Source of the DNA: an archaeon
GTDB lineage: Archaea > Asgardarchaeota > Heimdallarchaeia > Heimdallarchaeales > Kariarchaeaceae
Length of the DNA: 46,817 bases
NCBI GenBank assembly: GCA_024280435.1
Contig: JAJRQD010000110.1
Coordinates: forward strand, 1 to 46,817
Direction of reading: 5' to 3'
Program-made: the position numbers and the translations under genes
In this document: positions 1 to 46,817 of the stretch, piece after piece
How the letters are laid out: each line of letters starts with the position of its first letter
Numbering within the stretch: the first letter of the stretch is position 1
The notes under the pieces: model-generated
What the model was told of the DNA's origin: nothing
Databases searched by the model: none
What the model saw: the letters and a program-made list of their open reading frames with translations, nothing else

Positions 1-2130
1 TAAACCCCTTAGCAATAATTTTTTCAAATTAGATAGTTTGTTCATTGTATCATATGTGAATATTCCCTGTAACGTTATGAATAATATCACTATTGCTAAT
101 ACTAAAAATACAATGTATTTCTCATAAATCTCATTATTAGGTGGTAATAATAGTTTAACTGATTGATTGGTAATCTCTTCTATACTGTTGATAATATTTT
201 GGTTATTTGAATTGCTATTATTTACTGATTGTATATTAATATACAATCTATTAATTCTGGTAAAATTTTCATAATTGTGATTTAAGCTACCTACAACGAA
301 AAATTCATTTTGACTTTTCTTAATTAGAGGAAAATATTTGATAACTTTAGTCGATAAATAGGTTGATATTTGTTCTGTATCATTAATTCCGTAATTTATT
401 GGGAAATTTAGATCACTTTTAATGTCTATTTTATCTGCAAATTTATCCTCAACATAAGCATTGTTAATATTTAGTTCATCTATCTCAGCTATATTTAGCA
501 ATTCTGGAAAGATATTATTAATTATTTTGAAATCTGTAAGATATAGAGTATAACCGACTATGTAATTCTGTTGTGAAATACTCAGTGGTAATATATCTTT
601 AATACCATTTATATTCACAATGTCTTCAAATAGATTATAATCAACACCATCATCAAATTCAAGAACTAAATCTGATGGATATTGCATATTACTTTCTGTT
701 GCAATAAAATTATTGAATGCTGAGAAATTTGAAAAAATTATCAATAAACTCCAACAAATTACTAGTAAATATTGAATAGTAAATTTATATTTATGATTAC
801 CTTTGATAAAATATTTCATTAATAGACTTTTAATGTGATAGGATTTTGTTTTTACTCTATTTTGTATAATGTATGATATAATTTCTGCGAAAAGTAGACC
901 TGAAATATAGAAAAGAGCAATTGAAACAATAAAGTCTAGTATTAATTTTGTTTCAGAAGGAATTAATAGACTTATTGATTTAACTATTATTCTAAAATAA
1001 ATAATAGACAAAAAAATTAATAATACATAATTAAATAACCTTTTTGATTTATTACCGGTATTATCCGTTATACTAGTTGTTGATTGAATATAGTTTTGAT
1101 ATCGATATAAAATTAAAATCATAATAATAATTGAAGATATGAGTATATTTGCAGTGATAGGTATGCTTGTCTTATTTCTGAAAAATAAAAATGAAATTAC
1201 AGTTATACTATAAGCTACAATATCATGAATAACTGGTAAAATAAGTAAAATTATTTTTTTCTGTTCATTGTTAGCACCTCTTTTTTCGAAACTATCAGTT
1301 TTTATGATGCACCCATCCAAATATGCCAATGATATCAATTCAAGTAACCATGAGGAAACTAAAATAGTTATAATAGTTAAAGTTGTAATGATTCTGTCCA
1401 AAATAATCTTGTAAGAGTTGACATATATGCTGTAACTCTCAATTTGTATGCTATCCGAACCTATATTGTTACTTAATAGAAAATTCTGTATATTTTTTTC
1501 TAGATTTGATATATAAGAATTATAGTTATCAATGGTCGCAAATGCAGAATAGAGTAATGATGTATAATAAATAAGTTTCAATGAATTCAATTGTATTTTG
1601 ATATTCATTGATTGATTTAATGAAATTAATGTGTTCAAATTGATAATTAAATCAACTTCATCTGGTAATTTTATCGAACTTGGTAATAAAATATTATCTA
1701 GATCTGTAATAAGGTTGATATCTGATCTTGATACATTTATCAAACTATTTTTGAATTTACCAAACTCAATACCTACATTATAATTACTACTCTGATTTAT
1801 CAATAATTCAATTAATAAATATCCGCCTTCATGCTCTATTTTTTCAGGAGATTTAGTTTCCCAAGACATAAATATATTATTTAATGTGTTAATTTTCCTG
1901 GAAAAAACATCTAATGAACTATTTTCGTTGACAGTTTGCAAATTAAATGCAGTATTCACATATAGTTCAGTTTCAGTATTATCTAATTGATGCTGAATAT
2001 TTTTCATTGTTATAAATGAATTAGCAAGTAAAAATAAATTAACAAGTATGATAATTAACATCGAGAATAATATATTCTTGAAAAATAACCTCTTATTTCT
2101 TCTCCAAAATAAAAAATAAAGATATTTCAT
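1..2130 (-). CDS. FtsX/MacB-like ABC exporter permease (partial, runs off left edge)
   Basis: Reading the minus strand from the ATG at 2130, the frame is open through base 1: I checked every codon and found no stop, so at least 710 residues are encoded and the C-terminus lies outside the window. The N-terminus (MKYLYFLFWRRNKRLFFKN) has a basic stretch followed by one strongly hydrophobic segment, then a long hydrophilic Asn/Ser-rich region, then several hydrophobic blocks. This is the layout of FtsX/MacB-type permeases, which use ATP hydrolysed by a LolD-like partner to drive movement in an extracytoplasmic domain. It begins 10 bases after the ATPase stop, so it is the third gene of the operon permease > ATPase > permease. 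The substrate cannot be told from sequence. Confidence 0.8.
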   Translation of the reverse strand, partial: MKYLYFLFWRRNKRLFFKNILFSMLIIILVNLFLLANSFITMKNIQHQLDNTETELYVNTAFNLQTVNENSSLDVFSRKINTLNNIFMSWETKSPEKIEHEGGYLLIELLINQSSNYNVGIEFGKFKNSLINVSRSDINLITDLDNILLPSSIKLPDEVDLIINLNTLISLNQSMNIKIQLNSLKLIYYTSLLYSAFATIDNYNSYISNLEKNIQNFLLSNNIGSDSIQIESYSIYVNSYKIILDRIITTLTIITILVSSWLLELISLAYLDGCIIKTDSFEKRGANNEQKKIILLILPVIHDIVAYSITVISFLFFRNKTSIPITANILISSIIIMILILYRYQNYIQSTTSITDNTGNKSKRLFNYVLLIFLSIIYFRIIVKSISLLIPSETKLILDFIVSIALFYISGLLFAEIISYIIQNRVKTKSYHIKSLLMKYFIKGNHKYKFTIQYLLVICWSLLIIFSNFSAFNNFIATESNMQYPSDLVLEFDDGVDYNLFEDIVNINGIKDILPLSISQQNYIVGYTLYLTDFKIINNIFPELLNIAEIDELNINNAYVEDKFADKIDIKSDLNFPINYGINDTEQISTYLSTKVIKYFPLIKKSQNEFFVVGSLNHNYENFTRINRLYINIQSVNNSNSNNQNIINSIEEITNQSVKLLLPPNNEIYEKYIVFLVLAIVILFITLQGIFTYDTMNKLSNLKKLLLRGL

Positions 2131-2140
2131 TCGCAGCACC

Positions 2141-2797
2141 TTAGTTAGATATTTTCACAATTCGATCGACTTGATCTAAAATAAATTCATCATGAGTTGC
2201 AATAATCAATGTTTTTTGTAATTGTCGTGTTTGGTTTATAAGAAGATTAATTACATTATCCGAATTTTTCTTATCAAGATTACCAGTTGGTTCATCAGCA
2301 AGAATAATTTGTGGATTATTAGCCAAGGCAACAGCAATTGCAACTCTTTGCCTTTCTCCTCCTGATATATAAGGTGGAAAAGATTTTTCATATCTTTCAA
2401 TCCCGAGAATAGTTAATAATTCATGAACTCTCTCATCGATCTCATTTTTGCTTTTTTTTGCTATAAGCATAGGTAAAGCTATATTTTCAAATATATTGAA
2501 CTCATTAATCAAATTGAAGTCTTGATAAATTAATCCTACATGATCTCGTCGGTACAGTACTAAATCATTATCACTAACTTTTGCTATATTTTTATTACCC
2601 ACAAAAATATCGCCACTTGTTGGTCTTAATACACCACCTATACAATTTAATATTGTGGATTTTCCACTACCACTAGGTCCTGAAAGAGCAATGATCTCAC
2701 CCTTTTCGAAAGTTTGACTAAAGTTTTCAATTGCAACAGTGTCAACATGTCCACTGTAAATTTTATATAATGAATCTATCTTAATTTCGTTATCCAT
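2141..2797 (-). CDS. LolD/MacB-type ABC transporter ATPase
   Basis: This is a compact ABC ATPase of 218 residues. Walker A GPSGSGKST is at about 40-48, the signature SGGERQR at 145-151, Walker B IILADEP at 164-170, and an ATHDE H-loop near the C-terminus, all intact. The TGNLD after Walker B is typical of the LolD/MacB/FtsE group that pairs with FtsX-like permeases. I chose the ATG at 2797 over an in-frame ATG at 2821: an AGGAG ribosome-binding site lies 8-9 bases before it, and this start leaves one base after the stop of the upstream permease, whereas the longer reading overlaps it by 23 bases. It would energise the two flanking permeases as a heterodimer (inference). Confidence 0.93.
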   Translation of the reverse strand: MDNEIKIDSLYKIYSGHVDTVAIENFSQTFEKGEIIALSGPSGSGKSTILNCIGGVLRPTSGDIFVGNKNIAKVSDNDLVLYRRDHVGLIYQDFNLINEFNIFENIALPMLIAKKSKNEIDERVHELLTILGIERYEKSFPPYISGGERQRVAIAVALANNPQIILADEPTGNLDKKNSDNVINLLINQTRQLQKTLIIATHDEFILDQVDRIVKISN

Positions 2798-2798
2798 G

Positions 2799-5417
2799 TT
2801 ATTTTCTCCTGGTCTTTTCATTTAAATACATTGTAGCATTATCCTTTGTAATAGTTTGAATTTTTCTTCCTAAAACAATATTCACTATCTGACCTCCAAC
2901 TAAACCCCCAATCACTGTTAATGAAATAGTTGTAAATATCGAAAATTGTAAGTTTAACCCATTCAATAATAATCCATATGGTATATTATTTTTTAGATAT
3001 ATAATACCTAAATTTAACCCTATTATATTACCGATATATATTGCCTCGATCAATTTTCTAAAAATCTCCGAGGTATATTTTTTTCTTAAATAAATGTCTG
3101 ATAATCCTCTGGTACCAAGTTGCTTTAATTCTGCTTTAATATGATCTAGCCCAATTTGTCCGAATATCACATACGCTATTGGTAATATGAACAGCACAAA
3201 AATCAAATCCAATGTGATGAATAAATTTATAGATGGATTTTTTTCAATAAATGTATCAGAAGGTTTGCTAATAGATACATCATTCTCAGTTAATTTTAAT
3301 GATGCAAGTGTGTCCTCAATTGTTTTATCAAGAATATCTGAATTGGATGAAATTTCAGGTTTTAACTTTACTATGAAACCATTTGCTCCAGGTTTATAAT
3401 TTTTGTTTGATAATAATTCATTGAACAGATCATGTGATAATATAATTCCACTTATAAACTCATTTATTATTGGAAACTCATCTATTATACCAATTATTTC
3501 GAGGTTTTTTATTATTATCGTCTCTGTAACATGTGTGCTGGAATCCTCAAAATCTATGGAAATATCTATTTGATCACCTTTGCGAAAAACTCCTTGTGTA
3601 GCTAATTCTTGAGAAATAATCAAATTTTCACTTGTTAATTTCTGAACTAAATCCTCGAAATAATCTTCACCAAGGGCATGGTTCCATCTTGAATTCTCAG
3701 GTAATGAATAAAAAGTTTTATCAATAAAATTGAAATTAATATCTGAATAAGTTTTTTGTTCTTGAATTAAAGCTCCATATCCATGAGAAAATGGCACTAC
3801 TCTATCTATGGTAGCAACATTTTTATTAAGATTCAATAGATCGGTATTGCCAAAATAACCTTCAATTTTATTAATATTAAAATCACCTATGGGTGTTTCA
3901 GATGTTAAGGCATCATCAAGATAATTTTGACCTGTTTGTGCTGTGATGAGGAATATGATCAATGCGAACAATGATAATGTAATTACTCTTTGCCTGTTGA
4001 ATTTGCGTATTCCCCTGTTGAATAATCTAGTAACAAGTGGTTTTACATCATATAATGATTGTTGTTTGTGCTGTATATCCGGTTTCAATAAGACAATAAA
4101 TCCAAGTGAGATAATTATTAATCCTGCCATATCAATTATTTGATTAATTTTATTATTGAAAATTGGAAATACTACTTTAGGTAGAATAAATGTCATCAGC
4201 AGATTAACTGCAAAGGTTATTGTAATTGCAATCTTTGCAATTTTTATTCTAAATATTTTTGTGTCATTCTTCCCATGCTTTTCTATTTTAGGATTTTCGA
4301 TTGGTGATACCGAAATTATCTGATAGGCTTTAATACTTGCGATTGCAATAAATAACAATAAAAATACATCTATAATTATTTTGAAATCAAATAAAGATCC
4401 AAAAGTCAAAATAACTAGACTTGAAAAAAATATTGCTGATAAAATAGATATAATTAAATTTATAAACTCAATAATTAACAATAATTGTTGTATTTTTCTT
4501 ATTGACATACCCCTTGTCCATAATAGTCTAGATTTTTCTTTATGTTCTTTAGTCTCTTGAAAAAGAAGAGAAAATATGGCAAGTGCAATTAATAAGTTTG
4601 GAATACTAAGAATTTGTATTATAATTACCTGTTCTTCAATAAATCTGTCATAAGCATCAATTTCATTAGATACCATTGAGTTAAAGTAAATCTCGGTGTT
4701 TTTTATTGCATAAATAATTAATTCATCAAGAATTATTTTTTGATAATTTGCAATATAATCACGCAGTTCATCAATTGATTTCTGTTTGGTCCAACCATCT
4801 GGAAAGGTAGAAGCAATCATTACATTTACTTGATCAATGTCCACACTGTTTTTGCTCACAATTTCCCATCCTAATTCTATTGTTCCATACATTATATCTG
4901 GTTGAATAAAATCAAGATCAGTAAATATACTCTCTGTTATTATAATATCCCTGTACACATCATTATTTTCTATATTTGTAGGTAGAAAATTTATCGTGGA
5001 ATTATCAATTAATTTAATTTGATCATCAATTGAGGATAATTTGGAATTGGCATAGACTTCATTGGTATTCATATTAAATTTAGCTAATAAATCTGTTGAA
5101 AGCCCAATATAAGTCACGTTTGAGAATGTATTATTGATTAATACTTTTGCTTTTAAAAAAATAATAAAATTATTTAATTGTTGGTTTATCATATTTTCCT
5201 TCAATGTAAAAAATTTTGTACTGTCTATCTGTCCGCGTGATACAACAGTGAATAGATCTATATTGACAGCCTCTACATTATTAACCGTGCTATTATTTAA
5301 TGGAATTGTAATACCTATCAGAACCAATCCAATTAACATAAATAATACAAAATAAAGTAATATCGATTGTATATTGAACTTTATTGTACTTTTATAGAAT
5401 TTATATATTAATCGCAT
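2799..5417 (-). CDS. FtsX/MacB-like ABC exporter permease
   Basis: The product is an 872-residue membrane protein and the first gene of the three-gene exporter operon. A hydrophobic segment at about 15-38 is followed by a hydrophilic presumed extracytoplasmic domain (about 45-255), then a bundle of hydrophobic segments (about 260-450), a second segment at about 478-495, a second extracytoplasmic domain (about 500-735), and three C-terminal segments (from about 738). This duplicated arrangement is known for FtsX-family permeases with two MacB-periplasmic-like domains. It shares the RG(M/L)S sequence after the membrane bundle (LLWTRGMSIRKI, LGTRGLSDIYL), usual for the family. What it exports is not visible in the sequence. 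Confidence 0.85.
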   Translation of the reverse strand: MRLIYKFYKSTIKFNIQSILLYFVLFMLIGLVLIGITIPLNNSTVNNVEAVNIDLFTVVSRGQIDSTKFFTLKENMINQQLNNFIIFLKAKVLINNTFSNVTYIGLSTDLLAKFNMNTNEVYANSKLSSIDDQIKLIDNSTINFLPTNIENNDVYRDIIITESIFTDLDFIQPDIMYGTIELGWEIVSKNSVDIDQVNVMIASTFPDGWTKQKSIDELRDYIANYQKIILDELIIYAIKNTEIYFNSMVSNEIDAYDRFIEEQVIIIQILSIPNLLIALAIFSLLFQETKEHKEKSRLLWTRGMSIRKIQQLLLIIEFINLIISILSAIFFSSLVILTFGSLFDFKIIIDVFLLLFIAIASIKAYQIISVSPIENPKIEKHGKNDTKIFRIKIAKIAITITFAVNLLMTFILPKVVFPIFNNKINQIIDMAGLIIISLGFIVLLKPDIQHKQQSLYDVKPLVTRLFNRGIRKFNRQRVITLSLFALIIFLITAQTGQNYLDDALTSETPIGDFNINKIEGYFGNTDLLNLNKNVATIDRVVPFSHGYGALIQEQKTYSDINFNFIDKTFYSLPENSRWNHALGEDYFEDLVQKLTSENLIISQELATQGVFRKGDQIDISIDFEDSSTHVTETIIIKNLEIIGIIDEFPIINEFISGIILSHDLFNELLSNKNYKPGANGFIVKLKPEISSNSDILDKTIEDTLASLKLTENDVSISKPSDTFIEKNPSINLFITLDLIFVLFILPIAYVIFGQIGLDHIKAELKQLGTRGLSDIYLRKKYTSEIFRKLIEAIYIGNIIGLNLGIIYLKNNIPYGLLLNGLNLQFSIFTTISLTVIGGLVGGQIVNIVLGRKIQTITKDNATMYLNEKTRRK

Positions 5418-6399
5418 TTATTACTTTCTCACCATTATCCGAAATTAACAGAAATATAAACATTATCCATCAAGATTGGAAAGATATATAATTACAATTA
5501 TTATTAATATTGTATTTAATTATATTAAAATATGCCAAGTTTTTTTTTTGGAAAATAACATTAATTAACAATATAAAAGAACTAGCTTAATCATTAAATT
5601 ATACAGAAATCACTAAACATAGTAATACTCAAATCATTATTTTTACAAATATGTAACAGTATAAATTGTGTATTGATCAATCCGTAAAAAATTAACAAAA
5701 GCATATTGAAATTTATATACATGTGCATTTCTGATCAAATCCCAATATATATTAACAATGCAGACATTTCCAGGCTTCATTTTCAAATTGTGCAAATATA
5801 TGATAGTTTCTCACAAGAATAAAGTAGGTATTGTAGGACATGTCATCATAAAATTATCAACTGTTTTTATCAAGAAAGGCATAACTTCCAATAGAGTTGA
5901 AGGTGAATTTTGTAATTTCGATCTGAGTGTTCCAGTAAGTGGTAGAAAAAATTTCATTTCTTATCAGAATATGGTTGATAGATGGTTACAACCTGGTATT
6001 TCATTTGATGATATTAATTGTTATATGTTGCTTAAATCTGATTATGTTACAGATCCAACTGAAAGTATTTAATTAAATTTTAAAATTAAATATAGTATCA
6101 ACAGCTGATAAACACCTTATTTTCAGTAAGCTCTCTCAAAAATATGTTTACAATATATTTTTAATATTTTAATTTACTCACCAGAAGTCCTCTTTCCTTC
6201 ATGAAAATATTGAGGATCAGAAAAGAGTACCAGTGATAATTCCCTGTAAATTATTGATAAATAATGACTGTGGTAATTGTTCAACCCTTGTGTTTCAGTT
6301 CGTACTATTGTCTTTATTTTATTCGATATTACAAATTATTAGAATATCTATAGATAATATATTTATTTATGATGATGTCATCAAAAGAGTAGAAAATAT
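5418..6399. other. Long intergenic region between two divergently read ABC operons
   Basis: These 982 bases separate the minus-strand FtsX-type operon from the plus-strand ABC-2 operon and should hold both promoters. The sequence is very AT-rich, with a T9 run near 5532. One plausible small gene (5758-6072) is listed separately. In the last 80 bases before the ABC-2 ATPase there are TATA-like stretches (around 6352-6372), but none stands out as the single promoter. Confidence 0.6.
5758..6072 (+). CDS. Hypothetical 104-residue protein
   Basis: I do not recognise this protein. It encodes 104 residues starting MQTFPGFIFKLCKYM, with a middle section (VGIVGHVIIKLSTVFIKKG) and a mixed C-terminal half that includes VPVSGRKNFISYQNM. 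The composition looks like a soluble alpha/beta protein rather than random translation of AT-rich DNA, since Gly, Asp and Pro are well represented. No membrane segment or zinc site is apparent. It has no clear ribosome-binding site and stands alone between two operons. It could be a genuine orphan gene, the remains of a larger gene, or a chance reading frame. Confidence 0.35.
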   Translation: MQTFPGFIFKLCKYMIVSHKNKVGIVGHVIIKLSTVFIKKGITSNRVEGEFCNFDLSVPVSGRKNFISYQNMVDRWLQPGISFDDINCYMLLKSDYVTDPTESI

Positions 6400-7359
6400 A
6401 TGAGTGAATTGATAATTCAAGCAAAGCAGCTATCAAAGAAGTTTGGGGATTTTGAGGCTGTTAAGAAGGTAACACTTGAGATCCCCAAGGGAATTGTCTA
6501 TGGATTTCTTGGTCCAAATGGTGCAGGAAAGACAACATCTCTGAAAATGCTGACTGGATTGCTTATTCCAACCAGTGGGGAGATTAGAATTAATGATCTA
6601 GATCCGGGTAAATCAACTGATAATACAACTATCAAGAGTATGATAGGATTGATTCCACAGGAGATTGTGATTTGGGATGATCTGACAGTTCATGAGAATC
6701 TTATGCTGATGGCAGCAATCTATGAGGTTCCAAAGGATATTGCCAAGAAACGTGTGAAAAAGTTGATCTGTGATATACATCTTGAGGATAAAAGAGATAC
6801 ACTAGGCAAGAAATTATCTGGTGGATTGAAGAGAAGGTTGAATATAATCATGGCATTGGTACATGAACCGGAGATTGTAGTGTGTGATGAGCCCACTCCT
6901 GGTCTTGATCCACAATCACGTGCATTGGTATGGGATTTTATTCAGGATCTCACCCGAGTTAAGAATAAAACAGTGATTCTAACTACTCACTTCATGGAGG
7001 AGGCAGATAAACTATCTGATATAGTGGCAATCATAGACAATGGTGAGATACTGAAAATAGATACTCCAGATAATCTTAAGAATTCAATTGGAGAGGGAGA
7101 TCTTATAGAGATTAATCTTAATGATGATAATTTACTTGCTGAGGCAGAGAGAAGATTACAGGATTTCAAAGGATTGGAAGAGGTGCTGGTACGTGATAGC
7201 ATTCTCAGTGTTAGAACTCTGAATGCTCCCTCAAAACTGGCAAATATTCTTAATGCAATAGAAGCAATTGATGGTCTAGAGGTATCTGATATGAAGATAA
7301 GAAAAAGCACACTTGAGGATGTATTTTTGCATCTCACAGGTAGAAAGTTGAGGGAATAG
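6400..7359 (+). CDS. ABC-2 type transporter ATPase
   Basis: This is a 319-residue ATPase of the ABC-2 (drug/lipid/polysaccharide export) class. Walker A GPNGAGKTT is at 38-46, the Q-loop in IPQE near 86, signature LSGGLKRR at 139-146, Walker B VVCDEP at 160-165 followed by TPGLD, and the H-loop TTHF near 195. After the nucleotide-binding domain (to about 230) there is a C-terminal extension ending in TLEDVFLHLTGRKLRE, the usual tail of NatA/DrrA-like subunits. It is the first gene of a tight operon: two bases separate it from the next gene. It powers the two permeases downstream; the substrate is unknown. Confidence 0.93.
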   Translation: MSELIIQAKQLSKKFGDFEAVKKVTLEIPKGIVYGFLGPNGAGKTTSLKMLTGLLIPTSGEIRINDLDPGKSTDNTTIKSMIGLIPQEIVIWDDLTVHENLMLMAAIYEVPKDIAKKRVKKLICDIHLEDKRDTLGKKLSGGLKRRLNIIMALVHEPEIVVCDEPTPGLDPQSRALVWDFIQDLTRVKNKTVILTTHFMEEADKLSDIVAIIDNGEILKIDTPDNLKNSIGEGDLIEINLNDDNLLAEAERRLQDFKGLEEVLVRDSILSVRTLNAPSKLANILNAIEAIDGLEVSDMKIRKSTLEDVFLHLTGRKLRE

Positions 7360-7361
7360 CT

Positions 7362-8645
7362 ATGATCTCAAGTATTATGAACAAATTCTACAGGGAATTC
7401 ATCAGAAACAAGATCAGTATCGGATTAGTATTTGCATTTCCACTGTTCTTTCTTATCATTTTCAATGTATCTTTTGGAGGTACTGTGATCACCTCTGGTA
7501 GTACGTATGATATTGCAGTGATCAATGATGATAGTGGTATTCCAGGTGATATTGCAGCAGTTCTCAATAATACCGGATTTCCACAGAATTGGATTGAAGA
7601 TGGTATTGGTAAAAATCTTACTGATATAATTTTTGATATGAGATATGAGGAGGATGGAAAAGCATTATTCAACAGGGTTGTTGTTGACAGAGCAGATATT
7701 GATTCAGCTATTGAAAATGAGCTATCTTTGGTAATGATTATACCTGAGAATTTCTCACTGTCCATTCTTAATATACTGAATAACAATGCCAAATTAAGAA
7801 ATCAGAGTTCTATTCCATTTCTGGAGGTGGTATCTGCCACTATTGATATGTATGGTGATGAGAGATCTCAAGCTTTTGATATCTCAAAAACTATACTTCA
7901 GAACTTGATAAATACATTTATTGGATTTATTGGAGATGTGGATTTTGAGACGGGTAGTATTATAATCAATACAGAATCCATACTTCCAGTGAGAGAGGAT
8001 ATAACAATATTTGATTTTATTGCATCGGGTATATTTGTATTCGCTACTATACTTAGTACATCCTATTTTGCAGGATTAGTACTTACTGATGAGGAAAATG
8101 GAGTAATGGACAGGTACAAGGTATCATTGATCAATCCCCAGAAATATACCATTGCATTCTCTATATTTGCATTTGCAATCATGATGATACAGGCAGTATT
8201 CTTACTTGCTTCTGCATATTTTCTGTTTGGTTTCAAACCTGCAGGTTCCTTCATCTATGCATTCATAATATTGGTACTGTTATCTCTTGCAAATCTTGGA
8301 TTCATATTCACTGCAGGTGCATTTTTCAAATCATCAGACACTGCTGGATCTGTCATTGGATTTGCAAGCTCTATTCTTGGATTTGCATCGGGTTCATTCA
8401 TGAACATGCCAAAAATTGTTCTGATAAAAAATATATTACCATTTACAAGTGGCAGTCCCGATCTTTTACTATGGGATCTGTTACCATGGACCCATGCCAA
8501 TAATGCATTGAAGCTGGTGTTATTACTGGATTACAACTTATCAGAGGTGATTGGAGATCTGATACTTCTGGTAATTATGGGTATAGTATGGTATATTATC
8601 GGATTATACTATTATAGCAAACGCAGATTTGCAATCGAGGTGTAA
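7362..8645 (+). CDS. ABC-2 type transporter permease
   Basis: The product is a 427-residue permease with one N-terminal hydrophobic segment (about 18-38), a long extracytoplasmic domain (about 40-210), and a block of five or six hydrophobic segments (about 215-420). The segment order matches the ABC2_membrane_3 type. The sequence FAGLVLTDEENGVMDRYKVSLINP near the first helix of the bundle is the usual cytoplasmic coupling region, where an acidic pair precedes the short helix that touches the ATPase. It begins two bases after the ATPase stop and ends two bases before a second permease of the same length, so the active transporter is probably a heterodimer. Confidence 0.88.
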   Translation: MISSIMNKFYREFIRNKISIGLVFAFPLFFLIIFNVSFGGTVITSGSTYDIAVINDDSGIPGDIAAVLNNTGFPQNWIEDGIGKNLTDIIFDMRYEEDGKALFNRVVVDRADIDSAIENELSLVMIIPENFSLSILNILNNNAKLRNQSSIPFLEVVSATIDMYGDERSQAFDISKTILQNLINTFIGFIGDVDFETGSIIINTESILPVREDITIFDFIASGIFVFATILSTSYFAGLVLTDEENGVMDRYKVSLINPQKYTIAFSIFAFAIMMIQAVFLLASAYFLFGFKPAGSFIYAFIILVLLSLANLGFIFTAGAFFKSSDTAGSVIGFASSILGFASGSFMNMPKIVLIKNILPFTSGSPDLLLWDLLPWTHANNALKLVLLLDYNLSEVIGDLILLVIMGIVWYIIGLYYYSKRRFAIEV

Positions 8646-8647
8646 TT

Positions 8648-9931
8648 ATGTTATACGCGTTAATAATGAAAACAATCAAACAAACAGTTAGAAATAGATC
8701 TAGATTATTAATTATCATACTTTCACCCATTTTATTCTTTGGTTTCTTTGGATATGTATTTACTCCACAAGAGTCTGGATTAGTTCTGAATATTGGTTTT
8801 ATCAATGAGGATACGGGGTATTCCTCGGATTACACAGGTATAATTCCAAATTCTTTCTCAAGTGCAGATAGAAATACACTATCTGATATGTTTTTTGATC
8901 TGTTTGAGAACTATACTATCACAGTACTTCCGTCATTCAACAGATCGAATACACAACTAGATCTGATCTCCTATTCTGATGAACAGACTATGATTAATAA
9001 TGTGGAAACAAACCGAATTGATATTGGTATAATTATGCCTGCCGACTTCACAGAGGTGATACTAGGTATTTATAATTTGAATTACTACTCAATCAATGGT
9101 GTATTTTTACAGGATCTTCCAACTGAGGTGAGTAACACCACAATCAGAGTACTGGGTGATCCAAGTCTGACTGACTATCAGACTGCATATTCTCTATTCT
9201 CAGATATCTTGAATTCATTCACAGAGAGTATATATGGAGAGGAGGTATTCTCAGATACTGAATTTGCAGGTGGTGAAATTGAATATAATATACATAATAT
9301 TGGAAGTGATATCTCAGAATATCATTACTTTGTAGGTGGCTTTCTGGTCTTCCTGGTTTTGCTCAATATGATAAATGTTGCTGGAATAATGGCAGAAGAG
9401 AAAGAAACAGGTACAATTAATCGAATTAAATTATCTTTGATGCCTAGTTATAAATTGTTCATTGCAATCACTGTCATGCAGATACTGACAATGACTGTTC
9501 AGCTATTCATTTCGGCAATTATTATAAAATTACAGGGAGTAGATATATCATTTATCGGATGGATAAATATCTTTATAGTCATGCAAATTGCGAATGTGAA
9601 TATTACTGGGATTGGATTGATCATAGCATCATTCTCAAGATCACAGAAGGATGCAACTTCTATTGCAGGTATTCTATCATCACCACTTGGATTTTTGAGT
9701 GGTGTATTTGTGCCATTACCAGATGTTTATATTGTGAAATCCATTGATTTGCAATTCTGGGCAATTATCCCATCATATCATGCAGTTACAGCAGTTCAGA
9801 GTATAATTGTTCAGGGTTCTGGTATCACAGAGGTTATCAGTTCATTGATATGGTTGAGTTCATTCTCTATAATCTGGTTTTTCATCGGACTGAAAGTATA
9901 CAATAAGCGAGTGATTAATTCAGATACTTGA
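8648..9931 (+). CDS. ABC-2 type transporter permease
   Basis: This is the second 427-residue permease of the operon, with the same layout as its neighbour: an N-terminal hydrophobic segment (about 18-36), an extracytoplasmic domain (about 40-220), then a multi-helix bundle. The coupling sequence is AGIMAEEKETGTINRIKLSLMP, equivalent to the one in the upstream permease, so the two are paralogues that arose by duplication and now diverge strongly outside such motifs. Spacing of two bases from the upstream gene implies translational coupling. The partner ATPase is at the start of the operon. Confidence 0.88.
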   Translation: MLYALIMKTIKQTVRNRSRLLIIILSPILFFGFFGYVFTPQESGLVLNIGFINEDTGYSSDYTGIIPNSFSSADRNTLSDMFFDLFENYTITVLPSFNRSNTQLDLISYSDEQTMINNVETNRIDIGIIMPADFTEVILGIYNLNYYSINGVFLQDLPTEVSNTTIRVLGDPSLTDYQTAYSLFSDILNSFTESIYGEEVFSDTEFAGGEIEYNIHNIGSDISEYHYFVGGFLVFLVLLNMINVAGIMAEEKETGTINRIKLSLMPSYKLFIAITVMQILTMTVQLFISAIIIKLQGVDISFIGWINIFIVMQIANVNITGIGLIIASFSRSQKDATSIAGILSSPLGFLSGVFVPLPDVYIVKSIDLQFWAIIPSYHAVTAVQSIIVQGSGITEVISSLIWLSSFSIIWFFIGLKVYNKRVINSDT

Positions 9932-9950
9932 CATTTATTTTTTAATGAAT

Positions 9951-10511
9951 TCAATCCACTACTTCTGTCACCCATTTTAGTACTTCTGGAATTCTACTGC
10001 CGAATTTGGCAGAAATCATCTCAATACCAAGTGCCTTGATATTTATTTTTGATAATGGATAATGATCTTTGAATTCCTGTGCTTTCATAGGATTATTATC
10101 CTCCAGATCCTGTTTGTTAAGAAGTATAATCACCTTGTTATCCTCATCTAGCAGATCACAGAATTTACTGAATTGCTCTATATGTGCTTCTAATAATTCT
10201 GCATTGTTCTCTTTGGTAACAACTGCATCAACTAGGTAGAATATTATATCAGATGAGCTTACCACTATATCCCAAAATATTTCCTGATATAGCTCTTGAC
10301 CGCCGGTATCATATACTTTGAAATTGATATTCTGAAATGTAAATCCTTTCTCACGATATTCAAAACCAAGTGTTGTACGGGGAGATTTCACCTGTTCCTC
10401 ACCCGTCTCTAGATATCGTATCAATGTTGTTTTCCCTGACTTACTGGGTCCCAGTACACCTATTTTCAATTCTCTGTTTTTTGAGCCAAGTATTCTGTTA
10501 AGTATATCCAT
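9951..10511 (-). CDS. Arf/Ras-superfamily small GTPase
   Basis: This 186-residue protein is a complete small GTPase. P-loop GPSKSGKTT is at 21-29, switch I threonines at 46-47 (RTTLGF), switch II DTGGQE at 68-73, base-specificity NKQD at 132-135, and SAK at 167-169. The TLGF and DTGGQ pair is the Arf/Arl/SRbeta signature; Ras and Rab have DTAGQ. Asgard archaea are known to carry many such GTPases. The N-terminus has a short helix (MDILNRILGSKN) that could be an Arf-like amphipathic helix, but there is no glycine at position 2 for myristoylation. No C-terminal prenylation motif is present. It is transcribed toward the ABC-2 operon and away from the HTH/Rossmann gene. Confidence 0.92.
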   Translation of the reverse strand: MDILNRILGSKNRELKIGVLGPSKSGKTTLIRYLETGEEQVKSPRTTLGFEYREKGFTFQNINFKVYDTGGQELYQEIFWDIVVSSSDIIFYLVDAVVTKENNAELLEAHIEQFSKFCDLLDEDNKVIILLNKQDLEDNNPMKAQEFKDHYPLSKINIKALGIEMISAKFGSRIPEVLKWVTEVVD

Positions 10512-10693
10512 AAATATATTGAGATTTTATATTTATGGTATAATAATCATAAGTATGTGAAATTAGCAACTGATTAATTTTCAGATAAAATAAATCGAAA
10601 AATCGATCTATTTCAAAAATAAAATGATCAATATGATAGATTTGGCACACATATATATAAATGATAGATTTGCTTCAAAACTATTGATATTCA

Positions 10694-11620
10694 TTGTCTA
10701 ATTTCAATATTGAAGCAAGTCCAGAAGTTCAATTTATTGATATTTTTGATCTATCGATAATAGAGATGGCTACTTTGAGCCACTTGATAACATTATCTAA
10801 GAAAATACTACGATATGATCTTTATAAAGAAATCAATGGATTACTCTCTCCCCACAAAAAATTATCAACCTCCAGTTTTTATAACAGTTTACAGAAACTT
10901 GAGAAAAAAAAATATATCAAGTTTGAAAAAATTGATAATAAAGATCCCAAATCATTGGCAGTTCATAAAACTGCATTAACTGAGAAAGTACTGGGATATA
11001 TGTTCTATTATTTCACACAGTATCAGATTAAATCTCCAAAGGTGAAAGCAGCAAAATCATTGACAATTATTCAACAACTTTGTAAGAGAAATAGTTTCAA
11101 CAATGTGATGATTATTGATCCCGAGACACAGGGTTCCACTAAACTGATTGCTTCAATAATTCCATCTGCTGTGGAAACTGTGAAAGCAATAGGTAAAATT
11201 AGCAGGAGTGTATATTTACTCTCTACAAGGGAGCTATACGATTATTATCTTAATCAGAGTGTTGATAAAGTAATATCAGGTGGAGAAGAAGGATCAGTTG
11301 ATAAATTTGATTTGATCATCTTTCCACTTTATAATCGTAATTTTGAGTATAATAGTATTGATCATAAAGAGATACTTATTGAGATAAAGCGTTTATTAAG
11401 TGCAGATGGTAGTTTAATTATACTACATCTGGAGAAACTAGATGATGGTGGTAACTATATTATCAAGCATTTCATAGATTCCCTCTCAAAATCAGGCTAT
11501 TTTGATCCCATAGATGGTGATTATTTCAAATACCAGTTAGAGAAACTGAAATTCAAAGAAGTACGTAAACAGTTGCAAGATGGTGTTAATTATATCGTTG
11601 CAAAATCAGGAAACAATTGA
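10694..11620 (+). CDS. Winged-helix protein fused to a Rossmann-like (methyltransferase-like) domain
   Basis: The product is 308 residues and starts at a TTG codon. Residues about 22-95 look like a PadR/MarR-type winged helix (YDLYKEINGLL, SSFYNSLQKLEKKKYIKFEK), with the wing near 75-90. The remainder resembles a class I methyltransferase fold: NVMIIDPE at about 137, KFDLIIFPLYN at about 207 in the position of motif IV, and an LLSADGSLIILHLEKL segment near 235 matching the strand that follows in such enzymes. The usual glycine-rich SAM loop is not visible, so enzymatic activity is doubtful. It could be a ligand-sensing regulator. It converges on the membrane RING gene, ending one base from its stop. 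Confidence 0.6.
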   Translation: MSNFNIEASPEVQFIDIFDLSIIEMATLSHLITLSKKILRYDLYKEINGLLSPHKKLSTSSFYNSLQKLEKKKYIKFEKIDNKDPKSLAVHKTALTEKVLGYMFYYFTQYQIKSPKVKAAKSLTIIQQLCKRNSFNNVMIIDPETQGSTKLIASIIPSAVETVKAIGKISRSVYLLSTRELYDYYLNQSVDKVISGGEEGSVDKFDLIIFPLYNRNFEYNSIDHKEILIEIKRLLSADGSLIILHLEKLDDGGNYIIKHFIDSLSKSGYFDPIDGDYFKYQLEKLKFKEVRKQLQDGVNYIVAKSGNN

Positions 11621-11621
11621 A

Positions 11622-12842
11622 TTATAATTTACCTATCATTTTAGCATAATCTTTCTCATTTACTCTCAATCGCTTATTTAGTTTACCTTTCATATCCTTG
11701 GCACATCTGGGGCAATGTGATGATTGAAATAGCCATTGGTTCAATTCTTCCTCGTGTGCAGGGTATTTACAAAGAGGGCAGAGTGTGACTGTCATCATAC
11801 TTTTGCTCTCAAATTCTGTATAGCAGATCATACACTTCAAATCATCTTTGGATACATTTCCAGAGGGTAGCAGGTTCTGATCCAATTTAGCCCTTCTTTT
11901 TACTGCTTTTGGCTTGGTCACAATCTCAATTCCATCACTGACAGCAGCTACATTTCTTGGTTTACTTACCTTATTATTTTTAGATTTAGCAGTTTTTGAG
12001 GATGTTTTTTTATTCCCTGAGACCGTGGGCACAGCTCTGGTCTTCTTCTCCTTTTTCTTCTTCCTGCTAGTGGTGGGAACTGTTCTGTATCCACTTGATG
12101 GAGCTGTTGATATACTTCTTCTTTTCTTTCTCTCGCCTCTCTGCGATGGTCTGCTTGGAGTGATAGTCCTCTGTCTTGGAGGTGTGTAGTCTGATCTTCT
12201 TGATGGTGATCTACTAAGACTGTTGATATACTGTCTTCTTGCAGTATCATCGTATTCAGACTTGAACATTGGTCTGATCAGATATGCAATCACCTGTATA
12301 AAATACATAAGTAGTATTAAAACTGAGTTTAATCCGATAAATTCGATCTCAATTGCAATAATAATAATTATCACAATAGTCAAAGTATTGAAGAAAAGAG
12401 GAAATTTAACTGGACCATGTAATTTTCTCTTCAGCACAAATCCTGTGTATCTTTTCTGATAATACCTTGCAGTTAACATAATTGACAGTGCTGATAATGG
12501 TATAACCAGTAGAGACACAGCAGATATATTGAATTGTAAACTACCTCTGGATTCAAATAATTGGAACATAAAGCCATAGGATGATAATATCTGTGCAACT
12601 ATGATATTAATATATGGAATTATCAGGAACTGAGAGCTGGCTATGACTGCATTGTTCTGCCTGTAATATATCCACTCTGATAACAGATGTAGATAACTGT
12701 TCAGAAGGAGTGTAAGCATAACAATTGATCGTGAGAAATATTCATCATCAACAACATACCATTCGAGTAATGCGGTCACAATTCCTGTAATGGTTATTGC
12801 TATATGAATTTCCTTTCTCATCAATTTAGTTTCACATTCCAT
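11622..12842 (-). CDS. Membrane protein with C-terminal RING-like zinc finger (candidate ubiquitin E3 ligase)
   Basis: The 406-residue protein has about six hydrophobic segments in residues 10-190, then a very basic Ser/Arg/Lys-rich linker (about 195-320), then a cysteine-rich domain: C337-x2-C340, C355-x2-C358, H363 and C377-x2-C380, with EELNQWL between H363 and the last pair. The pattern CxxC...CPLC...H..EL..WL...CPRC is like RING and related treble-clef fingers, though only seven candidate ligands are plain, so an eighth (for example H376) must be assumed. It is the last gene of the E2 > JAMM operon, 21 bases after the JAMM stop. Small RING proteins are known partners of archaeal E1/E2/Rpn11 clusters; here the finger is attached to a membrane anchor. 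Ligase activity is inference. Confidence 0.75.
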   Translation of the reverse strand: MECETKLMRKEIHIAITITGIVTALLEWYVVDDEYFSRSIVMLTLLLNSYLHLLSEWIYYRQNNAVIASSQFLIIPYINIIVAQILSSYGFMFQLFESRGSLQFNISAVSLLVIPLSALSIMLTARYYQKRYTGFVLKRKLHGPVKFPLFFNTLTIVIIIIIAIEIEFIGLNSVLILLMYFIQVIAYLIRPMFKSEYDDTARRQYINSLSRSPSRRSDYTPPRQRTITPSRPSQRGERKKRRSISTAPSSGYRTVPTTSRKKKKEKKTRAVPTVSGNKKTSSKTAKSKNNKVSKPRNVAAVSDGIEIVTKPKAVKRRAKLDQNLLPSGNVSKDDLKCMICYTEFESKSMMTVTLCPLCKYPAHEEELNQWLFQSSHCPRCAKDMKGKLNKRLRVNEKDYAKMIGKL

Positions 12843-12863
12843 AAAGAATAACTTTTCTATTGC

Positions 12864-13607
12864 CTAGTACTCGAAGTACTGTTGTTTTTTACCTTTTAAT
12901 GCAGGTTGGATCAGCCTTAATGTCTCATATGCTGCACCTGGTATCATCCCCTCAACCTCTGTTGATAATTCAGTATAAGACTGTCGTAACTGTGCAGATG
13001 GTTTATCAGATATATTTCTGAATACTGCATATCCATAGTCTGTAGAGCTAATCTCAGTGGGATCAATCACAATTGCAATTGATTTACCCCAGAGCCCCTG
13101 ATATCTTGCCTGTGTCTCATAATCATCAATTGATAAAAAGTTACCATAGCTTGGATGAGAATGATACCATCCCACAATATAAGTCTGAGTGCCAGTGATC
13201 TTGCTCACAATATCTGTGAATGATCTTGACTCCATAATTGAAACTGATACTGCATCTCCATGACCAACGGGCCATACATCTGTGATCACAATCTGCTCAA
13301 GTGGTGTATTCTCATTTATCACATACCCTGTAAGCAATCCGATTACCTCTACCCATTTTTTGGGCTTTATATCTTTATTTGCATATTTTTTGGCATGCAG
13401 TGCCATCTTGAGGTATGCCTGAGAATGTAATTTGACAAGTACTCTGTCATTTTCTGTGTGCAGGTCAGTATCATCCAATTCCAGGCTGTTATCCTTCTCA
13501 TGAGATGATACATTCATATCAGTATCTCCCACCAGGACAGATAGTTTATCCTCAACAGTCTCAATACGTTTGAGTAATTTAATATAATCTTCTGGTATTT
13601 TAGACAT
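12864..13607 (-). CDS. JAMM/MPN metalloprotease, Rpn11-like deubiquitinase
   Basis: The product is 247 residues long. An N-terminal acidic coiled-coil-like tail (1-55) precedes an MPN domain with all JAMM zinc residues: E87 in EVIG, H149 and H151 in HSHP, then S159 and D162, fitting H-x-H-x7-S-x2-D exactly. VGWYHSHPSYGNFLSIDD is strongly Rpn11/Csn5-like. Family members cut the isopeptide bond at the C-terminus of ubiquitin. The ATG follows the E2 stop directly (TAAATG), so translation is coupled to E2, and the RING-like gene comes next. Its job is probably to recycle or process the modifier attached by this E1/E2 pair (inference). Confidence 0.92.
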   Translation of the reverse strand: MSKIPEDYIKLLKRIETVEDKLSVLVGDTDMNVSSHEKDNSLELDDTDLHTENDRVLVKLHSQAYLKMALHAKKYANKDIKPKKWVEVIGLLTGYVINENTPLEQIVITDVWPVGHGDAVSVSIMESRSFTDIVSKITGTQTYIVGWYHSHPSYGNFLSIDDYETQARYQGLWGKSIAIVIDPTEISSTDYGYAVFRNISDKPSAQLRQSYTELSTEVEGMIPGAAYETLRLIQPALKGKKQQYFEY

Positions 13608-14141
13608 TTAATCCCATCCCTTCTTGGCATATTTTTTGGTGATCTGCTCTGCCTTCTTCTTGAAATCTTTCTTGGATTTCATCACCTGTATTGCTGCTTT
13701 CTTGTTGAAAACATCTGATGGATTGAAAAATGCACCATCGACATTAAGCATGGCAATTATTGACTGGATAACAGTACCAATATTCTTAGAGGGGGTCCAT
13801 CCACCATTTTTTCCCACAAGTTCCTGATCTACCAGTGCTAGACAAATATTACGCTTTCCTGGATATTCTTTTGGATTGGGCCAGAAATTAGGGTGCCATA
13901 TGGGTGTGTGAAGACGCACAAATGGTGGCTTATAGGGATAATTCGGCCCATACTTCACCTCAAGTTTGTATAGCCCCTTTGCATAGGGTGTGCTTTTAGG
14001 CCCTTCGAATGTGATTGCAAGGTGTTCCACAGTTTTTTTTGCATTTCCAGGGTAGCCTTTTACCTGCTTGATGACCTTTTTTTTGTGCAATGTTTTAAGA
14101 ATTTTATAATCGTCTGCAATTCTTTTCTGTCTGATACTCAT
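13608..14141 (-). CDS. E2 ubiquitin-conjugating enzyme (UBC fold)
   Basis: This is a 177-residue UBC-fold protein. The HPN motif is at 83-85, the catalytic cysteine is C100 in NICLALV, and the following GGWTPSKNIGTVIQSIIAML and FNPSDVFNKKAA match the conserved WxP helix and the PNPxxPLNxEAA turn of true E2s. YPYKPPFVR before HPN is also typical. Between HPN and C100 there are 14 residues, whereas the usual E2 spacing is about seven, so a short loop (PKEYPGK) is inserted beside the active site. It is first in the operon E2 > JAMM > RING. The ATG has a GAGGAG ribosome-binding site and a TATA box about 35 bases upstream. Confidence 0.95.
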   Translation of the reverse strand: MSIRQKRIADDYKILKTLHKKKVIKQVKGYPGNAKKTVEHLAITFEGPKSTPYAKGLYKLEVKYGPNYPYKPPFVRLHTPIWHPNFWPNPKEYPGKRNICLALVDQELVGKNGGWTPSKNIGTVIQSIIAMLNVDGAFFNPSDVFNKKAAIQVMKSKKDFKKKAEQITKKYAKKGWD

Positions 14142-14173
14142 GTAGTCTCCTCTAACAGAAATTACAACTGAAT

Positions 14174-14183
14174 TATATATAAA
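14174..14183 (-). promoter_or_regulatory. TATA box of the E2 operon
   Basis: On the minus strand the sequence TTTATATATA lies about 35 bases upstream of the E2 ATG, the right place for an archaeal TATA box feeding a short leader. A purine-rich GAGGAG ribosome-binding site follows at 14148-14153. The shared 27-base element (14192-14218) is eight bases further upstream. Confidence 0.65.
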
Positions 14184-14191
14184 GTATTACT

Positions 14192-14218
14192 AACACACAA
14201 ATACAAAAACCCAATAAT
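14192..14218 (-). promoter_or_regulatory. Shared upstream element, copy at the E2 operon
   Basis: On the minus strand this reads ATTATTG, one variable base (G), then GTTTTTGTATTTGTGTGTT. The same 27 bases with a single difference occur upstream of E1 at 18921-18947. It ends 50 bases before the E2 ATG, next to the TATA box. Its length and conservation exceed what a BRE would need, so it is a candidate operator or activator site. Confidence 0.75.
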
Positions 14219-14248
14219 TTCACTATTTTTATCATTTCAGATATTAAT

Positions 14249-14782
14249 CTATTTTCTTCTCAAATATACTGGAATTAGCAATGCAAATGGTATTAAGCTA
14301 GTGGTCATACTGGTTTTTTCATTCTCTGTATTGTCAATAGAGCTAGCACTGGATATATCTATCTCATAGTAGAAAATCCCGGTGTACGGCTCTGCAATCG
14401 CCATGCCAAAATCAAGTTGTTCATCACCAGGGAGAGTTACCTTGCTATCATCGTTATATTTGATAATAACATCAAAGCCTATTGTTGCATCTGAAGTTTC
14501 CTCAACTGTAAAGCTAGTGGTGTATGTATTTCCATCCTTTGTCAGTATCATATAAGGTGTGTGACACAGATATTCAGGTGTCAGTTTACAATAAAATGAA
14601 TCCACACTGGTGATATTGCTACTATCCCCAAAAGTTACGCTGATTGTTACTTTACTTCCTTGATATACAGTTTGAGGACTGTAGGTGATTGATGTTATCC
14701 CATGTGGATTTGCAGATGAATTGCTAACAGAGGTCATGAATACCAATAAAATGGATAATATTACCCGTAAATTCCTGTTCAC
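14249..14782 (-). CDS. Secreted or surface-anchored protein with immunoglobulin-like fold
   Basis: The 177-residue protein begins with a signal peptide (hydrophobic 6-24, ending SNSSANP) and ends with a hydrophobic stretch plus basic cluster (SLIPFALLIPVYLRRK), the layout of a surface protein held by a C-terminal anchor. Between them, VYQGSKVTISVTFGD and FTVEETSDATIGFDVIIKYND alternate hydrophobic and polar residues as in a single beta-sandwich (Ig-like) domain with two cysteines (C65 and C73) that could pair. It lies between the AlkD-like gene and the E2 operon on the same strand, but 107 bases and a promoter separate it from E2. The function is unknown. Confidence 0.7.
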   Translation of the reverse strand: MNRNLRVILSILLVFMTSVSNSSANPHGITSITYSPQTVYQGSKVTISVTFGDSSNITSVDSFYCKLTPEYLCHTPYMILTKDGNTYTTSFTVEETSDATIGFDVIIKYNDDSKVTLPGDEQLDFGMAIAEPYTGIFYYEIDISSASSIDNTENEKTSMTTSLIPFALLIPVYLRRK

Positions 14783-14818
14783 TGAATTTTATATATTTTG
14801 AGATAGCAATAAATATTT

Positions 14819-15640
14819 CTAGGATTTTTTGTATTTAATGTACAAATCGATAATCTCTTCTATCTTATTTGTATCAAGTCTTTTGGATGCCTCTCTCAAC
14901 TCTGTCTTCGAGAAATACTGGTAATTATCCAGAAGGTAGTTGTATATCATATCTGCATGCGATTGACTAATAGTTCTCAATAACCATGGGAATGATTTTC
15001 TTACATAGTAATTCTTATCTGTTTTCAGATAGTTTATCTGTGTGATGATAAATTCTGCATTGTTATTGGTATGTTTCAGCAATGCAGTCACACAGAGCCT
15101 TCTTCTCCAGAAATTATCTGATACTCTCCATAACTGGATTGTATCTCTGATCTGATCATCAATGTTCAGATGTTTGATTACATTAATGCATAAATGATCT
15201 GAGCTTGTCCAGTGATCCACCTCATCAATCCATTTCTGATCGATATGTTTGAATAGTTGGATTGAGTTGTTTTTTATCAGCTTTCTGTATTTCTCAAGCA
15301 GGAAAAATACAAAAACTCGCATCTCTATACTTTTAGCACTCATAAACAGTTTATCCACATTAGCAATCAATTCTTCAAATTCAATATTCTTATTCTTTTT
15401 GTAAACATATGTGGCATATTTTTTCAGACTACCATTACTTATTCCCATACCATACAGAGAGGTGATATCACCTGCCAATGCAGTCTGGATAAATCTCGTC
15501 TTACTTTCTTTGTTCTGATCTGAGTTTTCAGGATTATTTATCCATTTTTGAATTATTTCCCAATTCATGAGTATAGTTATTGTTTCCCGAATTTTTATTA
15601 GCTTTCTTGTGGATGGATAAAAAAATATCTCTTTTATCAT
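14819..15640 (-). CDS. AlkD-like HEAT-repeat protein (putative DNA glycosylase)
   Basis: The product is 273 residues by the longest reading; an internal ATG at 15568 (MNWEIIQKW) would give 249 and is perhaps the better start, since the first 24 residues look unlike the family. The body is all helical. The motifs DHWTSSDHLC (about 139-148), WRVSDNFWRRRLCVTALL (about 170-187) and YYVRKSFPWLLR (about 211-222) match the DNA alkylation repair enzyme AlkD, which excises cationic alkylated bases through stacked HEAT repeats. Whether the catalytic Trp/Asp/Trp set is complete cannot be settled by eye: one Trp and a downstream Asp are present at the expected site. Confidence 0.72.
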   Translation of the reverse strand: MIKEIFFYPSTRKLIKIRETITILMNWEIIQKWINNPENSDQNKESKTRFIQTALAGDITSLYGMGISNGSLKKYATYVYKKNKNIEFEELIANVDKLFMSAKSIEMRVFVFFLLEKYRKLIKNNSIQLFKHIDQKWIDEVDHWTSSDHLCINVIKHLNIDDQIRDTIQLWRVSDNFWRRRLCVTALLKHTNNNAEFIITQINYLKTDKNYYVRKSFPWLLRTISQSHADMIYNYLLDNYQYFSKTELREASKRLDTNKIEEIIDLYIKYKKS

Positions 15641-15688
15641 TCTGCTTGAAAAAGATTAAATCATATGTGAGAATTTGCAATATATTGT

Positions 15689-16450
15689 ATGCAGGAAAGA
15701 TTGAAGGATTTACTAGGACTTACAACTAACGAGACAAAGGTATATATTGCTCTGCTATCCTCTCCACTGGCAGATCCGCTGACAATCTCACAGGATACTA
15801 AACTGGCACGAACAAGAGTGTATGAGGTTTTATCAAAGCTTATTTCAAAAAATCTAGTTGACAAAACAACTGATGGATACCGGGTAGTGCATCCACAGAC
15901 TGCAATTGAGCTGATGCAGGAAAAAATACATCTTCATACACAGAACAGAATTGATGCACTGACTGAATTGATACCTCACTTGACTGATGTGTGGAGAGAG
16001 GCAGCAATTGATGTGGTGTCCCCTGGAATTGAGATCATGTCCTATGTGGATATAGAGGCTGGCTATCTGAAAGAACTGGAGAATATACAGTGCCGAGTGT
16101 ATATAGCAGCATCTGACTCAACGGGTGGTATCAATTGGAAAAAGAGTGGAGAGCGATTGGCAAAGGCTTATAAGAAGGATCTTGATATAAAATATCTGTA
16201 TTCTGATAGTAAAATGGCTGAAAAGATGATTTTTGCATTCAAGCATTTTGTACCCTTCAGTAATTTGAATATAAAAATACGATCCAATGCAGAGTTGAAA
16301 TCATCTTTTATTCTACTGGATAATAAATTGTATATCTTTTTTATGGCAACAGATACTTTCTCCACCAAAGTACTATCTGTAAATAGTTCGGAAATGATAC
16401 AGACATTTGAGTGGATATTCTCCAGAATGTGGAAAGAGGCAATTAAATGA
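15689..16450 (+). CDS. TrmB-family transcriptional regulator
   Basis: The product is 253 residues long. An N-terminal winged helix (about 5-72: LGLTTNETKVYIALL, then LARTRVYEVLSKLISKNLV) is the classic TrmB/Sugar-specific regulator domain. A short helical linker (about 78-110) leads to a C-terminal domain with beta/alpha features (VYIAASDSTGGINW, IKYLYSDSKMAEKM), of the phospholipase D-like type found in many TrmB proteins. It is 63 bases upstream of the polytopic membrane protein on the same strand, so it may regulate that gene (inference). The start ATG has no strong ribosome-binding site, as in leaderless archaeal transcripts. Confidence 0.85.
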   Translation: MQERLKDLLGLTTNETKVYIALLSSPLADPLTISQDTKLARTRVYEVLSKLISKNLVDKTTDGYRVVHPQTAIELMQEKIHLHTQNRIDALTELIPHLTDVWREAAIDVVSPGIEIMSYVDIEAGYLKELENIQCRVYIAASDSTGGINWKKSGERLAKAYKKDLDIKYLYSDSKMAEKMIFAFKHFVPFSNLNIKIRSNAELKSSFILLDNKLYIFFMATDTFSTKVLSVNSSEMIQTFEWIFSRMWKEAIK

Positions 16451-16513
16451 TATACACTCAGTTTCGGAATTACCTGTAACATCTCTTATTATATTATAGT
16501 AAATCAATCATAT

Positions 16514-17602
16514 ATGAATTGGCAGATTATCTTTCCCATATTCACCACAAGTATATCCTTTCTGTTTTTCATTTCCGTGACAGAGCAGTATATTCGTAAA
16601 AAGAAACCACAACAATTAATGTGGTCAATATCAATGTTTCTATTCTTCATCACCGCAGGTGCTGAGGCAGTCAGTCTGATAACTGGTAATTGGAATACCA
16701 TGGTATATCGTACCTATTATCTATTTGCAGCGATCCAGGTATCATTGATGGGTGTTGGTCTTCTGTATCTGTTCACAAGAAGAAATGTGATACATGGCAG
16801 AAATGCAGCTAAGGCAGTTTTGATATTCTGGGGTATTTGGCTACTGTTCTCATCATTATTCATTGCAAGAGATCCAATATTCTATCTTGTGTATATCCCA
16901 TCTCTGATACTGATAGCCCTGTCTGTTGTTTACATATCAGTTGATATTGTTGATAGGTTAAAAAATGTGTCTAGCACCATCTGCAGCTCATGTAAAAGGG
17001 AGATGAAGGATAGTTGTGATGAATGTGAGTGGGGCAAAGTAATTGAAAGTTATCAATCATCAAAATATACCCGATTATTCCAGCGAGTATTCAAAGGTGA
17101 TAATTTCAGTCATCTCTTTCTATTAAACATTGTATTCTTATTTATGTTGATGAACCTGTATGTATGGACCTTACCATTGCAAGAGGATCTCTTGAGTACT
17201 GGAAAAGAGGTAAGCGGTATTCCATGGCAGCCTGCTGATAATCCCGATGGACCAAGGGCAATTATCAGATTATTCTCACCATTGCACACTGTACCCGGTG
17301 CTATTGCACTCATAGGTGGTGGAATATACTCATATATCACATGGCAGATGGCAATCAAGAGGAATACAGGATCATTTGAGCCAAATAAAGGAGTGTACAA
17401 TCTGTATATCGCAATTGGTGCATATGTGCTTGCACTTGGTGCCACCTTATCTGGATATGGTCTTGGTACACTCTACATCAGTGAGGTTATCTCAGTATCA
17501 TTCATGTATTTTGGTTTCCTCGAATCAGATAAGATGACATATAAAGTGTTCAAAGATCTGTTCAAATTCAGAAATAAAAAAGTTCATATCAGTGGTGACT
17601 GA
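16514..17602 (+). CDS. Polytopic membrane protein with a cytoplasmic Cys4 loop
   Basis: I do not recognise the family. The 362-residue protein has seven or more hydrophobic segments (about 5-22, 37-57, 66-86, 101-118, 123-145, 199-216, 265-285, 300-350). Between the fifth and sixth lies a hydrophilic loop with C157-x2-C160-x7-C168-x2-C171 (CSSCKREMKDSCDEC), a plausible zinc knuckle. The arrangement suggests a membrane sensor or receptor with a metal-stabilised loop. It follows the TrmB-type regulator on the same strand and converges on the E1 gene with 28 bases between them. Confidence 0.6.
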   Translation: MNWQIIFPIFTTSISFLFFISVTEQYIRKKKPQQLMWSISMFLFFITAGAEAVSLITGNWNTMVYRTYYLFAAIQVSLMGVGLLYLFTRRNVIHGRNAAKAVLIFWGIWLLFSSLFIARDPIFYLVYIPSLILIALSVVYISVDIVDRLKNVSSTICSSCKREMKDSCDECEWGKVIESYQSSKYTRLFQRVFKGDNFSHLFLLNIVFLFMLMNLYVWTLPLQEDLLSTGKEVSGIPWQPADNPDGPRAIIRLFSPLHTVPGAIALIGGGIYSYITWQMAIKRNTGSFEPNKGVYNLYIAIGAYVLALGATLSGYGLGTLYISEVISVSFMYFGFLESDKMTYKVFKDLFKFRNKKVHISGD

Positions 17603-17630
17603 TAAACAAGATATAATGATATAAAAAATT

Positions 17631-18869
17631 CTACTTAAGTATTAATCTAAGATAGATGGCATCATTTTCGGATTTGGGTACCTTATCAAAGCCTGTTATC
17701 ATCAATGTCTCCTGATCTCTTATTTTAGCCTCTGCCAGTGTCATATTCGTCTCAATCTCCTCCATATCCTTGGCATCCACTCTCCAAACCATTGGCTCAA
17801 ATTCTGGATCATATTTGAAGCCCTTCTTGGATAACAAGAGCAAAATTGTGGATAAAGTGGTTGATTTTGGAGTTTTTAATTTGATAACCCTCGGTGCGTT
17901 AGGTCCACAGGTATCACATTTTTTGTTCTGAGGCTTGGGAAAGCTGAAGAAATTTGATCCCAACCCGTTATATATAGTGTAGTGATAGGGTAGTAGACCA
18001 AGTTCTGTTCCATGTATGTGGTGAAGTATCTTTAAAACATCCTGTGATTGAATTGATGCGATGACTGCATTGATTGTAATAATTGCAGGTTCATGATGAT
18101 CTATCTTCTTGACCGCATCATCAACAGTGAAGGGCTCCTCATGTGGAAAATGCTCTTTTAGCAATTTATTTGCATAATCAAGTACTATTTTCACCTCATC
18201 CAATTTATCGGCCTCTGGCAATCTACCATTCTCACTCTCGTAGAATAACTGTCCTTTCAACATACAGTGTGATTTCTTCCTTGGTATACCAACAAGGGTA
18301 CATGCAGCAAGATCCTCCTGTTCTCTCTCACGCATGGGGTCACAGGCAAGGCATGAATTTTTCTCTGGGAAGTATGTATAGATATGTCCATTGTAATTGG
18401 CAGTACCACCGTCCACAAGAGGTTTTCTGAACAATACCGCACGTCTGTTCAGCTCTACTCTTGCATTCACACTATCAAGACCTCCGATCAGTAGATCCAC
18501 CTCCTCATATATCTTTGGATCTATCTCCTGCAATGCCATGAAATGTGGGATATACTCTCCGAATGGGTTCAATCTTTTCAGCATCTTGGCAGCTGCAACA
18601 GCTTTACCCTCTCCTTCCTCAGCATCAAGAAACAATATCTGTCTGTTTAGATTTGAATATTCAATTGTATCCATATCTACCAGATGAATAGTGCCAACAC
18701 CGGCCATCGCCAGGTTTTTTGCTATCTCAGTACCAAGACCACCCACACCTGCAATCAATACCTTTGATTTTTTCAGTGCAGCCTGGTTCCAACCGGGTAG
18801 ACGTAATTGTCTATCCATTCTCTCTGTTTCCTTATCACTCATTGCATCTGAGAAAAAATTGTTCTTCAT
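17631..18869 (-). CDS. E1-like ubiquitin-activating enzyme with C-terminal ubiquitin-fold domain
   Basis: The 412-residue protein has the E1/ThiF adenylation fold: GVGGLG at 41-46, D65 in VDMD, NRQ at 75-77, K89 and D132 (GLDSVNAR). Two CxxC pairs, C173/C176 and C318/C321, form the structural zinc site. C190 in AACTLVGIPRKKSHC aligns with the catalytic cysteine of UBA3 (CTIASTPR). Residues about 325-412 follow the second CxxC and end in LAEAKIRDQETLMITG, resembling the ubiquitin-fold domain that recruits E2 in eukaryotic E1s. MoeB/ThiF proteins lack this domain. It is probably transcribed alone, from a promoter that shares its upstream element with the E2 operon, and has an AGGAG ribosome-binding site. 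Confidence 0.93.
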   Translation of the reverse strand: MKNNFFSDAMSDKETERMDRQLRLPGWNQAALKKSKVLIAGVGGLGTEIAKNLAMAGVGTIHLVDMDTIEYSNLNRQILFLDAEEGEGKAVAAAKMLKRLNPFGEYIPHFMALQEIDPKIYEEVDLLIGGLDSVNARVELNRRAVLFRKPLVDGGTANYNGHIYTYFPEKNSCLACDPMREREQEDLAACTLVGIPRKKSHCMLKGQLFYESENGRLPEADKLDEVKIVLDYANKLLKEHFPHEEPFTVDDAVKKIDHHEPAIITINAVIASIQSQDVLKILHHIHGTELGLLPYHYTIYNGLGSNFFSFPKPQNKKCDTCGPNAPRVIKLKTPKSTTLSTILLLLSKKGFKYDPEFEPMVWRVDAKDMEEIETNMTLAEAKIRDQETLMITGFDKVPKSENDAIYLRLILK

Positions 18870-18901
18870 ATATAATACTCCTATACAAATAAATTGCAGA
18901 A

Positions 18902-18911
18902 TATTATAAAA
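18902..18911 (-). promoter_or_regulatory. TATA box of the E1 gene
   Basis: The minus strand reads TTTTATAATA about 36 bases before the E1 ATG, at the same place relative to the shared upstream element (10 bases) as in the E2 promoter. A TAGGAG ribosome-binding site follows close to the start codon. Confidence 0.6.
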
Positions 18912-18920
18912 GAATTATTC

Positions 18921-18947
18921 AACACACAAATACAAAAACGCAATAAT
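18921..18947 (-). promoter_or_regulatory. Shared upstream element, copy at E1
   Basis: On the minus strand this reads ATTATTG, a variable base (C), then GTTTTTGTATTTGTGTGTT. It matches the element at 14192-14218 at 26 of 27 positions and ends 51 bases before the E1 ATG, against 50 for E2. Sequence on either side diverges, so the match reflects selection rather than a recent duplication of the whole region. Confidence 0.75.
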
Positions 18948-19248
18948 ATACGAATATTCTCCTATTTTCTATCCTTCTTTTATTAGAAGTATTATTGGAA
19001 ATTCTTGATTTAATAAGTTATGATATTTGAAACGTGTAATTTTGTAAAATTAATGCCTAAAACACCAAACCATATGTAACACCCACTTATCAAGAATATT
19101 TTTTTTCTTGATTATTTCGAGTGTGTATTCACTCAATTATCATGTGACGCCTACTTTTTACATATTAATTTAGAATATAGTGCAGTTTATACATTGAATA
19201 TTAGATAATTTGCTATAAGTAACGCCTATATGGATTATAGTTCATTTA

Positions 19249-19395
19249 GTGAAGAAGAAGAAAAAAGGTAAATCTTATCTTTTTTTGAGGCAAAATCATA
19301 GAATAGATGGTAAATCTCGGCAAAAATGGGTTGTCTATCTAGGTCCAGAAGGTGATGATGAAAAGATTAAATCAAATTCATCCAATTACTTTTGA
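19249..19395 (+). pseudogene. Transposase N-terminal fragment
   Basis: From a GTG the frame encodes 48 residues (VKKKKKGKSYLFLRQNHRI, then DGKSRQKWVVYLGPEGDDEK) before TGA. The order basic stretch, YLFL, R-DGK-RQ, YLGP is what one sees at the start of several archaeal and bacterial transposases of the IS1634/IS4-like group. No continuation is found after the stop. It is taken as the remains of an insertion sequence. Confidence 0.45.
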
Positions 19396-19436
19396 ATAAA
19401 TTATTATTTTAAGTTAGATTACTAAGCACTCTAAAA

Positions 19437-19464
19437 CCTATAACTGCGTATTTCATGCACTATA
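19437..19464. repeat. Short dispersed repeat, copy A
   Basis: The sequence CCTATAACTGCGTATTTCAT and the eight bases after it match copy B (21395-21421) at about 23 of 27 positions with one gap. Copy A has lost the perfect palindrome that copy B keeps. The two copies bracket the region of the secreted protein and transposase remains. Confidence 0.45.
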
Positions 19465-19482
19465 AGTGTTAACTTTTAAAAA

Positions 19483-20340
19483 TTAAACATATTTTTCAAC
19501 TATATTTTTTCTTCTTCTTATATATAATCCGATAATAAATAGTGGAAATAAATACCCCGAAAATGATACTCTTGCATCTTCACTTTTATTTGGATTATTT
19601 GGATCTATCACAGTTACTTTTACACTATCTGAATTTGTATTTTTATACGTATCAGTCAATACTAATTTGAAAATATATTCACCTACATTAAGAAAATTCA
19701 GATTGTAAGTTATAGTTTCATCAAACTCAAACCATGAATTTAAATAAACTAGTTCCCCATCTTTGTAAACTTCATAAGTTGATGGGTGCATATCAAATAC
19801 TAACCAAGTGATAGAAGAACTCTGACCAATTTCAAATACGATATCTGAAGGTGAACTAATTGTAGGGTTGGTTGTGTCCAATATATAGATATCAATCATA
19901 TAAATCCAATCATCATTTGTAAATGGATCTCCCCAACCAACATCTTCCCAGAATTCAGATGTGAAATATACTGAAACTACATTAGGCCAAGTACTATCTG
20001 GATTTATAGTCCAAGTTATGATAAATTCTTCATTAACTTCTTTCAAAGTACCCCATGTATTATCATGTATTACATACTCCCATCCATTAGCCCCTTTAAA
20101 TTTTAATGAAAGTTCAATTTCATGAAAATCATATATTCCCTTTCCAAATGAGAGCAATCTAATTCCCTGCTGGAGTTTACTATCAACCCCATATTGCCAC
20201 TTTGTATTATCACTAATATCTGTAAAGTATTCATACATCGAACCTCCTTTTGATAATTGTTGTGAAGATGTTGTTTCTGAAGTAACAATTGATATGCTAC
20301 TTATTAATATTAAAAATAGTATTAAATTCTGAATTTTCAT
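19483..20340 (-). CDS. Secreted, C-terminally anchored protein with Ig-like domain
   Basis: The 285-residue product starts with a signal peptide (MKIQNLILFLILISSISIV) and ends with a hydrophobic segment and basic cluster (LFPLFIIGLYIRRRKN), so it is probably displayed on the cell surface. The N-terminal half (about 30-145) is rich in Trp and aromatic residues (WQYGVDSK, GWEYVIHDNTWG) and resembles a carbohydrate-binding-like beta sandwich. The second half (about 155-250) is an Ig-like repeat (PTISSPSDIVFEIGQSSSI, then YTYKN-type strands). It lies alone in the accessory region between mobile-element remains. The ligand is unknown. Confidence 0.7.
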   Translation of the reverse strand: MKIQNLILFLILISSISIVTSETTSSQQLSKGGSMYEYFTDISDNTKWQYGVDSKLQQGIRLLSFGKGIYDFHEIELSLKFKGANGWEYVIHDNTWGTLKEVNEEFIITWTINPDSTWPNVVSVYFTSEFWEDVGWGDPFTNDDWIYMIDIYILDTTNPTISSPSDIVFEIGQSSSITWLVFDMHPSTYEVYKDGELVYLNSWFEFDETITYNLNFLNVGEYIFKLVLTDTYKNTNSDSVKVTVIDPNNPNKSEDARVSFSGYLFPLFIIGLYIRRRKNIVEKYV

Positions 20341-20559
20341 ATGTGGTATTCATATTTTTATATTATTAATTTTTTGCTTGTATATCTTTCACCCATGTCC
20401 TTAGTTTGTAAATGATCAATTTCATTCTACCTTTGGCGCTAAGTTTGTTGGTAATTGTTATGATTTTTACATTTTTCAATCATCAGTAGTACGAGACACT
20501 AAAATGATCTTGAAACTTTGCCAATCAGGCTAAGTTTTACATGATAAATTGTATAACTT

Positions 20560-20919
20560 ATACAATTCATTATTAGAATTAAGAGTTTGATTACTTGAGA
20601 ATGATGAAATAGTTAGTGATGAGGAATATAATGTGGTATTGGCTAGAATTCATGCTTAATCTAGAATTGAAATCAATATTAAGGAAGTGAAAAAAATTCA
20701 GAAAAGCTTGAAAAACAGAAGCGAACATTTCATCACTTTTCTTAAGCTCCCAGATATACTAACCACAAACAACCCTGCTGAATTAAAGTTAAAACATGTA
20801 ATTGTGCATAGAGATCAAATGGAAAGCCATTCCGAAGTTTAGATGCGATGGAAGAGTATGGTACTATGTTTACTCAGTCAATCAAAATGATAATCTTCAA
20901 TTTAATTCACTAATAGCTT
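20560..20919 (+). pseudogene. IS66-like transposase C-terminal remains
   Basis: One frame reads FLKLPDILTTNNPAEL, KHVIVHRDQ, which resembles the NNxAExxLRPxVIxRK block near the C-terminus of IS66-family transposases. After a frameshift at about 20817, a second frame continues NGKPFRSLDAMEEYGTMFTQ, the FRSxxGAxxYAT block that follows. At least two stop codons interrupt the upstream part. The copy is clearly dead and its ends cannot be placed exactly. Confidence 0.6.
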
Positions 20920-21394
20920 AAGTTAATAAATTTTTCCTTATATTTGGGTGAAATCTCAAGTTTATCAAATTATGGGGAAAATATTTTGAAAAAATTAAAC
21001 CGTAATTTTATTATCAACTAATCATGATGTGTATTACTATATTGCAATAATCCGGAAAATACCTAGTATTTTTATTAGATATGTGGTGGATCATGCCCAT
21101 CTTGAATATTATCATGATGACATCTTTTGCTATTTAATGGATTATACAAATACAATGTTAAATCCAAATGGCCAAATGGAGAACAAGTGTTGAGTATGTA
21201 TTTGTATTTATAGAACTCTGACCATTAAGAATTGCTGAAAGAAAAGAAAGTAGTAGAGCCAAAGCTCTGCTATTCCCATTTCTCAGTAATAATTTTAAAT
21301 TGTATTTTCAACTTTGAAAATACCAAAAATTAATTAAAAAACAACCTGTTGAAAATTACATCAAGTCTGTAAATATTTTTTATTACTTATAAAT

Positions 21395-21427
21395 CCATAA
21401 TTGCGTATAGCATGCCCTATACGCAAT
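21395..21427. repeat. Palindromic repeat, copy B
   Basis: ATTGCGTATAG (21400-21410) and CTATACGCAAT (21417-21427) are perfect inverted repeats around a six-base loop (CATGCC). The left part is shared with copy A at 19437-19464. It may be the end of a small transposon (IS200/IS605-like hairpin or MITE). Confidence 0.5.
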
Positions 21428-21694
21428 TTGGTATCTGCAATTGTTTTTCTCTGTGTATCATTCCATTATGATCGCCATAAAAGGAAATTGGCTAGTGGTA
21501 GATTTCTTGGCAAATTTCTTGGCAACTTTCGTAGGGGAATAAAATGGTCTGGCATTATATTGATCTAATTAATATTACTAGATTACTTTTTTTATGTGAT
21601 ATTCTAGATACATGTATGCGTAAAATATACTATGGTGTTATTATTCTTCTTATACTAATCCCATCAATCATTTTTACTTTTAGTAATACTGGAT

Positions 21695-21952
21695 TTATAA
21701 TGATAAAATATAATTTTTTCCGAGTTTAGATAACTCGTATGTTATATTTCTTCCAGATGGATGTTCGATTAAGTAGCCAAGAGCAACTAATCTCCTAACA
21801 GATTTCTTTATTGGCTTTTGATTATTTTTTAAAATTCGTGGTATAAATTTAATTATCCCTCCAATAGATGTTCTAGCATTAATAGAACCTTTTGCATAAG
21901 TAAAAAAACCTCGTAAGACTTGTTTGTCTAAAGGTAAATGCATTTTTACCAT
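21695..21952 (-). CDS. Small winged-helix DNA-binding protein
   Basis: This 85-residue basic protein has a pattern of a winged helix: KQVLRGFFTYAKGSINART, then KSVRRLVALGYLIEHPSG, NITYELSKLGKNYIL, where the GYL..HPSG..ITYELS part is the usual wing followed by the last helix. It is transcribed away from another winged-helix gene at 22112, with an intergenic region carrying three 9-base direct repeats and one inverted copy. A plasmid- or virus-derived regulator would fit the accessory context (inference). No partner domain is present. Confidence 0.6.
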   Translation of the reverse strand: MVKMHLPLDKQVLRGFFTYAKGSINARTSIGGIIKFIPRILKNNQKPIKKSVRRLVALGYLIEHPSGRNITYELSKLGKNYILSL

Positions 21953-21982
21953 AATTAATTATATCTTGCTTTACTTATAAAT

Positions 21983-22050
21983 ATGTTTAGTGATTTTCTA
22001 TAATGAAATATCTTATAACGCTTATTAAACATATTAAACATACTAAACAG
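21983..22050. promoter_or_regulatory. Operator-like 9-bp repeats between divergent winged-helix genes
   Basis: ATTAAACAT occurs at 22024-22032 and again immediately at 22033-22041, followed by the variant ACTAAACAG at 22042-22050. An inverted copy, ATGTTTAGT (complement ACTAAACAT), lies at 21983-21991. All are inside the 159-base space between two outward-reading DNA-binding genes, as expected for autoregulation or iterons. Confidence 0.55.
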
Positions 22051-22111
22051 GTATATTTTATTAAGATAATATTAATATATCCTAATATATATATTTCATA
22101 TTAGATAATAT

Positions 22112-22567
22112 ATGAGTGAAATAATGAGTGATGCCCGAAAAATTTCTTTGATGAAACGTAGGAAAAAAAGAGAGGAGAGAATATTGAAGGTACTGGGTTA
22201 TTTAAAGCTAAACCCTAATCAAACAGTATATGATTTACAAAAATATTTTGATTGGCCAATAGGGTCTATTCATTCTATATTGAAAGAGTTAGAAGAAGAT
22301 CTACATCTTAAATCAAGAACCATTGTGGAGAATAACAGGCAAAAGAAATTGTATCGCCTTATGTTGGAAGAAGATTATATTGTTGATCACTTCAATGAAG
22401 AAACATTACTAGTACCTTTTAATTTGAGGGCTGCAAAAAACGCTATCAAAAACGGATATGAAATATCAATTGAAATGAAAAATGGATCCATAGTGAAATT
22501 ATCTCCTGGGGATAATATCGATTATTTTATTAAGAATAACAATATAAAGTTAGAATTAGAAGATTAA
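22112..22567 (+). CDS. Winged-helix DNA-binding protein
   Basis: The product is 151 residues. A basic N-terminus (KRRKKREERILKVLGYL) leads to a helix-turn-helix (NPNQTVYDLQKYFDWPIGS, IHSILKELEEDLHLKSR) with a wing (about 75-90). The C-terminal 60 residues (NGYEISIEMKNGSIVKLSPG) form a short beta-rich module of unknown role. It reads away from the smaller winged-helix gene across the repeat-containing spacer. No other gene follows closely, so it probably acts on its own promoter and elsewhere. The exact family is not recognised. Confidence 0.65.
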   Translation: MSEIMSDARKISLMKRRKKREERILKVLGYLKLNPNQTVYDLQKYFDWPIGSIHSILKELEEDLHLKSRTIVENNRQKKLYRLMLEEDYIVDHFNEETLLVPFNLRAAKNAIKNGYEISIEMKNGSIVKLSPGDNIDYFIKNNNIKLELED

Positions 22568-22823
22568 TATTTAACTGGAAATGAGGTGAGAGTTCAATAT
22601 TTTAACTCTCGCAATAAGAAAAAAATATCTTACCATCTGATTTTCGATATTTTATTGAATTGCGTTCAATCAATACTGATGACATAATATATCTATGTTT
22701 TATTTAATAATAAATCTTTATCAAAAACATATGTTTGCTTGAATTGGAAATGATATTACTCTCTTATAGTTCAAATTATTCTAGGACTACAAACATTAAA
22801 TACACCTCTATTCTATTTATCTT

Positions 22824-23774
22824 ATGAATAGGAAATTAGGAAACTCTGATATTGAGATATCAGCAATAGGCTTGGGAGCATGGCAATTCTCAGAAGCTAC
22901 AAGTTTTCACAAGTTTTTCTGGAATGGAATTGATCCAGAAACCACAGAGAAGATTATTGATGTGAGTTTGAAGGGTGGTATCAACTGGATAGATACTGCT
23001 GAGATATATGGGAATGGCAGATCTGAACGTGGTGTGAGCAGAGCTCTGCAATCACTAAAAATTGACTATCCTGCTGTTAGGATTGCTACAAAATGGAATC
23101 CTTTATTCAGAAGGGCAAAATCTATTGTCAAAACTTTTCCAAAAAGAGTTGAGAATTTATCTCCCTACCCAATTACTCTGCATCAGGTACACAATCCTGC
23201 TTCCTTCTCCAAACCCGAGACTGAGATGGAGGAGATGTTCAAATTATTGGATGATAAAAAAATAGAGGCTGTTGGTGTGAGTAATTTCAATACCAAGCAG
23301 ATGGTAAGGGCTTTTGAGCGTCTCGAAGAATTGGGATATCCTATGGTATCAAATCAGGTGAAATACAGTATACTTGATAGAAGAGTAGATAAAGAGCTTG
23401 TTGACCGGGCAAAAGAATTGGGTGTGACAATTATTGCATACTCACCCTTGGAACAGGGATTGGCTAGTGGTAGATTTCATGAAAACCCTTCCTCACTTGA
23501 TTCAATACCATTTATCCGGAAAAGAGTCCTGAAGCGAAAGTTTGAGAAAAGTACTGAATTGATAAATGAGATGTCTAGCATTGCCAATAACCATGGTGTC
23601 ACAACTTCACAGGTGGCATTGAATTGGTTGATCAATTACAATGGTGATACAGTCGTTGTAATTCCAGGTGCCACCAAACCTACCCATGCACAACTTAATG
23701 CAGGAGCTATGAATTTCAAGTTAAGTAAAGAAGAACTCTCCCTGCTCGATGATTTATCAAGGCAATTTATTTAA
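22824..23774 (+). CDS. Aldo/keto reductase
   Basis: This 316-residue enzyme is a complete aldo/keto reductase barrel. The catalytic tetrad is D57, Y62, K90 and H120 (WIDTAEIYGNG, ATKWNP, ITLHQVH). The NADPH-binding end is also present: IIAYSPLEQGLASGRF near 210 and VVIPGATKPTHAQLNAGAM near 280. Family members reduce carbonyls to alcohols with NAD(P)H; the substrate cannot be inferred. The similar length and motifs to YajO/Tas-type proteins place it in the AKR11-13 range (tentative). It stands alone, with 64 bases to the next gene. The start ATG is only a few bases downstream of a CTTATG junction without a clear ribosome-binding site. Confidence 0.92.
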   Translation: MNRKLGNSDIEISAIGLGAWQFSEATSFHKFFWNGIDPETTEKIIDVSLKGGINWIDTAEIYGNGRSERGVSRALQSLKIDYPAVRIATKWNPLFRRAKSIVKTFPKRVENLSPYPITLHQVHNPASFSKPETEMEEMFKLLDDKKIEAVGVSNFNTKQMVRAFERLEELGYPMVSNQVKYSILDRRVDKELVDRAKELGVTIIAYSPLEQGLASGRFHENPSSLDSIPFIRKRVLKRKFEKSTELINEMSSIANNHGVTTSQVALNWLINYNGDTVVVIPGATKPTHAQLNAGAMNFKLSKEELSLLDDLSRQFI

Positions 23775-23838
23775 TTTATGAGATACAAAAACGATAAATC
23801 TCGCATAATTTTATTAATGTGAATTGATTTAGGTAATC

Positions 23839-25017
23839 GTGCGAAAAAAATATTCTCTAATTATTTTAATTATTATGATGATAGGGTCATATTCACTGCC
23901 TGTGAATGGAGAATCACTTAATCTACAACCCACACTTGAGAAAAATTTCACTATTACTCTGTTAAATTATAATGAGGATTTGATTGATACCAGAATGATC
24001 GAAGCAAGTCTTCCTGAATTTTTTATATATGATACATACACCTTTACCTTAAATTATGAGATTGTATTTGCCAGTAGTGATTTTGAATCAGATTTCAATA
24101 ATTATGTGGATAGTATCAGTACAACTGATACCTGGACATCTAAACTGAATAATACTGCTTTAAATGAACAGAAGAATAATTTTGAGAGAAAGGATATTTT
24201 TGAACGACAGAATGGTACATCAATTGATGCAAGTAAATTAGAGAAATACCTGGATGATAGATCAGTGGAGAGTGGAAAGGTATCCTATAATATCTATATG
24301 TTAAATCTTACAAGATTAGATACCACCGATAACAAACACTGGTTCAATGTGACTGAAGTTGATCCAGATTCTGGTAGACAGAGATTTTACTGGAGATTGG
24401 AATGGGATTATTCCATGAATTATGATGTGAGGTTTCCCTATGCGGCTTATTCAAGTGTTACAGATACTTCTTTCATAGATCTAACCTCTTTTCAATGGTA
24501 TCTTACCTGGAGAGCAATTTGGAACAAAGATGTACTCTCTGATGACAGTTATTTCTCACAGTTGCAGGATATGATCAGGGGTAAGCTTGACAGTGAGGCC
24601 AGATCAATAATCGCGAATACCATGATCACTTGGCTTGGTGATTTAATTGTTTATTCCTACAACATGTATAATTTCCCTACTGATATAAAGACAGATGTCA
24701 ATACTAATATCGTGATTGTATATAACTCAACCCAGAAGAGTGCAGAGGATCTGAGTTGGATTGTTAATCCATCAGTGATCAGAGAACAGATGGGAATTAT
24801 TCTTCAAACACAGCGAGTAGGTGTTAAAATAGATTTTGTAGATCTGAATGAGGAGAATACAATGCTAGACTTTGTAAATGAGGCAAAGGTGGATTATAAT
24901 GAATTGCAACCATCATCCACTGCATTTAGTAATTGGACCTATTATGATGGAGGAAGGTTGCACTGGGGAATTTCAGAAAATCCAGATATCAGGAAGAAAT
25001 ATTTTGATAATCCTTAA
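23839..25017 (+). CDS. Secreted metalloprotease, N-terminal part of a gene broken by an in-frame stop
   Basis: From a GTG start the gene encodes 392 residues: a signal peptide (RKKYSLIILIIMMIGSYSL) and a large extracytoplasmic region with many Trp and Tyr but no recognised catalytic motif. It ends at a TAA at 25015-25017. The same frame stays open beyond that codon (NGTTLSGLILLLENSSF and on) and continues straight into the zinc-protease segment at 25069-25620. The two pieces therefore look like one gene of about 594 codons. Either the gene is dead by a point change (for example CAA or AAA to TAA), or the base is an assembly error, or the stop is read through. TAA is not a pyrrolysine codon. 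Confidence 0.75.
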   Translation: MRKKYSLIILIIMMIGSYSLPVNGESLNLQPTLEKNFTITLLNYNEDLIDTRMIEASLPEFFIYDTYTFTLNYEIVFASSDFESDFNNYVDSISTTDTWTSKLNNTALNEQKNNFERKDIFERQNGTSIDASKLEKYLDDRSVESGKVSYNIYMLNLTRLDTTDNKHWFNVTEVDPDSGRQRFYWRLEWDYSMNYDVRFPYAAYSSVTDTSFIDLTSFQWYLTWRAIWNKDVLSDDSYFSQLQDMIRGKLDSEARSIIANTMITWLGDLIVYSYNMYNFPTDIKTDVNTNIVIVYNSTQKSAEDLSWIVNPSVIREQMGIILQTQRVGVKIDFVDLNEENTMLDFVNEAKVDYNELQPSSTAFSNWTYYDGGRLHWGISENPDIRKKYFDNP

Positions 25018-25068
25018 AATGGAACCACACTCAGTGGACTAATCCTGTTACTTGAGAATTCAAGCTTT

Positions 25069-25620
25069 GTGGGCTATGAAGAATGGATACCCTGGACTGG
25101 AGGTATGTATACAGGACTTGGTGGTGATAGCAAGACTGCAATTCTTTATGAGATGGATAGAGCATTCATGCCAGATGGTGAGAGGAAGGCAGGTCTTAGC
25201 AAGGTATTGATACATGAACTGGGTCATTCAATTGGTATGCCTCATCCATTCTATAATAGGTTCTCAGCTGATTTCTCAAACAAAGTGATGGGATACTATC
25301 CTGGAACTGAGAAGTTTTCTGAGATCTCATTGCAGACATACTGGTCTGAACTGGTACTTGTAAAACTAGAATTACTGTATAATAACACAAAAGATGAGTA
25401 TTCCTCTGAGAATATTGCAATCTATACCGAGAAATTCAATGGTGTGATGAAGGCATTTGATGATAAACAATTTCTCAAATCATATGAGCTGCTGATTGAG
25501 CTGATGGATCTGATAGATCCAAGTATTAATGAGAGTGCTTCCAATAAAAACGATTTCAGATCTATCTATATGTTATTTGCAATACCCGTTGTATTATTGA
25601 AAAAAAGAAGATTAAAATAG
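25069..25620 (+). CDS. Metzincin-type zinc protease domain, C-terminal part of the broken gene
   Basis: The 183-residue piece starts at an ATG that is probably internal to the original gene. It holds HELGHSIGMPH, a perfect HExxHxxGxxH metzincin zinc site, at about 50-60, and KVMGYY about 22 residues on, where the Met-turn should be. After the catalytic domain come helices and a hydrophobic C-terminus with a basic end (MLFAIPVVLLKKRRLK), a membrane anchor like those of other surface proteins in the window. By itself this fragment has no signal peptide and would not be exported. See the upstream part for the in-frame TAA. Confidence 0.75.
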   Translation: MGYEEWIPWTGGMYTGLGGDSKTAILYEMDRAFMPDGERKAGLSKVLIHELGHSIGMPHPFYNRFSADFSNKVMGYYPGTEKFSEISLQTYWSELVLVKLELLYNNTKDEYSSENIAIYTEKFNGVMKAFDDKQFLKSYELLIELMDLIDPSINESASNKNDFRSIYMLFAIPVVLLKKRRLK

Positions 25621-25622
25621 AA

Positions 25623-27773
25623 TTATTCATTCCACTCAAAATTTAACTCTATACCATTTAGATGATGCATAAACCATGTAAAATTCTGATGAAGTACACT
25701 CAAATTCTCAACCGGTCTTGTAATCCCATGTGGCATTCCTTTGTAGATGAATAGATGTGTGGGAATACCCCTTTCTTTCAGTGCACGATACAATTCTTTG
25801 GCATTGGCAATGGGTACTCTCTGATCATTCTCACCGTGTTGAATCAGTGTGGGTGTGCTTGCCTCTTCAATTCTGTTCATAGGTGCAGTCTTTTTGTAGT
25901 ACTCTGGTTTCTCATAGGGCGTACCTCCAAGATAATCCGTTGTCCACTGTCTGATATCATTGCTAATATAATATGTCTTCCAATCCGATATTCCTGCCCC
26001 TACGCTTGTAGCCACAAATTTACCCGAATGAGTGCTTAGAAATGCAGATATGTATCCACCCTGGGACCAGCCCATGCTTCCAATTTTACTCTCATCCACG
26101 AATCCAAGTTTACTTAGATATTTAATGCAGGATTCTATATCATCCTGTTCTCCAAACCCCATATTCTCACCGTATATCTCCATAAATCGTTGACCTCTTC
26201 CCATAGATCCTCTGTAATTTGGATACACCACAAGAATATCATTATTTACAAATTGAATTGTCGGATAGTAGCTTCTATCCTGATGATCAAGTAGTATCTC
26301 TCTTGATAACCATGTAGGACCACCATGTACCACAAATACCAGTGGATATTTTTTATTACTATCAAAATCAACAGGCTTTCTCAGTACGCCCTCAATCTCA
26401 AGTCCATCTGATGCTTTCCATGTAATTGTCTCAACAGAACCAAGTTTCCACTTATCAATTGATTTGGATATGTTGGTGAGAATGCTGTATTCTGGTGAAA
26501 TAACTATTCTCTGTGGTAATGGGTGGTAATTTGCCAATTTATCATCTTTCTCAAAATCTCTGTATCTCACAGGAGGTTTGTTTCTCCATTCATCAGATGT
26601 AATTAATGCCAGTTCTGGCAATCTATCATTTTTGGATAATAATACTGCAATATCTCCCTGTTCATTGGCATCAAAAGAGATTGGCATGTATTCACCGAAA
26701 TTAAATAGCTTGAATTCATTGCTGAATACACCTAATTTTGCTCCCGTTCCCCAGTAATACATCTGAAGTACACCATCTCTGATTATTTTAGAACCTGCAG
26801 GTGAAATATCAAGTTTTCTGGTGTAAGCATTCTTCATCAGCTCTTTCATCAGTTGGGCTCTGACTAGTGATAATTTATCGATACTGATTACTGAATTATC
26901 ATGCTGTGTGTAGAACTTCTGATCGCGTATTTTGAAGGAGACAAGTACCTCACTCATATCTGATGATATTCCATTGATAGTTGCACCTTCTGGCATATCT
27001 AGTTTGATTAGTCTGAATTCCTCCCATTTGAAATCCTCATCTAATTTTTTATTGATATATGCATCAAGAGCATTCTCCATATCAATCTCAAATATATATG
27101 AACTTGTATTCTTGAGATATATCAGATCATCCCTTGTGCGTGTGGTGAAAATCATTCCTTTCTCTATTATAAAATAACTCTGAACAGTTTCATTCATCTC
27201 CATTATTGAGCTAATATTCAGGTAAGGTCTTGTGAGCTTATCTCCAGCTGTTTTACTAATTCTATTTATGTTATTCAGATATTCAAGTATTCTGTCAGTA
27301 GAGGTGTAGAGATATATATTCTTACTGTTCTCCTCCTCTTCATGAATGATCTGACCATACTTCTCCTCTGTATTCTCTACCAATTTACTATCAACTGTCT
27401 GAAATATCAATACTCCATTTTTTACTGTGAAAGAATTAACACCCGATTTCTCAGATGTCAGCTGAATACCCTCGCCATATATATTCGGGTGATAGAATAT
27501 CTGAGGCTTGGATTCACTACTTTTCTCAGTTCTCAGCAAATATAATTTATCATTATCCCACTGTATATTTGATACACTTCCAGTGGTACTCAGCTGTATA
27601 TTCTTGTCTTTATCTGAATCATAAATATACAGTAAATTTATTTTTTTATTCTCACGAATATTCTGTTCTGTTATTGTGTATGCTATTAATTTACCATTAT
27701 CATTAATTGAGATGCTATTGATGAAAGGGACACCTGCTGTCTGTTCTATTGATGGTTTGATCATTTCACTCAT
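25623..27773 (-). CDS. S9-family serine peptidase (acylaminoacyl-peptidase/prolyl oligopeptidase type)
   Basis: This is a complete 716-residue enzyme. Residues 1-440 are a beta-propeller with repeated WDxDKxYL-like strands. The rest is an alpha/beta-hydrolase domain with the catalytic triad S570 (GWSQGGY), D650 (HGENDQRVP) and H682 (GMPHG), and the oxyanion motif HGGPTW. Family members cleave short peptides or N-acylated residues in the cytoplasm. There is no signal peptide. It converges on the protease fragment, with two bases between the stops, and ends an apparent single-gene unit. Confidence 0.93.
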   Translation of the reverse strand: MSEMIKPSIEQTAGVPFINSISINDNGKLIAYTITEQNIRENKKINLLYIYDSDKDKNIQLSTTGSVSNIQWDNDKLYLLRTEKSSESKPQIFYHPNIYGEGIQLTSEKSGVNSFTVKNGVLIFQTVDSKLVENTEEKYGQIIHEEEENSKNIYLYTSTDRILEYLNNINRISKTAGDKLTRPYLNISSIMEMNETVQSYFIIEKGMIFTTRTRDDLIYLKNTSSYIFEIDMENALDAYINKKLDEDFKWEEFRLIKLDMPEGATINGISSDMSEVLVSFKIRDQKFYTQHDNSVISIDKLSLVRAQLMKELMKNAYTRKLDISPAGSKIIRDGVLQMYYWGTGAKLGVFSNEFKLFNFGEYMPISFDANEQGDIAVLLSKNDRLPELALITSDEWRNKPPVRYRDFEKDDKLANYHPLPQRIVISPEYSILTNISKSIDKWKLGSVETITWKASDGLEIEGVLRKPVDFDSNKKYPLVFVVHGGPTWLSREILLDHQDRSYYPTIQFVNNDILVVYPNYRGSMGRGQRFMEIYGENMGFGEQDDIESCIKYLSKLGFVDESKIGSMGWSQGGYISAFLSTHSGKFVATSVGAGISDWKTYYISNDIRQWTTDYLGGTPYEKPEYYKKTAPMNRIEEASTPTLIQHGENDQRVPIANAKELYRALKERGIPTHLFIYKGMPHGITRPVENLSVLHQNFTWFMHHLNGIELNFEWNE

Positions 27774-27856
27774 AGAACTATTGAATATTCATTAATTTTA
27801 AATTGTTCACCTTACGTATATTCCAAATATATTAGTAATTGAATAAAATTATAAAT

Positions 27857-29356
27857 TTATTTGAGAAATCTTTTAAGCTCTGATATTTTAATTACTGATC
27901 TCTCAGCTCCTCTGTATTTTATCTCTATCTCATTGTTAGATAATAATTTATCAGAGATTATTAGTCTGATCGGGTATCCTCGTATATCTGCTTCAATGAA
28001 TTTAATTCCTGGCTTTAGTTTCCTATCATCCACTATGAATTTCTTACCTGATTTATCGATTATTTGATTTATCTCATCAATTCTATCTTTGTCTGTCTTT
28101 AATAATGAGATCAGTATTCCATCAAATGGAGCTATACTCTCTGGAATTATCAGTCCATGCTCATCATGATTGTTCTCAGCTATCATTGCAATAATTTTGT
28201 GAAGATGGAATGAGTTCACTGAGACAATCAATTGTCTAGGTTTGCCCATAGTGTTGATATATCTGTGTTTGTCATTCTCGATGATATCAATATCTACAAG
28301 AGGTACTCCCGTTATTTCTTTTAATTCTCCACCACATACGCAGCGGTCGCCTTCCCTGGCAACTGCTATATTAGCAATGTAATCGCAATTAAAATCCCGA
28401 TCAAAATTCACATTTTTCAGATGATATTCCAGCTCATTTGCACCTGCTACAAGATTACTTGATTGAGCGATGCTATCATCTATGATAATTATGCATTTTT
28501 CCGATATATTCACAGGAGATGCATATCCAGGTACCGCACCTACTTTAATTATCTGCTCCTCTGTTGCAGTCTCCAGCTTATCAACTCCCAGTACCTGCAT
28601 CAATAGCATCTCATTTATATCAAGATCTCCTCTGATTACTGCAAATACTAGTTTATTATCAACTGTGTAGAATACAGCCTTTGCAGTTCTTGAGGTTGGC
28701 ACATTGAGGTAATTGGCAACCTCTTCTATTGTTTTACAAGCAGGAGTGTGTACTCTCTCAATCTCTCTGATATCATGCTCCCTCCTTATATTTTTATCAA
28801 ATATTGCAAGATCCTTCCTGCTGTTGTAATCACAATCGTTGCAGAGTAAGTATTTATCATCTCCCAGTACAAATGGAGTATAGATCTGTTCTGAACCATT
28901 ATGTAAGGCTTTCATCGTCTTGATATTGTAATTACTGAGTAAATAATCTGATAGCTCTATCTGTTGAAATGTATCTGAAATATTGATTATATGAAGCATT
29001 TTCTCATATCTGCTACTGATCAATCCTTTGCTGGTGTTGTAACTATCATTGGTTTCATTATTGTTATAGTAGAATGAGTTTGGAATTGATTTGTGAGAAT
29101 TGAATTCTGCTTTGATAAATTCTGAGAAAAACTTGCTATTCAATATTTTTTTTACTGAAATACCCATATCTACTTCCTGTGTTGAATTGAATAGCTGAAG
29201 AAATTTTTCCATGATATTCTTGATTAACATATTTCCAAGAGGTAGTGAAATTAGCTTATCATCCAATACAAAATATCCTGCACGTATGAGAATATTCTGA
29301 GAAGCTATGATGATATCTTTTTTTGGCTCCTTCAGTACTTTGCCGATGAGATGCAC
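27857..29356 (-). CDS. Bacterial-type prolyl-tRNA synthetase homologue lacking catalytic motifs 2 and 3, with intact INS editing domain
   Basis: The 499 residues follow the bacterial ProRS order. An N-terminal stretch matches motif 1 (ILIRAGYFV...LPLG, 22-41). The motif 2 region (about 100-120) has none of the expected RPRFG arginines. The INS editing domain (about 200-335) keeps TPACKTIEE, K226 in RTAKAVF (equivalent to the editing lysine K279 of E. coli), RGDLDINE and AGANELEYHLKNVNFDRDF. The motif 3 region reads VNSFHLHKIIA where GIGVxR is expected, with the arginine gone. The anticodon-binding domain (about 405-499) is normal (VDDRKLKPGIKF). Aminoacylation is therefore unlikely, and a trans-editing or other tRNA-Pro role is more likely (inference). 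Confidence 0.85.
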   Translation of the reverse strand: MHLIGKVLKEPKKDIIIASQNILIRAGYFVLDDKLISLPLGNMLIKNIMEKFLQLFNSTQEVDMGISVKKILNSKFFSEFIKAEFNSHKSIPNSFYYNNNETNDSYNTSKGLISSRYEKMLHIINISDTFQQIELSDYLLSNYNIKTMKALHNGSEQIYTPFVLGDDKYLLCNDCDYNSRKDLAIFDKNIRREHDIREIERVHTPACKTIEEVANYLNVPTSRTAKAVFYTVDNKLVFAVIRGDLDINEMLLMQVLGVDKLETATEEQIIKVGAVPGYASPVNISEKCIIIIDDSIAQSSNLVAGANELEYHLKNVNFDRDFNCDYIANIAVAREGDRCVCGGELKEITGVPLVDIDIIENDKHRYINTMGKPRQLIVSVNSFHLHKIIAMIAENNHDEHGLIIPESIAPFDGILISLLKTDKDRIDEINQIIDKSGKKFIVDDRKLKPGIKFIEADIRGYPIRLIISDKLLSNNEIEIKYRGAERSVIKISELKRFLK

Positions 29357-29658
29357 AATAGATATGAACCAATTATATTAATTAACGATTATCATTGTAG
29401 GAATTAAAAATACAGAAAAAAATTATGAGGTACAAAATTTGTGAGAGCATGAGTTCACAAAATTTAGGGGGTTATCAAAAAAATTACCAACTGTTAATTG
29501 GGGTTAAAAATAAAAGAGTGTGGTATCAATCGACTGTTTCAGCACCTCCAAGTGCATATTGTATGACAACTACATCAAATATAAAGTATTTGTTTTTATT
29601 ATTACATAATAAAAACTTATGAGACAATCTCTCAATAATTGTTGGTATTATTACAATA
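29357..29658. other. Intergenic region between two minus-strand genes
   Basis: These 302 bases lie upstream of the ProRS-like gene and downstream of the HTH/ACT-like gene. A 65-residue frame on the plus strand (29425-29622, MRYKICESMSSQNLGGYQ...) has no recognisable feature and no ribosome-binding site. I do not call it a gene. TATA-like sequence for the ProRS-like gene lies within its first 50 bases (ATATAATTG on the minus strand near 29377). Confidence 0.4.
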
Positions 29659-30342
29659 CTATTGCTTTGTATTTTTAATCATATTACGAATCACTCTTGA
29701 AGCATCATTGACCACTTGCTCATCAAGAATGAATTGCATCTCACTGAAAGTTGAGACCAATTCTGAGATATTTATACCCTCAAGTGTCAATGCCTTGGTG
29801 AAATAATAGAACAATCCGGGGGTGATAAGGCTGTCACTTGGAATGTTCAGTGATAATGCTGCTAAATCATAGGTTTCATTCTTTATAATAAAATGCTGGC
29901 ATATTTTTTTAATTATCTCTCTGTATTTTATATGCGTGATTATTGTGATCTCAGTCCGACCTTTGATGATTGATAGAAAATCAGATATGTCAGTATCTAT
30001 CTTTGAATATATATCTGAGATAAGTTTGGAGATATTAACCATAGACGTGAGTTTGATTGTGATCTCAAACAGGTCATATTTGATAGTGGTCTCACTATCT
30101 GTGAATTCACGTAATTTTGCATCAATCTTGTGATCATAATTCAGCCGGTATTTCTCCCCGATTCTTCTCAATGCCATGGAGATAGAGGTTAGTTTAACCT
30201 GTTTAGGATGCAGCTTTTTCTTTATCTCTTCCTCCAATTCCATCGCCAGACTATTGTAATTGATAATATTTCTGGCAAGTGCATCTTCAAGGAATGACCT
30301 GTTCCTGATGATTTCTCTTACAACAGCGCTCACTGTGGTCAT
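29659..30342 (-). CDS. DNA-binding protein with N-terminal HTH and C-terminal ACT-like domains
   Basis: The 227-residue protein starts with a helical segment (VREIIRNRSFLEDALARNI, NYNSLAMELEEEIKKKL) resembling a helix-turn-helix. From about 85 onward two beta-alpha-beta units follow: YDLFEITIKLTSMVNISKL, ITIITHIKYREIIKKI, then the DLAALSLNIPSDSLITPGL and FTKALTLEGINISELVSTF block. The last block is the typical ligand-binding edge of an ACT domain, as in aspartate kinases. Archaeal HTH-ACT proteins of this size are annotated as possible amino-acid-responsive regulators. Nothing in the neighbourhood shows which amino acid. It stands alone. Confidence 0.6.
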   Translation of the reverse strand: MTTVSAVVREIIRNRSFLEDALARNIINYNSLAMELEEEIKKKLHPKQVKLTSISMALRRIGEKYRLNYDHKIDAKLREFTDSETTIKYDLFEITIKLTSMVNISKLISDIYSKIDTDISDFLSIIKGRTEITIITHIKYREIIKKICQHFIIKNETYDLAALSLNIPSDSLITPGLFYYFTKALTLEGINISELVSTFSEMQFILDEQVVNDASRVIRNMIKNTKQ

Positions 30343-30758
30343 AATTTACCAATATATTGTAATCATAAATACGTTGGTATTGGATTTATAACAATTTATG
30401 GATTATTGTAATTATTTTACTTGTTTATTATATTAGTTATCAAAATGCTAAATATTGATAATTTGCTAACCTAAACCTAAAAATACACATAACAGATGGA
30501 TAATATACCCGGTGAAATTATTGAATAAAACAGATAAAAAAATGGATTACCTTGATAAAGCTGCATTGGATAGATTATGGAGTGTATATTCTGTGAAAGT
30601 AAAGAAAAATGACAGTACAAGTGTATCCACTATAAAATCAGATAATTCATTTAAACCCGAAGATAATAGGGATAAATTCACTAAATTTTGATCATCTTTA
30701 TCAAATTCAAAATGCTCTATCTAGTAATGCAATTATAATTTTTTATCAAATATGAACT
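30343..30758. other. Divergent promoter region with a possible small gene
   Basis: These 416 bases separate the outward-reading HTH/ACT-like and GH13 genes and must hold both promoters. A small frame from GTG at 30512 (or ATG at 30542) to TGA at 30691 encodes 59 or 49 residues (MDYLDKAALDRLWSVYSVKV, then a polar Ser/Lys/Asp tail). It is on the same strand as the GH13 gene, 67 bases before it, and could be a genuine small protein, but I see no ribosome-binding site and do not recognise it. Confidence 0.4.
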
Positions 30759-32378
30759 ATGGATAAAATACCGTGGTGGAAAAAGACTACTGTATATCAG
30801 GTGTATCCAAGATCATTCATGGACAGTACTGGCAATGGTATTGGAGATCTTAAGGGTATTATCAGTAAATTGGATTATATCAAGGAACTCGGTATTGAGA
30901 CAATATGGTTCTCCCCGTTTTTTAAAAGTCCACAACAGGATATGGGTTATGATATATCAGATTTCAGAGATATAGCACAAGAATATGGTGATCTTGATGA
31001 TTGTACTGAATTAATAGAACAGGTACATGCAAGGGATATGAAAATAGTTTTTGATTTGGTTCTAAATCATACCAGTGCACTGCATCCATGGTTTGTAGAA
31101 TCTAGATCCAGTCTAGATAGCCCTAAAAGAGATTGGTATATTTGGAGAAAAGGCAGAGGTGGTAAACCTCCGAACAATTGGACTTCAATGGTTGGTGGCT
31201 CTGCTTGGCATTATGATGCGAATACAGATGAATATTACTATGCAGCATTTCTTGATTTCCAACCCGATCTGAACTACCGTAATCCTGAAGTTAAGCAAGC
31301 TATGTTTGATAATATGAGGTTCTGGCTGGATAAGGGTGTGGATGGTTTCAGATTGGATATAATCGGCTCTGTATTTGAGGATATTGAATTCAGAGATAAT
31401 CCAAGAACTTTTCAGCTCTTGCCAACATCTGACGAACGGGGCATGTTGTTCAGAAGTGCAGAGATGACACTTAATCTGGAGGATAATTTTGAGTTTGTCA
31501 GAGAACTTCGGCAATTGGTTGATATTTATAAATCTGATAGATTTCTAGTTGGAGAAGTATTTGGTGATTACAGGAAGATGCAGAGATACTGTGTTAATGG
31601 ATTGCACAGTGTATTTCTTTTTCAGACTATGGAGACAAAATTCAGTAAATCTGCATATTCAGAATTGATAAGTGAATTTGAGACGTATTTCAAAGAACCA
31701 CTTATTCCTACATGGGTGTACTCAAATCATGATCGTTTCAGAAGCATTCATAGACTGAATAATAGTGTAGAACGTGCAAAACTACTGGCTGCACTGCAAT
31801 TAACTCTCAGAGGTGTACCATATATCTATTATGGTGAGGAATTAGGGATGCATCAATCCAAATTCTCATTCAAAGAATCAAAAGATGCGATAGCCCAGAA
31901 ATACAAATGGATACCATCATTTCTTACGGGTATTGTAATGAAGATGACTGATGGAGCATTGAACCGTGATGGATGCAGGACTCCAATGCAGTGGGATACA
32001 TCTTTAAATGCAGGTTTCTCATCTGGTGACCATACTTGGTTACCTGTGAATGATAATTACACATCTATCAATGTGGAGTGTCTAAAAGAAGATGCAAACA
32101 GTTTGCTTAACTGTTTCAAAAGATTTTTGCGATTCAGGAATAATAATTCTGAATTACAGTATGGTTCACTCGATTTGATAGAGAATGGGAATAAATACAT
32201 ACTTGAATTTCATAGAGAACATCTGATAGTTCTTGCCAATTTTAGTGATAAACAGCAAAAATACAGAGTACCCCAGTCAGTAATACTTGAGAGTACTGAT
32301 ATTGATAGAGAAAGAGTAGAGCTGACAGATATTGTACTGAAGGGATATGAACTGATTATACTGCATTATTCTCGATAA
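30759..32378 (+). CDS. GH13 alpha-glucosidase (oligo-1,6-glucosidase type)
   Basis: The 539-residue enzyme has every GH13 conserved region: DLVLNHTS (99-106), GFRLD with nucleophile D200, LVGEVFG with acid/base E266, and YSNHDR with transition-state D325. QPDLNYRNP (168-176) is the marker of the oligo-1,6-glucosidase/alpha-glucosidase/trehalose-6-phosphate hydrolase group, which cut alpha-1,4 or alpha-1,6 glucosidic bonds of small saccharides in the cytoplasm. No signal peptide is present. The N-terminus (WWKKTTVYQVYPRSFMDS) is close to bacterial enzymes and suggests transfer from bacteria (inference). Its end overlaps the convergent regulator gene by 13 bases. Confidence 0.94.
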   Translation: MDKIPWWKKTTVYQVYPRSFMDSTGNGIGDLKGIISKLDYIKELGIETIWFSPFFKSPQQDMGYDISDFRDIAQEYGDLDDCTELIEQVHARDMKIVFDLVLNHTSALHPWFVESRSSLDSPKRDWYIWRKGRGGKPPNNWTSMVGGSAWHYDANTDEYYYAAFLDFQPDLNYRNPEVKQAMFDNMRFWLDKGVDGFRLDIIGSVFEDIEFRDNPRTFQLLPTSDERGMLFRSAEMTLNLEDNFEFVRELRQLVDIYKSDRFLVGEVFGDYRKMQRYCVNGLHSVFLFQTMETKFSKSAYSELISEFETYFKEPLIPTWVYSNHDRFRSIHRLNNSVERAKLLAALQLTLRGVPYIYYGEELGMHQSKFSFKESKDAIAQKYKWIPSFLTGIVMKMTDGALNRDGCRTPMQWDTSLNAGFSSGDHTWLPVNDNYTSINVECLKEDANSLLNCFKRFLRFRNNNSELQYGSLDLIENGNKYILEFHREHLIVLANFSDKQQKYRVPQSVILESTDIDRERVELTDIVLKGYELIILHYSR

Positions 32379-33037
32379 AACCATAGTCCGCCATCTTTCT
32401 CCCAGTAGTCTTTATTGTGCATTTCTATTAATCTTTTTATTGGAAGTATCATTCTTATATTCAGATATTCCTTGATCTCATTATCGTCCACATGTTGTTT
32501 AATTGGATTGACTAGATTTCTCAACTGTGTCTGTGATATATAATTGAATGAGAGTGTACCCAGATTATCCTTTCTCAGGTTCAACAACTCTTCTGGCTTA
32601 TCTTTGTTTTTATCCAGCTCATCTCCTAACCTCTGCAGATAAGATATTGATGAATCTATTATTCCTTTTAGCTCTGTGAACAGTGATAGTCTGTAATTAT
32701 TATACTCTATCACAAGGGATGGATTATCATGCATTAATTTATTCAATTGTTCACTGGGATCAATATGCTCTATATTTTTCAGATAGTACAATCTTTTTGG
32801 ATATTTTCCAGAGGACTGTTTCTCTTTGTATCCTACAAGATCAAGATCTACTAGACCTGTTTTATCCTCCGTCTCCATATTTCTCAGTATGGTAGTTTTT
32901 GATTTGGATAGTCTCTCTGCAATCTGTTTGGTACTCAATTCTCTGTAAATTGATAATATCTGAATAATCTGTGACTTCACCCTGCTCTGAAACACTTTGA
33001 TTATATTCTTGGATCTCTCTAATTCCAGTTCTGACAC
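32366..33037 (-). CDS. Winged-helix transcriptional regulator
   Basis: The product has 223 residues. A classical helix-turn-helix near the N-terminus (IQILSIYRELSTKQIAERL, SKSKTTILRNMETE) is followed by a wing (VDLDLVGYKEKQSSGKYPKRLYYL) typical of ArsR-like regulators. The rest is helical (LSLFTELKGIIDSSISYLQRL, NIRMILPIKRLIEMH) and may dimerise. It overlaps the GH13 gene at its 3' end, facing it, so any regulatory link is speculative. An ATG 13 bases upstream in another frame begins a shadow frame and was ignored. Confidence 0.75.
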   Translation of the reverse strand: MSELELERSKNIIKVFQSRVKSQIIQILSIYRELSTKQIAERLSKSKTTILRNMETEDKTGLVDLDLVGYKEKQSSGKYPKRLYYLKNIEHIDPSEQLNKLMHDNPSLVIEYNNYRLSLFTELKGIIDSSISYLQRLGDELDKNKDKPEELLNLRKDNLGTLSFNYISQTQLRNLVNPIKQHVDDNEIKEYLNIRMILPIKRLIEMHNKDYWEKDGGLWFYRE

Positions 33038-33117
33038 GAGATATATTCATTGTAATGTATAATAATCATTTTACCATTGATATATCTGATGTTACATTTT
33101 TCTTATATTTTGTAACA

Positions 33118-34452
33118 TTATAGGACATCTCCAATGATTTTATCCCTTTGTATTCTCCAATCTGTGAGTTCATCTGGATCCTTGGGATATCTCTCATAAA
33201 TCGCTGTTAGTTTATCAATCTCATCCACAAGTTTTTTAATTTTTATCAGTATTCCAAGTCTTGGAAATGCTCTTTTGATCTTGGACAGTACTGTTCTGAT
33301 ACCCATATCAATCTCTCCACCCTCAAAAACAGTATCTAGTTCCTCAGCAGTGATCAATTCTCTTTTCAATGCAAAATCCATCTCATTTCCACTAATTCTG
33401 TTGAGATGCTTGGAAGTTATCATAGAAATAACATTTCTAATTCCAAAGTGTTTCATAATATCGGTATTGTATTGCCACATATCCTCTCTTGCCATTTTAT
33501 CTGTATCAAGAGCATTGATAATAGTCTTTCCTGCAAAATATCCTGAAACAAGTGCAGGACCGTGTCCTTCTGCTGATAAAGGGTCTGTCATACAAGCTGC
33601 CTCTCCAACAACTAGACCACCATTGAATGTTAGGCAATCAAGGGGAGGTCTCATCATAATCAAACCTCCTCCCTTGGTGAGCACTCTGTAATCACTGTAA
33701 TGTTTTGAGATTGCTTCATGAAATATATCTTTCATTGTTCCATCAATTTTCTCTGATTTAAGCCATCCAGTACCCACATTGATAATCCTGTCCCCTTTGG
33801 GGAATTTCCAGATATATCCTGGTGGTGGGATCTCAGGATCATAAATTATCACGATCTCACCTGGAAAGTCATGATCCTCTTTAAGCTCTATTATCTCCCT
33901 GTATGATGCTGCTATGTGTCTGTCAGGGATTTTACCAGGTAATCCTTCTGAGAAATTATCTGGTAATCTACTTCTAATCGCTCCATGGGTACCTGAACAA
34001 TCTGCAATCAGTTTTGCACGTATTTTATTTTTCTTCTTATTCTTAAGATATTTCACCCCCCTGAGGTAATTATCCTCTATAATCAGATCAAGTACTCTTG
34101 CCCCATCTATTATTTCAATCCCCAGTTTCTCACATTCATTTAGTAATCTCTGTCCATATCTGTGCCTATCAACAGTATATCCGGGGGCAAATCTGGTGAC
34201 ACTTGCATTTTTTGTGGCTATTGTTCCCTTGTTTATCCTATCTGAGATCTCATCCTCTTTGGGTAATTCTAATCCTATTTTTTGCAGCATAAAATCAGGT
34301 GAAAAATTATCAAGTGCATCTCCACATACTTTATTTCCAATCTCAGACCTTTTTTTCTTATCAATTATTACAACTTTATAATCTGATCTGGCAAGTGTCA
34401 GTGCCGTACCCATTCCAGCAGGACCTGCACCAACAATAATACAATCATACAC
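33118..34452 (-). CDS. Geranylgeranyl reductase family flavoprotein
   Basis: This 444-residue flavoprotein starts with the FAD-binding GAGPAG at 8-13 and has the family motif GYIWKFPKGD...NVGTGW in the middle (about 215-235), where the YxWxFP...GxG pattern lines the substrate pocket. The second FAD-binding GD motif is modified: GGLVVGEAACMTDPLSAEGHGPA at about 282-305. Geranylgeranyl reductases saturate isoprenoid chains of archaeal membrane lipids (and of quinones in some lineages). A second member lies 1.2 kb away at 35658. The start follows an AT-rich spacer containing TATA-like sequence. Confidence 0.88.
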   Translation of the reverse strand: MYDCIIVGAGPAGMGTALTLARSDYKVVIIDKKKRSEIGNKVCGDALDNFSPDFMLQKIGLELPKEDEISDRINKGTIATKNASVTRFAPGYTVDRHRYGQRLLNECEKLGIEIIDGARVLDLIIEDNYLRGVKYLKNKKKNKIRAKLIADCSGTHGAIRSRLPDNFSEGLPGKIPDRHIAASYREIIELKEDHDFPGEIVIIYDPEIPPPGYIWKFPKGDRIINVGTGWLKSEKIDGTMKDIFHEAISKHYSDYRVLTKGGGLIMMRPPLDCLTFNGGLVVGEAACMTDPLSAEGHGPALVSGYFAGKTIINALDTDKMAREDMWQYNTDIMKHFGIRNVISMITSKHLNRISGNEMDFALKRELITAEELDTVFEGGEIDMGIRTVLSKIKRAFPRLGILIKIKKLVDEIDKLTAIYERYPKDPDELTDWRIQRDKIIGDVL

Positions 34453-34608
34453 ATATGATCAATGTACTATCAGTTTAAGTATTCATTTCTCTACTGATAT
34501 TAATTCATCATATCTTTGAATTGATATTGTACATTGATTTTTAACTTACTTATAATTAAATCTGAATTCAAGTAAAAGTAAATAAGATACATTACTTTTC
34601 TAAAAATA

Positions 34609-35661
34609 ATGAGTATCGAGCAGAAAACTTTGTTCAATAAACTTATACTTGAATTATTCTCAGGTATATATACCAAAGAAGATTATCAGAAAGCAAATGC
34701 AACATATCTTGCAGGTGAATTCAGTGATGAGTGGTTATTGAAAAAATTTGATGAGACTAGTAAAATATTTAGACCTAAAATAGAGTTGGAAGAGACAAAT
34801 AAAATATTATTGAGCTTTGCAGAAGCATTATCAAAGATAGGTAATTTCAATACCACATATGGTGAATTCACAGATGTTATTGAGTATAGTGGAGATCTCA
34901 GACTATTTGCCAAGGATCTACCACTTCATGCAAGAATCGGATTCAGGCAATTGATCAGAAGAAATATCACTGAGGAGTATTTATTACTGGAAGATGCTCT
35001 GTATTATCATGCACTGGCCAAGCATTCACTAGATGAATTCAACAGTCTTATCACCACTTTGAAGAAGGAATCATATGGAGATACTAAGTTTGCAGAGCTA
35101 TTTCAAACACAGCGTATGAATATCATAACTTATTGCAGAACCTCAATCAATTTACTGTTCAGATTTCTTGAATCATTTGTTAACAGTGTAGCAGTGAATT
35201 ATTTGAAATTGAATGAACTTGATGAGGATAAGAAGAAAATACTTGAGAATACATCTGCATCTATGGTCGATCGGTACAGAGATGTTATAGAAGTGATCAA
35301 TCCCGAACATAATCTCAAAGAATACACTGATATACTGGAGGCATATCCCAAATTCTATAATAGTATATACTTATCACTTTTCAGATATGAGGAGGAGTAC
35401 AGACAAACATTGCTGTATTCAGATGAGAGCTGGATGAAGGCAATGATGGGTATATACAATCTGATAAAAGGTCTGTCTATAATATTCTGGCAGGAATGTT
35501 TTCCTAATTCTGGAATGCCTGAATATCTGAATGGATTGGATTTTGATAAATTGGAGAATAGTATGGGATACAGGATGTCAGCAGTTCAGAATAAAAGATT
35601 TGCACATGTTAAACAGAATTTCAAGAAAGATAAGAAGAAGAGAAAGAAGAAGCGAGTTTAG
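34609..35661 (+). CDS. Helical protein of unknown function
   Basis: I do not recognise this 350-residue protein. It is almost wholly helical and acidic to neutral up to about residue 330, then ends in a strongly basic tail (KKDKKKRKKKRV). The stretch ITYCRTSINLLFRFLESFVNSVAVNYLKLNEL (about 180-212) recalls the helices of HEPN-type domains, but the RxxxxH motif of HEPN nucleases is not evident, so I do not assign it. It lies between two geranylgeranyl-reductase paralogues and overlaps the second one by four bases at the stop codons. The basic tail suggests nucleic-acid or membrane contact (inference). Confidence 0.75.
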   Translation: MSIEQKTLFNKLILELFSGIYTKEDYQKANATYLAGEFSDEWLLKKFDETSKIFRPKIELEETNKILLSFAEALSKIGNFNTTYGEFTDVIEYSGDLRLFAKDLPLHARIGFRQLIRRNITEEYLLLEDALYYHALAKHSLDEFNSLITTLKKESYGDTKFAELFQTQRMNIITYCRTSINLLFRFLESFVNSVAVNYLKLNELDEDKKKILENTSASMVDRYRDVIEVINPEHNLKEYTDILEAYPKFYNSIYLSLFRYEEEYRQTLLYSDESWMKAMMGIYNLIKGLSIIFWQECFPNSGMPEYLNGLDFDKLENSMGYRMSAVQNKRFAHVKQNFKKDKKKRKKKRV

Positions 35662-37025
35662 AATTCCACTCCAATTGCATCATTCTTCAATCTGATCCAA
35701 TCTGCAAGTTTATCTGGATTTGCAGGATATTTTTCATATATATCCACCATTTTGCCAGCTCCATCGACAAGTTTTTTGATTTTCAACAGTAATCCAAATC
35801 TGGGGAATATTTTCATTGCTTTCACTAGTATTGTAAAGAAACCAACTGAAACCATATCCCCATCTAGAATCGCCTCTAACTCTGCATTGGTGATTATATT
35901 CCGCTTGAGCAGAAATTCTAGACCCGGACCATTAATCTCTCTTAGAAACTGTAAAGCCACCCATGAGATTGCATGTATCTTACCATAGTGTTTCATTATC
36001 TCAATATTATAATTCCAAAGCCCTTCTCGGGATATATCTCCCTTATCGAGTGCTTCGTTCATTGCAACTGCTGCATAGTATCCCGATACAAGTGCAGGGC
36101 CATGTCCCTCTGCTGTTGTGGGATCAGTCATACAACCTGCCTCTCCCGCAAGTAATCCTCCATTGAATGTTAGACTATCATAAGGTGGTCTAATAGGTAT
36201 CTGACCCCCACCATGGGTGAGTACAGTATAATCCTCTGGACTGAAATATTTATGCAGAGCATCTTTGTATATCTCTTTCATACTCTTATCAAATGTATTC
36301 TCTGATTTCAACCATCCAGTACCCACATTGAGTTTTTTAGGACCTTTGGTGAAAAACCATAGATATCCTGGTGGTGGGATATCTTCCAGATATGCCAGTG
36401 ATATTTCCTGTGGATATTCATGATCCTCTTTCAGCTCAATAATCTCTCTGAATGATATTGCAATATGTTCATCAGGTAGTTTTTTTCTCATACCAAGTGA
36501 GAAATTATCTGGTAATTTATTTCTGATAACTGCCTGAGTGCCAGAACAATCTGCAATCAGTTTTGCACGTACTTCATGCATCTCTTTATTTTTCAGATAC
36601 TTTATACCTTTGACATAGTTATCCTCGATAATAACTTCTCTGACAGTTGCATTGCTGATCACAGTCACACCTGCATCTTCAGCCTCTTTCAATAGTCTCT
36701 GTCCAAAGATATGTCTGTCCACTGTATATCCAGGTGCATTGAAGCTTACCTTCACATCCTTGGTCTCAACAGATAGAAATTTAAGATACTCAGATACCTC
36801 GTCTCCATTTGGTAATTCCAATCCAAATGCTTCATACAATATCTTAGTTGATGCCATATCAAGTGCATCTCCACATGTTTTATTTCCAATATTATCATGA
36901 GATTTTCTATCAACTAGCAATACTTTTCTATTGAATTTAGCCATTGAGTATGCAGTGGAGACGCCTGCTGGGCCTCCTCCTACTACAATGCAATCATATT
37001 CTGACACAAGTACAGATTTTATCAT
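35658..37025 (-). CDS. Geranylgeranyl reductase family flavoprotein, second copy
   Basis: The product has 455 residues. GGGPAG is at 16-21, followed by the family motifs GYLWFFTKGPKKLNVGTGW and GGLLAGEAGCMTDPTTAEGHGPA. It is clearly homologous to the 33118-34452 gene along its length (shared TCGDALD, FSLG/EGL-K-PD-HIA-S-REI-ELKEDH and others). One position differs in the pocket motif: WFFTKG instead of WxFPxG, so the two could prefer different isoprenoid substrates. Its start region abuts the divergent small gene at 37122. Confidence 0.88.
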   Translation of the reverse strand: MIKSVLVSEYDCIVVGGGPAGVSTAYSMAKFNRKVLLVDRKSHDNIGNKTCGDALDMASTKILYEAFGLELPNGDEVSEYLKFLSVETKDVKVSFNAPGYTVDRHIFGQRLLKEAEDAGVTVISNATVREVIIEDNYVKGIKYLKNKEMHEVRAKLIADCSGTQAVIRNKLPDNFSLGMRKKLPDEHIAISFREIIELKEDHEYPQEISLAYLEDIPPPGYLWFFTKGPKKLNVGTGWLKSENTFDKSMKEIYKDALHKYFSPEDYTVLTHGGGQIPIRPPYDSLTFNGGLLAGEAGCMTDPTTAEGHGPALVSGYYAAVAMNEALDKGDISREGLWNYNIEIMKHYGKIHAISWVALQFLREINGPGLEFLLKRNIITNAELEAILDGDMVSVGFFTILVKAMKIFPRFGLLLKIKKLVDGAGKMVDIYEKYPANPDKLADWIRLKNDAIGVEF

Positions 37026-37121
37026 AGGTATTTATTATTTATTGAATGAATTTTTCTATTGTACAAATTTTGTAGATTATTTTTCGGAATGTATTTAATA
37101 TAGTATGCTAATAATAGTAGT

Positions 37122-37397
37122 ATGATAGAGAAGAAGGATAATAAATTAGTAAAAAGTGTTATTGATAGTACAAACAAGGTAAAAGAATCAATTAATCGGG
37201 TATTTAGTGCAGATAAATTAAAAAATTCTGTTGATATGAGCAGGATTGGAATAAAGAACTCAATTGAGAAAGTGAATGAAACAACTGAGGAAGTTGTGGA
37301 TAAGATCACAGAGGGAACAAAAGATGTTGTTGATATGATCAAAGATGCGGATATAAAAGAAGCAGCCTTATTACTCTCAGGTCTGTTATTGCTTTAA
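37122..37397 (+). CDS. Small helical protein with hydrophobic C-terminus
   Basis: The 91-residue product is amphipathic and lysine-rich (VKSVIDSTNKVKESINRVF, KVNETTEEVVDKITEGTKDV) and ends in AALLLSGLLLL, a short hydrophobic tail. Heptad-like spacing of Ile/Val suggests a coiled coil attached to a membrane. I do not recognise a family. It reads divergently from the second geranylgeranyl reductase and just before CofE on the same strand, with 14 bases between. Codon content is like that of neighbours, so it is probably real. Confidence 0.55.
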   Translation: MIEKKDNKLVKSVIDSTNKVKESINRVFSADKLKNSVDMSRIGIKNSIEKVNETTEEVVDKITEGTKDVVDMIKDADIKEAALLLSGLLLL

Positions 37398-37411
37398 TTT
37401 ATAATTCCTTC

Positions 37412-38254
37412 TTGCTCAGATCATATAGATTGAAAAGAAATAGTTTAATCATATCTAATTTTAATGAACATATGGTTGTAAGTATTCATCCAGTTAAGTC
37501 TCCCCGGATAATATCATGGGGAGAAAGTGTATTTGATACTTTTGCAGAGGCATTAGAGATGGAGAATGTAGTGCTGGAAGATGGTGATGTGGTCTCTATC
37601 ACCTCAAAAGTATTCACCATGCAACAGAAATCAGCAGTATTACTGGATGATGTAAAGCCTACAATTGAGGCAAGAGAATTGGCGATTGAGGCATCTTTGG
37701 ATCCTAGAGTTGCTCAGCTGATTATTGATGAATCAAAGGGTGAGATCATTGGATCTGTGTTCCATGCAGTACTTGCAAAAACTCCATATGGGCTATCCGC
37801 AAATGCAGGTATTGATCTATCAAACTGTCCAGAGGGATATGCACTGCTACTACCCAGAGAACCTGATAAGGAGGCAGTTATTTTCAGAGATAAAATAAAA
37901 GAGAGATATGGGGTAACTGTTGCGGTGATCATAACAGATTCAAGAACAATACCACTCAGACGTGGTACTACTGCAGTTGCCATAGGAATTGCAGGTATGG
38001 AACCTATTATTGATGAGCGTGGAAATAAAGACCTCTATGGTTATACAATGAGTATTTCATCTCGTGCAATTGCTGATAATGTGGCAAACTGTACAAATCT
38101 TGTGATGGGTGAGACTGATGAACAGATACCATTTGCTGTTGCCAGGGGTATTGAGTACAAACAATCCACTGATATGACTATGCTTACTGCACTCATGCCT
38201 GAAGATCAGTGTCTTTATTTTGCTCCTCTGATGAAGCTGATTGCTCAGAAATAA
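37412..38254 (+). CDS. cofE: Coenzyme F420-0:L-glutamate ligase
   Basis: This 280-residue protein matches CofE, which adds gamma-linked glutamates to F420-0. Seen in the sequence: VLEDGDVVSITSKV (about 55), the central DSRTIPLRRGTTAVAIGIAG block (about 177-196) and the KDLYGYTMSISSRAIADNVAN stretch (about 208-228), all hallmark CofE segments. The first 20 or so residues may not belong: an internal ATG at 37472 (MVVSIHPVKS) gives the usual CofE start (about 260 residues). Its presence implies F420-dependent redox enzymes elsewhere. It overlaps the convergent membrane zinc-ribbon gene by 62 bases. Confidence 0.9.
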   Translation: MLRSYRLKRNSLIISNFNEHMVVSIHPVKSPRIISWGESVFDTFAEALEMENVVLEDGDVVSITSKVFTMQQKSAVLLDDVKPTIEARELAIEASLDPRVAQLIIDESKGEIIGSVFHAVLAKTPYGLSANAGIDLSNCPEGYALLLPREPDKEAVIFRDKIKERYGVTVAVIITDSRTIPLRRGTTAVAIGIAGMEPIIDERGNKDLYGYTMSISSRAIADNVANCTNLVMGETDEQIPFAVARGIEYKQSTDMTMLTALMPEDQCLYFAPLMKLIAQK

Positions 38255-39002
38255 TTCTCTCATCACATATCTGGCAGAATTTACTTTTTGCAGAGATATA
38301 ACTTCTACACGCAGGACATACAATTGGTTCCTCTCTGCTGGCAATAATACTAAGTCTTCTAGATGATATATCTAGTTCAGTTTTATTATCATATATCTCC
38401 TCTTCAATACTGAATTTACTCTTGATAAGGAAATAATGAATAATACTCCAAGAAATAAGTATACTGATGGTAATACTCGTACCTGAACTAAAGCTGGTGA
38501 ATAGAATGATGAATATGAATATACTAAGTATGAAAAATGGTATGTACATAATGATGGTATACCATAATCCTGCAATCATTCCCAGTACTAGTACCGAAAT
38601 AATGTAGGTTATCAAAACAGAGTTGATAGATCTGTCACTCTCCTCTACTTCCAGAGTATTCTCAATAGATTCTCTCAATTCATCAAATTCATTGTTCAAA
38701 TCTATATCTCGCATGAATTTATCACTGGATACCAGCATATAGGCTGCAATAAAATCAATGAATAATGCAATTAGAAAGGAGTATGGAAAATTGGATAATA
38801 TATACAGCAATAAAGGTATTTCTGTATTTGCCACCTCAAATAATGCAACGCTGAATTTTGCAGTTAATGAAATTGTGAAAGCAAAAAATGTATGTGTTAG
38901 ACCAATTATACCAATGAACATGGCAATAAAGAGATACTGATCATCTTCTCTCTGTTTTTGCCATAATGGAGTAATTTCGAATAAATTGAATAAGTTTACC
39001 AC
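38193..39002 (-). CDS. Membrane protein with C-terminal zinc ribbon
   Basis: The 269-residue product has four to six hydrophobic segments (about 25-45, 55-80, 125-150, 152-190) in two pairs, an acidic loop (about 92-120), and a C-terminal double-CxxC zinc ribbon (CPACRSYISAKSKFCQIC). This combination is common in archaeal membrane proteins of unknown function. The last 20 residues lie in DNA that also encodes the end of CofE on the other strand. It reads away from the kae1 gene with its start only 25 bases from the kae1 stop region, so the two may be co-transcribed (both on the minus strand). Confidence 0.7.
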   Translation of the reverse strand: MVNLFNLFEITPLWQKQREDDQYLFIAMFIGIIGLTHTFFAFTISLTAKFSVALFEVANTEIPLLLYILSNFPYSFLIALFIDFIAAYMLVSSDKFMRDIDLNNEFDELRESIENTLEVEESDRSINSVLITYIISVLVLGMIAGLWYTIIMYIPFFILSIFIFIILFTSFSSGTSITISILISWSIIHYFLIKSKFSIEEEIYDNKTELDISSRRLSIIASREEPIVCPACRSYISAKSKFCQICDERIISEQSASSEEQNKDTDLQA

Positions 39003-39027
39003 ATTTTGATATTATAGTGATATTATT

Positions 39028-40065
39028 TCAAATTAAGTTATTTATCTCGTTTTCAAGCCAAATCAACTCAACCTCTTCAGGTCTCCATCTTTGTCTTACC
39101 AGTGTATCTTCTATGTTCTGTGTGTGTCCTGCCTGATGCATAAGTATTCCATTCCATGCGATCATAGCACCGTTATCTATGGCAACAGGTGCTGGTAATC
39201 CCACAAATTTAGCTCCGTGTATCTCTGCCATCTGCTCAAGCATTTTCTTCAATCTGCTATTTGCAGCCACACCTCCACACACAAGTAATTCTTTCTTTCC
39301 CGTATGTGCAAGAGCTCTCTCAGCCACCTCTGTCAGCATAGCAAAAGCAGTTTCCTGCAGGCTGAAACACACTTCATCTACTGGTATACCTGATTTTGCC
39401 AGCTTGATTGCTGCTGTCAACAGACCACTGAATGATATATCAAATCCTTTCACAGTATAGGGTAACTCATGAAATATATCTCCACCCCTTTCTTTTGCCA
39501 TATTTGCATATTCCTCAACTACTGCACCCATTGGCTTTTCTGAGTTATCAAACTGCATTTCCCTTCCAAATACATCCAGACAATTTCCAATTGGAATATC
39601 CAGTGTTTCACCAAATACTCTGTATCTACCCTCTGCCAGTGCAATTACCTGTGAATTGCCACCCGATACATAAAGCGCTATTGGATCGTCAAGTTGCCCT
39701 ATTAATTTTCCAATCTCTACATGTGCTACTTGATGATTAACCCCAATTATGGGTTTATTAAGTTTCACTGCAAGTGTTCTTGCTGCAACTGCATCTACCC
39801 TCAGACAAGGTCCCATTCCAGATCCCTGTGTGAAACATATAAGATCTAGATCTGCTGAGGTGATATTTGCCTGTTTCAATCCTAGATTGATTAGCTTGGA
39901 CACATTATCTGCATGATGCTCTGCTGCATCTCTTGGAATAACTCCTTTTCCAATTCCAGGCTTGTAAGTCTTAACATTGTTAGCTAGTATCTCACCATCA
40001 CTATTCACAATGGCAACTCCTAGTTTATCTGCTGAGGATTCTATACCTATTGCAATCAGAGTCAT
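39028..40065 (-). CDS. kae1: Kae1/TsaD tRNA threonylcarbamoyl transferase subunit
   Basis: This 345-residue protein is the catalytic KEOPS subunit that transfers threonylcarbamoyl to A37 of ANN-reading tRNAs. Visible: GIESSADKLGVAIV at the start (ATPase phosphate 1), the metal-binding histidines H111 and H115 in NHQVAH, ALYVSGGNSQVIAL near 145, and GGVAANSRLKKML near 253. The canonical archaeal NHCIAH is NHQVAH here. It is not fused to the Bud32 kinase, unlike some euryarchaeal forms. It precedes the membrane zinc-ribbon gene on the same strand. Confidence 0.95.
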   Translation of the reverse strand: MTLIAIGIESSADKLGVAIVNSDGEILANNVKTYKPGIGKGVIPRDAAEHHADNVSKLINLGLKQANITSADLDLICFTQGSGMGPCLRVDAVAARTLAVKLNKPIIGVNHQVAHVEIGKLIGQLDDPIALYVSGGNSQVIALAEGRYRVFGETLDIPIGNCLDVFGREMQFDNSEKPMGAVVEEYANMAKERGGDIFHELPYTVKGFDISFSGLLTAAIKLAKSGIPVDEVCFSLQETAFAMLTEVAERALAHTGKKELLVCGGVAANSRLKKMLEQMAEIHGAKFVGLPAPVAIDNGAMIAWNGILMHQAGHTQNIEDTLVRQRWRPEEVELIWLENEINNLI

Positions 40066-40113
40066 ATAATTTCAGAAGTACAATGTATATTAAAAAAGAT
40101 AATGATATTTGAA

Positions 40114-40929
40114 TTATCCAGCAGTCAGTTTATAGAATTTATATCTATTATATTCTTCAAATCCAAATGATTTGTAAAGATCAATAGCAATATCATTATT
40201 CTCATTGACAAATAGAGTTGGTAATCTTTTGGTACGTAGCACTCCAAGAATACATGCAGTGGTGATGGCTCTTCCCAGTCCAATCTTTCTGTACTCTTTC
40301 TTCACATGTATATTTCCAATCTGTACTGTCAGGGGTGTTTCAAAATGTGCACCACCCACTGCAATGATCTCATCATTATCCTCTGCAATAACAAAAATAT
40401 CAGTATCTAATTGATGTTTATTGAAAAATCCTTGGTGTTCCACACTATCAAAATACTCTTGAATTCTATCTGCATCCTCATGTTTGGCACCCCTGATCTC
40501 TGGTAGATTGGAAATATCCATCACCTCAATCTCTTTTTTTGCAAGTTGCATTGCCACATCTGTGAATTGTAACTCTGAACTGAAATCCTTCCAATCAGCC
40601 CACGGCGGAATAATATTCTGATTATTTATCTCCGCAGGAAATGGGGCATAGAACTCTTTTATACCCAGGAAGTTAATCATAGAATGTATACTTTCCCAAG
40701 CTTCGGGAATAGTTGGTGGTAACACCACGGTTGGTAGATCAAATCCATGGAATACACTCCATCCACCAATAATTCTGTCATTATTCACTATTTTGTATAT
40801 ATCTGATATTCTATTCATCGGCGCATGTATATCGCCAATAATTATATGGTTATACAGAAGATCATCCAATAACTCTGCAATAATACCTGCATGCTCTTTT
40901 GGACTGTTTGCAAAAGATGTAGTAATCAT
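40114..40929 (-). CDS. GNAT-family N-acetyltransferase
   Basis: The 271-residue product has a GNAT domain in the C-terminal half: EDNDEIIAVGGAHF, then IGNIHVKKEYRKIGLGRAI with the acetyl-CoA motif RKIGLG (about 214-219), then LFVNENNDIAIDLYKSFGF near 246. The N-terminal 130 residues form a second, degenerate alpha/beta half, so it may be a GNAT duplication. The substrate is unknown. It is 48 bases upstream of kae1 on the same strand; RimI-type GNATs are often found beside tsaD in prokaryotes, but this protein is longer and its N-terminal half is not RimI-like. Confidence 0.85.
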   Translation of the reverse strand: MITTSFANSPKEHAGIIAELLDDLLYNHIIIGDIHAPMNRISDIYKIVNNDRIIGGWSVFHGFDLPTVVLPPTIPEAWESIHSMINFLGIKEFYAPFPAEINNQNIIPPWADWKDFSSELQFTDVAMQLAKKEIEVMDISNLPEIRGAKHEDADRIQEYFDSVEHQGFFNKHQLDTDIFVIAEDNDEIIAVGGAHFETPLTVQIGNIHVKKEYRKIGLGRAITTACILGVLRTKRLPTLFVNENNDIAIDLYKSFGFEEYNRYKFYKLTAG

Positions 40930-40991
40930 ATTTTTTTATTCTATTGGATCTTTTTCTTTTTTATGCAACTGATCAGTATTAATAATGCCCT

Positions 40992-41738
40992 TCAATCGTG
41001 ATGATGTATAGTACCATCTTCATGAGCATGCCCATGGCTGTGTTTACCAAACTGAATAATATTGAATTCCCATAACAATGTCAATACTGCGATAATAATT
41101 AACATGATTGCTACTAGAGATTCAAAATTAGCCAGTATTTTGTCAAGAAATATATCCTTGAAGCCAAATAGAATGAAAGTGATAATTGAAGCAGTTACCA
41201 TATGACCGAGTGCCCATGCAATGCTAAGAGATATTGTTTTCTTCAGATCTGGAGCTCTTAATAATATTGATGATATTGCAACAACATGATCTGCATCCAT
41301 ACTGTGCTTTATTCCCAGGATAAATGCGATGACAAACAATGCACCGGTGATATCCTCATTGATTATCGGTGATACTAGATTGACTGTCTCACCACCTAGT
41401 AATGAATATAATCCATAAGATAGTGTTATCAATGCAATTGATACATTGACAATTCTAATTATTTTCTCCTGTCCATACTTTGAGAATGGTAATTTAACCA
41501 GCATTGAGAATAATATCATGCCGAATACCACTCCAAGGGTAAATATGAATAGGCCAGTAAATATCTGAATATAATCAGAAAGACCTAGTGATAATGTGAA
41601 CAATAGTAGTAGTTCATCATTGGATGCTAATCCATGAATTATACCTATGCCTGATATGGCAGTATGCTCACCTTTATACTCCAGTATGCTCAGATGGGCA
41701 TGTGTCATGTCTTGAACCTTATTAGTCTCAGGACTCAT
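40992..41738 (-). CDS. NicO/UreH-type nickel/cobalt transporter with His-rich tail
   Basis: The 248-residue membrane protein has two halves. The first (about 30-122) has GIIHGLASNDE followed by four hydrophobic segments; the second (about 135-230) has the metal motif GIKHSMDADHV (HxxDADH) and WALGHMV. A His-rich tail (HSHGHAHEDGTIHHHD) is at the C-terminus. In the UreH/NicO proteins I know the HxxDADH half comes first, so the order here appears swapped. It may supply nickel to the Ni superoxide dismutase 4.4 kb away (inference). It reads away from the 41906 gene. Confidence 0.8.
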   Translation of the reverse strand: MSPETNKVQDMTHAHLSILEYKGEHTAISGIGIIHGLASNDELLLLFTLSLGLSDYIQIFTGLFIFTLGVVFGMILFSMLVKLPFSKYGQEKIIRIVNVSIALITLSYGLYSLLGGETVNLVSPIINEDITGALFVIAFILGIKHSMDADHVVAISSILLRAPDLKKTISLSIAWALGHMVTASIITFILFGFKDIFLDKILANFESLVAIMLIIIAVLTLLWEFNIIQFGKHSHGHAHEDGTIHHHD

Positions 41739-41905
41739 AATTGTATACTAAAAATATTAATTATAAGCGTTGTTATTACAGAGATTATCCAAAAATAGAA
41801 TAAAATTATACTGTTTAAACTATATATCTATCATATTCTAAAATTAAGCAATGCAAATACGCATCTTTCTAAGTCCTTTTAAAAATAAAATATAAATATG
41901 ATATA

Positions 41906-42112
41906 ATGAAATATATAAATTTTGAGGAAATAGAATTTATTCCTCCTAAATTAATTAGAAGATTGCAACGAGTACTAGATCACGACGAGACAGAAATTGA
42001 TGAGAGATTTGAGTCTGTAGAACAATTCAATCAGAGTAAAACCTTTGATCTGAATCTGGGCAATGTGTTGTTGATAAATTGGAGCTTGCAACAAAATGAG
42101 TGCTATGCCTGA
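41906..42112 (+). CDS. Possible small leader protein upstream of the nuclease-like gene
   Basis: The frame encodes 68 acidic residues (MKYINFEEIEFIPPKLIRRL, then DETEIDERFESVEQFN). Its last 17 bases overlap the start of the 595-residue gene in another frame, the arrangement of translationally coupled genes. The composition is protein-like rather than random. No ribosome-binding site or known family is visible. It could also be an artefact of the long gene starting upstream by a frameshift; the two would need to be read together to tell. Confidence 0.4.
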   Translation: MKYINFEEIEFIPPKLIRRLQRVLDHDETEIDERFESVEQFNQSKTFDLNLGNVLLINWSLQQNECYA

Positions 42113-43883
42113 TTTACCCGAAGACAAGCTGCCCTCTCTCGTAAAATACCGTTGGAAATTCATTAAAACAGCCATATATAATCTATCGGCTGGCTATCCC
42201 AAATTTGAACTGGTAAAGGCATTACTGGAATTGAGAGAGACACATACAGTTGCTCCTAATCTAGCTGAGATTACTAGTTTTACCGGTTTTGATAATGCAA
42301 TTCATTCTATCATGAGATGGGAGTGGGAAGAGACCAAAGATCTTGGAAATCTGAAAACAGATGTTGTTGAGATAGGTAAACTTGGTGCTGAACTGATGAT
42401 CCTCCATACTCTCAAAGAATCAATTCGTAATAATTTACTAGTATGGGAGAATGAAGAATTGAAAGAGACAAGATTCGGCAGTGTTCATTTCAGCAATCTC
42501 AATTCATTCAATGTGGAGGTAACAGGTTCTCGTATTGATATAGCAAGAAAGAGATTTCATCAGGAAAGAGCATCAAAGCAGCAGAAAAAATTGGATCCAA
42601 TTGCAAAATTAACCTCTGTTAAAAGTTTGTACTGGGAGAATTCAATTCTGATGTTACTGAGATCTCCATTAACTTTCTACAGGACAATGCAGATGCTGAG
42701 AGAGGAACAGCATGGTCAGTTATTAGAATTCCACTCAAAACTGATTCAGAGATCCAAGATAACTGATGAGGGACTGATTAAAATCAGATTGACCCGGGAT
42801 TCCAAGGCAGATCGATTGATGCAGATACTTACTCCACCAAAGAATAAGGAGGACAGGCGTCCTAAATTCACCAGTGCACTGAGAATAGAAGATGATCGCA
42901 ACGATGGTAAAGTTGAATATTATGTATCAGTAGGTGCATTATCAATGTTTGTAATGTTTATCTCTGGATTTAACAGTGATAATCTTGATGAGAAGTCAAG
43001 ACGTGCTGAGAAAGCAGTTGGAGAGGTAATTGAGAGTACTAAGTACTGGAAAGTATTGGAATCGAATACAGATGTAATTCAGAATAGAAATGAGGTTATC
43101 ACAGAGATTGATATTATTGCACAATCAATCATGGACCCTGGCATAATACTCACCTTTGAGGTGAAGGATTTCTCTTTCTGGAAAGGTTGGATGTGGCGAC
43201 AGGGATCTCATATGCGACGAGAATACTATGAGAAGGCAGTTGCCAAGTTGCCAATCAAGGAGGAATTCATACGTGATAAGTATGATGATGTAAGAGAGAT
43301 CAGATCTTACATTGTTACAAGTATACCCGAAGGATATACCAAGATAGATGATACTCAGTTGGTATATCTTGCAGATCTTCCATATTTTCTTGCAAAATTA
43401 TCAGATCAGGATGTTGTTAAGAGAAAGACATACTATGGTAGTAATTATCTGATCCGGTATTTTGAGAGGTTACAGATGGATTATTTCAATGCTAATAAAC
43501 TATCTGACCCCATATACAATCGTATCAAGGATAATGATAAGCTAAGAATGCGATTAGCAGCACACAAAGAGGATTATGCTAAACTACTATCTGTGTATCG
43601 TGTACTGAACTCTGAGATGGAGACTGCCAAAGTATCAACTAAACTTGCTGCAAATAGATTGCTCAAAGATCAAGGTGAACGACATTATCAGCTAGAAGAG
43701 GAGTACAATAAATATAAAGCTGAGCTTGAGAAGATAAAGAGAGATCTCAAGATAAAAGTTAAAGCATTGCGAGAGGTCAAGGAGAAGTATAATGAGGTAC
43801 TTGCTGTGATAAAGAATAATGATGGTGAGATTAAACGATTGAACACCTCTAAGAACAGATTGTTGGCAGCAAGATTATTTTAA
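42096..43883 (+). CDS. Putative PD-(D/E)XK nuclease-like protein with C-terminal coiled coil
   Basis: The product has 595 residues. I do not recognise a named family. Residues about 300-420 have a restriction-endonuclease-like order: a helix with E305, then the strand EVITEIDIIAQ with D339, then ILTFEVKDFSFW with E355-x-K357 (D-x15-E-x-K), and a later YIVTSIPEG strand. Residues about 500-595 form a long charged coiled coil (ALREVKEKYNEVL). The N-terminal 290 residues are helical with a basic patch (RKRFHQERASKQQKK). It sits 101 bases before nth on the same strand. A role in DNA repair or defence is inference. Confidence 0.6.
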   Translation: MSAMPDLPEDKLPSLVKYRWKFIKTAIYNLSAGYPKFELVKALLELRETHTVAPNLAEITSFTGFDNAIHSIMRWEWEETKDLGNLKTDVVEIGKLGAELMILHTLKESIRNNLLVWENEELKETRFGSVHFSNLNSFNVEVTGSRIDIARKRFHQERASKQQKKLDPIAKLTSVKSLYWENSILMLLRSPLTFYRTMQMLREEQHGQLLEFHSKLIQRSKITDEGLIKIRLTRDSKADRLMQILTPPKNKEDRRPKFTSALRIEDDRNDGKVEYYVSVGALSMFVMFISGFNSDNLDEKSRRAEKAVGEVIESTKYWKVLESNTDVIQNRNEVITEIDIIAQSIMDPGIILTFEVKDFSFWKGWMWRQGSHMRREYYEKAVAKLPIKEEFIRDKYDDVREIRSYIVTSIPEGYTKIDDTQLVYLADLPYFLAKLSDQDVVKRKTYYGSNYLIRYFERLQMDYFNANKLSDPIYNRIKDNDKLRMRLAAHKEDYAKLLSVYRVLNSEMETAKVSTKLAANRLLKDQGERHYQLEEEYNKYKAELEKIKRDLKIKVKALREVKEKYNEVLAVIKNNDGEIKRLNTSKNRLLAARLF

Positions 43884-43984
43884 AAGAATACACGGTATAA
43901 AATCTTCAATATAAGCAATAAATAGGTATAAATTCATATTCTTCAATCAATATATTTTCAATTGATAGTAATAGTATCAGATCA

Positions 43985-44635
43985 ATGTCTGCTTCTCAGA
44001 GAATGGAAAAGATAGTCAATGAATTGATAAAAGAGTATCCTGATACCAAGCCAAGCCTAGATTTCAATAATCCATTTGAATTACTGGTTGCCACAATTCT
44101 ATCTGCACAGACAACTGACAAAGCAGTTAATCTTGTTTTACCTGCATTATTTGCTAAGTATCCCGATGCAATAAGTATGTCAGAGGCAACTGCTGATGAG
44201 ATCAAACCATATATCAAGACTCTTGGACTATACAATAACAAGGCAAAATCACTGGAGAGGATGGCAAAGTCTCTCACAGAAAATTTCAATGGAGAGGTAC
44301 CAAGTACAATGAAGGAGTTGATCTCTCTTGCAGGAGTGGGTAGAAAGACTGCAAATGTGGTTATGGGTAATGCATTTGGTATTCCTGACAGTGGAATTAC
44401 TGTTGATACACATGTTACTCGATTAGCTATACGCTGGGGTTTTGTGAATACTAAAAATGCAATCAAGATAGAGCGAGAATTGATGAAAATCGTTCCAAAA
44501 GATCACTGGGTAAAATTTACTACTCTGGTGATTGATCATGGAAGAGCGATCTGTAAGAGAAAACCACTTTGTGATAGATGTGTACTGAAAGAACTCTGTC
44601 CATCTTCTGATAATATTATTGCGATAAGTAATTGA
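43985..44635 (+). CDS. nth: Endonuclease III
   Basis: This 216-residue base-excision repair enzyme has the helix-hairpin-helix ISLAGVGRKTANVV with catalytic K121 and the GITVDTHVTRL segment with catalytic D141. The C-terminal [4Fe-4S] cluster cysteines are C190, C196, C199 and C205. The first gap is five residues (C-x5-C) rather than the usual six, a small oddity. It removes oxidised pyrimidines and cuts the abasic site. It follows the nuclease-like gene and converges on rpo10 with one base between stops. Confidence 0.95.
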   Translation: MSASQRMEKIVNELIKEYPDTKPSLDFNNPFELLVATILSAQTTDKAVNLVLPALFAKYPDAISMSEATADEIKPYIKTLGLYNNKAKSLERMAKSLTENFNGEVPSTMKELISLAGVGRKTANVVMGNAFGIPDSGITVDTHVTRLAIRWGFVNTKNAIKIERELMKIVPKDHWVKFTTLVIDHGRAICKRKPLCDRCVLKELCPSSDNIIAISN

Positions 44636-44636
44636 A

Positions 44637-44837
44637 CTAATCTTTTGAATAAGGTAGAATTATATCCACAAGATCTACCTGTGCAATTATCATTCTTCTA
44701 CAACATACTTTGTACAATCCCAGATCATCTAGTAATTCCTTTGCAGATTTCTCACCCTTTTCTATACCATCTAGAAATGGTTTGTATTTGTCAGCAACTA
44801 TGAAGCCACAAGTTAAGCATCTAACTGGAATAATCAT
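44637..44837 (-). CDS. rpo10: RNA polymerase subunit Rpo10 (RpoN/Rpb10)
   Basis: This 66-residue zinc protein matches Rpo10: PVRCLTCG at the N-terminus (C7, C10) and the adjacent CC pair in YKVCCRRM (C45, C46), the two halves of the CxxC...CC zinc bundle that helps assemble RNA polymerase. Its length is the family norm. In many archaea it lies in one operon with ribosomal uL13, uS9 and uS2; here it is on the opposite strand and divergent from uS2, so that operon is split. Confidence 0.95.
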   Translation of the reverse strand: MIIPVRCLTCGFIVADKYKPFLDGIEKGEKSAKELLDDLGLYKVCCRRMIIAQVDLVDIILPYSKD

Positions 44838-45014
44838 TTATATTCTTCTATTCTTATTTATATTAATAACTATTTAGAAAGTAGACCACAAAAATAAATT
44901 CTAAATTAAAATAAAGAGAATATTAATACTTGACGATTTTTTACTTGTGTTGTTATCAAACATGTTTCCTACGAATAATTTGTAATCTATCATATGCTTT
45001 AAATTTAACAAGTT

Positions 45015-45674
45015 GTGAATCAAGATATGAGTTCACAAGACCTTGAGTTATTTCAAAATGTGATTGATGATTCTAAGCTATTAATAAGCCTAGAACAATA
45101 CCTTACTAGCGGTGTACATATCGGAACCGTGATTAAAACAAATGATATGAAAGAATTTATTTTCAGATCAAGACCTGACGGTTTGAATGTGTTAAATATT
45201 ATGAAGACCGATGAGAGGATCAGATTGACAGGTAGATTACTGGCCACTTATGACCCAGAAGATGTTCTGATACTGGGTTCAAGGCAGTATGCAAGTGTCC
45301 CCTCCACAAAAATGGCAAGATTATGCAATTTCAAAGTAATACCTGGTAGATTTGTACCCGGTACTCTGACAAACCCTGAGAGCAAATCATTTGTCGAGCC
45401 CAAAATAATATTCATCAATGACCCACGTGCAGACAAACAGGCATTACAAGAATCAGTTCTGATGAACATTCCAGTTATCTCTTTGTGTGATAGTGATAAC
45501 ACCACCTCATTCATTGACCTAGTAATACCCGCTAATAATAAGGGTAGAAGAGCATTGGCAAGAGTATATCTATTACTTGCAACACAGGTACTAAGAGAGA
45601 GAGGAGAGTTATCTGAAGATGAGGATCTCGGTCTCTCAATTGAGGATTTCAACTTCAAAGTATTAAGAAATTAA
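45015..45674 (+). CDS. rps2: Ribosomal protein uS2
   Basis: The 219-residue product is the archaeal/eukaryotic type uS2 (SA/p40): YLTSGVHIGTVIKT at the N-terminal end, FIFRSRPDGLNVLN, VLILGSRQYA, PGRFVPGTLTNP and EPKIIFINDPRADKQAL, then ISLCDSDN and the final IPANNKGRRALARVYLLL. It starts at a GTG (45015); an in-frame ATG lies 12 bases on. Its end overlaps the sodX stop by 12 bases, facing it. Confidence 0.95.
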   Translation: MNQDMSSQDLELFQNVIDDSKLLISLEQYLTSGVHIGTVIKTNDMKEFIFRSRPDGLNVLNIMKTDERIRLTGRLLATYDPEDVLILGSRQYASVPSTKMARLCNFKVIPGRFVPGTLTNPESKSFVEPKIIFINDPRADKQALQESVLMNIPVISLCDSDNTTSFIDLVIPANNKGRRALARVYLLLATQVLRERGELSEDEDLGLSIEDFNFKVLRN

Positions 45675-46061
45675 GCCAACAGGCCATATTTTTATTATTA
45701 CTTTACCAATAATTTGACTTTTAGAAATAGGTCCAAATTTTCTGGAATCAAGAGAATCCAATCCATTATCTCCAAGTACAATATATTGATCAATACCAAG
45801 GTTGAACTCCTTATCAATATTGTAATTCAGATATTTTGTATATTTACCTTTTATAATTTTATCATTAATAAATATAGTTCCATTGATTATTCTGATTTTT
45901 TGATTTGGAAGTCCCATAAGTCTTTTAATTAGTTTTTTATTTTCATATTTGACAAGAATTATATCACCTACTTTGAATTTATGTGTCTCTTTGATAAGAA
46001 GCAGTTGTCTATCATTTAATGTGGGTATCATTGAATTACCAATGACTTCTATAATTCTCAT
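45663..46061 (-). CDS. sodX: Nickel-type superoxide dismutase maturation peptidase
   Basis: The 132-residue product is a short signal peptidase I (S26) relative: GNSMIPTL with catalytic S10, LIKRLMGLP with catalytic K46, and GDNGLDSLDSRKFGPI in the usual box E position. It lacks an N-terminal membrane segment, which fits SodX rather than a secretion signal peptidase. It is 75 bases downstream of the Ni superoxide dismutase gene on the same strand, and its known job is to remove the leader to free the nickel-binding His1. Confidence 0.9.
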   Translation of the reverse strand: MRIIEVIGNSMIPTLNDRQLLLIKETHKFKVGDIILVKYENKKLIKRLMGLPNQKIRIINGTIFINDKIIKGKYTKYLNYNIDKEFNLGIDQYIVLGDNGLDSLDSRKFGPISKSQIIGKVIIKIWPVGLIS

Positions 46062-46136
46062 ATATTATTATACTAACACTCCATTTTATTATCTACTATT
46101 GTTATTCAATATTTATTGTTCTGTTATACTTTGAAT

Positions 46137-46565
46137 TTACATTTTATTGAACAAGGCTGCAACTTTAGCTACTGCCTGTTTTAATTCCTCTGCCTTTGCA
46201 AGATCAATGGTTCTTTTGTTTGTTGAGCATAGTTTGGTGGTCATCCACACTGTCTCATGCAATTCTTCTAGTGATATTCCAGCCTTTGCACATCCATCAG
46301 CGGTGAATTTATCTGTCCAGAGAATTAATACTTCTTTTTTGCATTTCTCTGCAAATTCTTCTTTTGTGGCAACAAATCTGGTGAAGGTATTCAGATAAGC
46401 CATCTCATTATCACCTTTTTGCAGGTTTACTAATTTGTTTACCATGGAGTATACAGTATCTGCTGCTTCTATTGCTGCATGGGGATCATAGATACCACAT
46501 GGGGCATCACAGTGTGCATATGCTTTTTCAACTGGAAATAGGTTTTTTATTATACTTGATATCAT
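46137..46565 (-). CDS. sodN: Nickel superoxide dismutase precursor
   Basis: The 142-residue precursor has a 17-residue leader (MISSIIKNLFPVEKAYA) followed by the nickel hook HCDAPCGIYDP: H18, C19 and C23 become His1, Cys2 and Cys6 after cleavage. The rest is the four-helix bundle of the family (YLNTFTRFVATKEEFAEKC). It disproportionates superoxide in the cytoplasm. The downstream gene encodes the peptidase needed for processing. Ni superoxide dismutases are mostly from bacteria such as Streptomyces and cyanobacteria, so lateral transfer is likely (inference). Confidence 0.94.
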   Translation of the reverse strand: MISSIIKNLFPVEKAYAHCDAPCGIYDPHAAIEAADTVYSMVNKLVNLQKGDNEMAYLNTFTRFVATKEEFAEKCKKEVLILWTDKFTADGCAKAGISLEELHETVWMTTKLCSTNKRTIDLAKAEELKQAVAKVAALFNKM

Positions 46566-46729
46566 AATATCTCACTCTTTTATGTGATAAGTTTAACTTA
46601 GTTTTCTATATTAAATATTTATTGATAATGAAATTTTATAAAAATAAAATAAAATAAATTTGCTAGTTTGTGGCAAATAATAAGACTATCCTCAAATAGA
46701 ATAAAAAAGGATACTTAGACAAGTGAATT

Positions 46730-46817
46730 ATGGCAATAGATTTAACAACATTCTCATTGATTATTGCAAGTTATGCAATAGCATTAATATTTGGTTGGTT
46801 CGTATCTGGTAAACCCA
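46730..46817 (+). CDS. Membrane protein, N-terminal fragment (runs off right edge)
   Basis: From the ATG at 46730, 29 codons are open to the window edge: a short polar start (MAIDLTTFS) then a hydrophobic helix (LIIASYAIALIFGWFV) and SGKP. This could be the start of a polytopic transporter or pump. The visible part is too short to name a family. An AGGA-like stretch (about 46708-46711) lies rather far upstream for a ribosome-binding site. Confidence 0.5.
   Translation, partial: MAIDLTTFSLIIASYAIALIFGWFVSGKP

Follow-up and report, generated by a model that had tools for sequence, protein, structure and literature searches.

Background

In budding yeast, the genes of the ubiquitin-proteasome system, including those of the proteasome itself, are coordinated by Rpn4 through PACE (GGTGGCAAA), a short promoter element that these genes share. 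Among archaea, the Tgr/TrmBL1 regulon of the Thermococcales is marked by TGM, a palindromic site in the promoters of sugar-metabolism genes, which, within one functional set, lies either upstream of the BRE/TATA or downstream of the TATA box, depending on the promoter. Heimdall-type Asgard archaea are among the closest known relatives of eukaryotes. The ubiquitin operon of Caldiarchaeum and the ubiquitin-ESCRT gene clusters of Asgard archaea have already been described (PMC5654768, PMC6043591, PMC9192718). In the literature searched, we found no description of a regulator or promoter element for archaeal ubiquitin clusters, nor of how transcription of a complete E1-E2-E3 ubiquitin system is controlled in any archaeon; neither "promoter" nor "transcription" occurs in the main text of the 2022 Asgard paper.

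The locus described here contains the same kinds of genes, co-located, as the Caldiarchaeum operon and the Asgard ubiquitin-ESCRT clusters. Its promoters carry an element with the core TTTGTGTGTT. This element is similar to PACE in being short and common to ubiquitin-pathway genes, but it has a different sequence and, whereas PACE reaches proteasome genes, the proteasome promoters lack it. PACE/Rpn4 is a functional analogue and not a relative; there is no sign of common descent. Like TGM, the element is an archaeal site that lies on the upstream side of the TATA box at some genes and on the downstream side at others. Unlike TGM, it marks ubiquitin genes and is non-palindromic, with respect to the sequence of both the core and the full 27-mer.

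Sequences and genomes

The window (the whole stretch of DNA that was analysed) is 46,817 nt in length and belongs to a Kariarchaeaceae archaeon of the Heimdallarchaeales (GCA_024280435.1, contig JAJRQD010000110.1), whose assembly of 4.03 Mb is referred to below as the window genome. The family sample consists of nine genomes (30 Mb), most of which are fragmented. G001 belongs to the same genus as the window genome (g1), while G004, G005, and G008 are family genomes of g4/g5.

Genes and promoters in the window

Two copies of a 27-bp element are present on the minus strand, one upstream of an E1 gene and one upstream of an E2 operon that spans positions 11622-14141 (Table 1). Both are found exactly where a preliminary description of this DNA had placed them, with the identity that it had reported (26/27 bases, i.e. 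one base different). The distances that it had given are likewise confirmed: the TATA-like boxes begin 8-9 nt downstream of the element (8-10 bases claimed) and the ATG codons 50 and 51 nt downstream (50-51 bases claimed).

Table 1. Positions of the promoter elements and of the genes behind them in the window.
Feature	Position	Strand	Basis or remark
27-bp element, E2-operon copy, ATTATTGGGTTTTTGTATTTGTGTGTT	14192-14218	-	core TTTGTGTGTT at 14192-14201
27-bp element, E1 copy, ATTATTGCGTTTTTGTATTTGTGTGTT	18921-18947	-	core TTTGTGTGTT at 18921-18930
TATA-like box, E2 operon, TTTATATA	14176-14183	-	begins 8 nt after element
TATA-like box, E1, TTTTATAA	18904-18911	-	begins 9 nt after element
Ribosome-binding-site-like GAGGAG, E2	14147-14152	-	sequence
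Ribosome-binding-site-like AGGAG, E1	18878-18882	-	sequence
E1-like ubiquitin-activating enzyme, ThiF family, 412 aa	17631-18869	-	Pfam PF00899, E 8e-53; orthologues
E2 ubiquitin-conjugating enzyme (UQ_con), 177 aa	13608-14141	-	Pfam PF00179, E 1.5e-23; orthologues
JAMM/MPN (Rpn11-like) deubiquitinase, E2-operon gene 2	12864-13607	-	Pfam PF01398; kept after E2
Hydrophobic N-terminal part and C-terminal RING, E2-operon gene 3, candidate E3	11622-12842	-	zf-RING_2, weak (sub-cut-off)

The 27-mer was not matched in dinucleotide shuffles of the window when up to 3 mismatches were allowed, and at the same threshold the whole 4.03-Mb assembly contains only the two window copies. The preliminary description had argued that the flanks of the two copies do not match and that the element is thus under selection. 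This is true of the 5' flanks, which are unrelated (global alignment against shuffles, P 0.43-0.50), but not of the 3' flanks, which show a weak likeness beyond that of shuffles (P = 0.001) and hold a TATA box and a ribosome-binding site at matching spacing. The 3' likeness may be due to this shared spacing or to promoter copying, so descent from one copied promoter is conceivable for the window pair alone. Such copying would mean that a segment was duplicated before E1 and E2 when the operon broke up, and that the 27-bp identity largely reflects recent shared ancestry and not selection for a binding site. A gapped local alignment of the pair does extend over about 88 nt, and the spacings of TATA box, ribosome-binding site, and ATG agree. 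We nevertheless consider this explanation rather unlikely: besides the unrelated 5' flanks, other genera carry the core in promoters that otherwise do not align and in which its position, copy number, and orientation differ. Copying could account for the origin of the pair, but not for the family-wide restriction of the element to the ubiquitin pathway.

The organization of the genes behind the element varies within the family. In G004 and G008, Ub-Ub-E1-E2-JAMM-RING form a single run, and the G001 locus starts with Ub-Ub-E1. The window genome and G005 have a split set, with ubiquitin, E1, and E2 on separate stretches or contigs. The RING gene holds the same place after the JAMM gene in relatives. 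G007 (93% complete) is without a close Ub, E1, or E2 match.

The ubiquitin genes of the family (window-genome contigs C142, C115, and C187; locus L055; G005 contig C427) do not have a plain GG end, but end in ...VSTAG (VSIAG in C187), to which a short tail (AGRVA, RGAL, AI, or HY) is often added. Trimming of this tail may be a task of the JAMM enzyme encoded in the E2 operon. A second, distant group of ubiquitin-like, E1-like, and E2-like genes lies close together at positions 2919-8641 of locus L258 (contig C88 of the window genome); family genomes that lack the main ubiquitin system also have distant E1-like and E2-like matches.

The intergenic region at 18990-19400 of the window contains hairpins (ATCAAG...CTTGAT and GAGTG..CACTC) and recurring TAACRCC(C/T)A words. 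A short reading frame within it appears to resemble the N-terminus of an IS4-type transposase, and the region looks like mobile-element debris.

The core element in relatives

Within the family, the core, which is often extended to GTTTGTGTGTT(T/G)GTG, occurs at one or more ubiquitin-system promoters in the window genome, G001, G004, G005, and G008. It is present in the promoters of E1, E2, and ubiquitin in G005 and in the ubiquitin promoters of G004 and G008, while the promoter of the G001 Ub-Ub-E1 operon has two direct copies and one inverted partial copy. A second ubiquitin gene of G005 (contig C169) has a one-base variant of the core as well as an inverted copy upstream of the TATA box. 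The core is not found in the promoters of two further G005 ubiquitin genes (C409 and C118), and the G003 ubiquitin promoter has only a reversed 9-mer. It is also not found in the promoter of the window-genome ubiquitin paralogue on C187, where there is just a reversed 9-base match. This is the sole readable ubiquitin promoter of the window genome: its closest ubiquitin orthologues (C142 and C115) are both truncated at contig ends, and no contig joining the 5' ends of these two genes was found in the assembly.

The position of the site differs between genera. In g1 it is upstream of the TATA box, abutting the promoter, and in g4/g5 it is between the TATA box and the predicted transcription start. 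Four ubiquitin promoters, from two genera, have the core exactly 27 nt downstream of the start of their TATA-like box, which would put it at about the transcription start. The core at the predicted start is followed in the leaders of the G004, G005, and G008 ubiquitin genes by hairpins of differing sequence. In the G005 E2 leader (L169, 8987-9030), a perfect hairpin, GATGAAT-AGTG-ATTCATC, is found right after the core (z -3.3). An element that works at the RNA level, with the core as the mRNA 5' end and the following hairpin controlling the translation or stability of ubiquitin-pathway messages, would have this appearance. We regard this explanation as improbable, more so than promoter copying: the sites in the window and in G001 precede the TATA box and would lie outside the transcript, the hairpins vary in strength as well as sequence (in the ubiquitin leaders, z ranges from -0.7 to -2.2), and the window region has no Rfam match.

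The preliminary description had asked whether the element is conserved in related genomes. Within the family, the same pathway carries it; outside the family it is absent from the other Heimdall families, including sister families in which the same operon is present. In one of these sister families (f4), no element common to the E2 and Ub/E1 promoters is evident by eye. A search of 80 loci of other Heimdall and Loki genomes with the 9-mer gave 9 matches in 1.18 Mb, 3 of them in Kariarchaeaceae loci.

Rarity and specificity of the element

The bare 10-mer core has 78 matches in the nine genomes (30 Mb), about equal to the reversed control, and shows no genome-wide enrichment; most of the matches inspected lie inside ORFs. 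By arithmetic from these genome-wide counts, the chance of finding the core in a 200-nt upstream region on the same strand is approximately 2.6e-4. All three promoter sets outside the selection of the core (G001; G004 and G008, counted once; and G005 ubiquitin) carry it. A longest-common-substring test against shuffled promoters gave P values of only 0.01-0.04 per promoter, because the motif is GT-rich and the shuffles retain that composition. A better control is provided by counts over whole genomes.

With no more than 1 mismatch, the consensus GTTTGTGTGTTNGTG, which was picked after the sites had been seen, has only 11 matches in the nine family genomes (30 Mb). Six of the 11 are in ubiquitin-system promoters (twice in G001, and once each at G005 E1, G005 E2, G004 Ub, and G008 Ub); all of the remaining five lie within ORFs. 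G007, in which no ubiquitin system was detected, has no match. The hundreds of unrelated sites against which the preliminary description had cautioned are thus not seen. In the window genome, the genus-type 18-mer is found at 24 sites when up to 3 mismatches are allowed, and only at E1 and E2 does an ORF longer than 70 aa start within 200 nt downstream.

The preliminary description had predicted further sites upstream of ubiquitin or proteasome genes. The first part of this prediction is borne out by the ubiquitin promoters of G005, G004, G008, and G001. The second is not: the proteasome loci (L249-L253) have no good site, with best weight-matrix scores of 3.6-11.2 versus 17.4-19.1 at the window sites. 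No good site was found in the second E1/E2-like cluster (L258).

A TATA box or start site always adjoins the element, as would be expected of a general promoter or start-site signal (a BRE or initiator variant) that is not specific to a pathway. This explanation is largely refuted, and we consider it the least probable of the alternatives: every intergenic consensus match in the family is at a ubiquitin-system promoter, the proteasome and second E1-cluster regions are without the element, core counts do not exceed the reversed-control level, and the distance to the TATA box is not constant.

The third-best match in the window genome (contig C329, L259 positions 5964-5981) has 1 mismatch in 18 nt and lies approximately 8 nt before a TATA-like box. 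No ORF within 200 nt of this site exceeds 70 aa, and there is no Rfam match; an ArsR-like gene is located approximately 480 nt beyond it. The orphan site possibly marks a small RNA or a stranded promoter. Apart from this site, which has no clear gene, the element is rare or absent at unrelated promoters.

A putative regulator of ubiquitin conjugation

The sites are rare, and among promoters they are restricted to the ubiquitin pathway. Sites that are repeated, sometimes inverted, beside the TATA box or start and confined to a single pathway are the trace expected of a DNA-binding regulator, and the element probably represents the operators for one putative transcription factor dedicated to ubiquitin conjugation in the Kariarchaeaceae. 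That a protein binds, that it is a single protein, the sign of its action, and its response to a signal are all inferred from this pattern. In the proposed mechanism, one sequence-specific factor would bind the element as double-stranded DNA and control ubiquitin, E1, and E2-JAMM-RING, with the operator core repeated, sometimes inverted, around the TATA box. The ancestral arrangement would have been one operator heading a Ub-Ub-E1-E2-JAMM-RING operon. Where this operon has been broken up (the window genome and G005), the separate units would each have their own operator, so that co-regulation would be kept.

A repressor is slightly favoured over an activator, since the sites of g4/g5 lie between the TATA box and the start and those of g1 a short way upstream of the TATA box. 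The factor might also activate in g1, or its sign might depend on position; the shift from upstream to downstream of the TATA box between genera fits one factor with one sign only loosely.

The proposal that a dedicated transcription factor coordinates the ubiquitin genes, made in the preliminary description from the window alone, is strengthened by the shared site in independent family genomes, including at ubiquitin promoters; the factor itself was not found. Two genes of the window were rejected as candidates: a TrmB-like gene (15689-16450), which is also present in G007, and the gene for a protein at 10694-11620, which has a patchy distribution. Neither occurs at the relatives' ubiquitin loci examined.

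Conclusions

On balance, we favour the view that Heimdall-type archaea have a dedicated regulator of ubiquitin conjugation, and that its operator preserved the co-regulation of the genes once the operon had broken up. A pathway-specific operator is a handle for fishing out this regulator, and it is also a route to establishing when these archaea use ubiquitin (in stress, protein turnover, or ESCRT work). Eukaryotes, too, have taken the step from a single operon to genes that are scattered yet co-regulated.
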